In this document: one piece after another, positions 1-45,970 of the stretch
How positions within the stretch are numbered: position 1 is the stretch's first letter
Layout: every line of letters starts with the position of its first letter
Virus record (IMG/VR): IMGVR_UViG_3300010885_027340
Location: 1-45,970 of that record
DNA: 45,970 nt
Reading direction: 5' to 3' (one strand)
Source of the DNA: a virus
Notes under the pieces: model-generated
The model's database searches: none
Seen by the model: only the letters and a program-made list of their open reading frames with translations
What the model was told of the DNA's origin: nothing
Position numbers and translations under genes: made by a program

Positions 1-2510
1 ACGTTACTACAACTGCAACAACATTTAACTTATTAAACACAACTGTTACAACTGGTAACTTGTTTGGAGCAGGTACTGCAATCAGTATTGGTGCAGGCAC
101 AGGTACAACCACTATTAATCATAACGCTGCAATAACACTTGACTTAGCAGTTAACGGTGGAGACATTACCACAACTCAAACTACTGGCACAGTATTCAAC
201 GCTACCGCTACTACAGTGTCAGTTGGAGGCGCAGCCACTACATTAAATCTTGCACACAATACTGCCGCAGCTCAAACAGTTAACCTTGGTACTGGAAGTA
301 CTGGTGCAAGCACATACAATCTTGGTACAGGAGCCACTGCCGCTGCAACTACAAAAACTGTTAACGTTGGTACAGGTGGCGCCGCAAGTTCTACGACTAA
401 CGTAAACTTAGGCAGTGCCAACGGTGGTGCAGTCACAGCTAACAGTGTTATTAAGAGTGGTGTTGGTACAGGCAACAGAGGTATTGATTTTGCAGTAAAC
501 GATAACTATGCTGGCTTTAGAATTATTCACAACCCAACTGCAAGTGGCGGTAATGCCGACGGCTTATATCTTGGATACAGCAATGGTAATAGTGGAGCCA
601 CAAAACTTTACGGCGGTGGTGCTACTACAGTATCAGCTACTATCAATGCTAATGCAGTAGCAGCTACCAGCTCAAGTACAGGCTCGGTTGTAGTTAATGG
701 TGGTCTTGGTGTTAGTAACAGTCTATTCTCAGATGGTCTTGTAACTATCAATAGAGAAGCAGTCATTAATACAACCACTCCCGGCACTGCACAATATGGC
801 TTACATTTCCAGGGACAAACTACAGCAGACTACGCTACTGGTATAACATTCAATGGTGGCACAGGAACTACTGGCGCACAAGCAGGTATATATGTTCAAG
901 GCAGCGGCGGATACGGTACACGTATGTATTTTGGTACTACCGATAGTTACGCTGCCGGTAGCAAAACAAGAATGACAATCCAAGCCAATGGTCAAGTAAC
1001 CATGTTGGCTGCTATATCTTCAGCATCTACTATTACTGGTACATTGGTAGTAACAGGTGGCACAGGTATTAGTGGTGCGCTGTTTACAGGTGGTGGAATT
1101 ACCAATGCCAGTGGAACAGTGATTCGTCAGAGATATGATGGCTCAGATAATTATGCTGCTGACCTTGGTTGGAATTTTATGCAGTTGGGTAACAACGGCG
1201 ACAACTATGTTATTGGTGGTAAAACTAATGTAGGTGGAAATTTAAAATTTGTTGTTAATCAAACTAATGCAACCGCAGGTGGAAGTAACCCAACCATTAA
1301 CGGAACATTAGCATTAACACTGGCCTCAGGTGGAACTGCAACGTTTGGATCAAGTACTGCGGTACAAGTTAGTATTGACACCAGCGATGCATTAGACTTC
1401 ACTGCTAACTCAGCTAACGATGATAGAGGTATTAGCTTCAACGGTCGTGCTGCGGTAACAGCAGATTATAATGACGGTTATTTAAGATTAAACAACAGTA
1501 GTGAATTTACTGCAGGTGTTTATATTGCCAACTATCTTGGCATTGCCGCAGGTGCAAACACTGCTTATAGATTTACCGTTGGCAGCAGTAGTGATGCTAA
1601 GATGGTATTAAGCGGCAGTAGTAATCCATATATTAGATTCCAAGAGGGCACAACCGACAAGTACTATATGCAGTGGAATGCCGCACTGACAGCAATGACA
1701 CACGTTAACCAGGGCGGAAATTACGAGTATTTTGACAACTCAACAACTACTAATGCGTTAATCTTAAGAACCAGTGGTACTACCAGAGGCTGGTTCTATG
1801 CCGACAATAGTAACAACGTTGGTATTCTTGACGAAGGCGGAACTTGGGCAATTAAACATGTAAACGACAGCCATACTGAATTCTATGATGCAGGCGAATC
1901 TATGTTTGCAGTCGGCGTTGGCGGCGTAACTGGCGATTACGGTAGTGTACAAACTAATGGTAGCGGCAAGAACACATGGGAAGGTTACAGCATTAATGGT
2001 CGTGCAGTGTTCATGCACGATGGCGGCAACTCTTGGGGTATCTATGACGACGTAAACAACGAATGGTTGATTTATGGTACAGGTATGGGTACTACACGTT
2101 ACGTAGAATTACGTTATAATAATGCTGTTAAGTTACAAACTAACAACGTAGGTGTGGAAGTAACAGGTCTACTAACAGCCACAACAAAATCGTTCTTAAT
2201 TGACCATCCAACAAAAGACGGCATGAAGTTACAGTATGCTTGTCTTGAAGGTCCAGAGAATGGTGTATATGTTCGCGGAAAACTTGAAGCAGAAGATGTT
2301 ATTGAATTACCAGAATATTGGACAGGACTGGTACACAGTGACAGCATTACTGTTAACTTAACACCATGCGGTGCAGGACAACAACTATATGTTGATCGCA
2401 TTGAGGACAACAAAGTTTATGTTGTAAACGAAACAGGCAAGCCAGTTAAATGTTTCTATACAGTTTATGGCGAACGTAAGGACGTTGATAACTTAAAAGT
2501 AGAGTTTTAA
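1..2510 (+). CDS. Tail fibre / virion beta-repeat protein, 5'-truncated
   Basis: The reading frame is open from base 3 with no upstream start, so the true N-terminus lies outside the window. The visible part is over 830 residues. The first ~130 residues are low-complexity Gly/Thr/Ala/Asn repeats built on 'NLGTG' and 'VNVGTG' units, as in beta-helical phage fibres. The middle holds more beta-rich, Gly/Ser/Asn-rich segments. The last ~110 residues form a distinct domain (around 'KSFLIDHPTKDGMK' and 'CLEGPENGVYVRG') that I recognise as a common C-terminal domain of structural proteins in T4-like cyanophages. It probably sits on the virion surface and takes part in attachment. The LamG gene series follows after 16 nt, which suggests one adhesion module. 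Exact fibre identity (long, short or head-decorating) cannot be decided. Confidence 0.8.
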   Translation, partial: VTTTATTFNLLNTTVTTGNLFGAGTAISIGAGTGTTTINHNAAITLDLAVNGGDITTTQTTGTVFNATATTVSVGGAATTLNLAHNTAAAQTVNLGTGSTGASTYNLGTGATAAATTKTVNVGTGGAASSTTNVNLGSANGGAVTANSVIKSGVGTGNRGIDFAVNDNYAGFRIIHNPTASGGNADGLYLGYSNGNSGATKLYGGGATTVSATINANAVAATSSSTGSVVVNGGLGVSNSLFSDGLVTINREAVINTTTPGTAQYGLHFQGQTTADYATGITFNGGTGTTGAQAGIYVQGSGGYGTRMYFGTTDSYAAGSKTRMTIQANGQVTMLAAISSASTITGTLVVTGGTGISGALFTGGGITNASGTVIRQRYDGSDNYAADLGWNFMQLGNNGDNYVIGGKTNVGGNLKFVVNQTNATAGGSNPTINGTLALTLASGGTATFGSSTAVQVSIDTSDALDFTANSANDDRGISFNGRAAVTADYNDGYLRLNNSSEFTAGVYIANYLGIAAGANTAYRFTVGSSSDAKMVLSGSSNPYIRFQEGTTDKYYMQWNAALTAMTHVNQGGNYEYFDNSTTTNALILRTSGTTRGWFYADNSNNVGILDEGGTWAIKHVNDSHTEFYDAGESMFAVGVGGVTGDYGSVQTNGSGKNTWEGYSINGRAVFMHDGGNSWGIYDDVNNEWLIYGTGMGTTRYVELRYNNAVKLQTNNVGVEVTGLLTATTKSFLIDHPTKDGMKLQYACLEGPENGVYVRGKLEAEDVIELPEYWTGLVHSDSITVNLTPCGAGQQLYVDRIEDNKVYVVNETGKPVKCFYTVYGERKDVDNLKVEF

Positions 2511-2526
2511 TAAGCGGACCATAAAA

Positions 2527-3228
2527 ATGGCAATTAACTATGGAACATCGAGTACCTGGGTAGACTTGTCAAAAGTAAACTCTCAAGCAGGTCTTATAGC
2601 GACAAATTTAAATTTTGCAACAGATGTTAATAGACCGCTATCATACTCGGGAACTACATTAAATGATTTGCAAGGGTCCAGAGTAGGGACACTTCAGAAC
2701 GGCATTTCAATGAATAGTCAAAACGATATTAAATATCTATCGTTCAACGGATCAACCGGTTACATTGCTCATACCGATTTTACATTGCCAACGGCTTGTA
2801 GTGTGTATTTTTCTGTACGCACAACAGCTACTGGTCAGCGAGCATTATTTTCGCACTGGAGTGGCGGACCGGTTAACGTAGGTTACGGATTAAATGATGG
2901 TAAACTATACTATCTTCAATATGACGGCCAATGGAATTACTATACCAGCACAGGGGCATCAGCTAACACCGGTAGTTGGGTACATCTTGCGTTTGTTCGA
3001 ACAAGCGGTACTAATATGGTCATGTATATAAATGGTGTGCAAGATTATGTATTGAATGTAACTTCACCTCGCTCACTTGGCGGAGGTAATATGGGCAGCA
3101 TTGGAATTTTTTGGGGATGGGGACATTGGTTAGGAGATTTTGGAGCCATGCAGGTTTACAATGAAGCACATTCAAGTGTGCAAGTTAACCAGCAGTATCT
3201 AACAGCACATAAAAAAAGGTACGGATAA
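2527..3228 (+). CDS. LamG/concanavalin-like lectin-fold protein 1
   Basis: 233 aa. The pattern is that of a LamG/ConA-like jelly roll: 'YLSFNGSTGYI', then 'SVYFSVRTTA', 'WVHLAFVRTSGTNMVMYINGVQ', and a C-terminal 'MQVYNEAHSSVQVNQQYLTAHKKRYG'. These are the strand motifs that recur in the next four genes, so it is a diverged member of the same family. It lacks the N-terminal 'SPKI.TDGLV.YYD' signature found in members 2 and 5. The stop codon overlaps the next start by one base. The likely role is carbohydrate or surface binding by the virion. This is inferred from fold and context, since no enzyme motif is visible. Confidence 0.8.
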   Translation: MAINYGTSSTWVDLSKVNSQAGLIATNLNFATDVNRPLSYSGTTLNDLQGSRVGTLQNGISMNSQNDIKYLSFNGSTGYIAHTDFTLPTACSVYFSVRTTATGQRALFSHWSGGPVNVGYGLNDGKLYYLQYDGQWNYYTSTGASANTGSWVHLAFVRTSGTNMVMYINGVQDYVLNVTSPRSLGGGNMGSIGIFWGWGHWLGDFGAMQVYNEAHSSVQVNQQYLTAHKKRYG

Positions 3229-4412
3229 TGTCATTAGCACAATCACCTAAGATAGCAACAGACGGATTAGTTATGTATTATGATATTGCTAATACTGCAA
3301 AGTCCTGGGGTGGGGCCCCAACTACTAATTTAAGTTCTGCTGTCACTATCGGCGCATATCTTAATACTCCGTCAGACGTTACGTCAGTAATAACATTAAC
3401 TGGTGAATATTACAAAGGAGCACCTGTATATAAACAAGTGTTAACACCTATAACAGCAACTGGAGTTGGTTATCTAACCAACTCTAATAATCCCGGCATC
3501 GGCGTTGTAACAGGCGGTGGCGGTGGCGCAGCAGCAAGATATACAGGACACAGTATATTTTTTAAACCAGTAGCTGGCCGAGCAAGTTTAAGTGCGTCAA
3601 CACCAATATACACTCACTACTCTAATATAAGCGGTTGGCAAAGTACTGCAAATTACGATGACATGGGCGACGGGTGGTATAGAGCCAATGTTATATATTA
3701 TAATGCTGCCGGAGGCAGCGATGGAAAATACTGGGCTATTAATCCTGTTGGTGCAACTTTAAATATTCCTATTACTATATTCTGGGCAGGCCCGTTTAAA
3801 GAAGATCGCAACGATGCTGCTGTTGTTTCCCCGTATGTATATGATTCACGATCAACTACACAAGCCGTTGTAGATATTACCGGAAACAACATAATAACTG
3901 CAACAAGTTTAACTTATGCAAGTGATAAGACTTTTAGTTTTAATGGTAGTAGCAATTATATAGATGTAACCAGTAACTTAGGCGTAATGCCAACTTATAC
4001 AATCTCTTTTTGGGCTAAACGTGATGCAGAAAATAGAATGCCAATTGGATGGAGAGGTGGTCCAACTTTTTATTGGTACGGTGACAACAGCTGGTATTAT
4101 ACACATGGCGGCGTCGCTGGCGAATATTATTATGCTAAACCTACAAGTATTCCTTTAGGAACATGGGGACATTACTGCGTAGTATATAACGGCGTTAACG
4201 TAAGCATTTACCGTCAAGGTATATTTCAAGGCTCTCAAAATACCACAGGCACCGCAGACTGGACTAACGGCATGCGAATAGGGTTTTGGGCTGGCGGTGC
4301 CGGCTACTACTGGCAAGGAAGAATTGATGCAGTGAGTATGTATAATTGTGCGTTATCTGTTGCTGAAATACAACAAAATTTTAATGCACATAGAGGAAGA
4401 TACGGATTATGA
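3228..4412 (+). CDS. LamG-domain virion protein 2
   Basis: 394 aa. The N-terminal signature 'SPKIATDGLVMYYDIAN' is followed by a beta-rich insert of about 190 residues (CBM-like, with 'GDGWYRANVIYYN') and a C-terminal LamG jelly roll beginning near 'TFSFNGSSNYIDV', with 'TISFWAKRD' and 'GTWGHYCVVYNGVNVSIYRQG'. It ends with the family tail 'IQQNFNAHRGRYGL'. The gene overlaps its downstream neighbour by 4 nt (ATGA). It is likely a receptor- or glycan-binding component. The ligand cannot be inferred. Confidence 0.85.
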   Translation: MSLAQSPKIATDGLVMYYDIANTAKSWGGAPTTNLSSAVTIGAYLNTPSDVTSVITLTGEYYKGAPVYKQVLTPITATGVGYLTNSNNPGIGVVTGGGGGAAARYTGHSIFFKPVAGRASLSASTPIYTHYSNISGWQSTANYDDMGDGWYRANVIYYNAAGGSDGKYWAINPVGATLNIPITIFWAGPFKEDRNDAAVVSPYVYDSRSTTQAVVDITGNNIITATSLTYASDKTFSFNGSSNYIDVTSNLGVMPTYTISFWAKRDAENRMPIGWRGGPTFYWYGDNSWYYTHGGVAGEYYYAKPTSIPLGTWGHYCVVYNGVNVSIYRQGIFQGSQNTTGTADWTNGMRIGFWAGGAGYYWQGRIDAVSMYNCALSVAEIQQNFNAHRGRYGL

Positions 4413-4413
4413 G
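4379..4413 (+). repeat. LamG gene junction repeat, copy 1
   Basis: ATTTTAATGCACATAGAGG then AAGATACGGATTATGAG. It encodes the C-terminal tail of protein 2 and the start of protein 3. It is nearly identical to the junction at 6613-6649, and its core TACGGATTATGAG recurs at 5138-5150. Confidence 0.85.
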
Positions 4414-5149
4414 CGTAAATTATAATTCTTCTACTACGTTAACAGATTTAGTCCTTCACTATGATGCTGCCAATGTTAAAAGTTATCCCGGTACAGGATC
4501 TACTTGGTACGACCTAAGCGGAAATAACAATCACGGAACTATCAGCAGTGGTGAGTTTGTTAGTGCAGGCTATTTACAAAATGCCGGCAATGTCAGTAAC
4601 TTTTTTACAATATCAGTGCCTGATTCAGCAAGTTTAAGCAGTGCGCTTAAATCTACCAACGGTTCATGGACTATTGAAGAATCGGTGTATACATATTCAG
4701 TAAATTATCCAGAAGCCGACGCAGGCACAGTCGTGTCCGGAGCAGGGTATGGAGCCGGTGCAGTTGGATTTGATTGGAATCACGGAATAGGAAACACACA
4801 ATTTAAATTTGGTGTAACTAATAATCCAGCAAGCGGATATAGTGACGAAGTTACTATAGGATTAAATGCTCCTTACAGTAATTTTAATTACTGGAAACTT
4901 AGAACTATGGTATGGAATAGAATGAGTAATACTGTTTCATTGTACATTAATGGAGTGTATCAAGGTGGCGGATCAACACCTAACACTGCCGGCAAAGCGT
5001 TATATGATGGCAGCGGTATTATATTTGGATCGTTATATGGATGGAAACACTACGGCAGACGATCGCTTATTCGAGTATACAATAGAGAATTGTCAACTCA
5101 AGAAATACAGAAAAATTTCAATGCATTGCGTGGGAGGTACGGATTATGA
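4409..5149 (+). CDS. LamG-domain virion protein 3
   Basis: 246 aa, a single LamG-like unit. 'LVLHYDAANVKSYPGTGSTWYDLSGNNNHGTI' is the classical start of phage and bacterial LamG modules. 'TLVSLYINGVYQGG'-type strands follow (here 'NTVSLYINGVYQGG'). The protein closes with 'IQKNFNALRGRYGL', nearly identical to the ends of proteins 2 and 4. Its ATG lies inside the stop of the previous gene (ATGA), so expression is probably coupled. It lacks the extra insert domain of proteins 2 and 4 and so shows the minimal module of the family. Confidence 0.85.
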   Translation: MSVNYNSSTTLTDLVLHYDAANVKSYPGTGSTWYDLSGNNNHGTISSGEFVSAGYLQNAGNVSNFFTISVPDSASLSSALKSTNGSWTIEESVYTYSVNYPEADAGTVVSGAGYGAGAVGFDWNHGIGNTQFKFGVTNNPASGYSDEVTIGLNAPYSNFNYWKLRTMVWNRMSNTVSLYINGVYQGGGSTPNTAGKALYDGSGIIFGSLYGWKHYGRRSLIRVYNRELSTQEIQKNFNALRGRYGL

Positions 5150-5150
5150 G
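5138..5150 (+). repeat. LamG gene junction repeat, copy 2
   Basis: Core TACGGATTATGAG at the protein 3/4 junction, identical to the copies at 4401-4413 and 6637-6649; a shorter variant TACGGATAATG is at 3220-3230. Confidence 0.85.
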
Positions 5151-6648
5151 TATCAATCAATCTCCTAAGATAGTAACAGATGGGTTAGTATTCTATTACG
5201 ATATGAACAACGGCAAATCTTTCGTCGGAGGGCCAGTAACTAATACTATACCTACGCCTTCTGTTAATGCATTACCTACATACGGCAACGGGTGGGGAAC
5301 ATATAATGTTAACCAATACGGATCCGGTACATATTTTAGTATTGGTTCAGTAGCCAGTGTGTCTGGAAATATTGTTACTATGACAGCAGCACATTCGTTA
5401 AGAAGTTACGATGTAATGCAACCTCAAACTACCGGTGGCGGTGTTACAGCTGGTACAAACTATCTTATTAAAAAGTTATCAGCTACAACGTTTAGCCTTC
5501 ACCCATACAATGGCAGTCAAGACGGTAGTCAAGGCTATATTAATCCGGCAACAGGCAACCATAAAGTTTACGATGATTTTGTTAACGATGTCCGTATAGC
5601 AGTAAACTCATTAAGTTTTCCAACAATGTGGTGGGGAGCACCACATTTACCTAACTCTGCCCTTGTTAAAGAAATAATACCAAATGGATTTACAGGCATA
5701 CCTGGTAGACCGCCGACTGATTGTATTAGACTTCACTTTAATAGGACCGATGCTACTGACGGAATGGCTTATAGTGTTGATGCATCAGTAGTATCAGGCA
5801 CTCCATATACCGTATCTTTCTGGGCAAGGGCAGTAACACCAAGTGCCGTGGGAACTAACAACAGCTATCAAATTTATAATTATGGATCTACTACGCCAAC
5901 GGGAGCAAGTGTTGGTTATACATTAGGACCAGTGGATGAATGGCGAAAGTATACATTGACCTTTACACCTAATAATCCTCTTGCAATTTCATATTGGTTT
6001 CCAGGATCAGGCGGTCAAAAACACGACATTGCAAACATACAGTTCGAAGCAGGATCTGTTGCAAATAATTTTGTAGCCGGGACACGCAGTAGTACAGAAG
6101 TGTTAAAAGATCTTACAGGAAACTATGTCCTAACGCCTACTAATTTATCATACTCCTCAACCGGAACTTTCTCATTTAATGGAAGTTCTTATATTGACTT
6201 AAATTCGTCAAACATAATTACTGGAAACAATCCATTTACGGTTGAAGCATGGTATTATACTAATGGAACTACGGCTGACGAAATATTTGGTAATTATGGC
6301 ACAGGCAGTACATCTGGAAATCTTTGGATATCAGGCAGATACGGCACATACATAAATGGTGCAGTTTATTTTCCAGGTGCACCAATTGCTGCTGGCACAT
6401 ATTGCTTAACTACTACCAGAGATAGTGCCGGTAATGTAATATTATATAAAAATGGAGTACAGGTTAATAGTGGTGTATTGTCAGCAAGTATACCTGTTAC
6501 ATATAATTTTAGAATAGGTGCGGATGTGAATGGAGCTGCTGAACCTTTTACTGGAACTATCTATTCAGTAAAGGTCTACAGTCGAATACTATCAGCAACG
6601 GAAGTACAAAACAATTTTAATGCACATAAGGGGAGATACGGATTATGA
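5146..6648 (+). CDS. LamG-domain virion protein 4 with CBM-like insert
   Basis: 500 aa, the largest of the five. Order: the signature 'SPKIVTDGLVFYYDMNNGKS' (residues ~5-25); a segment around 'SVSGNIVTMTAAHSLRSYDVM' that resembles small beta domains in phage fibres; a jelly-roll insert with 'YTVSFWARAV' and 'DEWRKYTLTFTPN', resembling CBM_4_9-like domains; then the C-terminal LamG unit from 'TFSFNGSSYIDL' to the tail 'VQNNFNAHKGRYGL'. ATGA overlaps are present on both sides. The modular growth of this gene relative to its neighbours suggests domain gain by recombination. A binding role is inferred. Confidence 0.85.
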   Translation: MSINQSPKIVTDGLVFYYDMNNGKSFVGGPVTNTIPTPSVNALPTYGNGWGTYNVNQYGSGTYFSIGSVASVSGNIVTMTAAHSLRSYDVMQPQTTGGGVTAGTNYLIKKLSATTFSLHPYNGSQDGSQGYINPATGNHKVYDDFVNDVRIAVNSLSFPTMWWGAPHLPNSALVKEIIPNGFTGIPGRPPTDCIRLHFNRTDATDGMAYSVDASVVSGTPYTVSFWARAVTPSAVGTNNSYQIYNYGSTTPTGASVGYTLGPVDEWRKYTLTFTPNNPLAISYWFPGSGGQKHDIANIQFEAGSVANNFVAGTRSSTEVLKDLTGNYVLTPTNLSYSSTGTFSFNGSSYIDLNSSNIITGNNPFTVEAWYYTNGTTADEIFGNYGTGSTSGNLWISGRYGTYINGAVYFPGAPIAAGTYCLTTTRDSAGNVILYKNGVQVNSGVLSASIPVTYNFRIGADVNGAAEPFTGTIYSVKVYSRILSATEVQNNFNAHKGRYGL

Positions 6649-6649
6649 G
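6613..6649 (+). repeat. LamG gene junction repeat, copy 3
   Basis: ATTTTAATGCACATAAGGG then GAGATACGGATTATGAG at the protein 4/5 junction; differs from copy 1 by a few bases over about 36 nt. Confidence 0.85.
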
Positions 6650-7715
6650 TGTATCAGCAGGACCAAATGTTCCAAGCAGTGGTTTAACCATGTGTCTTGA
6701 CGCATCTAATAGAAAATCTATGTCAGGAGTAGGTGCAGATAGAATAGGCTATGCTTACCCGTCGTTTAGTAATTGGAACGGATTAGTAGGCACATCTACT
6801 GCCTATACTGGACGAAACGGTAAGCTGGGAGTTTATTTAAATATTACCGCAAACAACGGCGGCGGAGTTAATTGGTGGAATAGCGCAAACGGCACTCCGA
6901 GCTGTTTAGCAAGTACACAGTACACTATATCAGCAATAGTAAAATATACAGCTACACCTCATCCAAATTTATTCTATGTACGCCAATATAATTCAGGCGG
7001 GGGTCAAACATCAGAATCTGGAAAATACAGTTCAGCTAATCAGATTGATGTAGGTGGCGGCTTTTACTTAGCATGGGCAACTTTTACTACAGATGCAACC
7101 GCCGCATCGTTCCTTGTTCAAGGCTATGATTATCAGAATGTTCAAATATGGTTAGAAGATGTGCAGTGTAAACTTGGCGGGCTCGGAGACGTCAGTGAAA
7201 ATTCTAACAACGGATCTCTCACAGGCACAATGACCATCGGATCTGCCAATGGCGGAGTAATTCAATTCAGCGGAAATAATTACATAACCACAGGATTAAA
7301 TTATTCGAGTGGTGCATACACTGTTATTGCCGCTGCTCGATATACATCTGTAACAGGTAGAATTATTACATCAGTTAGCAATAACTGGCTCATGGGGCAT
7401 TGGTCAGGCTCAACGGAAAATCATTATGCAGAAGGGTGGGTTTCTGCAGTATCATCCGGCGCGGGCGACACCAGTTGGAGAATATTAGCCGCATCAGGCA
7501 ATACTGCTACCGATAGTTGGCAAATGTATGTAAACGGAACATTGACTTATTCTAATGCCAGCGGATCTCAAGGCCCAAACAATCTTGGAATAAACGTCTA
7601 CCCTTCAGAAAGAAGCAGTGGCGAAGTAGGATTCTTATTAGCGTATAATCGAGTATTATCCGCTGATGAAATTAAACAAGTATTTTACGGCTCTCGCAGT
7701 CGTTTTGGAATTTAA
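6645..7715 (+). CDS. LamG-domain virion protein 5
   Basis: 356 aa. It starts with the variant signature 'PNVPSSGLTMCLDASNRKSM', has a beta-rich insert including 'TQYTISAIVKYTA', and ends with a LamG-like unit ('VIQFSGNNYITTGLNY', 'WQMYVNGTLTYSN') and the tail 'LSADEIKQVFYGSRSRFGI'. That tail is a diverged form of the '.IQ.NFNA.RGRYGL' ending of its paralogues. It is the last gene of the LamG series. A 27-nt gap with a late-type TAAATA box separates it from the next gene. Confidence 0.85.
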   Translation: MSVSAGPNVPSSGLTMCLDASNRKSMSGVGADRIGYAYPSFSNWNGLVGTSTAYTGRNGKLGVYLNITANNGGGVNWWNSANGTPSCLASTQYTISAIVKYTATPHPNLFYVRQYNSGGGQTSESGKYSSANQIDVGGGFYLAWATFTTDATAASFLVQGYDYQNVQIWLEDVQCKLGGLGDVSENSNNGSLTGTMTIGSANGGVIQFSGNNYITTGLNYSSGAYTVIAAARYTSVTGRIITSVSNNWLMGHWSGSTENHYAEGWVSAVSSGAGDTSWRILAASGNTATDSWQMYVNGTLTYSNASGSQGPNNLGINVYPSERSSGEVGFLLAYNRVLSADEIKQVFYGSRSRFGI

Positions 7716-7722
7716 CATAGCA

Positions 7723-7728
7723 TAAATA
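7723..7728 (+). promoter_or_regulatory. Late-type promoter box TAAATA
   Basis: The context GCATAAATAC matches the T4 late consensus TATAAATA in 7 of 8 positions. The predicted start is about 7734, leaving a 9-nt leader with a GAGA purine stretch before the ATG at 7743. Confidence 0.6.
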
Positions 7729-7742
7729 CAAGAGAGACAAAT

Positions 7743-8342
7743 ATGGCACATTCAGATAAAAATATAGTTATTACCCCAGCAAGAAGCGACAGTACACAAG
7801 ATCCTAAGATTGTGTTTAGCGGCGCTGATGCCAGTACGGGCGCACAGAACATAACAATGAAAGTGTACCCAACTAACAGCGGTACAATCAGCTTTGAAGG
7901 CAGTGCTGGACAGTTGTTTAGTATTACTAACTCAATGGCCGGCACAATTTTCAGTGTTAACGATGTGTCAGGAGTTCCAAGTATTGAAGTGCTCGATACC
8001 GGACTAATACGTCTTGCCCAATATAGCGGATTTGTAGCATTTGGTAATAACTCAGCTGTAACAGCAGCAGGATCTACACAGGCAACAGCAACAGTACTGG
8101 CAAGACAAATCAACTATGTCACTGCTGGCTCAGGCGGAGTACTATTGCCCGCAGCAGTAGGCGGTGAACGTATTCTTATTAGAAACAGCCTCGGCAGCTC
8201 AATTACAGTTTATCCTGGAAGTGGAGCTCAAATTAATGATTCTGGCACTAACGTAGGTGTTGGACATTCTTCAGCAAGTATGCTTGAGTACGTGGCAGTT
8301 AGTAGCACACGGTGGTTCACATTGAACTCTACATACGCTTAA
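7743..8342 (+). CDS. Virion fibre/decoration-like structural protein
   Basis: 199 aa. The N-terminal half ('DKNIVITPARSDSTQDPKIVFSG', 'MKVYPTNSGTISFEGSAGQLFSI') resembles structural proteins found repeatedly in T4-like cyanophages. The C-terminal ~85 residues ('GGVLLPAAVGGERILIRNSLG', 'ITVYPGSGAQIN', 'SSASMLEYVAVSSTRWFTL') resemble the small trimeric beta-prism heads of phage fibres. It is preceded by a late-type box and a purine-rich site. Its stop shares the palindrome TTAA with the stop of the converging Nudix gene. It is likely a surface-exposed virion component; the exact place is unknown. Confidence 0.75.
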   Translation: MAHSDKNIVITPARSDSTQDPKIVFSGADASTGAQNITMKVYPTNSGTISFEGSAGQLFSITNSMAGTIFSVNDVSGVPSIEVLDTGLIRLAQYSGFVAFGNNSAVTAAGSTQATATVLARQINYVTAGSGGVLLPAAVGGERILIRNSLGSSITVYPGSGAQINDSGTNVGVGHSSASMLEYVAVSSTRWFTLNSTYA

Positions 8343-8812
8343 AATAGTTCTGCTATATCAAATATTGTTTGTAGTTTTGTTCTAATAATTTTATTAGTGA
8401 AACTATTTCGTAAGCCTTGGTGCAATGGTTTAGGAGCAAAATCAAGTGTGCTCCAAGCCCATCCAATATGTTCTTGACTTAGTACGGGCACAAATTCATT
8501 TTCTATAATGCATAGATACGTGTGAAAATTAAACACTGTGTCATTGCTTACAAAAGTTTCAAGAGGTATAGTTTTTATAATAGCAGGCACTGTGCCAATC
8601 TCTTCTTGAATTTCTCGCTGTAATCCCTGCCATGGAGTTTCTTCTTCTTCATTTGTCCCACCAACAAGTCCCCATGTACCAGTATGTTTGCCTTGGGCTT
8701 TTTGTAGTAATAAAAACCTGCGAGTAGATTTAGCGTAGAACAATGCTCCGCTACATACAATACGATCTTTAGAGTTCAATCTTCCAACTTCCTTTCTTGT
8801 AGCCGCCTTCAA
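8339..8812 (-). CDS. Nudix hydrolase
   Basis: 157 aa from a TTG at 8812. The Nudix box is complete: G(32)-x5-E-x7-REIQEEIG, preceded by 'TWGLVG', in a small single-domain protein like T4 NudE. It should hydrolyse nucleoside diphosphates linked to another moiety (for example ADP-ribose, Ap3A or oxidised NTPs) in the host cytoplasm. The substrate cannot be read from sequence. It overlaps the end of gp15 by 44 nt from this start. A second TTG at 8779, also with an upstream AGGAA, would reduce the overlap to 11 nt, so the start is uncertain. Its position after two tail genes suggests late expression. Confidence 0.88.
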   Translation of the reverse strand: MKAATRKEVGRLNSKDRIVCSGALFYAKSTRRFLLLQKAQGKHTGTWGLVGGTNEEEETPWQGLQREIQEEIGTVPAIIKTIPLETFVSNDTVFNFHTYLCIIENEFVPVLSQEHIGWAWSTLDFAPKPLHQGLRNSFTNKIIRTKLQTIFDIAELF

Positions 8813-10367
8813 AACTTTTACTCCAAGCTACGCCATTCCATTTATACTGAGTTCCAGTATAGATATTTGTCAAATAAATCAACTGATCAGTATATTCTTG
8901 CGCACTGAAAACTACTACCCACTTTGATCCACTCCACTCTATAACATCATTAGCTTCAGCAATAAAATCACTGCTGTCAGCATTTTTCCAAGCATCGGGC
9001 CCGTCTTCATTCATATATAATTCATAACTAATTTCTGACTCGGCAGGCGCCGCAACGTCAAGAGTAATGTGATAATCCCCAGTGTCAATGTTGTCAGGGA
9101 TCCTCACACTGCCTGATCCTACTTCTACTCCGTTTACAAAAATTTTGTGATCGTTTACTTTACGATGTAGTATGTTAGTATTAATTCGTTGAACTGAATT
9201 TTCTGCAATAAAAGTATCTCGAATTCCGCCACCGATGTCTTCAAGTATTAGATATCGTGTACCTTCTACTACATTACTTGGTCGAGTTCGTTGCGGATCA
9301 ATGATAGCATCAAACGTTCCAATACTTGTTCTATGAATAGACGCTAACGTGCTATTACCAGGATATGTGTCACTGTCCCAATTAACAACCAGCATAGTAG
9401 CATCTGTTGCATTGATACTGATGTAACCTACTACATAACTACTGTCAGGTTGTCTTAAATAGATTCTGCTTAATCCTGCTTGATAAATGTTAGGATTTTG
9501 ATTAATTAACATGGTCCATGCTAAATCTTCCCCGGGCGTGCCTTCGTTGCTTCTGAGTCTAATTTGACTACCCACTACTTCAATATCAAAATTTCCTATA
9601 GTAGCTGCTTGGCTAAACACTGGATTAGATGGGGCAGCACTGTAATCAGAAATGTTATTATCTGATGCAAGACCGTCAACATAAGTCTCAGGGCCGTTAA
9701 TAGATCCAAGGATATTAGAAATAATACTGGTAGTAATTCCTAATCGTTTTATCTTTGCTGGAGGACTAATCCATACTGGTGTTTGCAATGTTAATGTTGC
9801 AATGTCAATATCAGTAGCAGTTCCGGTTGGAATTGATCTTGAACTAAATGTAACCCCTGTTAAATCTACTACACTTAAACTGGTCCAATCAACATAGTTG
9901 TCTGTAGTCTGTATTTCAAGACTTGGATTAAACAACATTAAAATCTGTTCTAAAATTTGTAACTTTTGATCAGTACTTGAAGACCAAATGTCAGCTTTCA
10001 ACGTTAGTTTATACGGAGTTGGCATTAATCTTTCAACTGTATAATTGTCACCCTGTGTACTGATATATTCACCAGTAGACGAGTCAACCGCACGTTCTCT
10101 AACGTTGATTTTTCCAACATAGGTAGCATCACCAAGACGAGAAGTATCCAATTCTAACTCAGTAATATACACAGCAATTCGCGGAGCACCTAATGTTGTG
10201 TTCTCACTATTTTGTTTTATAATATGAGCCGCTTGTCTATCAGCATCTCCATACATTACTGGGACACGTACAAGACTACCGTCTCCATACTTAACAACAA
10301 AGTTGCTTAATAGTCTAATAACTTGTAACAGATATCGACGTATTTGACCATCATAAAAATGTTGCAT
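8769..10367 (-). CDS. 15: Tail sheath stabiliser and completion protein, gp15-like
   Basis: 532 aa. The first ~190 residues follow T4 gp15: 'HFYDGQIRRYLLQVIRLLSNFVVKYG...RVPVMYG' corresponds to the gp15 start 'YFYNSSFRRYATLMGDLFSNIQIKR...RVPITYA', and 'PTPYKLTLKADIWSSSTDQKLQILEQIL.LFNP' to its 'SPIKMIYELSIFTRYEDDMFQIVEQILPYFQP'. T4 gp15 (272 aa) forms the hexamer that caps the tail and joins it to the neck. Here a ~300-residue C-terminal extension follows, ending in 'TGTQYKWNGVAWSKS', a small beta module also seen in gp14 and gp18. It overlaps the stop of gp14 by one base (TAATG), so the two are probably co-transcribed and coupled. Confidence 0.85.
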   Translation of the reverse strand: MQHFYDGQIRRYLLQVIRLLSNFVVKYGDGSLVRVPVMYGDADRQAAHIIKQNSENTTLGAPRIAVYITELELDTSRLGDATYVGKINVRERAVDSSTGEYISTQGDNYTVERLMPTPYKLTLKADIWSSSTDQKLQILEQILMLFNPSLEIQTTDNYVDWTSLSVVDLTGVTFSSRSIPTGTATDIDIATLTLQTPVWISPPAKIKRLGITTSIISNILGSINGPETYVDGLASDNNISDYSAAPSNPVFSQAATIGNFDIEVVGSQIRLRSNEGTPGEDLAWTMLINQNPNIYQAGLSRIYLRQPDSSYVVGYISINATDATMLVVNWDSDTYPGNSTLASIHRTSIGTFDAIIDPQRTRPSNVVEGTRYLILEDIGGGIRDTFIAENSVQRINTNILHRKVNDHKIFVNGVEVGSGSVRIPDNIDTGDYHITLDVAAPAESEISYELYMNEDGPDAWKNADSSDFIAEANDVIEWSGSKWVVVFSAQEYTDQLIYLTNIYTGTQYKWNGVAWSKSFEGGYKKGSWKIEL

Positions 10368-11749
10368 TATAAATCAGCCTTAGGTTTTAATGTTTTACTT
10401 AATGCTCGGCGTTCTTCAGTAGAACCTTGATACAATTTCCATTCAACTTGTTTACCGGCAGGAGCAGTTTCACTAAAAGTCAACAATGCTTTTCCTCCAG
10501 CACCTGCTGTGACAGTCACAGTTGGAAACTGTGACGAACCAATTATTGCGGTAGCATACATACCTGCCGCAAATGTTTCATTAGTAAGATATGTTGTAAT
10601 GTTAGAAGTTGGAGTTACAAAGTCAGTTGTAATTAAATTAACACCAGTTTTATTACTGTTGTTAATGAACCCGCCTTTTAATGTATTTCGAGTATCAGTG
10701 TTAGTTAATGTAGTACGCACGTTATCTTCAAACTTAATCCAGCGTACACCATCAAATCTAAATAACCTATTTGGTAAAAAGTCTGTACGTAGGAAGTAAT
10801 CACCGTCGATTGGTGCATTAGGGAATGTAATACCGTGACCAAAATCTACACCGTTAGGAGCAATACCATCGCCAACCAGATAACCAGTATAACCATTACG
10901 CTTAGGACGCTGTGCAATTCTACTTGCATCAAGACCCATTGAACTTGCATCAGGGGGTGACACACTATCATCTACTGTTTGTATAGCAGCTCGGCCGTTT
11001 TCGTCTAATGCCAAAGTATAAAAGTGTTGCGTTTCATATCCACTCTTAGGAGCATCGGCTTCTGCTTGTGCAATTAGTGCATCGTTGATAGCTAACTCTT
11101 TACTGTGTGTACTCAATATATCTCGTAAGGTATTATTAGTTTCTTCACCAGTTACAGGATCAACAATCTTTTGATCAAATATTTCCTTGTACTGCTGACT
11201 ATCCACAATTTTTGTAAGTTTTAATCTATACAAATGTGGATACCAGGTTGGACTAAATCCCTCTGCGGCACGGCCCACATCTGAAATAACAAAGTATCGA
11301 GGTAAACTAACGTCAAAATCATTTAACGCAAATTCATCTTTTAAATGCGGAACTTCAATAACATCACCGCTTAATGGTTTACGACCAACGGTCTTAATGA
11401 AATCATTAATATGCACAGTCATGTACAATGTGTCATTGTCTATAAACAAGCCAAATTGACTTAAATTAAAATCGAGATCTTGAACATTATAAACTCCTCG
11501 CAGTCTATAAATGCTGGAGTCATATTTTCGATCACGATTTTCAAGAAATAACAAATCTTGTATGTTTGTTTCTTTTAGCGAATCGTAATGTGGTTGATCG
11601 GCAGTGGCATTAGCTTGATCAGTGTTAGCGCCAAGGTATTTGTGCAGGTACAGATCTGTACCACCAACGGTGAACATTTCGCTGGCTTGGCGATCGATAA
11701 ACTTGTAATCGTTGCCCTTTTCAGGACGGTAGAGTGATAAACGTGGCAT
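10367..11749 (-). CDS. 14: Neck protein, gp14-like
   Basis: 460 aa from the ATG at 11749 ('MPRLSLYRPEKGNDYKF'). An in-frame upstream start at 11806 would overlap gp13 and the promoter, so it was rejected. 'SQFGLFIDNDTLYMTVHINDFIKTVGRKPLSGDVIEVPHL' followed by 'YFVISDVGRAAEGFSPTWYPHLYRLKLTKI' parallels T4 gp14 ('GMQVQDEVTLSINPGLF...[28 protein letters not shown]'). gp14 with gp13 forms the head-tail neck. The protein is much longer than T4 gp14 (~256 aa). The extra part carries 'GDYFLRTDFLPNRLFRFDGVRWIKF', a GDYF...DG.RW beta module. The start lies 8 nt past a TAAATA box, giving an almost leaderless transcript. Confidence 0.82.
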   Translation of the reverse strand: MPRLSLYRPEKGNDYKFIDRQASEMFTVGGTDLYLHKYLGANTDQANATADQPHYDSLKETNIQDLLFLENRDRKYDSSIYRLRGVYNVQDLDFNLSQFGLFIDNDTLYMTVHINDFIKTVGRKPLSGDVIEVPHLKDEFALNDFDVSLPRYFVISDVGRAAEGFSPTWYPHLYRLKLTKIVDSQQYKEIFDQKIVDPVTGEETNNTLRDILSTHSKELAINDALIAQAEADAPKSGYETQHFYTLALDENGRAAIQTVDDSVSPPDASSMGLDASRIAQRPKRNGYTGYLVGDGIAPNGVDFGHGITFPNAPIDGDYFLRTDFLPNRLFRFDGVRWIKFEDNVRTTLTNTDTRNTLKGGFINNSNKTGVNLITTDFVTPTSNITTYLTNETFAAGMYATAIIGSSQFPTVTVTAGAGGKALLTFSETAPAGKQVEWKLYQGSTEERRALSKTLKPKADL

Positions 11750-11756
11750 AGTACAA

Positions 11757-11772
11757 TATTTATCGATAAATA
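11757..11772. promoter_or_regulatory. Palindromic back-to-back late promoter between gp14 and gp13
   Basis: TATTTATCGATAAATA is a perfect 16-bp palindrome carrying one TAAATA box on each strand. The minus box serves gp14 (predicted start ~11751, two bases before its ATG). The plus box serves gp13 (predicted start ~11778, a 10-nt leader beginning with GGAGA). Confidence 0.65.
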
Positions 11773-11787
11773 TAATGGGAGATACAA

Positions 11788-12552
11788 ATGTCAGAAATAA
11801 ATCCACAAGCTGAAAGACAAAAAGTATATGATTATGTACGTACTATGCTGGCCGACGGCATGATTGATGTTGAACTGGATCCTATACATTATGAAACTGC
11901 TTTAGAAAAAACTATTAATAGATTTAGACAACGTAGTAGTCATGCAGTAGAAGAAAGTTACATGTTTCTTGAGCTTGAAAAAGATAAAAATGACTACAGA
12001 TTACCCGATGAAATTATTGCTGTGCAAAGTGTGTTTAGACGCACGTTAGGTAGTCGAACTGGCGGCGGCAGTGGTACCAATTTTGAACCATTTAACCTTG
12101 CTTATACCAACACATATTTGTTAAACAGTACCATGCTGGGCGGCATAGCTACCTACGATATGTTTGCCCAATACCAAGAAATGATAGGCCGTATGTTTGG
12201 TAGTTATATTGAATTTCAGTGGATTCAACAAAGCCATGTATTACGCATTTTACAAAGACCTTTTACAGAAGGCGAAACTATCATGCTACGCTGCCATAAT
12301 TTTCGTCCAGACTATAATCTAATTGACGATCTATATGCCAAGCAATGGATACGAGATTACACTCTTGCAATATGTAAAGGCATCCTTGGAGAAGCCAGAG
12401 GCAAATTTGCACAAATTGCTGGCCCAGGTGGCGGCACTCAGCTCAATGGTGCAGATTTAAAAAGCGCCAGCAAAGAAGAAATCGCAGCATTAGATAAAGA
12501 ATTAGAAACATTAGTGTCCGGTGGAACACCAATGACATTTGTTATTGGATAA
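11788..12552 (+). CDS. 13: Neck protein, gp13-like
   Basis: 254 aa. 'VYDYVRTMLADGMIDVELDPIHYETALEKTINRFRQRS' and 'EIIAVQSVFRR...FEPFNLAYTN' followed by 'FAQYQEMIGRMFGSYIEFQW' are the conserved N-terminal and middle blocks of gp13 in T4-like phages. 'YAKQWIRDYTLAICKGILGEARGKFAQIAGPGGGTQLNGADL' is the typical C-terminal block of the cyanophage form. The protein joins the filled head to the tail through gp14. GGGAGA precedes the ATG. It is divergent from gp14, its structural partner, and controlled from the same palindrome, which would give matched expression. Confidence 0.88.
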   Translation: MSEINPQAERQKVYDYVRTMLADGMIDVELDPIHYETALEKTINRFRQRSSHAVEESYMFLELEKDKNDYRLPDEIIAVQSVFRRTLGSRTGGGSGTNFEPFNLAYTNTYLLNSTMLGGIATYDMFAQYQEMIGRMFGSYIEFQWIQQSHVLRILQRPFTEGETIMLRCHNFRPDYNLIDDLYAKQWIRDYTLAICKGILGEARGKFAQIAGPGGGTQLNGADLKSASKEEIAALDKELETLVSGGTPMTFVIG

Positions 12553-12554
12553 TT

Positions 12555-13082
12555 ATGAAAGTACATGAAATACTAACAGAAGGTGTGGCAGGACCAAAAA
12601 AATGCTGGCCAGGACACAGAAAAACTGGCACTCAACCTGGTACTGGTAAAAATGCCGGCAAACGTGTAAACGATTGTGAAAAGATTAAAGAAGATGCAGA
12701 TCAATTGTTTGACGCTATTGAAGAAATGGTAGAAGCATGGGCAGAAGCACATGGCGTTGATGCAGAAACTATATGGGAAGATTTTGAATCAGTAGATGAT
12801 CATGAACTGTTGGACGAATCTGCGGCATGGAAACGTTCAGCTGGCAAGAGTAAAAAAGGCGGCCTTAATGCCAAGGGTGTTGCCAGCTACCGAAGAGAAA
12901 ATCCAGGAAGCAAACTACAAATGGCAGTGACCACTAAACCCAGTAAACTAAAGCCTGGATCAAAAGCAGCTAAACGTCGAAAGAGTTTCTGTGCAAGAAT
13001 GGGTGGTAACAAAGGCCCTATGAAGAAGCCCAACGGTGAGCCAACTCGCAAAGCACTGGCATTACGTAAATGGAACTGCTAA
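12555..13082 (+). CDS. DUF6321-like Lys/Arg-rich protein with capsid-targeting-like N-terminus
   Basis: 175 aa, very basic C-terminal half. The C-terminal block 'AWKRSAGKSKKGGLNAKGVASYRRENPGSKL...SKLKPGSKAAKRRKSFCARMGGNKGPM...PTRKALALRKWNC' is a conserved phage domain I associate with DUF6321; its function is not established. An acidic helix ('LFDAIEEMVEAWAEAHGVDAETIWEDFES') lies in the middle. The N-terminus 'MKVHEILTEG' resembles the 10-20-residue capsid-targeting peptides of T4 internal proteins, which are cut after LxE/IxE by the gp21 protease; here 'LTE' would be the site. It begins 2 nt after gp13. It may be a DNA-binding internal head protein; that is inference. Confidence 0.75.
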   Translation: MKVHEILTEGVAGPKKCWPGHRKTGTQPGTGKNAGKRVNDCEKIKEDADQLFDAIEEMVEAWAEAHGVDAETIWEDFESVDDHELLDESAAWKRSAGKSKKGGLNAKGVASYRRENPGSKLQMAVTTKPSKLKPGSKAAKRRKSFCARMGGNKGPMKKPNGEPTRKALALRKWNC

Positions 13083-13116
13083 ACGTAAATTGAACAGATA
13101 CGGGGTATAATCACTC

Positions 13117-13145
13117 TTGACAACATTGTAAAAATCCTGTAATAT
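13117..13145 (+). promoter_or_regulatory. Sigma70-type promoter for the dNMP kinase gene
   Basis: TTGACA (13117-13122) and TAATAT (13140-13145) with a 17-nt spacer. The predicted start is near 13152, giving a 14-nt leader that contains GGAG before the ATG at 13166. Confidence 0.65.
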
Positions 13146-13165
13146 ATATTATCACTGGAGATAAT

Positions 13166-13810
13166 ATGATCATAGGCTTCGTTGGATTTATTGGCAGCGG
13201 CAAAGACACTGCCGCAGACTATTTGGTTAACTTTCACGGATTTCGCCGTGACTCATTTGCAAACACATTAAAAGACGCGGTTGCCGCTGTATTTGGCTGG
13301 GACCGCGTTCTGTTGGAAGGACGTACAAAAGAAGCTCGCGAATGGCGTGAGCAACGTGACGAGTGGTGGAGTACACGACTGGGTAAAGACATTACACCAC
13401 GTCATATTCTACAATACTGGGGTACAGAAGTTTGTCGTCAGGGCTTTCATGACGACATCTGGATTGCCAGTCTTGAAAACAAAATGCGTAAAACAGGCGA
13501 TAACATTGTTATCAGCGATGTACGTTTTCCTAACGAGATCAAAGCTATTCACAATGCAGGCGGCAAAGTAGTACGAGTTATTCGAGGCGACGATCCCGAA
13601 TGGTATCAAGATGCGTGGACTGTTAATCAAGGCCCTACAAACATGAGTTGGTCTATTAGTAAACTACGAATGGAACAGCGTGGTATTCATGCCAGCGAAA
13701 CTGCATGGATAGGCAAAGATATCGATGTTGAAATTGATAATAACAGTACTATTGACCAACTGTTCGATCAAATTAAAAATCTGGTTGAAGACCAGCTTGT
13801 TGCCATTTAA
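13166..13810 (+). CDS. 1: Deoxynucleoside monophosphate kinase, gp1-like
   Basis: 214 aa. The P-loop 'GFIGSGKDT' at residues 7-15 starts a P-loop kinase fold. 'FANTLKDAVAAVFGW' and 'GRTKEAREWREQRDEWWSTRLGKDITPRHILQYWGTEVCR' are typical of T4 gene 1 kinase and its cyanophage relatives, and 'IVISDVRFPNEIKAI' completes the family pattern. It phosphorylates dNMPs to dNDPs for phage DNA synthesis in the cytoplasm. It has its own sigma70-type promoter, consistent with early expression amid late genes. Its 3' end overlaps the converging HNH-like gene by 38 nt. Confidence 0.92.
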   Translation: MIIGFVGFIGSGKDTAADYLVNFHGFRRDSFANTLKDAVAAVFGWDRVLLEGRTKEAREWREQRDEWWSTRLGKDITPRHILQYWGTEVCRQGFHDDIWIASLENKMRKTGDNIVISDVRFPNEIKAIHNAGGKVVRVIRGDDPEWYQDAWTVNQGPTNMSWSISKLRMEQRGIHASETAWIGKDIDVEIDNNSTIDQLFDQIKNLVEDQLVAI

Positions 13811-14111
13811 TATTGTCCTTAACAAGTATGCGCTGACAATTAGCGCATACTGTTTTTAAATTAGTAGCTCTGGAATTATTTAAATTTCCATCAACATGGA
13901 ATACATTAAATTGTTCCTTGTATTTGCTTTTGAAGTTACATCTATCACAGACTAACTTCATGCGATAACCGTCCTGATACCATTTAGGTATTCCAGTACC
14001 AATGCCGCCTGCAAGACACACTTCACACTTACGTCTGTAATAAGTTTTTCCGTTCTTCTTATAGTTAATGGCCGCTGGCCTATACCCGCAAATACATAAA
14101 GGTCTGCTCAT
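13773..14111 (-). CDS. HNH-endonuclease-like zinc protein
   Basis: 112 aa. Zinc-binding pairs are visible: 'CICG', 'CEVC', 'CDRC' and 'CANC'. Around residues 68-95, 'FNVFHVDGNLNNSRATNLKTVCANCQ' matches the HNH pattern (H.DGN..NN...NL..VC..C), except that the last position, usually His, is Gln. Such short genes in T4-like phages are often free-standing homing-type endonucleases, but some are inactive or regulatory. The start lies exactly 6 nt after a minus-strand TAAATA box and no ribosome-binding site is present. The 3' end runs 38 nt into the dNMP kinase gene, as if inserted there. Confidence 0.75.
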   Translation of the reverse strand: MSRPLCICGYRPAAINYKKNGKTYYRRKCEVCLAGGIGTGIPKWYQDGYRMKLVCDRCNFKSKYKEQFNVFHVDGNLNNSRATNLKTVCANCQRILVKDNIKWQQAGLQPDF

Positions 14112-14116
14112 AACGG

Positions 14117-14122
14117 TATTTA
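14117..14122 (-). promoter_or_regulatory. Late-type promoter, leaderless geometry
   Basis: Minus-strand GCATAAATACCGTTATG: TAAATA ends 6 nt before the A of the ATG at 14111. With T4 spacing (box at -13 to -6) transcription would start on the start codon. Confidence 0.6.
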
Positions 14123-14128
14123 TGCGTA

Positions 14129-14150
14129 CCTTTTCAACCCCTTTTCAACC
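14129..14150. repeat. Tandem 11-bp direct repeat CCTTTTCAACC
   Basis: Two perfect head-to-tail copies (14129-14139 and 14140-14150) in the 110-nt divergent region between the HNH-like gene and gp18. It could bind a regulator or mark a past insertion; there is no further evidence. Confidence 0.7.
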
Positions 14151-14168
14151 GGTTATAAGCGACCCATT

Positions 14169-14198
14169 TTGATAAAATACGCTAAATAATATTATAAT
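14169..14198 (+). promoter_or_regulatory. Composite sigma70/late promoter for gp18
   Basis: TTGATA (14169-14174) and TATAAT (14193-14198) with an 18-nt spacer form a sigma70-type promoter. A late box TAAATA (14183-14188) lies within the spacer. AGGAGA follows before the ATG at 14222, so this transcript has a leader of normal length. Confidence 0.6.
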
Positions 14199-14221
14199 GA
14201 AAACCCATAGGAGAAGCTAAT

Positions 14222-17200
14222 ATGGCATTAAGTTCACCAGGCGTAGAAGTCAAAGTAATTGACGAATCGTTTTATACACCAGCAGAACCCGGTACAGTCC
14301 CTTTGATTGTAGTAGCATCTGCGGAAAACAAATCAAATAGCGCAGGAGATGGTACAGCTCCCGGCACATTAAAAGCTAATGCAGGTCAAGTATACTTATT
14401 GACAAGCCAAAAGGATCTTGGAGATACCTTCGGCGACCCAGTATTTAAAACTGACGCAAACAACAACCCTATTCATGCTGGCGAACAGAACGAATATGGT
14501 TTGCAAACAGCTTATAGTTTGTTAGGCGTTAGTAACCGTGCGTATGTAGTACGTGCAAATCTTGACCTTAACCAGTTAAACGCATCTGTTGACGCCCCAA
14601 GCGCAGAACCAAATAATGGTACTTACTGGCTTGATACAGATAACACCAAGTGGGGTATTTTTGAATGGAATGATGATCCAGCAACAACCACAGGTGGCCA
14701 GACTTTCACTAACAAAATCCCAATGATTATTACAGATGCTACTAAGGTTAATGCGTTAACCGGTGGCCCTGCAAACTCCGTAGGTAAAAATGGTAGCTAT
14801 GCTATTGTTACTACTCGCGATAGCGGCTATGCAGATTCAGAAGTTACTGAACAGCATCCAATGTCACTATGGTACAGAAATAATACTGGAACATGGGTAC
14901 AAGTTGGCTCAACTGCATGGGATGCAAGCTGGGCTGGCACACCGTTACTTGCAATGCAAGCGCACACCAGTGTCCCGCAGTGGAAACATGCAACCTTAGA
15001 TCCTTCAGTGGCTCCTACAGGTAGCGTATGGATTAAGACAACAGAACCTAACTTAGGTGCTCGTTGGAGAGTTAACCGTTACAACAGCACAACGCAAGCA
15101 TTTGAGCAAGTTAGTGCCCCGTTATACAGCGATTCGTTAACTGCTCTTTTTAAATTAGACAAAACTGGTGGCGGTGCAAATCTTGCAGCCGGCACAGTGT
15201 ACGCTAAGTTTGATGTTGCAGAAGATGGCGCAGAAGCAGATTTTGCTTTGTATCGCAGAAAGAGTGCGGCACCGACTACTATTAGATCAACTAAAGTTAC
15301 AGCAAGTACTTTTGCAGGTGATGCCGGCGCACTTACCTTAGTATCAGAGTCGTCTGTTCTTGGTACATCGGTTGCAGCCGCAGCAACCTATTCCGGTGTT
15401 GCAGTAGCAGCAGTTACAGGCAGTGGCATTGGTGCTATTGCAACTGTTACTAAAACAGGCTCAGGACTAACATATACCAGCACTAACACAACAGTTACAA
15501 TCACAACTGGCGGTTCAGGTTACCAATCTGGCAATACACTAAAGATTTTAGGTACTGCTCTTGGTGGAACAACCCCAACTAATGATTTAAGATTTACAGT
15601 AAGCGGCGAAAGCACTACTTATTCGTTTGATATTGCATATAGCGAAGCAGGTTCAACAGCTCCTACTACCGATACAACTATTAGTTTTGCAATTGCTACA
15701 CCGGCAGTAGGCAATGCTGCAACCGTAGCGGCCGCAATCAACACAGCATTACCAACTGGATCCCCAGTTGAAGCCAGTGTTGATACACAAAATAGATTAG
15801 TTATTGACCATGCATTAGGCGGCGAGATCTACTTAACTAATGGAACTAATAATCCATTAAATGACTTAGGTTTCTCTGAGTATGTGCCTACTACTGGTAA
15901 CGGTACAATCAACTTATATGTTGACCCTACAGCAAATCATGACTATGTAGCCAGCTTATGGGAGCCATTAAGTTATGCCGCAGGTGGTAATCCTCCTACA
16001 AGTTTAACAGCAGACGGTACCTTATGGTATAGTTCTGTAATTGATGAAGTAGATATTTTAGCACATGACGGTAGCAACTGGGTTGGCTATTTAAATGCAA
16101 ATCCGTTGACTGATCCAGCTGGTCCGACAGTTGCAGCATCTAAGCCAGAAACACAAAGTGATGGCAGTGCTCTTGAAACTGGCGACCTATGGATTGACAC
16201 CAGCGATGTTGAAAACTTTCCGATCATTTACAAGTATAATAAAGATCTAATGAAATGGTTCCTTGTTGATACAAGTGATCAAAGTACAGAAGACGGCTGC
16301 TTGTTTGCAGATGTTCGTTACAACACCGCAGGTGAAAACAGTGACATGCAAGGCACTATTGAAGAACTGCTTTCAAGCAACTACTTAGATCCAGATGCTC
16401 CAGACTCAGCATTGTATCCAAAAGGTATGTTACTATGGAACTTACGTAGAAGTGGTTTCAATGTAAAGCAGTTTAAACAAAATTATATCGACGTTGATGC
16501 CGACAATACACGCTTCGGCGATGTAAGCATGGCAGATTATTATCCACATCGTTGGGTAACAATCAGCGGAAACCAAGATAATGGTTCAGGTACGTTTGGT
16601 CGTAAGGCACAGCGTAAAGTTGTTGTTCAGGCATTGCAAGCACTTGTTAACGCTAACCAACAAATCCGTGATGAAGAAAGCCGTGTGTTTAACCTAATTG
16701 CTTGCCCAGGGTATCCTGAGCTTGTAGGCGAACTTATCAGCTTAAATTACGACAGAGGCTTAACAGCATTTGTAGTAGCTGATACGCCAGCTCGTTTAAC
16801 AAGCGATGCAACTTCATTGTTAAACTGGGGTACTAACCAACAGCTTGCTCTTGAAGACAATGATCTTGGTCTTGTTTCAAGTGATGAATATATCGGATTC
16901 TTCTATCCATGGGGATTCACAAGCGACAATTTTGGTAACAACGTAGTTGTTCCTCCAAGCCACATGATCTTAAGAACTATTGCTCTAAGCGATCAAGTTA
17001 GCTATCCATGGTTTGCACCAGCAGGTGTACGTCGCGGTGGTATTACTAACGCCACAGCAGTTGGTTATGTAGATGCAGAAGGCGAATTTAACAGTGTTGC
17101 ATTAAACGTTGGTCAACGTGATACGTTAGCCAGTGTAAAAATTAACCCAATTACATTCATTACAGGAACAGGACTTGTTAACTATGGTCAATATACTCGC

Positions 17201-17542
17201 GCAAGAGCTGCAAGTGCATTAGATCGTATTAACGTAGCACGTTTAGTAGTTTACCTACGCAGACAATTAAATGCACTGGCTAAGCCATACATTTTTGAGC
17301 CTAATGATAAGATTACACGTGATCAAATTAAATCGGCAGCTGAGAGTCTAATGCTTGAGTTGGTTGGACAACGTGCGCTCTATGACTATGTTGTAGTATG
17401 CGACGAATCGAATAACACACCAGCAAGAATTGACCGAAATGAATTATACCTGGATATTGCTATTGAACCAGTCAAAGCAGTGGAATTTATCTATATTCCA
17501 TTACGCTTAAAGAACACTGGTGAGATCGCTGCTTTAGGTTAA
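14222..17542 (+). CDS. 18: Tail sheath protein, gp18-like, with large insertion
   Basis: 1106 aa versus 659 in T4. The N-terminal block 'MALSSPGVEVKVIDESFYTPAEPGTVPLIVVAS' and the last ~400 residues ('GTIEELLSSNYLDPDAPDSALYPKGMLLWNLRRSGFNVKQF' onward, ending 'ELYLDIAIEPVKAVEFIYIPLRLKNTGEI') are the sheath core that forms the contractile polymer. Residues ~115-690 hold surface-type insertions: four modules with 'GTYWLDT', 'GSVWIKT', 'GTLWYSS' and 'GDLWIDT' (starting near 133, 267, 599 and 653), each followed by an aromatic strand, and a Thr/Gly-rich Ig-like stretch in between. These would decorate the tail exterior. The gene has a composite promoter and AGGAGA. gp19 follows after 26 nt. Confidence 0.93.
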   Translation: MALSSPGVEVKVIDESFYTPAEPGTVPLIVVASAENKSNSAGDGTAPGTLKANAGQVYLLTSQKDLGDTFGDPVFKTDANNNPIHAGEQNEYGLQTAYSLLGVSNRAYVVRANLDLNQLNASVDAPSAEPNNGTYWLDTDNTKWGIFEWNDDPATTTGGQTFTNKIPMIITDATKVNALTGGPANSVGKNGSYAIVTTRDSGYADSEVTEQHPMSLWYRNNTGTWVQVGSTAWDASWAGTPLLAMQAHTSVPQWKHATLDPSVAPTGSVWIKTTEPNLGARWRVNRYNSTTQAFEQVSAPLYSDSLTALFKLDKTGGGANLAAGTVYAKFDVAEDGAEADFALYRRKSAAPTTIRSTKVTASTFAGDAGALTLVSESSVLGTSVAAAATYSGVAVAAVTGSGIGAIATVTKTGSGLTYTSTNTTVTITTGGSGYQSGNTLKILGTALGGTTPTNDLRFTVSGESTTYSFDIAYSEAGSTAPTTDTTISFAIATPAVGNAATVAAAINTALPTGSPVEASVDTQNRLVIDHALGGEIYLTNGTNNPLNDLGFSEYVPTTGNGTINLYVDPTANHDYVASLWEPLSYAAGGNPPTSLTADGTLWYSSVIDEVDILAHDGSNWVGYLNANPLTDPAGPTVAASKPETQSDGSALETGDLWIDTSDVENFPIIYKYNKDLMKWFLVDTSDQSTEDGCLFADVRYNTAGENSDMQGTIEELLSSNYLDPDAPDSALYPKGMLLWNLRRSGFNVKQFKQNYIDVDADNTRFGDVSMADYYPHRWVTISGNQDNGSGTFGRKAQRKVVVQALQALVNANQQIRDEESRVFNLIACPGYPELVGELISLNYDRGLTAFVVADTPARLTSDATSLLNWGTNQQLALEDNDLGLVSSDEYIGFFYPWGFTSDNFGNNVVVPPSHMILRTIALSDQVSYPWFAPAGVRRGGITNATAVGYVDAEGEFNSVALNVGQRDTLASVKINPITFITGTGLVNYGQYTRARAASALDRINVARLVVYLRRQLNALAKPYIFEPNDKITRDQIKSAAESLMLELVGQRALYDYVVVCDESNNTPARIDRNELYLDIAIEPVKAVEFIYIPLRLKNTGEIAALG

Positions 17543-17568
17543 TCCTATAATATAAAAGGAAAAAGAAC

Positions 17569-18207
17569 ATGGCAATTTCATCATTAAACAACTTTACAGT
17601 TCCGTTAGAAAGCGGAGCTGGATCACAAGGCTTGTTAATGCCAAAACTAAAGTATCGCTTCCGCGTTACACTAATTGGTTTTGGCGTTACAGCTGGCAAC
17701 GCTACTGAATTAACTAAACAGGTAATTTCCTGCGGTAGACCAAATCTATCATTTGAAAATATCGAAATCCCAGTGTACAACAGCAAAGTACATATTGCTG
17801 GTAAGCACACATGGCAAGACATTGCTTTAGAAGTTCGTGACGATGTTAACGGAAACGTAAGCAAACTTGTTGGCGAACAGTTACAGAAACAATTTGACTT
17901 CTTAGAGCAAAGTTCTGCAGCAGCTGGTATTGATTACAAATTTACAACTAAGATTGAAATCACAGACGGCGGCAACGGAAACAATGCACCTGCTATCCTT
18001 GAAACATGGGAATGCTATGGTTGCTACTTGCTAAGTGCAAACTATCAAAACTTGAGTTACAGCGAAAATGCTGCCGCTACTATTTCACTTGGTATCAAGT
18101 ATGATAACGCAAGTCAAGTTGGTGGTGGTGCTGGTGTTGGTATTACAACAGGTCTTGGAAGAAGCGTAGCCGCTGCTTCTATGACAACCGGTCCAGGCAA
18201 GGCATAA
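17569..18207 (+). CDS. 19: Tail tube protein, gp19-like
   Basis: 212 aa. 'MPKLKYRFRVTLIGFGV', 'LTKQVISCGRPNLSFENIEIPVYNSKVHIAGKHTWQDIALEVRDDV' and 'ETWECYGCYLLSANYQNLSYSENAAATISLGIKYDNA' are the conserved blocks of the T4 gp19 tube fold. The protein polymerises as hexameric rings to form the DNA conduit inside the sheath. It has an AAGGA site upstream and is followed directly by a strong intrinsic terminator, so gp18-gp19 form a two-gene unit. The Gly-rich and Ala-rich C-terminal tail after the fold (from 'VGGGAGVGITTGLG') is not needed for the core. Confidence 0.92.
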   Translation: MAISSLNNFTVPLESGAGSQGLLMPKLKYRFRVTLIGFGVTAGNATELTKQVISCGRPNLSFENIEIPVYNSKVHIAGKHTWQDIALEVRDDVNGNVSKLVGEQLQKQFDFLEQSSAAAGIDYKFTTKIEITDGGNGNNAPAILETWECYGCYLLSANYQNLSYSENAAATISLGIKYDNASQVGGGAGVGITTGLGRSVAAASMTTGPGKA

Positions 18208-18208
18208 T

Positions 18209-18235
18209 AAAAAAGGCTGGCAACAGCCTTTTTTT
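18209..18235 (+). terminator. Rho-independent terminator after gp19
   Basis: Stem AAAAAAGGCTG / CAGCCTTTTTT with a GCAA loop, followed by a run of T. It starts two bases after the gp19 stop codon. Confidence 0.9.
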
Positions 18236-18272
18236 ACGGCTAATCATTAAATACGTATATTATAATAATCAA

Positions 18273-18278
18273 TAAATA
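18273..18278 (+). promoter_or_regulatory. Late-type promoter, leaderless geometry
   Basis: AATAAATA ends 6 nt before the ATG at 18284, with no ribosome-binding site between. A second TAAATA lies upstream at 18248-18253. Confidence 0.65.
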
Positions 18279-18283
18279 ATAGT

Positions 18284-19351
18284 ATGACCAGTAAGGCTTG
18301 GAATCAATTTGTATCGGGTGCCACTAACCCACGAGGCAATGTTGGAGATTTTCAACATGCTGCCCGCTTAATTACGGACAGCGATTTTAGATTAGCACCT
18401 AAATCTAAATATCTTTATCACGTATCGTTTAATATTAACACTAATGCTCTTAAAAGTTTAAACTTTACATATCAGCATCAAAACGAAATCAACATGTTAG
18501 TCAAGGCTGCTGAACTGCCTAAGTTTCAGATTGCTACAGAAACACTAAATCAATACAATAGAAAAAAAGTAGTACAGAATAAAATAGATTATCAAAATAT
18601 CACTATTAGATTTCACGACGATAACCTCGGAGTTGTTGGTCAACTGTGGCAGAACTATTACGGCTACTACTATGCAGATAGTACAGCAGCCGGTAATTTT
18701 GCAGCCTACAATAGAAATGCAATGTTAGCACCTACGTTTATGGGTGCAAGATACGGACTTGATAATAACAGTTCAATACCTTTCTTTAATAGTATTACTA
18801 TATTTCAGCTTGCAAAACGAGCCTACTATGGATACAAGTTGATAAATCCAATGATTACGCAGTGGAATCATGACAGTCTTGACTCTGCTAATAATCAACC
18901 AGGTGAGCAGTCTATGACGTTAGCCTACGAAGCAGTGGCTTATAGTACAGGCAATGTTCAACAAGGTGATCCTCCAGGATTTGCTCAAGAGCATTACGAT
19001 CATACACCGAGCCCGCTGAGTATTTACGGTGGCGGCACACGAACGTTATTTGGTAGCGGTGGTGTACTTGCAGGAGCCGAGGCTGTATTTGGAGCATTAG
19101 GCAGTGGCAAGGCCTTTGACAGCCCTGCTAACTTTATTACTACTGCTATCGCCGCAGTCAACACTTATAAAAATGCCAAGACGTTAGGTAAGGCAGGTGT
19201 AACTTCTGAATTAACTGGTATGGCAATTAGAGGATTATCTAATGCTGCAACCATTGGATTAAGTGGTATTCAAAATACAAGTTTTCCAATAAACAATCCG
19301 GCTAATGTAACAACTGCAACACCACGTAACTTGCTTGGAGGCGGTCCGTAA
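18284..19351 (+). CDS. Tube-fold baseplate/tail protein, probably gp54-like
   Basis: 355 aa. The first ~230 residues show a tube-like pattern: 'LYHVSFNINTNAL', 'NEINMLVKAAELPKFQIATETLNQYNRKKVVQNKIDYQNITIRFHDDNLGVVGQLWQNYYGYYY', then 'MTLAYEAVAYSTGNV'. This order (a LP.f...ET.N.YNR.k strand, then an I.f.DD strand) is seen in T4 gp19, gp48 and gp54, where gp54 nucleates tube polymerisation on the baseplate. The C-terminal ~100 residues are Gly/Ala-rich and helical, also as in gp54. It overlaps the next start by one base. A gp48-type or other tube-junction role is possible. Confidence 0.6.
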   Translation: MTSKAWNQFVSGATNPRGNVGDFQHAARLITDSDFRLAPKSKYLYHVSFNINTNALKSLNFTYQHQNEINMLVKAAELPKFQIATETLNQYNRKKVVQNKIDYQNITIRFHDDNLGVVGQLWQNYYGYYYADSTAAGNFAAYNRNAMLAPTFMGARYGLDNNSSIPFFNSITIFQLAKRAYYGYKLINPMITQWNHDSLDSANNQPGEQSMTLAYEAVAYSTGNVQQGDPPGFAQEHYDHTPSPLSIYGGGTRTLFGSGGVLAGAEAVFGALGSGKAFDSPANFITTAIAAVNTYKNAKTLGKAGVTSELTGMAIRGLSNAATIGLSGIQNTSFPINNPANVTTATPRNLLGGGP

Positions 19352-19719
19352 TGTCTATAAATTTACCAGTATCAGAACCTAAAGACAGTGGCGAAGAAGT
19401 TAAAACATTCTTTGATAAATTCTTTAGACAGCAAATAACATTCCCGTCAAATCAGATAGATGCTATTGTTGGCTATTTTTTAAAAAGAGGCTTCGATGAA
19501 AACTCTGCACGTAGTACGGGCATTGTATTGTTAAATCAAGCTAAGTTAGATAACATAAGCGTCTTTCAACTTATTGATACTCTTAAAGGGCTCAACGATG
19601 TGCAATTAAGTTCTGTAGTAACTGAAGTGCTAAATGCATATAGAGAGAAAACCAGTACACTGGGTTTTAAAATTTTAACAGTAGAAGAAACAGTTGAAAG
19701 TCGCAACATACGAGCATGA
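19351..19719 (+). CDS. Conserved phage protein, unknown
   Basis: 122 aa. I do not recognise a family with known function. It looks all-helical: 'EVKTFFDKFFRQQITFPSNQIDAIVGYFLKRGFDENSARSTGIVLLNQAKLDNISVFQLIDTLKGL', then 'LSSVVTEVLNAYREKTSTLGFK'. Genes of this size and style sit near tail and head-completion genes in T4-like cyanophages, and this one lies between the gp54-like gene and gp4 with overlaps at both ends (1 nt and 4 nt). A virion assembly or structural role is likely but not shown. Confidence 0.75.
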   Translation: MSINLPVSEPKDSGEEVKTFFDKFFRQQITFPSNQIDAIVGYFLKRGFDENSARSTGIVLLNQAKLDNISVFQLIDTLKGLNDVQLSSVVTEVLNAYREKTSTLGFKILTVEETVESRNIRA

Positions 19720-20150
19720 GTCGTTTTGCACAGGGCAAGTATACCGTAGCAAACCCAGAAAAGTATGTAGGTAAGAAAAATCCTACATACAGAAGTTCTT
19801 GGGAATTGCATTTTATGCGATTTTGCGATACTACTCCCAGCATACAAAAATGGGCCAGCGAAGCAATATCAATACCTTATAGATGCCCTATTACCGGAAA
19901 GAGCACAATTTATATCCCGGATTTTTTTATTCAATACGTAGACAAGGCCAGCAAGATGCATGTAGAACTTATTGAAATAAAACCCCAGAATCAAACACTA
20001 CATGAAAAAGTAGGTAAAAATCGAAACAATCAAATCCAGTATGTAAGAAATATAGCTAAATGGCGAGCAGCCCAAGCATGGTGTAAAAATCAAGGAATCA
20101 AATTCAGAATCATCAACGAACAAGACTTATTCCACACTGGTAGAAATTGA
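19716..20150 (+). CDS. 4: Head completion protein, gp4-like
   Basis: 144 aa. It aligns along its length with T4 gp4: 'NPTYRSSWELHFMRFCDTTPSIQKWASEAISIPY' corresponds to 'KITYRSNWEKFFFEWLDKNPEIIAWGSETAVIPY', 'YIPDFFIQYVD...VELIEIKP' to 'YFMDIWMKDSS...FIEIKP', and 'KWRAAQAWCKNQGIKFRIINEQDL' to 'KWKAAQSLAEKRGIKFRILTEDGL'. The D...EIKP arrangement is that of a nuclease-like fold (E.K motif). gp4 is needed to make filled heads competent for tail joining. It overlaps the previous gene by 4 nt. Confidence 0.92.
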   Translation: MSRFAQGKYTVANPEKYVGKKNPTYRSSWELHFMRFCDTTPSIQKWASEAISIPYRCPITGKSTIYIPDFFIQYVDKASKMHVELIEIKPQNQTLHEKVGKNRNNQIQYVRNIAKWRAAQAWCKNQGIKFRIINEQDLFHTGRN

Positions 20151-20160
20151 TAAGTATTGT

Positions 20161-20640
20161 ATGACAAAAAAACTTGAAGAACTATTAAACTTGCCCGAGA
20201 GCAAAAAAATTGTTAAACAAGCTGAAAAGGCTGTTGAAAAACAAGCGGCACAGCCATTACTGCGAGACTTATCAGAATTTGATAAAATCAGCGCAGCCTT
20301 GCCGCATGTTAAAGGTCTTGGCGATATTGCTGATGGCGAGTTAGATGCTCTGGCACAACGTGCAACTGATGCCTACGACGATCTTATGGATCTGGGTATG
20401 AATGTTGATAGCCGCTACTCAGGACGCATATTTGAAGTTGCCGGTACAATGCTTAAGAATGCAATTGATGCAAAAAATGCTAAACTTGATAAAAAGTTAA
20501 AAATGATTGAGTTGCAGTTAAAGAAACAACAAATAGATCAAAAAGCTGGCAATGAAGACAGCATAGACATCCAAGGTAGTGGAGTTATTATTTCAGATCG
20601 TAATAGTTTGATTGAAAAACTTAAAAATATGAATAAATAA
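20161..20640 (+). CDS. 16: Terminase small subunit, gp16-like
   Basis: 159 aa. A central coiled-coil-type helix ('DALAQRATDAYDDLMDLGMNVDSRYSGRIFEVAGTMLKNAIDAKNAKLDKKLKMIELQLKKQQID') corresponds to the oligomerising core of T4 gp16. The C-terminal 'GSGVIISDRNSLIEKLKN' matches the gp16 'NATVFMGSPTELMDEIGD' block. It binds DNA and regulates the gp17 motor in packaging. gp17 lies two genes downstream. No good ribosome-binding site is visible. GATAAGTATTGT precedes the ATG and could be a degenerate late box 5 nt away. Confidence 0.82.
   Translation: MTKKLEELLNLPESKKIVKQAEKAVEKQAAQPLLRDLSEFDKISAALPHVKGLGDIADGELDALAQRATDAYDDLMDLGMNVDSRYSGRIFEVAGTMLKNAIDAKNAKLDKKLKMIELQLKKQQIDQKAGNEDSIDIQGSGVIISDRNSLIEKLKNMNK
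20634..20639 (+). promoter_or_regulatory. Late-type promoter box TAAATA at the end of gp16
   Basis: AATAAATA overlaps the gp16 stop codon. The predicted start is near 20645, leaving a 12-nt leader with CAGGA before the ATG at 20657. Confidence 0.5.
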
Positions 20641-20656
20641 GGTATCAGGATATATT

Positions 20657-21271
20657 ATGAAATCATTTACAGAATACTTACAAGAAAGCATAGAAGAAAA
20701 GAAATATGCTTTTAAAATTAAATTAGCAGGAGAATTGCCTGACCATTGCGAAGATTGCATGGAAACAGCCATGCAACAATATAAGGTTAGCAAATTTGCC
20801 AAAGGCAAGAGTACTCCTATTCAAGCTAACCTATTAGACTTTCCTAATGTAAAAAATGCCAGCATGACAGTGTTTGAAGTAGAATTAGATTATCCTACAA
20901 CCAGCGCAGTGTTATCTGAACTAATTGCTAATTCAACGGGGATCCCAAGAGACAACGTTAAAATTAGAACTCCGCTTGAAGAGGCAAATTTTGAAATTGA
21001 AACTGAGAACATGGACACTGTTGCCGATGGTAAGTCATTATTATCACAAGAGTACACCAAAGAAAATAATCAAAGTCTTGTAGGCGAAAAGTATATTAGC
21101 TCGTTTCTCAAAGACCTTGCCAAAGCAAGAAAAGATACAGAGCCGACACAAGTTAAAGGTGTCAACGAAAAGTTATTAGCATCAAAGATGCATAAAGAGA
21201 AGCAAGAGGTAATGCCTAAGGCAGGTCCTGCAAAAAGTCTATTTGCTTCCAAACAAAAGGAAACAAAATGA
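20657..21271 (+). CDS. Putative internal or prohead-associated protein
   Basis: 204 aa, unknown family. The N-terminus 'MKSFTEYLQESIEE' closely resembles T4 capsid-targeting peptides such as the 'MKTYQEFI.E' of internal proteins, with possible prohead-protease sites after 'LQE' and 'IEE'. A compact middle domain ('FKIKLAGELPDHCEDCMETAMQQYKVSKF', 'ASMTVFEVELDYPTTSAVLSELIANSTGIPRDNVKI') may be a ferredoxin-like fold with a CxxC pair. The C-terminal third is Lys/Glu-rich and probably flexible. It lies between gp16 and gp17 and overlaps the next gene by 4 nt. Confidence 0.75.
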   Translation: MKSFTEYLQESIEEKKYAFKIKLAGELPDHCEDCMETAMQQYKVSKFAKGKSTPIQANLLDFPNVKNASMTVFEVELDYPTTSAVLSELIANSTGIPRDNVKIRTPLEEANFEIETENMDTVADGKSLLSQEYTKENNQSLVGEKYISSFLKDLAKARKDTEPTQVKGVNEKLLASKMHKEKQEVMPKAGPAKSLFASKQKETK

Positions 21272-21879
21272 ACTTTCAAGAATTAATGCAACGAATGACC
21301 GATTTAGAGCGTCCAGTCACTGAAGAACCAAATGAAGGCAATGCATTTAGCGGCGCACTTGATGCCGCCAAAGACGCCGGCAAAGATGAATTTGAAGTCG
21401 ACGGCAAAACTTTTCAGGTAAAAGAACAAGAAGTTGAAGGCTGTGGCGATATGCCTGGAATGGCAAACATGCCTAATGGCATGATGGGTATGAGAAATCC
21501 TGGCCAACAAGACTCTGTTAACATGAATGTCAGTTTAAATGCAGCCGGCAGCGGCGGCATCCGTGACTTAATGGGCATACTAAAGAACATTGAAGATGCT
21601 GACAGCGACATGGGTGATCCAGAAGTTATTATTAAAAAAATGTCCTACCCAGGCATGGACCAACATGACGACGAAGGTCCTGGTCAATCAATTATTGGTC
21701 AAGAAGAATTAGCCAATGCACCCGATGAGATGTACCTTCCGCACAACTTCGATGCAGGAGCAGATCTAAACAGACCTAAGGCCGCATATCCTGCTGCTCA
21801 AAGAGGTGACAATCCAATGGCAGTTGAACAGATTGCTGATCGCTTAGCCGGCCTTTACGAAAACATAAAAGCAAGATAA
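21268..21879 (+). CDS. Met/Gly/Asp-rich conserved phage protein, unknown
   Basis: 203 aa. It opens with 'MNFQELMQRMTDLERPV', contains 'GALDAAKDAGKDEFEVDGKTFQVKE', then a low-complexity Met/Gly/Pro/Asn stretch ('DMPGMANMPNGMMGMRNPG'), and ends with 'NPMAVEQIADRLAGLYENIKAR', a C-terminal helix I have the impression is common in phage proteins next to terminase genes. No catalytic motif is seen. It is the last gene before a strong terminator, so it closes the gp54-like/gp4/gp16 operon. A scaffold or packaging-associated role is possible but unproven. Confidence 0.72.
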   Translation: MNFQELMQRMTDLERPVTEEPNEGNAFSGALDAAKDAGKDEFEVDGKTFQVKEQEVEGCGDMPGMANMPNGMMGMRNPGQQDSVNMNVSLNAAGSGGIRDLMGILKNIEDADSDMGDPEVIIKKMSYPGMDQHDDEGPGQSIIGQEELANAPDEMYLPHNFDAGADLNRPKAAYPAAQRGDNPMAVEQIADRLAGLYENIKAR

Positions 21880-21912
21880 CCAGTGCAGCTTAGGGCGATT
21901 AAGGCCCTGCTC

Positions 21913-21940
21913 AAATAGCTCCTTCGGGAGCTATTTTTTT
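21913..21940 (+). terminator. Rho-independent terminator with UUCG tetraloop before gp17
   Basis: Ten-base-pair stem AAATAGCTCC / GGAGCTATTT with a TTCG loop and a seven-to-eight-base T run. A weaker hairpin-forming stretch lies just upstream at about 21885-21910. Confidence 0.95.
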
Positions 21941-21943
21941 CGT

Positions 21944-21949
21944 TAAATA
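21944..21949 (+). promoter_or_regulatory. Late-type promoter, leaderless geometry
   Basis: GTTAAATA starts four bases after the terminator T run and ends 6 nt before the ATG of gp17 at 21955. No ribosome-binding site fits between. Confidence 0.65.
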
Positions 21950-21954
21950 ACTAC

Positions 21955-23550
21955 ATGTCAACAAAAAGTTTAGATGGTGTCCTAACTAAAAAGGCACACA
22001 CAAAAGAATCGTTTACTGAAAAATATATTCAGGACCTGTCAGCGTGTTCAATGGATTCTGGTTATCATTATTTTTGTGAAAACTTTTTTCACATACAACA
22101 TCCAGTCAAAGGCAAAATGTTATTTCACCCGTTTGAGTTTCAAACACGACTATTAGATGCATATCACGGGCATAGATTTAATATTAATATGCTACCTCGA
22201 CAAATGGGCAAGACAACTTGTGCCGCGGGTTATTTGCTATGGTATGCTATGTTTCACCCTGATCAAACAATTTTAATTTCAGCTCATAAGTATACCGGGT
22301 CGCAAGAAATTATGCAACGTATACGTTATGCTTACGAGTTATGCCCCGATCATATACGATGCGGTGTTGTTAACTACAATAAAGGTAGTATAGAATTTGA
22401 TAACGGGTCACGTATTGTTTCTACTACAACTACAGGCAACACTGGTCGTGGTATGTCTATCTCGTTGTTATACTGCGATGAGTTTGCATTTGTACCGCCT
22501 AACATTGCTGATGAATTTTGGACTTCAATCTCTCCTACATTAGCCACTGGTGGTAAAGCTATTATTACCTCAACACCTAACAGTGACGAAGATACATTTG
22601 CTATTATCTGGAAAGAAGCCAACAAGAAGTTTGACGAATTTGGTAACGAACAACTTGTCGGAATTAACGGATTCTTTCCGTTTACTTGTGCATGGAGTGA
22701 GCATCCTGATCGTGACGAAGTTTGGGAAAAAACCGAACGTGGAAGAATTGGCGAGGAACGATTCCGTCGAGAATACAACTGCGAATTCTTAGTCTACGAC
22801 GAAACACTGATTAACAGTATTTGTCTTGCTGGCTTAGAAGGAAAAGAACCTGTTAGTAGAATGGGGCAAACACGTTGGTATAAAACTATAAACAAAGAAT
22901 CTATATACGTAGTAACTCTTGACCCCAGTCTTGGCACAGGGGGCAACTCTGCCGCTATTGAAGTATTCGAGTTACCCAGCTTTACTCAAGTAGCAGAGTG
23001 GCAACATAATCTAACACCAATACAAGGACAAATTAGGGTTCTTAGAGATATTTTAAAGTATATCGGGGAAGAATTAGGTGACGGAGTTTCAAACAATCTT
23101 TATTGGTCTATTGAAAATAACACAGTCGGCGAAGCAGGATTAGTATGTATTAAAGATATAGGCGAAGAGAATTTCAACGGATTATTTGTCAGCGAGCCAG
23201 TACGCAAAGGCCATGTACGTAAATTCCGCAAAGGATTCAATACTACTCACGGTAGTAAAATTGGTGCAAGTGCCAGGTTAAAATACCTAATTGAAAGTGG
23301 AAAAATGAAGATAAATTCTAAGCCCTTGATATCTGAATTAAAAACGTTTATAGCTACCGGAGTAACATTTAAAGCTAAATCAGGCGAACAAGATGACTTA
23401 GTCAGCGCATTACTGCTAATGGTCCGACTGAGTCAAGTATTAGCAGACTGGGATGTTAGGGTATTTGATACTATTACAACAGGCGATGCATTTAGTGACG
23501 ACGATTGGGAAATGCCGATGCCTATCTTTATTTCGTCTAATTTAGGATAA
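21955..23550 (+). CDS. 17: Terminase large subunit, gp17-like
   Basis: 531 aa. ATPase domain: Walker A 'RQMGKTT' (82-88), Walker B and catalytic Glu 'LLYCDEF' (171-177), coupling motif 'TSTPN' (205-209). C-terminal RNase H-fold nuclease: 'VVTLDPSLGTGGNSAAIEVF' (first Asp), 'YWSIENN' (Glu) and 'GEQDDLVSALLLMV' (last Asp). The enzyme pumps DNA into the prohead and cuts the concatemer. It is slightly shorter than T4 gp17 (610 aa). It is set off from the upstream operon by a terminator and starts with no leader, which suggests its own late transcript. Confidence 0.96.
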   Translation: MSTKSLDGVLTKKAHTKESFTEKYIQDLSACSMDSGYHYFCENFFHIQHPVKGKMLFHPFEFQTRLLDAYHGHRFNINMLPRQMGKTTCAAGYLLWYAMFHPDQTILISAHKYTGSQEIMQRIRYAYELCPDHIRCGVVNYNKGSIEFDNGSRIVSTTTTGNTGRGMSISLLYCDEFAFVPPNIADEFWTSISPTLATGGKAIITSTPNSDEDTFAIIWKEANKKFDEFGNEQLVGINGFFPFTCAWSEHPDRDEVWEKTERGRIGEERFRREYNCEFLVYDETLINSICLAGLEGKEPVSRMGQTRWYKTINKESIYVVTLDPSLGTGGNSAAIEVFELPSFTQVAEWQHNLTPIQGQIRVLRDILKYIGEELGDGVSNNLYWSIENNTVGEAGLVCIKDIGEENFNGLFVSEPVRKGHVRKFRKGFNTTHGSKIGASARLKYLIESGKMKINSKPLISELKTFIATGVTFKAKSGEQDDLVSALLLMVRLSQVLADWDVRVFDTITTGDAFSDDDWEMPMPIFISSNLG

Positions 23551-23553
23551 ATA
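23548..23553 (+). promoter_or_regulatory. Late-type promoter, leaderless geometry
   Basis: GATAAATA overlaps the gp17 stop codon and ends 6 nt before the ATG at 23559; there is no ribosome-binding site. Confidence 0.62.
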
Positions 23554-23558
23554 TTAAT

Positions 23559-25535
23559 ATGGACAAAAATCTCAACAACATTGCTGAAGAACTATTTGGT
23601 AAACTACGCACACAATTCCCTAAAGTACAAATGGGAGATGAAGAAAGTAACGTAACCGATGAAGAAAAAGCTGCGCGAGTATTCAAATTTGAATATACCA
23701 GCGACAAAGCTATTCTTGGCAACGTTAACGTAAGTATTTCAGATAAAGACGGATTAGTTGTTATCTACTCTAACGATATTGTTGAAGGTCAAGACGAATA
23801 TGTTAAAAATAAATTCTTTAATTTTTTACAAGAACTTAGAGAATTTGCTAAACAACGTTTTATGAATTTCGACACACGAGATATTTCTAAAAGCAATTTA
23901 GAAAAACGAGATTACGAATACATGGCAAACAAACACGGAGAAGGCACGATGTCTGAAAGTAAATTATTTGGAACCAGCAGAACCAGCTATCAACAACTGG
24001 GTGATGCTAAACTTATTGTGAAGCATAGTGCTCCGGTAAATTTTGAAAATCCAGCGGGCCGCGCACAGCGTATCGAAAGCATCTACATTGAGAATGCTCA
24101 AGGCGAAAGATTTAAATACCCGTTCAAACACTTAAACGGTGCAAGAGCATTGGCTACTCATGTGGCACATGGCGGTAATCCGTACGATTCCATCGGTGGA
24201 TATGTTATTGGTCTAAGTGAAGAATTAAACAATTTAAGAATGTTTAAAAGCTATGTAGATCGTAATCCTGTAGTAAGTGAAGCTATGGGCAGTATTCAAA
24301 GTAAAGTGCTTGAAAGAATCGACAGTGTTAAAAAAGAAATACACAATTTGCAAAACTCTGCCCGATACTCAGCATTTGCTGAATCATTTGAGGAAAGTCA
24401 ATCTGCCGATATTCCCGAAGACATAATGAACGATTGGATTGATCGTTTAACTATTCGCACATTTAACGAAGAACTTAAAAACGTATTTCCGTATATTTTT
24501 AAACTCATAGACGAGAGTGATATTCCTGTTAAGGATCTTACTATAGAGGACTTAGTTACAGAAGAAGAATGTAAAGTATGCGGCATGGATCCTTGCGATT
24601 GCGACCATGCTGAGACTAAAGAAGTTAAAGAATTTGCAGACTACGAAAGACAGTTAAGTAGAATTCTTGGCGAACGCACCGACATTTTTAGCGATCAAGA
24701 AGAAAGCAAACAAGCTGCCATTGATAAACTAAATCAGTTAATAACACAGCCAATGCCTGTAGGTACTGATGGCAACAATGCAACAGAAAGTCTAACTGAT
24801 GTTATTGATGACGACGAGCTTATGGATGTATTTAGAGAACTTGCTGATGTTAATCCAGAGCAAGATGTACGTTCACTTATAAAAGATTATATTGAAATTA
24901 AAGATAAAGAAAACGGCACAGACGTTTTATCGGCAATACAATTTCCAAATGACTTAGATGCAGAAGCACCTGAAGTTCCTGCAGAGCCAGCAGCAGAAGT
25001 TCCTGCAGAAGCACCTCCGGTAGAGCCAGCGCAGGCAGTACCCGCAGAACAACCTGCGCCAGTAGCTGAAGAAAAAGAAGATCCACCGTTTGATGGTCCT
25101 TACAAAAAGCCAGGCGACAATAAAGACAAGTTTGGCAATACTGTCAAAAATCCTGCACGTCACGCTGCCAAGAAAGGCATGGCCGCTGCCATTGCCAAAG
25201 CAAAGAAAGCTGGCGCAACCGCAGAAACAATTATTCGTATTGCTGGTGAAGAAATGACATTAGGTGAAGCAATTACCAAAGCAGGTATGAAAGTTGAAGA
25301 TATTTTTGGTAATAAAAAAGAAGCTGCTGCCAATGAACTTATCGAATTCGTTAAATCAATGTTTAACAGAGAAGAAGGAACGTTTCCAAAAGGTGAGACA
25401 GGTGTACTAATTGCCTGTGAGAAAAAGTTTGGCGAAGGCTCTGTTCCTGTAGCACAACAAATAATTGAAAAATTACAAGGTGCAGTTGAATCTCAAAGAA
25501 TTAGAGAACTTGCCGGAATAATACAGCAAAGGTAA
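23559..25535 (+). CDS. Large virion-associated-type protein, unknown
   Basis: 658 aa, acidic, resembling large conserved proteins next to terminase in marine T4-like phages. Residues ~1-110 are compact ('ARVFKFEYTSDKAILGNVNVSISDKDGLVVIYSNDI'). Residues ~120-240 include 'LFGTSRTSYQQLGDAKLIVKHSAPVNFENPAGRAQRIESIYIENAQGERFKYP', a second fold. Near 338-350, 'CKVCGMDPCDCDH' is a probable zinc-binding cluster. Residues ~470-508 are a Pro/Ala/Glu linker, followed by a basic Ala/Lys segment ('RHAAKKGMAAAIAKAKKAGA') and a helical C-terminal domain. The function is unknown; it may be a virion or packaging component. Confidence 0.82.
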   Translation: MDKNLNNIAEELFGKLRTQFPKVQMGDEESNVTDEEKAARVFKFEYTSDKAILGNVNVSISDKDGLVVIYSNDIVEGQDEYVKNKFFNFLQELREFAKQRFMNFDTRDISKSNLEKRDYEYMANKHGEGTMSESKLFGTSRTSYQQLGDAKLIVKHSAPVNFENPAGRAQRIESIYIENAQGERFKYPFKHLNGARALATHVAHGGNPYDSIGGYVIGLSEELNNLRMFKSYVDRNPVVSEAMGSIQSKVLERIDSVKKEIHNLQNSARYSAFAESFEESQSADIPEDIMNDWIDRLTIRTFNEELKNVFPYIFKLIDESDIPVKDLTIEDLVTEEECKVCGMDPCDCDHAETKEVKEFADYERQLSRILGERTDIFSDQEESKQAAIDKLNQLITQPMPVGTDGNNATESLTDVIDDDELMDVFRELADVNPEQDVRSLIKDYIEIKDKENGTDVLSAIQFPNDLDAEAPEVPAEPAAEVPAEAPPVEPAQAVPAEQPAPVAEEKEDPPFDGPYKKPGDNKDKFGNTVKNPARHAAKKGMAAAIAKAKKAGATAETIIRIAGEEMTLGEAITKAGMKVEDIFGNKKEAAANELIEFVKSMFNREEGTFPKGETGVLIACEKKFGEGSVPVAQQIIEKLQGAVESQRIRELAGIIQQR

Positions 25536-25538
25536 TAT

Positions 25539-26621
25539 ATGGCCCTTAATTGTAAGGAGCCATTTTACAATATAGAGATTGCCCACACAGGGGATGTACA
25601 TCTATGTTGTCAATCGTGGCATCCAAAAGTTATAGGAAATTTGCTCGATAGTAGCCTTGAAGAAATTTGGCTTGGTGCAGAAGCTCGAAAAGTACGAGAA
25701 TCTATAATTGATCAAACATATTCATATTGTAACTTAGAAATATGCCCTGCTTGGATCAGTAAAACTATATCGTCTGACGAATTAATAAACACCACCTACC
25801 CGGGCTGGGTAAACAGCACATCATCTACGCAATTTTCAACTACTCATTTTAAATTACCGGAATTAATTAAATTTAGTTTTGATGCCAGCTGTAATTTACA
25901 ATGTCCGTCATGTCGTACTGAAAAGAAACAATTTAATCCTGGAGATTTCGTATACAACAGATCAACGTTAATACTTAATCGCATTAAAGAAGCATATTTG
26001 CTACAGCCATCTGACGCTAAATTTAATTTTACTATTACAGGCAGTGGAGATGCTATAGGTAGTCATTTATACAGAAATTTCCTTATTAGCATTGACGGAT
26101 CTTTATATCCTAATATGGGCATTAACTTGTTAACTAACGGAGTAATGCTCACTGAAAAAGTGATTAATCAGCTAAGTAAAATTCATGCTAATATAAGAGA
26201 CATCACAATTAGTGTTGATGCATCAACAGCTGATACCTACAATATTGTAAGAAAAGGCGGCGACTTTGATCAATTAATAAAAAATATTGATTTTATAAAT
26301 CAATGTCCAACTCTATCACATACAAATTTAAAATACACGTTCGTTGTCCAGCAAGATAATTTTAGAGAGATGCAACCGTTCACAGAATGGTTGTTACAAT
26401 ATCCAAGATCACGTCTTCGATTTACTCGTATGATAAAATTTGGCGCCCAATCAACTGATCATTTTGAGCAACAAAATTTATGGAATCCTGCTCATAAAGA
26501 TCATACTGAGTTTTTTGAATACATAAATCAATCTTGGATAAATCATCCACGAGTGAATTGGTCAAATATCCAGCAAAAACCAACAATGCAAACTTTGCAG
26601 TTTCGGCGAAATATAAATTAA
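25539..26621 (+). CDS. Radical SAM enzyme with N-terminal SPASM-like region
   Basis: 360 aa. The radical SAM cluster motif CxxxCxxC is at C118-C122-C125 ('CNLQCPSC'), followed by 'FTITGSGDAIGSHLYRNFL' (the GGE-like position), 'NLLTNGVML' and 'DITISVDASTADTYNIVRKGGDFDQLIKNI', standard strands of the TIM barrel. Before the barrel, residues 1-70 contain 'GDVHLCCQSWHPKVIGNLLDSSLEEIW' and 'C64...C69', a SPASM/Twitch-like Cys set that normally follows the barrel. The enzyme should cleave SAM to modify a peptide, protein or other substrate. It starts 3 nt after the previous gene behind AAAGGT, at the end of the packaging block. The substrate is unknown. Confidence 0.87.
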   Translation: MALNCKEPFYNIEIAHTGDVHLCCQSWHPKVIGNLLDSSLEEIWLGAEARKVRESIIDQTYSYCNLEICPAWISKTISSDELINTTYPGWVNSTSSTQFSTTHFKLPELIKFSFDASCNLQCPSCRTEKKQFNPGDFVYNRSTLILNRIKEAYLLQPSDAKFNFTITGSGDAIGSHLYRNFLISIDGSLYPNMGINLLTNGVMLTEKVINQLSKIHANIRDITISVDASTADTYNIVRKGGDFDQLIKNIDFINQCPTLSHTNLKYTFVVQQDNFREMQPFTEWLLQYPRSRLRFTRMIKFGAQSTDHFEQQNLWNPAHKDHTEFFEYINQSWINHPRVNWSNIQQKPTMQTLQFRRNIN

Positions 26622-26638
26622 ATTTTTCAGGATATCTC

Positions 26639-26667
26639 TTGCAATGATAAATAAAAGTGTGTACAAT
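26639..26667 (+). promoter_or_regulatory. Sigma70-type promoter for gp32, overlapping a late box
   Basis: TTGCAA (26639-26644) and TACAAT (26662-26667) with a 17-nt spacer; TAAATA (26648-26653) lies inside the spacer. The leader to the ATG at 26757 would be about 83 nt, much longer than elsewhere in this window. Confidence 0.62.
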
Positions 26668-26691
26668 AACATGTATGCACTTTTTTGTTTT
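26653..26691 (+). terminator. Terminator hairpin overlapping the gp32 promoter
   Basis: Twelve-base-pair stem AAAAGTGTGTAC / GTATGCACTTTT (two G-U pairs) with an 8-base loop, then TTTTTTGTTTT. It would end the gp17-radical SAM transcript. The -10 box of the gp32 promoter is inside the stem and loop. Confidence 0.75.
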
Positions 26692-26756
26692 ACAATAATG
26701 TGAAACAGAATACAGGCAAACTTAAATTAAACATAGGCTATTACAGGAGAAAAACT

Positions 26757-27737
26757 ATGGCATCTTTAGCAGAAATCAGAGCAAAGCTCAAAGAACAGGA
26801 ATCACGTGGTTCCGACAACAACCAACGTTCCGGTGGTGATAATTCAATTTATCCATTCTGGAATCTCAAAGAAGGACAAGAAGCAGTTGTCCGATTTTTA
26901 CCCGACGGTGACACAGATAATACATTTTTCTGGATCGAACGTCAAATCATTAAACTACCATTTGCCGGCGTTAAAGGCAGCACAGACTCTAAACAAGTAC
27001 AAGTTCAAGTCCCCTGCATGGAAATGTACGGCGGCACTTGCCCAATCCTTGCAGAGGTTCGTGCATGGTTTAAAGATCCTGCACTTGAAGACATGGGTCG
27101 TAAGTACTGGAAGAAACGCAGTTACATTTTCCAAGGTTTCGTTGTTGAAGACGGCCTTAAAGAAGATAACAAAGCGGCAAATCCAGTTCGTAGATTTATT
27201 ATTGGTCCTCAGGTGTTCCAATTGATCCGCGGTGCATTGCTTGATCCTGAAATGGACAATTTGCCTACTGATTTAGTAGCAGGTGTTGATTTTAAATTGA
27301 TCAAAACAAGCAAAGGTGGTTATGCAGATTATTCTACTTCTAAATGGAGTCGTCGTGAACGACCAATTAGCAATGATGAACAAGATGCACTTAAAGAGCA
27401 TGGACTTTATAACCTAAAAGACTTCTTGCCTAAGAAGCCTGGTGATGTAGAACTTAAAGTTATTAAAGAGATGTTTGAAGCATCAGTCGACGGCGAACCA
27501 TACGATATGGAACGTTGGGGACAATACTTTAAGCCAGCAGGTATGAGTCAGCAAACAGGCGATCCTGTTGCTAAAAGTAATAAACCTGTTGTAAGCGATG
27601 AAGAATTCGACGAACCAGCAATGGCTGCGCCAGCGGCGCCGGCAGCTGAATCAAAACAAGAAGATGCTAAAGCTGGCACTACCTCAGGTAGCCGAGCCGA
27701 AGACATTCTTGCTATGATTCGTAATCGTAACAAATAA
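26757..27737 (+). CDS. 32: Single-stranded DNA-binding protein, gp32-like
   Basis: 326 aa from the ATG at 26757, which has AGGAGA 6 nt upstream; an in-frame TTG at 26685 lies in the terminator region and was rejected. 'NSIYPFWNLKEGQEAVVRFLPDG' and 'FFWIERQIIKLPF' are the gp32 OB-fold start. 'PCMEMYGGTCPI' marks the zinc-region position, though only two Cys are seen. 'YIFQGFVVED...RRFIIGPQVFQLI' and 'KTSKGGYADYSTSKWSR' complete the core. The C-terminus is acidic and Ala-rich, the usual protein-interaction tail. It coats ssDNA in replication and recombination. uvsX follows. Confidence 0.93.
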   Translation: MASLAEIRAKLKEQESRGSDNNQRSGGDNSIYPFWNLKEGQEAVVRFLPDGDTDNTFFWIERQIIKLPFAGVKGSTDSKQVQVQVPCMEMYGGTCPILAEVRAWFKDPALEDMGRKYWKKRSYIFQGFVVEDGLKEDNKAANPVRRFIIGPQVFQLIRGALLDPEMDNLPTDLVAGVDFKLIKTSKGGYADYSTSKWSRRERPISNDEQDALKEHGLYNLKDFLPKKPGDVELKVIKEMFEASVDGEPYDMERWGQYFKPAGMSQQTGDPVAKSNKPVVSDEEFDEPAMAAPAAPAAESKQEDAKAGTTSGSRAEDILAMIRNRNK

Positions 27738-27749
27738 AAAGCTAAAAAC

Positions 27750-27775
27750 GACGAGGGCCTTGCGCCCTCCTCGTC
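27750..27775 (+). other. GC-rich hairpin between gp32 and uvsX
   Basis: Outer stem GACGAGG / CCTCGTC encloses GCCTTGCGCCCT; an alternative pairing GAGGGC / GCCCTC is possible. No T run follows, so it may be an mRNA-stabilising or attenuating structure rather than a terminator. Confidence 0.6.
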
Positions 27776-27794
27776 ATCATTCAGGAACATAACT

Positions 27795-28865
27795 ATGGCA
27801 ACAAAAGCATTCGACTTATCTAAATTTCGCAAAACTCTTACAAAGAGTATTGACGGCCTGGGTGTAGGTTTTAACGACCCTACAGACTGGGTTAGCACAG
27901 GAAATTACACACTAAATTATTTGATTAGTGGTGATTTTCACAAAGGAGTACCACTCGGCAAAGTTACTGTATTTGCCGGTGAATCAGGCGCTGGCAAATC
28001 GTATATTTGCTCCGGCAACTTAATTCGCAACGCACAAGAACAAGGGATTTATGTAATCCTTGTTGACAGTGAGAACGCACTTGACGAAAAATGGCTCAAG
28101 GCATTAGGCGTTAACACATCCGACGATAAGTTGTTAAAACTTAACATGGCTATGATTGACGATGTGGCTCGAACCATTAGCGAGTTCATGAAAGAATATA
28201 AAACAATGGATGAAACAACTCGTCCTAAGGTATTATTTGTAATTGATTCACTTGGTATGTTGTTAACACCAACAGACGTTAACCAGTTTGAAGCAGGCGA
28301 AATGAAAGGTGATATGGGCCGTAAACCCAAAGCACTTACATCATTAGTTCGTAACTCTGTTAACATGTTCGGTAGCTATAATGTTGGATTGGTCTGTACT
28401 AATCACACATACGCAAGCCAGGACATGTTTGATCCAGATGACAAGATTTCAGGTGGACAAGGTTTCATTTATGCAAGTAGTATTGTTATTGCCATGCGTA
28501 AATTAAAATTAAAAACAGATGCCGATGGTAATAAAACTTCTGCAATTCACGGTATTCGAGCAGCCTGTAAGGTTATGAAAACTCGTTATGCAAAACCGTT
28601 TGAGTCAGTTCAAGTTGAGATTCCTTATGAAACAGGTATGAGTCCGTATAGCGGCCTTGTTGACTTGTTTGAAGAAAAAGGTTTCCTTGTAAAAGATGGT
28701 AACAGACTTAAATACGTGGGATCCGATGGCACTGAACTTAAGATGTACCGTAAAGAATGGGAACGCAACGAGAACAGTGTGTTGGATAAAGTTATGGTAG
28801 ACTTTGCTGCCAACCCTGTAGTAAAATCTACTGTTGATACAGAAACTGGAGAAATCTTATCATGA
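27795..28865 (+). CDS. uvsX: RecA-like recombinase UvsX
   Basis: 356 aa. Walker A 'GESGAGKS' at residues 62-69; 'VILVDSENALDEKWL' contains the RecA-type Glu region; 'PKVLFVIDSLGML' is Walker B; 'GLVCTNHTYASQDMFDPDDKISGGQGFIYASSIVIAM' is the L2-type region. It forms filaments on ssDNA and catalyses strand exchange with gp32, UvsY and UvsW, all encoded around it. AGGAAC lies before the ATG. The stop overlaps the next start by 4 nt. Confidence 0.95.
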   Translation: MATKAFDLSKFRKTLTKSIDGLGVGFNDPTDWVSTGNYTLNYLISGDFHKGVPLGKVTVFAGESGAGKSYICSGNLIRNAQEQGIYVILVDSENALDEKWLKALGVNTSDDKLLKLNMAMIDDVARTISEFMKEYKTMDETTRPKVLFVIDSLGMLLTPTDVNQFEAGEMKGDMGRKPKALTSLVRNSVNMFGSYNVGLVCTNHTYASQDMFDPDDKISGGQGFIYASSIVIAMRKLKLKTDADGNKTSAIHGIRAACKVMKTRYAKPFESVQVEIPYETGMSPYSGLVDLFEEKGFLVKDGNRLKYVGSDGTELKMYRKEWERNENSVLDKVMVDFAANPVVKSTVDTETGEILS

Positions 28866-29110
28866 ATGAAAATCAAATTGCTGACATCTGGATGTTATTT
28901 AAAGAATACGTTGATAAAAAAACTTATGAAGCCTTGGCAGAACGTTATGTTGACTTACTTGCCGACCACGGTATTAGTGACAAAATAATTCAATCAGCTA
29001 TCGGCTTTGATGAAACATTAGACAATGCAGTTGAATATTATCTCGACCAAGACAGTGAAGAAAGTCTGGATGAAGAAGATAATTGGGATTTTGATGAAGA
29101 TGAGGATTAA
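28862..29110 (+). CDS. Small acidic conserved protein, unknown
   Basis: 82 aa. A helical N-terminal part ('QIADIWMLFKEYVDKKTYEALAERYVDLLADHGISDKIIQSAIGFDETLDNAVEYYL') is followed by an extreme acidic tail ('DQDSEESLDEEDNWDFDEDED'). It sits between uvsX and uvsY, with ATGA overlap to uvsX and direct abutment to uvsY. Similar small acidic genes occur at this place in T4-like cyanophages. The acid tail could mimic DNA or bind recombination proteins; that is inference only. Confidence 0.75.
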   Translation: MNENQIADIWMLFKEYVDKKTYEALAERYVDLLADHGISDKIIQSAIGFDETLDNAVEYYLDQDSEESLDEEDNWDFDEDED

Positions 29111-29566
29111 ATGAGTTGGTACTCAAAAGTCTCTAAGGATATTTCGAATATTCCGGATGCCGTGGCATACTATGAAGCCGAATTGTTGGCTGCAAAGACA
29201 GATGCTCGCATAGCGGGAAATATAGAAAAGGCCGCAGCCAATATGCCTGGTATTGTGGAACAAAGATTTTCTCAACTACAAGAAATTGAGGCAATTTTGG
29301 AATATTTAAATATTGAACTTCGAAGATTAAAAAGTTCAATGTTTAGAAAATACCTTGAGACGTATCAACGAGCACTCTCTTCGAGAGATTGTGAAAAGTT
29401 TGTCGAGGGCGAGGCAGATGTAGTTGACTATGAAAAAATTATCAACGAATTTGCCCTACTTCGTAATAAATGGTTAGGTATTATTAAATCGCTGGATATA
29501 AAACAGTGGCAATTGAGTAATATTATTAAACTACGTGTTGCAGGCATGGAAGATGCAAGCCTATGA
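29111..29566 (+). CDS. uvsY: Recombination mediator, UvsY-like
   Basis: 151 aa, all-helical. The C-terminal block 'YEKIINEFALLRNKWLGIIKSLDIKQWQLSNIIKLRVAGMED' corresponds to UvsY 'YWGILLDFCSGALDAIKSRGFAIKHIQDMRAFEAG' and is close to what I know of cyanophage UvsY. The N-terminal helices ('AELLAAKTDARIAGNIEKAAANMPGIVEQRFSQLQEIEAILEYLNIELRRLKSSMFRKYL') fit the oligomerising region. UvsY loads UvsX onto gp32-coated ssDNA. Position between uvsX and uvsW supports the call. ATGA overlap with the next gene. Confidence 0.8.
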   Translation: MSWYSKVSKDISNIPDAVAYYEAELLAAKTDARIAGNIEKAAANMPGIVEQRFSQLQEIEAILEYLNIELRRLKSSMFRKYLETYQRALSSRDCEKFVEGEADVVDYEKIINEFALLRNKWLGIIKSLDIKQWQLSNIIKLRVAGMEDASL

Positions 29567-30744
29567 CGCTTGATCAAGTTTTAAAAATACTGATACAACA
29601 AATAAAAACTGTTGACTACAAAATTCCAGCAAAGGATAGGCGAATTCTTATTAGCTTAGCCAGTCAACTTGACCAAGGCCATTTTTTAACCGAAAATCAG
29701 GCAAATTTATTGGTTAAAATTTTAAAAGAAAATGAAAAGACAATCGTAGTTGAAGGTGTTGACCTAAATGAAGACCTAAAGTTAGTTGAGTGGTCTCAAC
29801 CATTTCGAGTCATTGAGCATATTCGTAAAATTTACTTAAACTCAGCCCACCCGGACCTCATTTTTGTGGAATTTACCCATGACAAGAGGTTAAAAAATAA
29901 ACTGTTGTCTCTCAACGGAAAATTGTCAGGCAGTGTTACTTCGATGTCACCGAAGGTGAATGCCGTATTGTTTTGTGAAAAGAACATTCGGTTAGTGGTA
30001 AAGGAATTTGCTAATGACAATTTTGTAATTGATGAAAAAATAGTGAATTTTGACCAAGAAATTCGAAAAATACTGAAAACTAACAATAACCCATTTAACA
30101 TATTTCAATTAGAAAACACCGTAGTTAAAAAACTTATTGAAGAAGAGGTGGGTCCAATTACGTATGATAACCTATTGTTATTACACGATCGAAAATTGCG
30201 CTATCAGTATGAAATTTCTGAAAAAATCACCGAAAAATCGCTAACTGCTGATATTGCCCAACGTCAGTCAACCAGAATTTTCATTGACAGCAAAACAGTT
30301 TCATTAGCGGCATTACTTAAAAGTATTAAGGAACTTCATCGGTTCCCATTACTAATTATATTTGATGGTCATAATTCAAAAACTGACAAAAAAACACTAA
30401 ATTTGCTGGAAGAGGCAATAACAGCCAATGACCTGGATAACCAAGTTGGCATTTATTTTAGATTTACCCAATCATTAGATCTTTCAAACTTTAATGCCAC
30501 TGTAGGTGAATTAAAGTATAATAAGAACTTAGACGCTACGACCATTATAGCAGGTATAGCTAACAACAAAATACCAAAATTTTTGGTAAATTTAAACTGG
30601 AAGCCTAACAGCATAATTTCATTCACTGCAAATTTTAAAAACAATAAAAGTTATGTATATTTTTCAGATGTTGACTTATCAATTTATTATGCCGATCGGC
30701 AACCACTCAGTGGAGGCATAGATGCAGTGCAAATTAGTCATTAA
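29563..30744 (+). CDS. Unknown protein in the recombination operon
   Basis: 393 aa; no family recognised. The N-terminal ~60 residues ('YKIPAKDRRILISLASQLDQGHFLTENQANLLVKILKEN') resemble a small helical motif that precedes helicase or primase domains in some phage proteins ('LT..Q..L..KIL'). The rest alternates predicted strands and helices: 'FRVIEHIRKIYLNSAHPDLIFVEFTHDKRLKNKLLSLNG', 'KVNAVLFCEKNIRLVVKEF', 'FPLLIIFDGHNSKTD', 'IYFRFTQSLDLSNFNATVGELKYN'. I see no Walker motif. It is coupled to uvsY (ATGA) and overlaps uvsW by 23 nt, so a role with them is likely. Confidence 0.78.
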   Translation: MTLDQVLKILIQQIKTVDYKIPAKDRRILISLASQLDQGHFLTENQANLLVKILKENEKTIVVEGVDLNEDLKLVEWSQPFRVIEHIRKIYLNSAHPDLIFVEFTHDKRLKNKLLSLNGKLSGSVTSMSPKVNAVLFCEKNIRLVVKEFANDNFVIDEKIVNFDQEIRKILKTNNNPFNIFQLENTVVKKLIEEEVGPITYDNLLLLHDRKLRYQYEISEKITEKSLTADIAQRQSTRIFIDSKTVSLAALLKSIKELHRFPLLIIFDGHNSKTDKKTLNLLEEAITANDLDNQVGIYFRFTQSLDLSNFNATVGELKYNKNLDATTIIAGIANNKIPKFLVNLNWKPNSIISFTANFKNNKSYVYFSDVDLSIYYADRQPLSGGIDAVQISH

Positions 30745-32188
30745 AGATGAGGTGAATATCAAGGTAGACGGATTGCCTGTTGAGATACGCAGGAAGTTAG
30801 TAAACGCCTTTAAGTTTGAAATACCTTATGCAAAATATCACCCGGCATATAAACTTGGCAGGTGGGATGGTCAGACTACATTGTTTGGCATGGGCGGTAA
30901 TGGCTATATTAATCAACTACCTAAAATCTTAGAAATCTTAGAAAACTCCGGCGTACATGTTGATAGTATCGAAGACCTTAGACATCCTACTAATTTGTCT
31001 TTTACTAAGGTTACTGAGTCATACTGGGCTGACCAGGGCAAGACATGGCCCGTGGGACATCCTAACGCTGGCACACCTATCATGCTTCGTGACTACCAAG
31101 TGGATACAATTAATAACTTTCTCGAAAATCCACAAAGTTTACAAGAAGTTGCCACTGGCGCAGGTAAAACTATTACCACAGCAACATTAGCACAACTGTG
31201 CGAACCGTTCGGTAGAACTATTGTTATTGTTCCTAACAAATCGTTAGTTGAACAAACAGAGGAAGACTTTGTTAACGTAGACCTTGACGTGGGTGTATAC
31301 TATGGTGATCGTAAAGATCTAAATAAAACGCATACTATATGCACTTGGCAAAGCCTTAACATCCTTGATAAAAAATCTAAAAATCTTGAGCATGATATTT
31401 TAACTCTTGCAGAATTTCTTGAAGGAATTAAAACTGTTATTGTTGACGAGGTACATATGGCCAAAGCCGAAGTACTGAAAAATCTACTTACACAGAACTT
31501 AGCTAATGCACCTATCAGATGGGGATTAACCGGCACAATTCCTAAAGAAGCATTTGAGTTTGAACAAATATTTGCCAGCATTGGTCCAGTAGTAGGCGGA
31601 ATCAAAGCACACGAACTTCAAGAAAAGGGAGTGTTAAGTAATTGCCATGTTAACATTACACAGCTTGTTGATGTACTTGAATTCAAAGCCTACGCCGACG
31701 AATTAAAATACTTAGTAACTGACGAGGATCGTATGATCTTCATTAGTAAGATGATAAAAGGAATTTCTGATAGCGGGAATACTCTTGTTCTTGTTAATAG
31801 AATTGATTCGGGAAAATTCATTGTTAATGAACTCGAAGATGCCGTATTTGTATCCGGCGCAGTAAAAACTAAAGACAGAAAAGAAGAATATGACGAAATT
31901 AGAACAAGCACTAACAAGGTTATTGTGGCGACTTACGGTGTGGCCGCTGTTGGTATTAATATCCCAAGGATTTTTAATCTGGTTCTTCTTGAACCCGGAA
32001 AGAGCTTTGTCCGTGTTATACAATCAATTGGGCGAGGCATTAGAAAAGCAGAAGACAAGGACTTCGTACAAATCTGGGACTTAACCAGCACTTGCAAGTA
32101 TGCAAAACGGCATCTTACACAACGTAAAAAGTTTTACAAAGAAGCAAAATATCCATTTACTATAGATAAAGTTGATTGGAACAGTTGA
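30722..32188 (+). CDS. uvsW: Recombination/branch-migration helicase UvsW
   Basis: 488 aa. N-terminal DNA-binding part 'KFEIPYAKYHPAYKLGRWDGQTTLF' is characteristic. SF2 motifs follow: Q-like 'LRDYQVDTINNFL', I 'ATGAGKTI', II 'VDEVHMAKAE' (DEVH), III 'GLTGTI', VI 'QSIGRGIRKAEDK'. It unwinds and branch-migrates DNA and resolves R-loops in late infection. The end of the gene contains the -35 element of the next promoter (from 32185). Confidence 0.95.
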   Translation: MQCKLVIKDEVNIKVDGLPVEIRRKLVNAFKFEIPYAKYHPAYKLGRWDGQTTLFGMGGNGYINQLPKILEILENSGVHVDSIEDLRHPTNLSFTKVTESYWADQGKTWPVGHPNAGTPIMLRDYQVDTINNFLENPQSLQEVATGAGKTITTATLAQLCEPFGRTIVIVPNKSLVEQTEEDFVNVDLDVGVYYGDRKDLNKTHTICTWQSLNILDKKSKNLEHDILTLAEFLEGIKTVIVDEVHMAKAEVLKNLLTQNLANAPIRWGLTGTIPKEAFEFEQIFASIGPVVGGIKAHELQEKGVLSNCHVNITQLVDVLEFKAYADELKYLVTDEDRMIFISKMIKGISDSGNTLVLVNRIDSGKFIVNELEDAVFVSGAVKTKDRKEEYDEIRTSTNKVIVATYGVAAVGINIPRIFNLVLLEPGKSFVRVIQSIGRGIRKAEDKDFVQIWDLTSTCKYAKRHLTQRKKFYKEAKYPFTIDKVDWNS

Positions 32189-32213
32189 CTTTCTAACAAG
32201 AAAGTTGTATAAT
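32185..32213 (+). promoter_or_regulatory. Strong sigma70-type promoter, leaderless geometry
   Basis: TTGACT (32185-32190) and a perfect TATAAT (32208-32213) with a 17-nt spacer. The -10 ends 7 nt before the ATG at 32220, so the expected start is the A of ATG. No ribosome-binding site is present. Confidence 0.75.
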
Positions 32214-32219
32214 AACAAC

Positions 32220-32726
32220 ATGCAAATACTTACCTTAGATAATACAGCATTTGACCTAAACAACTTGCCCGAAGAAGTTGATGATGGTATGAGGTTCGCT
32301 GTCCTCGACAATAGTGATTCAAAAGATCCTGATTTCTTTTTTATGCCGTTAATCTTTCTTGAAAGTTTTAACAGTCCAGCAATGGTATTAAAGATAGGTG
32401 ACCACGAAGTTACAATGCCCTTAGATTGGAGCATTGCAGTAGGTGATCCGCAAAGCAGTTGCGATATAGAAATACTTCCACTGACTTCACTAAACGATAG
32501 AGGATTTGAAGCATTATGTTTTAACCCGCTAAGTAGTTTTAGAGTAGAATTTAAATCTATTGAAATTATAAATTTTTATAATGACGTTAAATGGTATTTT
32601 CCTAAAATGAAAAACGGCCAATTATTAGCAGTGCCGCTTGGTCAGGAACCTAAGCCTCTATGTACATACTTTGTTAAAGAAATTAGCAGACAAAGTGAAT
32701 TAATTGATCTATCAAAAATACTGTAA
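32220..32726 (+). CDS. Conserved T4-like phage protein, unknown
   Basis: 168 aa from the ATG at 32220. An upstream in-frame start at 32172 would put coding sequence through the promoter, so it was rejected. The core 'FFFMPLIFLESFNSPAMVLKIGDHEVTMPLDWSIAVGDP', 'EILPLTSLNDRGFEALCFNPLSSFRVEF' and 'DVKWYFPKMKNGQLLAVPLG' is a pattern I associate with a conserved protein of marine myoviruses with no assigned function. It is beta-rich and has no enzyme motif. It begins a long operon (32220-35230) under the strong sigma70-type promoter, which suggests early expression and perhaps a regulatory role. Confidence 0.85.
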   Translation: MQILTLDNTAFDLNNLPEEVDDGMRFAVLDNSDSKDPDFFFMPLIFLESFNSPAMVLKIGDHEVTMPLDWSIAVGDPQSSCDIEILPLTSLNDRGFEALCFNPLSSFRVEFKSIEIINFYNDVKWYFPKMKNGQLLAVPLGQEPKPLCTYFVKEISRQSELIDLSKIL

Positions 32727-33001
32727 TGGGAACTCTTAAACCTGGAGCAACATATATTTACGAGCGTAATGGCGACGAAGTATATGCTCGAGAGTTTGGA
32801 CAACATGATCGCAAACTAATCGGTTACAATCACAAAACCCCAGATCCAAGAACTAATGATGGCCGGCCGCTACACGAACATATATTAGAGGACAAGATGT
32901 GGGGTGAGATTCGACGACAAGCACTTACCAATCCTGCTTTACAAAAGGCACTGGATCGTGCTATAATGATATACAGACTGTCAAAGGACAAGCCGCTATG
33001 A
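32726..33001 (+). CDS. Small conserved phage protein, unknown
   Basis: 91 aa. 'TLKPGATYIYERNGDEVYAREFGQHDRKLIGY' suggests a short beta domain; 'LHEHILEDKMWGEIRRQALTNPALQKALDRAIMIYRL' is helical. The start overlaps the previous stop by one base and the end overlaps the next start by 4 nt, so it is translationally coupled. Short genes of this form recur in T4-like phages; no function is known to me. Confidence 0.8.
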   Translation: MGTLKPGATYIYERNGDEVYAREFGQHDRKLIGYNHKTPDPRTNDGRPLHEHILEDKMWGEIRRQALTNPALQKALDRAIMIYRLSKDKPL

Positions 33002-33306
33002 GTAAAGAAGAAGATAAATTTAAACATTCAAAACGCCTGCTTAAAGACGACAATGCTATCAAGAAGCAAGTTAAAATTGCTAAAGAACATAAAATTAGTG
33101 AATACAATCCAAGAGAAATACAACCTCATAGGTATCACAAACGTCACGCAATGGATTGCGGTAATCCTGAATGTTTCATGTGCGGTAATCCCCGTAAAAC
33201 ACATAAAGATAAATTAACAACACAGGAAAAAAGATTGTTTCAGGATGTAGAAAAAACTACAGATAAACACAGTAATGGGTTGACGGTAAAGGACAATGAT
33301 GAGTGA
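32998..33306 (+). CDS. Conserved phage protein with CxxxxCxxC zinc-knuckle-like motif
   Basis: 102 aa, Lys/His-rich. The N-terminal half is a charged helix ('KFKHSKRLLKDDNAIKKQVKIAKEH'). The centre 'HRYHKRHAMDCGNPECFMCGNPRKTHKDKLTTQEKRLFQD' holds the motif C-x4-C-x2-C with nearby His, a block conserved in many T4-like phages and consistent with one bound zinc. Possible nucleic-acid binding is inferred from charge. It overlaps both neighbours (4 nt and 11 nt). Confidence 0.8.
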   Translation: MSKEEDKFKHSKRLLKDDNAIKKQVKIAKEHKISEYNPREIQPHRYHKRHAMDCGNPECFMCGNPRKTHKDKLTTQEKRLFQDVEKTTDKHSNGLTVKDNDE

Positions 33307-33772
33307 AAAGATTGAACTAAAAGAAAAACTTGCAGCCGTTGACTTGGGTGCAAAGTCTATGTGGGATGAGATGGATGATGAGCAACGTAAAAGTCTTAAG
33401 CAAGAATATTTTATTCTCAATAGATATGTTAGTAATGTTAAAGGCCAAACACGTGAAACTCAAGAACATTTTGTCTTAACTGTAAATGAGTTCTTTAATA
33501 AGTACTGGAACGATCTTAGTAAGCATCCTAAACTGATGTGGCAACTATTGTGTATGAGCAGCCATGAAACTAAAAAGATTTACTTTCATGAATGGATTGG
33601 TTTTAAGAAGAAAAAAGGCGACTCGAAGCGAATTAAATTTCTTGAACAAGTTTATCCGCAACGTAAATCAGATGAAATTGATTTACTGGCCACAATGATG
33701 ACATTGGCAGAATTAAAAACTCTTGCCGAAGATCACGGATATAGTAAACAAGAAATTTCTAAAATGTTCTAA
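33296..33772 (+). CDS. Helical protein, possible clamp-loader small subunit (gp62-like)
   Basis: 158 aa, helical. 'EYFILNRYVSNVKGQTRETQEHFVLTVNEFFNKYWNDLSKHPKLMWQLLCMSS' has the order seen in gp62 of T4-like cyanophages (a short 'F..NR.LS' segment, then 'NE.N.Y..L..KLQ..FL'). The C-terminal 'DLLATMMTLAELKTLAEDHGYSKQEISKMF' also fits that style. This is weak evidence, and gp44 and gp45 are not in this window. If correct, it would bridge gp44 ATPases in loading the sliding clamp. The start may be 33296 or the next ATG at 33299; AAGGA precedes both. Confidence 0.7.
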   Translation: MMSEKIELKEKLAAVDLGAKSMWDEMDDEQRKSLKQEYFILNRYVSNVKGQTRETQEHFVLTVNEFFNKYWNDLSKHPKLMWQLLCMSSHETKKIYFHEWIGFKKKKGDSKRIKFLEQVYPQRKSDEIDLLATMMTLAELKTLAEDHGYSKQEISKMF

Positions 33773-34473
33773 TGTTAAGATTAAAATTGAGTAACACTAA
33801 GCCATATGTTTGTCAGTTTTGCGGTCATGGGTACACGCAAGAAAAAACACTAATTGTTCATATATGTGAACAGAAGCGTAGACACTTGGCTAAAGATGAA
33901 AAACATGTAAACATAGGATTCCAAACATATAATAGATTCTATCAACTTACACAAAATAGCAAACAACAAAAAATGTACGAGGATTTTAGAAAGAGTCCGT
34001 ATTATAATGCATTTGTTAAATTTGGTAGTTATGTCAACAATGTAAACCCCTTGTACCCAGATCACTACATCGGTTGGGTAGTACGTAGTGGGGTAAAATT
34101 AGATCATTGGTGTAGAGATGCGTTATATGAAAAGTATGTACTTGAATTAATTCATACAGAAAATGTAGAAACTGCGTTACAACGAACAGTTACGCACATG
34201 CAGTCTTGGGCCAATGATAACAACAGCACATGGGATCACTATTTTAAATATGTTAGCACTAATCGAGCCACCTACGATATAAAAGATGGTAAAATAAGTC
34301 CTTGGTTATTATTAAACAGCAGTTCAGGCAAACAGTTGTTAACCTCAATGAGTGATGAACAGCTATCGTCGATAAGTAATGTTATAGACCCCGAAGTATG
34401 GGTTAAAAAATTCAAGAAACAACGGGAAGATGTTGCTCTTGTGAAAGACGTAGTCAAGGAGGCTAACCTATGA
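33772..34473 (+). CDS. Zinc-finger-containing conserved phage protein
   Basis: 233 aa. Near the N-terminus, 'YVCQFCGHGYTQEKTLIVHICEQKRRH' is a C2H2/C2HC-type finger (C-x2-C-x10-H-x-C-x5-H). The rest is helical and aromatic: 'GFQTYNRFYQLTQNSKQQKMYEDFRKSPYYNAFVKFGSYVNNVNPLYPDHYIGWVVRSGVKLDHWC'. I have the impression it is a conserved gene of T4-like cyanophages. It may bind DNA or a polymerase partner. It overlaps the previous stop by one base and the next start by 4 nt. Confidence 0.8.
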   Translation: MLRLKLSNTKPYVCQFCGHGYTQEKTLIVHICEQKRRHLAKDEKHVNIGFQTYNRFYQLTQNSKQQKMYEDFRKSPYYNAFVKFGSYVNNVNPLYPDHYIGWVVRSGVKLDHWCRDALYEKYVLELIHTENVETALQRTVTHMQSWANDNNSTWDHYFKYVSTNRATYDIKDGKISPWLLLNSSSGKQLLTSMSDEQLSSISNVIDPEVWVKKFKKQREDVALVKDVVKEANL

Positions 34474-34652
34474 TTCCTGTAAGTAACGACGATGCAAATA
34501 AGCTCGAAGTACAAGTCATTCTCAGCGAAGATGATGCCGCAGTATATGTAAAACTGACCGGGTTTGAAAACTTAGAGGACGCAGATATGTATGCAAACTA
34601 CTTAGTAGACCGGTTACCCTTGATGTTATTTGAAACAGAAATACTACACTAA
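34470..34652 (+). CDS. Small acidic protein, unknown
   Basis: 60 aa. 'KLEVQVILSEDDAAVYVKLTGFENLEDADMYANYLVDRLPLMLFE' suggests a small alpha/beta fold. AAGGAGG stands at 34456-34462, a near-perfect ribosome-binding site for this start. The end shares one base with the mini-polymerase gene. Close coupling suggests it may act with that protein; there is no direct evidence. Confidence 0.72.
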   Translation: MIPVSNDDANKLEVQVILSEDDAAVYVKLTGFENLEDADMYANYLVDRLPLMLFETEILH

Positions 34653-35230
34653 TGCCAGATATTGATATTGATTTTTTAGATAGAACACAAGCACTTGATG
34701 TTATCAAACATGTGTCTGCGTCTATTAAAGACGGTGGCACTTTTAAAAAGCACAATACTGGAATATATTGTCATTCTATCCCGTACAATCCAGCCGATGG
34801 ATTAGCCGCAATAGATTACAAAGAAGCAGAAGACCGTGGTTACTTCAAGATTGATTTTTTGAATGTAAGCATATATAAAGATATTAGAGATGAAAATCAT
34901 CTAACAACTTTAATGGAGACTGAGCCACTATGGGACCTTTTAGAGCAGGAAGATTTCAGCAGTTTACTTTTTCACGTAAACGGCCATGGATCAATACTAC
35001 GACAGATGAAGCCGACGAGTATACTCCAACTTGCGGCAGTTTCGGCAATGATAAGACCCGCCAAGCGACATTTGATTGGGGAGAATTGGACCACAGTGAT
35101 GGAGACGATCTGGACAAAGCCCGAGGACGGTGAGTACTATTTTAAGAAGGCTCATGCAGTGGCCTATGCTATGGCTATTGCAGTGCAGATGAACTTAATC
35201 TGCGAAAGTATCAGCTACGGCTACAATTAA
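34652..35230 (+). CDS. Miniature PolIII alpha (DnaE/PolC)-like protein
   Basis: 192 aa. Blocks match the C-family polymerase palm and fingers in order: 'PDIDIDF.DR' (residues 2-11) to DnaE 'PDFDVDF.DR'; 'HNTGIY' (34-39) to the 'HAGGVVI' segment; 'GYFKIDFLNV' (63-72) to 'GLVKFDFLGL'; 'LWDLLEQEDFSSLLFHVNGHGSILRQMKP' to '..FQLES.GM..L....P'; 'LAAVSAMIRPA' to 'LIALVALFRPGP'; and 'FKKAHAVAYAMAIAVQMNLI' to '[20 protein letters not shown]'. The three catalytic Asp positions (D5, D7, D68) are kept. PHP, thumb, tau-binding and OB parts of the 1100-residue enzyme are absent. Activity is unknown. It ends in a TTAA shared with the next converging gene. Confidence 0.85.
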   Translation: MPDIDIDFLDRTQALDVIKHVSASIKDGGTFKKHNTGIYCHSIPYNPADGLAAIDYKEAEDRGYFKIDFLNVSIYKDIRDENHLTTLMETEPLWDLLEQEDFSSLLFHVNGHGSILRQMKPTSILQLAAVSAMIRPAKRHLIGENWTTVMETIWTKPEDGEYYFKKAHAVAYAMAIAVQMNLICESISYGYN

Positions 35231-35604
35231 CGTGGCGGCCTTCTAACTAACTGAACACTTTTACGTTTAATTCGTTTAAGTGTTAGATTCATAAGATTAA
35301 CCACAGGTCCGAGAATAAGTTTAACATCTTTGCTGTTGAATGTTTTTATACTATACTTGAATGGTTCAATTTCTTTACGTAGAAAAATATTAATAGGAAC
35401 TTGTCGGTTTGATTCCCACCACCAAGCTTCGCCTAATTCTAATAGAATAGTTTTTTCGTCATCAGTCTTTACGGATTCTAAATCGTAAAAACTTGTAACG
35501 TACTGATCTTGATTTATAACGATACCCACGTATTCAAGTTCACCGTAAGTTAATACGCTGATAAAGGGTAGTTGATTCTCTATGTTGTCTCTTAGTTTAA
35601 CCAT
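35227..35604 (-). CDS. Conserved phage protein, unknown
   Basis: 125 aa. A beta-rich N-terminal part ('FISVLTYGELEYVGIVINQDQYVTSFYDLESVKTDDEKTILLELGEAWWWESNRQVPINIFLRKEIEPFKYSIKTFNSKDVKLILGPVVNLM') resembles a small barrel. The tail is basic ('LKRIKRKSVQLVRRPPR'). I recognise the pattern as a conserved protein of T4-like cyanophages without known role. The start codon abuts the TAAATA box of the opposing gene; no clear promoter of its own is seen. It shares its stop region (TTAA) with the mini-polymerase gene. Confidence 0.8.
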   Translation of the reverse strand: MVKLRDNIENQLPFISVLTYGELEYVGIVINQDQYVTSFYDLESVKTDDEKTILLELGEAWWWESNRQVPINIFLRKEIEPFKYSIKTFNSKDVKLILGPVVNLMNLTLKRIKRKSVQLVRRPPR

Positions 35605-35605
35605 A

Positions 35606-35611
35606 TAAATA
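35606..35611 (+). promoter_or_regulatory. Late-type promoter box TAAATA
   Basis: ATATAAATAG is a full match to the T4 late consensus TATAAATA (35604-35611). The predicted start is near 35617, with GAGGG just downstream serving the ATG at 35633. Confidence 0.75.
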
Positions 35612-35632
35612 GTAGTGAGGGCTTTAATCCAA

Positions 35633-36718
35633 ATGCAAAAAATTTCAAGTTATTTATACCCAAACCGAATAAATGTTGTTGCGGATGTGGCTTTATTTCC
35701 TGTAAGGTGGAAAATTGTGTATCAAAATAATGTAAAAATATATCGTGGCGTAGATAACGTACTAACGCTTGATATTAAAAACTCCGATCAAAAACGTATA
35801 GATATCGACACTATGGATCTTAAAATGTCTATATTCGATGTAAATGGCAGAGATATAGTAACACTGGATGTTACACCTACTGCCACTACCGGATTAGCCA
35901 CAGTAACAGTTCTTCCAGAACATATTGCTAATCTTAGTCCACAATACTTAACATATGTTATCTACAGACAGAATCTAAATACTTCCCTTACTTTATTTTA
36001 CGCAGATACAAATTTTGGCGCACATGGGAAAATGGAAATAGTAGGAACAGCAATACCTGTGTTGACCCCTGAACGATATATTACCTCTTTTTACCCTATA
36101 ACTGACGCAGATGTTCAACCTTACCTAACTACATATTACAGTGATGCAGTAGAGCTAAGACAGCCAAATCATATCTTTAATGATACTGATGATAGTGTAT
36201 TATTAGAATTTAAATTTAACAAATCTAATGCTGTAGTTAATGTGCAGTTTACCAAAGATACAATTATTAATGCATCTACTATCTGGTCAGATGTAATGAG
36301 CTTTGGCGTATTTCCAGAAGACCTCACAGTGACTAAATCAATTGTGTATCCTACGTATAATAAAGAAGTTGCTTGGATGCGAGTTATATTTGAACAAACA
36401 TCATACAACGGACAAGGCGCAACAGTCACAATTGAAAAACGTGCAGCTGGGCTTGGATTTGAATATATATTTTCATCGAACAAGGCTGGAAAAGATTATA
36501 AAGTTGGCGAAACATTTACCATCAGCGACGATCGATTGGGAGGCGGCGGTGCTTGGACATTGGCAGTTGGAGCAGTTGATAAAGTCGGCGGCGTTACTGA
36601 ATGGATACCACAGGCAGAGATGTTAGTAGCAGAAGATGGTCCTGTTATATATAAAAATATACCCGTAAGTGACCCTGCTCGAGCCAGATCTATTGACAAA
36701 GTTATCGTAAGACTGTAA
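35633..36718 (+). CDS. Virion structural protein, cyanophage type
   Basis: 361 aa from the ATG at 35633, which has GAGGG about 10 nt upstream; an in-frame GTG at 35615 would lie before the predicted transcription start. 'SSYLYPNRINVVADVALFPVRWKIVYQNNVKIYRGVDNVLTLDIKNSDQKRIDI' is a conserved start of virion proteins of T4-like cyanophages. The rest is beta-rich with several Ig-like or jelly-roll segments ('TVTIEKRAAGLGFEYIFSSNKAGKDYKVGETFTISDDRLGGGGAWTL'). It has a strong late box, consistent with a structural role, though it stands alone in the replication region. Its 3' end contains the promoter of the primase gene. Confidence 0.82.
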   Translation: MQKISSYLYPNRINVVADVALFPVRWKIVYQNNVKIYRGVDNVLTLDIKNSDQKRIDIDTMDLKMSIFDVNGRDIVTLDVTPTATTGLATVTVLPEHIANLSPQYLTYVIYRQNLNTSLTLFYADTNFGAHGKMEIVGTAIPVLTPERYITSFYPITDADVQPYLTTYYSDAVELRQPNHIFNDTDDSVLLEFKFNKSNAVVNVQFTKDTIINASTIWSDVMSFGVFPEDLTVTKSIVYPTYNKEVAWMRVIFEQTSYNGQGATVTIEKRAAGLGFEYIFSSNKAGKDYKVGETFTISDDRLGGGGAWTLAVGAVDKVGGVTEWIPQAEMLVAEDGPVIYKNIPVSDPARARSIDKVIVRL

Positions 36719-36721
36719 ACT
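36693..36721 (+). promoter_or_regulatory. Sigma70-type promoter, leaderless geometry, for primase
   Basis: Perfect TTGACA (36693-36698) and TAAACT (36716-36721) with a 17-nt spacer. The -10 ends 7 nt before the ATG at 36728. It lies inside the end of the upstream virion gene. Confidence 0.6.
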
Positions 36722-36727
36722 TACTCT

Positions 36728-37705
36728 ATGAGTCTAATCATAGAAACTGTTACAGCATATCTGCCTCCAAAAAGAAAAGCTACACCCAGCGGGTGGATTG
36801 GCTTCAATGCGGTATGCTGTCACCATAATGGTAACTCCCCAGATCAACGCAGTCGTGGCGGCATCATGATAAATGAAGGTGTTAGCTATCACTGTTTTAA
36901 TTGCGGCTTTAAAGCCAGTTGGCAACCTGGTCGTCAAGTCAGTGTAAAATTTAAAAAACTGTTACAGTGGATAAATGTACCCGACACTGTTATATCAAAA
37001 TGCAGTCTTGAAGCATTGCGATTAAAAGAAGACACTGGATATAAAAGCGAAGTAAGTGTAATCCCCACGTTCATTGACAAGGTATTGCCCATGGGAGCAA
37101 AGCCACTATCTGAATGGCTTAAAGATCCACCAGACGATCTGTTGCCAGTGCTGGAATATATGTCAAGCAGAAGTTTATTTGCAGACGATTATAAATTTTA
37201 TTGGACTGACGAAGACGGATTTCAAAATAGAATTATTATTCCGTTCTTCTATAAAGGCACAGTAGTTGGTTATACTGCCCGCTTAATAAGAGATGGTAAA
37301 GTAAAATACATATCTGACCAACAACCTGGCTATGTGTTTAATTTGGACAGTCAGCATTATACACAACAATTTGCATTAGTAACTGAAGGTCCTATAGATG
37401 CAATATGCGTCAATGGATGCGCAGTTATGAGTAATGAAGTAAGCCCGCAACAGATTGCATTACTTAATCAATTACAAAAAGAAATAGTAGTTGTTCCGGA
37501 TAGAGATACAGCAGGTTTAAAACTTGTAAAACAAGCAATAGAGTTAGGCTGGAGTGTTAGTATGCCGGAATGGCCAGATGATGTCAAAGACATAAATGAT
37601 GCCGTGACCAAGTTCGGCAAGCTATATACAATGTGGGCTATTGCATCAGCAATAGAATCAAACTCACTTAAAATACAATTAAGGATGAAAAAATGGGCTG
37701 GTTAA
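36728..37705 (+). CDS. 61: DNA primase, gp61-like
   Basis: 325 aa. The N-terminal zinc site is seen at C30, C31/H32-33 and C56-x2-C59 ('AVCCHHNG', 'YHCFNCGF'), corresponding to the zinc ribbon of DnaG/gp61 primases. The TOPRIM core follows: 'ALVTEGPIDAICVNGCAVMS' (Glu) and 'IVVVPDRDTAGLKLVKQAIELGW' (D.D). It makes RNA primers for lagging-strand synthesis with the gp41 helicase encoded two genes downstream. There is no ribosome-binding site before the ATG. Confidence 0.93.
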   Translation: MSLIIETVTAYLPPKRKATPSGWIGFNAVCCHHNGNSPDQRSRGGIMINEGVSYHCFNCGFKASWQPGRQVSVKFKKLLQWINVPDTVISKCSLEALRLKEDTGYKSEVSVIPTFIDKVLPMGAKPLSEWLKDPPDDLLPVLEYMSSRSLFADDYKFYWTDEDGFQNRIIIPFFYKGTVVGYTARLIRDGKVKYISDQQPGYVFNLDSQHYTQQFALVTEGPIDAICVNGCAVMSNEVSPQQIALLNQLQKEIVVVPDRDTAGLKLVKQAIELGWSVSMPEWPDDVKDINDAVTKFGKLYTMWAIASAIESNSLKIQLRMKKWAG

Positions 37706-37815
37706 TTAAAATTAAACATTGGTTGTTAACACCGTACTATCGTTATCAAGATCGAAAATTTGTTGAAAAGCGTAGGAAAGAAATGCAAGAACACGATCCA
37801 TATATCTACAAATGA
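37693..37815 (+). CDS. 40-residue basic protein
   Basis: ATG at 37693, 40 codons plus TGA: starts 'MGWLIKIKHWLLTPYYRYQD' and continues 'RKFVEKRRKEMQEHDPYIYK'. AAGGA lies 9 nt before the ATG. It overlaps the primase 3' end by 13 nt and shares ATGA with the carbamoyltransferase start. The pattern (hydrophobic aromatic start, basic helix, acidic-aromatic end) and perfect coupling argue it is real. Small genes of this form occur at this place in related phages. Function unknown; possible membrane or helicase/primase accessory peptide. Confidence 0.72.
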   Translation: MGWLIKIKHWLLTPYYRYQDRKFVEKRRKEMQEHDPYIYK

Positions 37816-39278
37816 TTACCTGGGGAATAAGTGCTAACAGTCATGACGCGGCTCTGGCTGTATTCAAAGACCACGAATTAATGTTTGCCAGTCATAGTGA
37901 ACGATTTAGTGGAAAGAAGAATGATGCTGACTTATCTACCAAGTTGGTAGACTATGCTAAACAGTGGGGAAAGCCCGCTGAAATAGTTTGGTATGAAAAG
38001 CCATTAATTAAGACTATACGTCAGTTGTATGCAGGTCAAGGATTTAATCATAGAAGCAATAACATTAAAAGATATCTTAGCCAATGGAATATTTCTGCAC
38101 CTATAAACTATCAATGGCATCACAAGAGCCACGCCGCCGCTGGCTACTATACCAGTCAATTTAGCGAGGCATGTATTGTAGTTATTGATGCCATCGGAGA
38201 GTTTGAAACATTAACTATCTGGAACGGTAGTAACGAAAAACTACAGCAAGTATATAGTCAGCGTTATCCAGATAGTCTTGGTCTATGGTACAGTGCAATG
38301 ACTCAACGCTGCCATCTAAAACCCAATGAAGAAGAATATATTTTAATGGGCATGGCTGCATACGGTGACCCTAATAAGTTATATCTTCGAATGATGGATG
38401 ATTTCTTTGACACCAGTAATAAGACCATTGTTAAACTAAAACAAAATCTGCATCGTGGCTGTAAAGACTGGGCACCCGACTTAACAGTTAATGATACATT
38501 TGATATTGCAGCCGCAGTACAGGCAGTATACGAATATCAATTTGAACAAATACTACGCAACGCTAAGAAATTAACAAACAGCAATAATGTTATAATTATG
38601 GGAGGATGTGCGCTTAATTGTCTTGCCAATCCTATTGCGTACAAGGTGTTTGACAAAGTTTGGATTATGCCAAATCCTGGAGATGCGGGCAGTAGTGTAG
38701 GTGCAGTATTGGCACAAACAGAAAAACGAATACCCTGGGATACCTGCAGTCTTGGCTACAACATCAACCCTAAAGATTCTATAACTGCCATAGTAGACCA
38801 TTTAGAAACTGAAAAAATCTGCGGACTTGCGCAAGGTCGAGCAGAGTTTGGTCCTCGAGCATTTGGCAATAGAAGTTTGTTAGCCGATCCCAGGGGACCT
38901 GAAATAAAGGACAAAGTAAATGCAATTAAACAACGACAACAATTTAGGCCGTTTGCTCCAATTATTTTGGAGGAACTGGCTGATCAGTACTTTGATCTGT
39001 GTGGCAATAGCAGTGATCATAAGTATATGCAGTTCATCAGTAGGTGTAAGGTTCCTGAGTTATTTCCTGCTATCATTCATCGTGACGGTACTTCTCGTGT
39101 ACAAACCGTACCTGCAGATGGCACCAGAATAAGACAATTGCTTGAAGAATGGAATGATCGTACTGGATGCCCTATGCTGTTGAATACCAGTTTAAATATC
39201 AAGGGTCAGCCTATGGTTAATAACACGGACGATGCATTAGCCTTTGAAGAACATTACGATGTTCGAGTCTTTACTTAA
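37812..39278 (+). CDS. Carbamoyltransferase, NodU/CmcH family
   Basis: 488 aa. The N-terminal ASKHA-type domain has 'ISANSHDAALAVFKDHELMFASHSERFSGKK', 'HHKSHAAAGYYTSQF', 'IVVIDAIGEFETLTIW' and 'IIMGGCALNCLANPIAYKVF', typical of Carbam_trans_N. The C-terminal domain has 'GRAEFGPRAFGNRSLLADPR', 'RQQFRPFAPIILEE' and 'GCPMLLNTSLNIKGQPMVNN', the Carbam_trans_C signature. The family moves a carbamoyl group from carbamoyl phosphate (via carbamoyl-adenylate) to a hydroxyl or amine. The gene lies between primase and helicase, so a modified nucleotide is a plausible acceptor, but the sequence does not identify it. Confidence 0.93.
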   Translation: MITWGISANSHDAALAVFKDHELMFASHSERFSGKKNDADLSTKLVDYAKQWGKPAEIVWYEKPLIKTIRQLYAGQGFNHRSNNIKRYLSQWNISAPINYQWHHKSHAAAGYYTSQFSEACIVVIDAIGEFETLTIWNGSNEKLQQVYSQRYPDSLGLWYSAMTQRCHLKPNEEEYILMGMAAYGDPNKLYLRMMDDFFDTSNKTIVKLKQNLHRGCKDWAPDLTVNDTFDIAAAVQAVYEYQFEQILRNAKKLTNSNNVIIMGGCALNCLANPIAYKVFDKVWIMPNPGDAGSSVGAVLAQTEKRIPWDTCSLGYNINPKDSITAIVDHLETEKICGLAQGRAEFGPRAFGNRSLLADPRGPEIKDKVNAIKQRQQFRPFAPIILEELADQYFDLCGNSSDHKYMQFISRCKVPELFPAIIHRDGTSRVQTVPADGTRIRQLLEEWNDRTGCPMLLNTSLNIKGQPMVNNTDDALAFEEHYDVRVFT

Positions 39279-39298
39279 CTCAAAAAATACTGTATAAT
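39270..39298 (+). promoter_or_regulatory. Sigma70-type promoter, leaderless geometry, for gp41
   Basis: TTTACT (39270-39275) and a perfect TATAAT (39293-39298) with a 17-nt spacer. The -10 ends 7 nt before the ATG at 39305; no ribosome-binding site is present. Confidence 0.65.
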
Positions 39299-39304
39299 TA
39301 TAAT

Positions 39305-40789
39305 ATGACAACAAGACAAAACGCAGATTACGGATACGATATACAAAAGCTATATCTTGAGATGATGCTTGGAGACGCAGAAACATTTGTGCGATGCCAG
39401 GGCATTTGGGATGACACATTGTTTGATCGAAAGCTACAGCCAGCCGCCAAGTTCTTTAAGGCATACGTAGATGAACACTCTATTATACCCACTGCTGATA
39501 TTATTAATGCAGCCACAGTGAGTAACTTTAAAGTTCCAGAAGGTTTACAAGAAGCACACTATGATTGGTTGTTAACAGACTTTGAAACATTTATTAGACA
39601 TAAAGGTCTTGAGAAAGCTATTCTTGAAGCTGCCGACATGTTGGAAAAAGGTGAGTACGGCACAGTTGAAGATAAGATTAAAAAAGCTGTGCAAATTGGT
39701 TTACAAAAAGACATGGGTACAGATTACTTTGCTGACCCCAGAGCTCGATTAATGAAGATCAAAGATAAAAATGGACAGTTGTCAACAGGCTGGGAAGCAC
39801 TTGATCAAAAGTTATTTGGTGGATTTAATCGCGGCGAGTTGAATATTTTTGCAGGTGGTTCAGGTGCAGGTAAATCGTTGTTCCTTGCTAACCTTGGTGT
39901 TAACTATGCGTTATCGGGTATGAATGTAATCTACCTAACACTTGAATTGAGTGAGGAACTTGTGTCGATGCGTATCGACTCTATGGTCACTGGAATTCCA
40001 ACTCGAGAAGTGTTTAAGCAAATCGACGAAGTTGAGATGAAGGTTAGAGTCATCGGTAAGAAGTCTGGTAGTATGCAGATCAAATATATGCCCAGCGGTA
40101 AAACTGCCAACGATGTACGTGCATATCTAAAAGAATATGAAGTAAAGACAAATAAAAAATGCGATGTATTATTAGTTGACTATCTTGACTTGCTAATGCC
40201 TGCAGGACAAAAGATTTCAGCAGAAAACTTGTTCATCAAAGACAAGTATGTGTCAGAAGAATTGCGTAACTTGGCTATGGAAAAACAATGTATCTTTGTT
40301 ACTGCGGCACAGTTAAATCGTGGTGCTGTAGAAGAAGTTGAGTTTGATCATAGTCATATCTCAGGCGGATTAAGTAAGATTCAAACAGCAGATAACGTGT
40401 TTGGTATATTTACCAGTCGTGCTATGCGTGAGCGTGGCAAGTATCAAATCCAGCTGATGAAGACACGTAGTAGCAGTGGTGTTGGTATGAAAATTGATCT
40501 AAACTTTGATGTAGATACTCTGCGTATTACTAACAGTGATGAACAAAGCGAGGACGCAGGTCCCGGGTCAGTATCGCGTGGTAGTCAGATTATTAACGAT
40601 CTTAAACGTAATAGCACAGTAGGCGAATTTCAAAAGGCACAGCCTAAAGAAGGGTTTGATCCGTTTAATCCTGCACCTAATGCAGGGCGGGATAATCCCA
40701 CAGAAGGCATGATTGTTAAGCCTTCGGCAGCCAAAGTTGAAAGTACTAAACTACGACAATTATTGAATAATTTACCTGAGAATCTCTGA
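39305..40789 (+). CDS. 41: Replicative DNA helicase, gp41-like
   Basis: 494 aa. DnaB-type RecA fold: 'LSTGWEALDQKLFGGFNRGELNIFAGGSGAGKS' with Walker A, 'MNVIYLTLELSEELVSMRIDSM', Walker B 'CDVLLVDYLDLL', and 'IFVTAAQLNR' with 'ISGGLSKIQTADNVFGI' for the later motifs. A helical N-terminal domain precedes it ('LYLEMMLGDAETFVRCQGIWDDTLFDRKLQPAAKFFKAYV'). It is the hexameric fork helicase that partners with the gp61 primase. It has its own sigma70-type promoter with leaderless geometry. The stop is followed directly by a late-type box. Confidence 0.95.
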   Translation: MTTRQNADYGYDIQKLYLEMMLGDAETFVRCQGIWDDTLFDRKLQPAAKFFKAYVDEHSIIPTADIINAATVSNFKVPEGLQEAHYDWLLTDFETFIRHKGLEKAILEAADMLEKGEYGTVEDKIKKAVQIGLQKDMGTDYFADPRARLMKIKDKNGQLSTGWEALDQKLFGGFNRGELNIFAGGSGAGKSLFLANLGVNYALSGMNVIYLTLELSEELVSMRIDSMVTGIPTREVFKQIDEVEMKVRVIGKKSGSMQIKYMPSGKTANDVRAYLKEYEVKTNKKCDVLLVDYLDLLMPAGQKISAENLFIKDKYVSEELRNLAMEKQCIFVTAAQLNRGAVEEVEFDHSHISGGLSKIQTADNVFGIFTSRAMRERGKYQIQLMKTRSSSGVGMKIDLNFDVDTLRITNSDEQSEDAGPGSVSRGSQIINDLKRNSTVGEFQKAQPKEGFDPFNPAPNAGRDNPTEGMIVKPSAAKVESTKLRQLLNNLPENL

Positions 40790-40795
40790 TAAATA
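40790..40795 (+). promoter_or_regulatory. Late-type promoter box TAAATA after gp41
   Basis: GATAAATA overlaps the gp41 stop codon. The predicted start is near 40801, and GAGGG (40804-40808) precedes the ATG at 40815. Confidence 0.6.
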
Positions 40796-40814
40796 TCTTA
40801 TCGAGGGTTGGTAA

Positions 40815-42254
40815 ATGACTACAGATTTTTTTAGACGATATATAGATATTCTTGCAGAAGCAGACACAAAAGTCACACCTGACCAAGAAATGCGAGCACG
40901 AGACCTTGCCGCACAGATGGGTGTAGTTGCACCTAATCTTGCAGATATTGAATATAACGCACAGGGCATTGCTATTAAAATTAATGGCGACGCTGTGCCT
41001 AAAACCCTGTACGGTGAAGAAGAACGAAAGAAAATGCAAGGTGCTGCAACTCCACCTGCGCCTGGCGCAACTCCTGCACCCGGTGCAAAACCTGAAGCTA
41101 AACCTGAAGCAGGTGCAACCACTACACCCGCACCATTAGGCGTCTCAGATAAGATAACCGAATTACAAAAAGAACTAAAAGCCAAAGGTGCAGACCTTGG
41201 AACATTTGGCCCAGCAGGCGATGGCATAGATGGTAAACTTGGTCCTAAGACACGAGCAGCCGTTGAGAAATTTCCGGAGATTGCAGCCAAGTATAAAGAA
41301 GTTTTAGGTAGTGGACAAGCCGCATCTCAAGCAGCAAATACCACTGGACCTAAAGTAGACACAACAGATCCTAACGCATTAGCCAACTCACTCGGTGCAA
41401 TTGAAGCTGTTCTTGCCAAGTACAAGATTAAAACTGAAAGCGTTGATTTTGAGCAAGTAATGGTTATGGAAAACATCGGACAGTTTAGTCCGCAAGATCA
41501 AATTGAAATTTGGCGCATCATAACTGAAGCCGACGGCATATATGTACCACCCGACACAGGCGGTCGAGTACGTGATGCAGGCACACAGGCCAGAATGCAA
41601 ATGGCTCGAAATCCTAATCCTGCCATTAGTCGCGCAAATGATCCGTTTGGACAAATAGGTCGTACTGGGTCGGCACCGACAGCTAACACAAGTAAGTGGG
41701 CCAAGTTTGCCAGCAAGTTAGGTGGCGCTAAAGGTATAGGTAAAAAAATTGCAGGCCGAGTAGCTGGATCGGCTTTAGCCGGGCCAGCTGCCGCAGTAGT
41801 AGGTGCTGGCATGTTAGCATGGACAGCATGGGATGTGGGCAAGGCATTATACGATACATTTAGTTCAACTGAGCTTGCCGATCTTGATCCTGCCGATCAA
41901 GCAATTATTAAAAAGAATATGGCTGTGGTGATGCAGTACCAGAAAGATTCTAAACAAATGGCTGCACTATCTCCTGAACTAAAAGCCAGAGTAGAACGTG
42001 CATTAAAAGGCTTAGATGCGTTGGCAGTACAAGCTGGTAGTGAAGAACCTGAAACACAGGCAGCAAGTCCTCAACCAACTGCAAAGTCTGAGCCTACGGT
42101 TACTACTAAAAATGAATTAAGAATTGCTAACGAGCCAGTAGTCCCAGGACAGCCATTAAGTCAAAAACAAATGGCAGTTATGAAAATGTCTATGGACATG
42201 GGTAACAGTTATCCGCCTGAAGTTATGGCGCAGTATAATAAACAGAAAACTTAA
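40815..42254 (+). CDS. Putative internal virion protein with peptidoglycan-binding-like domain
   Basis: 479 aa. The N-terminus 'TDFFRRYIDILAEAD' ends in a possible prohead-protease site (LAE), like T4 capsid-targeting peptides. A Pro/Ala/Gly linker follows (residues ~77-110, 'PPAPGATPAPGAKPE...'). Then 'SDKITELQKELKAKGADLGTF...GIDGKLGPKTRAAVEKF' fits the PG_binding_1 repeat. Residues ~300-355 are a Gly/Ala-rich hydrophobic stretch ('GKKIAGRVAGSALAGPAAAVVGAGMLAWTAWDVGKALY') that could insert into membrane. The late promoter supports a virion role. An ejected cell-wall or membrane-penetrating protein would fit; that is inference. Confidence 0.78.
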   Translation: MTTDFFRRYIDILAEADTKVTPDQEMRARDLAAQMGVVAPNLADIEYNAQGIAIKINGDAVPKTLYGEEERKKMQGAATPPAPGATPAPGAKPEAKPEAGATTTPAPLGVSDKITELQKELKAKGADLGTFGPAGDGIDGKLGPKTRAAVEKFPEIAAKYKEVLGSGQAASQAANTTGPKVDTTDPNALANSLGAIEAVLAKYKIKTESVDFEQVMVMENIGQFSPQDQIEIWRIITEADGIYVPPDTGGRVRDAGTQARMQMARNPNPAISRANDPFGQIGRTGSAPTANTSKWAKFASKLGGAKGIGKKIAGRVAGSALAGPAAAVVGAGMLAWTAWDVGKALYDTFSSTELADLDPADQAIIKKNMAVVMQYQKDSKQMAALSPELKARVERALKGLDALAVQAGSEEPETQAASPQPTAKSEPTVTTKNELRIANEPVVPGQPLSQKQMAVMKMSMDMGNSYPPEVMAQYNKQKT

Positions 42255-42763
42255 TTACTGTTTGGCTTCATATACCAAACGGTAAATGACCAACGTTCGC
42301 CTTCTACAGGTGGGCAAGCTCTATGACGCATGGTAGCAGGCATAAGCACAGCTTCACCCACTGCAAGATCAAACTCGCCTAATTCCGTTTCAAAAACCGC
42401 ACCCGCGGCAGTCTGTAGTGTGCAGGTCAATGTTAGACTACGAACACTGGAACGTCCTTCAGTACCATAGTTATCACGATGCCAGCTGTAGTATTCTCCG
42501 GCACTGTAGCAACTTATCTGCACAGGTTTCTGGAACCATGTCAACTGATATTCTTCATGCCAGGGACGGACTAATTCCCACAAACGATCGCTTTCTTCTT
42601 GATCAATGTCAAGCCAGTATACTGAGTTGTTGCGGCTCTGTCTTTCAGGATCGCGACCCATCACACGGCCTGGTTGTTGTTCAAGCCCCTGTGCTCTATT
42701 GATAATTGATTGACACTGCTCAGGAGTGAACAACGTGAATGGTTGAAGCAATGTTATATTCAT
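42251..42763 (-). CDS. Fe(II)/2-oxoglutarate-dependent dioxygenase
   Basis: 170 aa. The jelly-roll motifs are complete: H95-x-D97 ('YYSWHRDNYG'), distal H147 ('MRHRACPP') and R157 ('GERWSFTVWY'), matching the prolyl-4-hydroxylase/PiuC-like family. 'NNSVYWLDI' and 'ISCYSAGEYYSWH' also fit. It should hydroxylate a peptide or small molecule using Fe(II), O2 and 2-oxoglutarate. Such genes are common in aquatic T4-like phages, with targets mostly unknown. It is the last gene of the right-hand minus-strand cassette and overlaps the upstream GNAT gene by 44 nt. Its stop shares TTAA with the converging virion gene. Confidence 0.9.
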   Translation of the reverse strand: MNITLLQPFTLFTPEQCQSIINRAQGLEQQPGRVMGRDPERQSRNNSVYWLDIDQEESDRLWELVRPWHEEYQLTWFQKPVQISCYSAGEYYSWHRDNYGTEGRSSVRSLTLTCTLQTAAGAVFETELGEFDLAVGEAVLMPATMRHRACPPVEGERWSFTVWYMKPNSN

Positions 42764-43178
42764 AATTTACTGTTTCAAGATTTTCTTGAAGTGTACGTGC
42801 GCCATTACCGTGATGGAATTTACGGGCCATATCTGTCTTGGGACTCAAGGTGACAAACACACGTATGTTAGGTCTTTCTTTTTGTAACCACTGTTGCGCA
42901 GCCTGTATTAAGTTACGACCACTACCTCGTGAGTAACTCCATATGGTGTAGAACACAGCATGATCAGTGCCAGAACGATCGTTAAGTTCACTCACTGATT
43001 TTGGCACTGCACCAGTATAAGTAACACAGGTCACAGCACCTGCTTTGCCATTATCAAGCCAAACAAATATGTCTGCTTGATCGTGTAGTCGTGCCGCTGT
43101 GGGTATTTCTGGACGTACTGGGTCGTCTTTGATTAGGTCAATGTAGGGATCGTGATCGTTGGCAATTCGGTGAAGCAT
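42720..43178 (-). CDS. GNAT-family acetyltransferase-like protein
   Basis: 152 aa. 'DHAVFYTIWSYSRGSGRNLIQAAQQWLQKERPNIRVFVTLSPKTDMARKFHHGNGARTL' contains the acetyl-CoA loop in R-x-x-G-x form ('SRGSGRNLI', 84-90) and the usual following helix and strand. 'IFVWLDNGKAGAVTCVTYTG' gives the central strands. The fold predicts transfer of an acyl group to an amine. The acceptor is unknown. AGAGGA before the ATG is one of the few good ribosome-binding sites in this cassette. Confidence 0.75.
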   Translation of the reverse strand: MLHRIANDHDPYIDLIKDDPVRPEIPTAARLHDQADIFVWLDNGKAGAVTCVTYTGAVPKSVSELNDRSGTDHAVFYTIWSYSRGSGRNLIQAAQQWLQKERPNIRVFVTLSPKTDMARKFHHGNGARTLQENLETVNYEYNIASTIHVVHS

Positions 43179-43224
43179 GATTTCCTCTGCGTGTAATACA
43201 TACTTATCACAAAGGAGATTAAAC

Positions 43225-43806
43225 TTAGATTACGCTGAGAGTAATGTAGCTTTCTTGATGACTTTTTGTAGGAGAAGCCACAGTGTGATTAATGTCACGC
43301 TGTTGAAAGTTCCACTCCAGGCCGGGAATTTGATGTCCAATGCACAAGAAGGGAACACTGCCAAAGTTCATATCTTCTGTGATCTTACCCTGTTGACGTA
43401 GGTGTATTTCCACAGGTTCTTTTTCAAAGCAGATGCAGAAGCCAGTTTGCCAACCCTGATCAATGGCCCACAAGGCAAGATCACTGTAGGCTTGCCCTAT
43501 GAGATACTGGTCTTCTGAACTGTGATAGTGTGTGGGTGGCAGTATATAAACCACACAAGGTGCCAACAGCTGACTGTTTTTACGTTCCACATAGTCGGGA
43601 TACTTGGCCTTGTCCAGTGCAGGAATAACACTTTGATCGTATATGTACTCTATGGTACCCTTGTCTTGTAGGCACTCAGTGTGATAGCCAAGGTCTCGCA
43701 TGTAGTGTAGTCTGGCCATCATAGCAGTGACAAACTCAGAATCAGCAACCTCTGTAAAATCAAAGCTGCGATGTGTGTGACTTAGTAGTTGATATTTGTT
43801 AGACAT
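43225..43806 (-). CDS. Nitroreductase-like protein, tentative
   Basis: 193 aa. 'NSQLLAPCVVYILPP' and 'YLIGQAYSDLALWAIDQGWQTGFCICFEKE', followed by 'FGSVPFLCIGHQ', resemble the FMN-binding core of the nitroreductase fold (AP.., G.A..NL.L.A...G..TG..., P......G). The N-terminal helices ('FTEVADSEFVTAMMARLHYMRDLGY') are not typical. FMN-dependent redox chemistry is plausible but not sure. The start overlaps the end of the upstream mosaic gene by 8 nt; a 46-nt gap with no evident signal precedes the GNAT gene. Confidence 0.65.
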   Translation of the reverse strand: MSNKYQLLSHTHRSFDFTEVADSEFVTAMMARLHYMRDLGYHTECLQDKGTIEYIYDQSVIPALDKAKYPDYVERKNSQLLAPCVVYILPPTHYHSSEDQYLIGQAYSDLALWAIDQGWQTGFCICFEKEPVEIHLRQQGKITEDMNFGSVPFLCIGHQIPGLEWNFQQRDINHTVASPTKSHQESYITLSVI

Positions 43807-44599
43807 TTACTGTTACCTTAATGTAGTCTTCACTCCAGCGAGCCTGTATTACCGGAGGTTGATGACTGAGACCATGTTCACGTACAATTAGAAAACTGCT
43901 GTACAAGAACTCAAGCCAAGCACGGCCGCCTGGTTCTACAGGACGATCTAACAGAGCTTGTCGTGTATAGGTAGCTGGTCCGGGATATTCACGGCCCGCA
44001 AGTACCCAGTCCAGTAACAGTGTTTTGATCCATTGATGTATGGCCAACTCCTGCTCAGTACGACTCACAGCATTGCCATCCTTGTCCCAAAAGCAAGAAG
44101 CCACAAATGCAGTTTTTTCATTAGATGCCTGTGCAAGATCACCCATGAATGCATGTAGCATGAAGTCCAGATCTCTGTGGCACTTTTGATGTGCAAACTC
44201 ATAGTCTTTAAAGGGCGCATGGCCTTCACGTATCTGCTGATAGATCCAAGCCACAGTGACTTCTTTGATCCAGGGTTTAGAAGCTGCCACAGCGGCTGCG
44301 GCACCTCCGTATACTTGATGTGTGCGTTCCGCTATGGTACGTTCCACTTGATGTGAGAGTCCCTGCTCATCAAGCCAATAGCAGAGTTCTCCAACGGCTA
44401 ATCCCGTATGAAACAGCGCAGTCCCATAGAGCATCTCAGGATCAAGAAACGCAGTACGGCTGCGATCAAAGAACTCCAGTGTGGGCGTAAATGTTGCAAT
44501 GGCCTTAGTCTGGCCCTGCGCAAGGTCTACTTTAAAGCAGACTTGATTTTGGCGTGCTGGCGCCAAGTGTATGATTTCAGCAAGTTGATCTATTAACAT
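43799..44599 (-). CDS. Mosaic protein with a virion-type CRD helix module
   Basis: 266 aa. Residues ~132-200 ('YEFAHQKCHRDLDFMLHAFMGDLAQASNEKTAFVASCFW' and onward to 'WIKTLLLDWVL') follow a repeat module seen in virion proteins of T4-like cyanophages ('KC.RDiGy.vDA...DL..G.N..T...a..Y'). Residues 1-85 ('LAEIIHLAPARQNQVCFKVDL', 'LYGTALFHTGLAVGELCYWLDEQG') weakly resemble a nitroreductase N-terminal half. The next gene resembles the other part of that fold. The start lies 6 nt after a TAAATA box. No catalytic residues can be named. Confidence 0.7.
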   Translation of the reverse strand: MLIDQLAEIIHLAPARQNQVCFKVDLAQGQTKAIATFTPTLEFFDRSRTAFLDPEMLYGTALFHTGLAVGELCYWLDEQGLSHQVERTIAERTHQVYGGAAAAVAASKPWIKEVTVAWIYQQIREGHAPFKDYEFAHQKCHRDLDFMLHAFMGDLAQASNEKTAFVASCFWDKDGNAVSRTEQELAIHQWIKTLLLDWVLAGREYPGPATYTRQALLDRPVEPGGRAWLEFLYSSFLIVREHGLSHQPPVIQARWSEDYIKVTVNV

Positions 44600-44603
44600 A
44601 TAA

Positions 44604-45242
44604 CTATTTACTCGTAGAGTTCCACAGGCTGTTATTTTCTGCCATGGCCACTATGCTGTGAAAATCATATTCACAGAGCTTAACACGTAGGAATACTCTG
44701 GGCTCTGCACCGTTTCGAACTCCATGTATGATCTGTCCGTCAAACATGGCAGGATGCTCTGTACTGTAGTTGTAGGTATAGATAAGATCTTGACTGCGTA
44801 CTACATTATACTCAACACCTTTACGCAAAGTCTGCCCGGCTGGAGGATTATAAAAATCAATGCCCGCAGGAGCAGTTGAGGGTAAGATTGGATACATGAT
44901 GCCACAGCCCATGTACTTGTCAGTGTGTGCTTTGAGCTTGTACCAAGGAGGATAGATTAGGACATCTACATCTGTACGGCCAAGTTTGGGATAAAATGCC
45001 CAAGGTGATAACAATGCCTTAATTATAGGATCATCACGCATGGCCGAGCCATAAGCAGTGTCGTAGTCCAGAGTCTTAAAACCCGTGCCTGAGCCAGAGC
45101 CACGAAACTCAGGCCCACCCGGTGGTAAACGTGCATTCATCCAATCTGAGAAGAATACTTCAAGATGTGCATGTTGTTGATACCATGCGTCCAACTGAGA
45201 TCTATTGTAGTTAATGTTGGTAAATTCGTAATGGTGCATCAT
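44604..45242 (-). CDS. Second Fe(II)/2OG oxygenase-like protein
   Basis: 212 aa. 'YPPWYKLKAHTDKYMGCGIMYPILPS' gives the HxD pair (H106, D108); 'MFDGQIIHGVRNGAEPRVFLRVKLCEY' gives the distal His (H173) and basic residues (R182, R186) that would bind 2-oxoglutarate. The order matches the double-stranded beta-helix family, close to asparaginyl/prolyl hydroxylase-like phage proteins. It differs strongly from the oxygenase at 42251, so it is not a recent duplication. It overlaps the cupin gene by 4 nt. The target is unknown. Confidence 0.82.
   Translation of the reverse strand: MMHHYEFTNINYNRSQLDAWYQQHAHLEVFFSDWMNARLPPGGPEFRGSGSGTGFKTLDYDTAYGSAMRDDPIIKALLSPWAFYPKLGRTDVDVLIYPPWYKLKAHTDKYMGCGIMYPILPSTAPAGIDFYNPPAGQTLRKGVEYNVVRSQDLIYTYNYSTEHPAMFDGQIIHGVRNGAEPRVFLRVKLCEYDFHSIVAMAENNSLWNSTSK
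44605..44610 (-). promoter_or_regulatory. Late-type promoter, leaderless geometry
   Basis: Minus-strand TAAATAGTTATATG: the box ends 6 nt before the A of the ATG at 44599, and it overlaps the stop codon of the upstream oxygenase gene. Confidence 0.55.
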
Positions 45243-45868
45243 TGTAGATAAGTGCGAGTTTTCATGGGATTATTCTCATCTCTGGGACCGTCTTCGCTGT
45301 CAGGATGAAATACCATAAGACTCATATCAGACTGATCAGTGCAGAAACGATGCAGAACATGTCGATCTAATACAAAGTGATCCCCTGCAGTCAATACTGT
45401 GCTGACAAGTTGTCCGTTGTGCAGGTAGTCAGCACGACCTTGACCTGACAGTACCAGACCAATACGCAGTGACGGATGTGTGTGCATAGTCTGCTTTATG
45501 CCCCTGGGAAAGTAGAGATAGTTTAAACAAGGATCGCCATTACGAGCAGCAGTGACAACTACAGAGTTTGAGCAGCCATCTATGTAACTGAGATCACCAG
45601 GTTGACCAGCTGCGACAATGGCCGCAGCCTGAGCCAAGTGTAGTCCGGGCATGTGTATAATCACAGCACTGCCCTGTAGTCTTCCCGCAGTGACCACAGC
45701 ACCAAAAGCGCCTCTTGCGGATAAAGAAGGAGTAGTAAGTTCAGCACTGTCAGCAATGACAAAGTAAGTACCCGTTTGGTCTAAGAAGCGTTGCTCAGTA
45801 GTGTTGCGCACTACATCAACAGTGTAGCGATTACGTATGTTGTGATTTTGATTAAGTGTTAATGTCAT
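45239..45868 (-). CDS. Cupin-fold protein
   Basis: 209 aa. The C-terminal half carries a cupin barrel: motif 1 'MHTHPSLRIGLVLSGQG' with H129 and H131 (the Glu usually following is not seen), motif 2 'AGDHFVLDRHVLHRFCTD' with H173. The N-terminal ~110 residues are of unknown fold ('GTYFVIADSAELTTPSLSARGAFGAVVTAGRLQGSAVIIHM'). It could bind a metal and act as an oxygenase, isomerase or ligand sensor. It is the first gene of the right-hand cassette, with a TAAATA box 5 nt before the ATG. Confidence 0.82.
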   Translation of the reverse strand: MTLTLNQNHNIRNRYTVDVVRNTTEQRFLDQTGTYFVIADSAELTTPSLSARGAFGAVVTAGRLQGSAVIIHMPGLHLAQAAAIVAAGQPGDLSYIDGCSNSVVVTAARNGDPCLNYLYFPRGIKQTMHTHPSLRIGLVLSGQGRADYLHNGQLVSTVLTAGDHFVLDRHVLHRFCTDQSDMSLMVFHPDSEDGPRDENNPMKTRTYLQ

Positions 45869-45872
45869 GGAT

Positions 45873-45878
45873 TATTTA
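45873..45878 (-). promoter_or_regulatory. Late-type promoter before the cupin gene
   Basis: Minus-strand GCTAAATAATCCATG: the box ends 5 nt before the ATG at 45868, so the transcript would have essentially no leader. It probably drives the whole cassette. Confidence 0.6.
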
Positions 45879-45918
45879 GCGGCCCAGTTCGGAACCCGAG
45901 TCTAAGCGCGAAGCGCCA

Positions 45919-45935
45919 GCGCAAAAAATTTTGCG
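45919..45935. repeat. A/T-core palindrome at the right end
   Basis: CGCAAAAAATTTTGCG forms a near-perfect inverted repeat in the last 102 bases, next to a GC-rich stretch (AAGCGCGAAGCGCCAGCGC). No gene is seen here. It may be a terminator or control site for DNA beyond the window. Confidence 0.5.
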
Positions 45936-45970
45936 ATAATTTATAGAGTAATCTACGCAGTTAACTAAAC

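Follow-up and report, generated by a model that had tools for sequence, protein, structure and literature searches.

The window, meaning the whole stretch of 45,970 nucleotides analyzed, derives from a jumbo myovirus of aquatic bacteria related to PA5oct, of which it covers 46 kb, and it is highly probable, taken jointly with the modular anatomy of its genes, that a variable accessory-gene slot directly follows the DnaB helicase in the relatives of this phage. In the reading that we favor, at only slightly less than an even chance, this slot carries a flavoenzyme composed of two proteins, NTR and MOS, which would be docked to the phage fibers, together with exchangeable oxygenases.

Layout and Contents of the Accessory Slot

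Relatives were gathered by helicase and terminase scans of viral contigs, and in these PA5oct-related aquatic jumbo phages the slot has the DnaB helicase on one side and, on the other, an arm of minus-strand genes that is rich in GC. The features detected in and beside the slot are listed in Table 1. The initial annotation had described a cassette of six overlapping minus-strand genes, which was borne out, with tight packing, by the ORF coordinates (overlaps of 44, 8 and 4 nt, gaps of 46 and 4 nt), by homologues obtained for five of the six ORFs at 27–64% identity, and by dN/dS values of 0.05–0.15 in the four testable ORFs, which indicate strong purifying selection and therefore that these four are genes. 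No matches were returned when viral contigs were scanned with the single sequences of MOS, Oxy2 and Oxy1, and the sole match of a tblastn search of isolated phages with five cassette proteins was a relative of the MCD-like protein in Pelagibacter phage Mosig.

Table 1. Features of the helicase-side region and accessory slot of the window.
Feature	Coordinates	Strand	Evidence
NodU/NolO-type O-carbamoyltransferase	37812..39278	+	PF16861 E 8e-50; phrog_1601 E 4e-100
DnaB-like replicative helicase, anchor of the variable slot	39305..40789	+	phrog_19 E 1e-64; query yielding 80 relatives
Oxy1, 2OG-Fe(II) oxygenase, 170 aa	42251..42763	-	PF13640 E 8e-11; phrog_61 E 3e-19
MCD-like GNAT-fold protein, 152 aa (initially annotated as GNAT)	42720..43178	-	PF05292 similarity; 4ksa match
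NTR, nitroreductase-fold putative large subunit, 193 aa, without P-x-[KR]-Q-N	43225..43806	-	AlphaFold model; hhalign
MOS, 266 aa: putative small subunit (about residues 1–95), fiber-repeat domain and C-terminal strand	43799..44599	-	
Fiber-repeat domain inside MOS (about residues 96–250)	43850..44314	-	match to giant virion proteins, L181 and BFVD
Oxy2, probable second 2OG-Fe(II) oxygenase, 212 aa	44604..45242	-	motif and homologues; no profile match
Cupin-domain protein, 209 aa	45239..45868	-	Cupin_2 E 3.8e-6, below cut-off

A check set beforehand asked whether the six genes travel together, and a comparison of the relatives revealed that they do not, the genes being distributed independently. 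The MCD-like gene is frequent and NTR and MOS form a two-gene unit, which lies beside the MCD-like gene in the clade of the window, while the presence of Oxy1 and Oxy2 varies and the cupin has so far been seen only in the window; NTR+MOS was found in five distinct sister phages, of which three carry Oxy1, with Oxy2 in one and the cupin in none. Oxy1, Oxy2, a radical-SAM gene and the cupin are interchangeable neighbors in the slot. The claim of one transferred pathway fails on this independent distribution, and of the small tailoring pathway proposed initially, tailoring by redox chemistry and hydroxylation stays plausible, whereas a single six-gene pathway does not, as the genes dissociate. 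The same independence, extending to the radical-SAM genes, and the occurrence of 2OG oxygenases in eight of the 24 contigs searched (window included) would fit the view that the six are unrelated auxiliary genes, with different substrates in the host or the phage, and have only a permissive insertion slot in common. We consider this unlikely, given that NTR and MOS are inseparable, that the oxygenase type of the slot recurs (Oxy1-like genes in the slots of L083, L085, L088 and L110), and that the short overlaps suggest co-translation.

Base composition had been taken as a hint of transfer. The cassette does have a higher GC content (45.8% versus 39.5%; 0.37 versus 0.25 at four-fold sites), and its codon-usage distance is the largest of the 41 gene windows compared. 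However, the shift is regional: DNA downstream of the cassette has a GC of 0.45–0.47 versus 0.38–0.39 on the helicase side in every relative with sequence there, and in a 383-kb relative the shift spans an arm of about 20 kb. The shift is common to the whole genome arm and therefore gives no sign of transfer, so that a horizontal origin argued from composition was rejected. Two late-type boxes had also been reported, but the exact T4 late box, TATAAATA, is absent from the cassette and occurs twice in the window, below chance expectation, leaving late expression unsupported; TATAAATT near position 45942, with one mismatch to the late box, was not accepted as evidence. A single six-gene pathway, gained together by horizontal transfer and expressed late, is therefore highly improbable, the distinct GC and codon use of the cassette notwithstanding.

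A Putative Two-Subunit Flavoenzyme

NTR and MOS were adjacent in every locus found (six helicase-side loci and L169–L173, at two genomic sites), and their genes overlap by 8 nt in the window and by 4 nt in L169–L173. The AlphaFold model of NTR matched many nitroreductases in the PDB (probability 1.00, best E 1.4e-5), and hhalign gave 96% against the ordinary phage nitroreductase L183, with which NTR aligns except at PSKQN, the element for which MOS has PARQN. The N-terminal part of MOS contains the motif APARQNQVCFK, of which PARQNQ resembles the FMN-site motif of the P-S-x-x-N-x-Q type that NTR lacks, though its alignment to L183 is not significant alone, and no significant match to nitroreductases was obtained when this part alone was used in profile comparison. 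MOS was modeled as an alpha+beta protein (pLDDT 83), and its Foldseek match to 3eof is weak (probability 0.99 but E 0.28). The PF00881 profile was matched by L181 and L183 only, and not by NTR, MOS or the L169 forms, while an NTR profile scan of genome contigs returned no cellular relative.

Since NTR is without P-x-[KR]-Q-N and MOS starts with that motif, we infer from sequence and models that the two probably constitute one two-subunit flavoenzyme, in which MOS would supply the element missing in NTR to give a two-subunit FMN enzyme. A recent duplication as the origin of the pair is not claimed, because MOS and NTR gave no match when their profiles were compared directly. Compared with the nitroreductase superfamily (PF00881; NfsB, BluB, L183), the fold is common to NTR and the P-x-[KR]-Q-N element is found in MOS, but the phage version is split into two proteins, neither of which reaches the Pfam profile, and the small subunit contains an inserted fiber repeat. 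The cyclodipeptide oxidase AlbA/AlbB (PMC11055893) is likewise encoded by overlapping genes for a nitroreductase-fold protein and a small subunit, the phage subunits being of about 190 and 100 aa, and single-chain fusions of such oxidases have been reported too (PMC11055893). However, AlbB is a four-helix bundle (PF19585), whereas the small subunit of the phage is modeled as alpha+beta with no PF19585 match; membership of NTR+MOS among the cyclodipeptide oxidases was rejected on this fold, and no cyclodipeptide synthase was seen.

A Fiber Repeat Inside the Putative Enzyme

Beyond its N-terminal part, MOS consists of a single repeat unit of the kind found in the phages' own giant fiber proteins. 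In the relatives this domain occurs in fiber/virion proteins of 1.5–6.9 kaa, one contig giving as many as 18 matches, and it also matches tail fibers among the BFVD viral models (E 1.2e-6). The giant tail-fiber/virion repeat proteins of T4-like cyanophages (phrog_4527, phrog_5342 and phrog_701) share the repeat with MOS and L181, but carry it in tandem arrays, whereas MOS and L181 each have a single repeat inside an enzyme. In L181, a separate nitroreductase that is a single chain and scores above the PF00881 cut-off has this repeat placed between its two halves, so the repeat occurs in two arrangements, a single chain (L181) and one partner of a putative split heterodimer (MOS). In the distant relatives L169–L173, the small subunit is a free 101-aa form without the repeat, which is therefore not needed for basic activity. 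L211–L229, considered as extra fused nitroreductases, turned out to be giant fiber proteins.

The repeat would let NTR+MOS pack against the fiber proteins or their assembly factors, and the fiber, or something attached to it, would then be dehydrogenated or reduced by the enzyme, while the Fe(II)/2OG oxygenases would introduce hydroxyl groups. A fiber- or virion-directed action of the enzyme is possible, though we hold it only tentatively. We regard as somewhat unlikely the fuller proposal that phages recruited the repeat of their own giant fiber proteins into a nitroreductase-type flavoenzyme, in both arrangements, for fiber docking, the fibers or their decorations being redox-modified during assembly by what would be a virion modification system encoded by the phage. 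If true, a structural fiber repeat has been turned by phages into an enzyme-targeting or assembly module, and phage virions may bear enzymatic redox modifications for which no one has yet searched.

The repeat could instead be a structural spacer only, with NTR+MOS, the oxygenases and radical-SAM enzymes tailoring a small molecule, glycan or peptide made by the phage, which we find rather doubtful. Radical-SAM genes adjoin MOS in L083 and the MCD-like gene in L158, and flank the single-chain nitroreductase of L181 on both sides; twitch radical-SAM matches were highest in the two pair-bearing contigs (13 and 16 versus 0–4 among 24 contigs, the two being unequal in length), a correlation that counts for the favored reading as well. 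By eye, sugar-nucleotide-like ORFs lie nearby in G001. However, neither the slot of the window nor most of the sister slots contain a radical-SAM gene, we saw neither a precursor peptide nor a scaffold enzyme in the window, and a spacer role leaves the same repeat in two different nitroreductase arrangements unexplained.

The MCD-Like Protein and the DNA-Modification Question

The family assignments of the initial annotation mostly held, with its nitroreductase-like and mosaic proteins now forming a linked pair and its GNAT corrected. Judged from its sequence, the latter is a minimal malonyl-CoA-decarboxylase-like protein of GNAT fold that keeps the Ser/His dyad of MCD. It is the commonest occupant of the slot, and 47 of the 80 relatives have it downstream of the helicase. 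Its family accounts for at least 596 matching stretches in IMG/VR, the replicative helicase being nearby in 45 of the 79 loci checked. The invariant motifs are DPVRP, YT.WS, TLSP (Ser112), FHxxNGA (His122) and N..Y, Ser112 and His122 being invariant in all 23 sequences, 13 of which match PF05292 at E ≤ 0.01 (best E 2.7e-7); the member in the window scores 22.6 bits against a cut-off of 23.2. Against the PDB, the family profile matched MCD 4ksa (E 1.7e-5), with the Ser and His aligned at the TLSP Ser and FHLGNGA His.

PF05292 similarity and the dyad, which is Ser312/His389 in RpMCD (PMC3701320), are common to the phage protein and the MCD catalytic domain and CurA GNAT-like domain (PMC3701320). 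Unlike full-length MCD, however, the phage protein, at about 150 aa, has no N-terminal helical domain, and its Ser-to-His motif spacing is 10 residues versus 77 in MCD, with no large helical insert; we therefore name it MCD-like and not MCD. The dyad is of the decarboxylase type, which makes the acylation proposed initially doubtful, and the protein may decarboxylate malonyl-CoA, a possibility that we place somewhat below even. It probably works separately on malonyl-CoA, as an acetyl-CoA supply or a drain on the host fatty-acid precursor. No paper on a phage MCD was found in the literature searched, and a widespread jumbo-phage family with the MCD catalytic dyad offers a testable route by which phages might control the lipid precursors of their hosts.

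An alternative is DNA hypermodification, in which modified bases of the phage DNA would be decorated by the oxygenases together with the carbamoyltransferase and the GNAT-fold protein. One member of the carbamoyltransferase family acts on 5hmC (PMC8670742), and the nearby phage enzyme has the Pfam families PF02543/PF16861 in common with it, and both the carbamoyltransferase and the MCD-like gene sit in the replication region. However, DNA-modifying carbamoyltransferases co-occur with a PF00303-type hydroxymethylase (PMC8670742), and the PF00303 thymidylate-synthase/hydroxymethylase was detected in none of 24 contigs, including those of 383 and 364 kb, in a search positive in nine of 14 control genomes. 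DNA hypermodification was downgraded to improbable because the phage relatives show no such partner, and the MCD-like nature of the GNAT-fold protein also counts against it.

Oxygenases and the Cupin

Both proteins annotated initially as Fe(II)/2OG oxygenases conserve HxD...H...R (the iron triad plus the 2OG-binding Arg/Lys) among their homologues, though only Oxy1 is assigned by profile (PF13640), Oxy2 matching no family profile and being recognized by the motif. In Oxy1, H95-x-D97...H147...R157 is invariant in five aligned homologues, with dN/dS of 0.05–0.07. In Oxy2, H106-x-D108...H173...R182 is conserved in homologues from L086 (49% identity) and L248 (47%), the latter having Oxy2 without NTR+MOS. 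No significant match was obtained between Oxy1 and Oxy2. When PDB sequences were searched with the Oxy2 profile, only antibody light chains came up (E ≥ 0.08), and these were discarded. The cupin, with no relatives in phages or in 45 related contigs, scores 26.9 bits for Cupin_2 against the Pfam cut-off of 27.2, and contains H129-x-H131 and H170/H173, with an Arg at the usual position of the Glu ligand.

Origin and Gene Layout

The 45,970-base IMG/VR virus record most likely represents part of the genome of a jumbo T4-related myovirus, because its terminase shares 55.6% identity with that of the Pseudomonas jumbo phage PA5oct and 42–52% with those of other jumbo myoviruses. The six ORFs of the cassette are transcribed in the order cupin, Oxy2 (probable 2OG-Fe(II) oxygenase), MOS (mosaic protein), NTR (nitroreductase-fold protein), malonyl-CoA decarboxylase (MCD)-like protein and Oxy1 (2OG-Fe(II) oxygenase); neighbouring ORFs overlap by 4, 8 or 44 nt or are separated by 4 or 46 nt. 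The cassette abuts the end of the gene for a 479-aa protein, itself 3′ of the DnaB helicase gene and patchily present among relatives. Homologues are known for five of the six ORFs, and dN/dS between sister phages was 0.05–0.15 for Oxy1, MCD-like, NTR and MOS. Late-type boxes had been proposed in the initial annotation, and no exact late box occurs within the cassette. Elsewhere, a 192-aa ORF (window 34652-35230) starts with MPDIDIDFLDR, which resembles a motif of bacterial DNA polymerase III alpha.

Oxy1 is a typical 2OG oxygenase, while Oxy2 carries the 2OG oxygenase motif and gave no profile match. The cupin has the His ligands, lacks the usual Glu and had no relatives in any collection searched.

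Locations of the features and gene orders of the slot past the helicase (from the helicase outward)
Feature	Location	Strand	Description
Cassette	42251-45868	minus	six ORFs
479-aa protein	window 40815-42254	plus	weak peptidoglycan-binding domain, PF01471 E 0.001
L181	1456-2580 of L181, in G001 (383-kb relative)		374-aa single chain, nitroreductase halves and fibre repeat
L181 N-half	residues 16-70		nitroreductase, phrog_18935
L181 fibre repeat	residues 74-188		between the halves
L181 C-half	residues 251-339		nitroreductase, PF00881 above cut-off
Window slot			Oxy1-MCD-NTR-MOS-Oxy2-cupin
L083 slot			Oxy1-MCD-NTR-MOS-radicalSAM
L088, L085 slots			Oxy1-MCD-NTR-MOS
L082 slot (L084 identical in sequence)			MCD-NTR-MOS
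L086 slot			MCD-NTR-MOS-Oxy2
L158 slot			MCD-radicalSAM
L248 slot			MCD, Oxy2 in opposed orientation

Variable Slot and Base Composition

Relatives were gathered with the DnaB helicase as query (n = 80), and the MCD-like gene was found downstream of the helicase in 47 of them, on the minus strand in the window's clade and on the plus strand elsewhere. The cassette region is this slot, and its contents differ among the relatives (L082–L088, L158 and L248 versus the window); therefore, the six genes do not travel as one block. Near the MCD-like gene of L242, a 201-aa ORF (L242:1194-1799) shows an HxD...H...R pattern by eye and is possibly a third 2OG oxygenase type in the same slot.

The cassette is indeed richer in GC than the other genes (45.8% versus 39.5%; 0.37 versus 0.25 at four-fold sites; Mann-Whitney p = 4e-4), and of the windows compared it deviates most in codon usage. 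However, relatives with sequence past the cassette have a GC of 0.45–0.47 downstream and 0.38–0.39 on the helicase side, and an arm of G001 (about 80–98 kb) reaches 44–48.5%, falling to 37–40% on the helicase side. Because this DNA is equally GC-rich, the shift characterizes the region as a whole and does not argue for the cassette having been transferred. The reading as a six-gene pathway gained by transfer lacks support, given that the genes dissociate and the GC shift is regional. A more specific picture takes its place: a probable nitroreductase-type enzyme that is split in two and carries a captured virion repeat, and a widespread MCD-like phage family.

The position before the helicase holds a carbamoyltransferase, either as the full 488-aa enzyme or as a 315–317-aa form whose match is confined to the N-terminal part of the full enzyme (window 37812-39278; L082, L083, L084, L087, L097). 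The window's enzyme belongs to the same families as a 5hmC carbamoyltransferase (PMC8670742), and no thymidylate-synthase-family partner was found for it in 24 contigs.

MCD-like Family

The TLSP and FHxxNGA motifs are invariant in a 23-member alignment of the family, in which 13 members match PF05292 (malonyl-CoA decarboxylase C-terminal domain), and the family profile finds MCD structures (4ksa, E 1.7e-5). The RpMCD dyad, Ser312 and His389, sets MCD and CurA apart from ordinary N-acetyltransferases (PMC3701320). The phage Ser and His align with 4ksa chain positions 306 and 383, both offset by 6 from these residues. This constant offset would fit if 4ksa is RpMCD. Judged from its sequence, the protein initially annotated as a GNAT is better called MCD-like, given the PF05292 similarity and the dyad, rather than a member of MCD, because the helical domain and the insert of MCD are both missing from it. 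It may handle malonyl-CoA. The family is widespread, with at least 596 relatives in viral contigs (profile scan) and a recognisable helicase within 3 kb of the gene in 45 of the 79 loci checked; the isolate Pelagibacter phage Mosig harbors one copy, between ThyX and a gp59-like gene.

Probable Split Nitroreductase and Fibre Repeat

NTR homologues were obtained from sister phages and from the loci L169–L173, where the NTR-MOS pair lies elsewhere in the genome, after a UvsX-like region (named by eye). At these loci the counterpart of MOS is a separate protein of 101 aa, and its gene shares 4 nt with that of NTR. MOS of the window's clade is longer (245–276 aa) because a domain of ~155 residues is inserted between residue 95 and the final beta strand. 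The NTR model, confident over most of the core (residues 20–160) and poor at both ends, matches nitroreductases in the PDB at prob 1.00, including two cyclodipeptide oxidase filament structures. NTR aligns (probability 96%) with L183, a canonical phage nitroreductase (221 aa, PF00881 above cut-off), and lacks its segment TQCPSKQNAAFYR; the start of MOS reads HLAPARQNQVCFK, and the corresponding stretch of L181 is NGTPTKQNVNFFK. Because the segment missing in NTR is complemented by the start of MOS, we infer that the two form one two-subunit flavoenzyme, which would bind FMN as a single enzyme. Taken alone, the MOS motif match in the alignment with the canonical nitroreductase is below statistical significance, and MOS and NTR gave no match when their profiles were compared.

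The inserted domain matches L181 (E 1e-32, one-sequence search). The L181 search gave matches in 23 of 43 contigs; most of these lie in giant ORFs, the longest with 6,904 aa, and a single contig has as many as 18; PHROGs labels such proteins as short tail fibre, tail fibre or virion structural protein. A BFVD search with the MOS model likewise gave tail and structural proteins of cyanophages, with a best E of 1.2e-6 (prob 1.00). Since the MOS domain and the L181 insert match, the same repeat occurs in two arrangements of nitroreductase-like enzymes, which may reflect two captures, or one capture followed by splitting. The repeat would pack with fibre proteins, the enzyme substrate could lie on or near the fibre, and the oxygenases might share it. 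A giant fibre-repeat gene (L087:13276-21446, >2,700 aa) begins about 1.3 kb past the MCD-like gene and is a possible local source of the MOS repeat. L210 holds a copy of L181 with 85% identity.

Radical-SAM Context

The L181 gene is flanked on both sides by radical-SAM genes. Among 24 contigs, two long ones with the NTR-MOS pair contain 13 and 16 twitch radical-SAM matches and the others 0–4, a suggestive link with n = 2 and contigs of unequal length; T4-like phages rich in radical-SAM were already reported (PMC5332604). These twitch/SPASM-type arrays lie at about 220–237 kb of G001:C1 (L204, L205) and about 26–77 kb of G023:C1, another contig, and that of G001 adjoins ORFs resembling, by eye, glycosyltransferases, sugar-nucleotide enzymes and ThyX. 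The canonical L183:1402-2067 (G001:C1:360812-361333) is a third nitroreductase in G001, and a 456-aa ORF beside it looks by eye like a B12-binding radical-SAM protein. In the window, a radical-SAM protein (25539-26621) that carries a SPASM domain at its N terminus and is related to the twitch family is located downstream of the terminase region.
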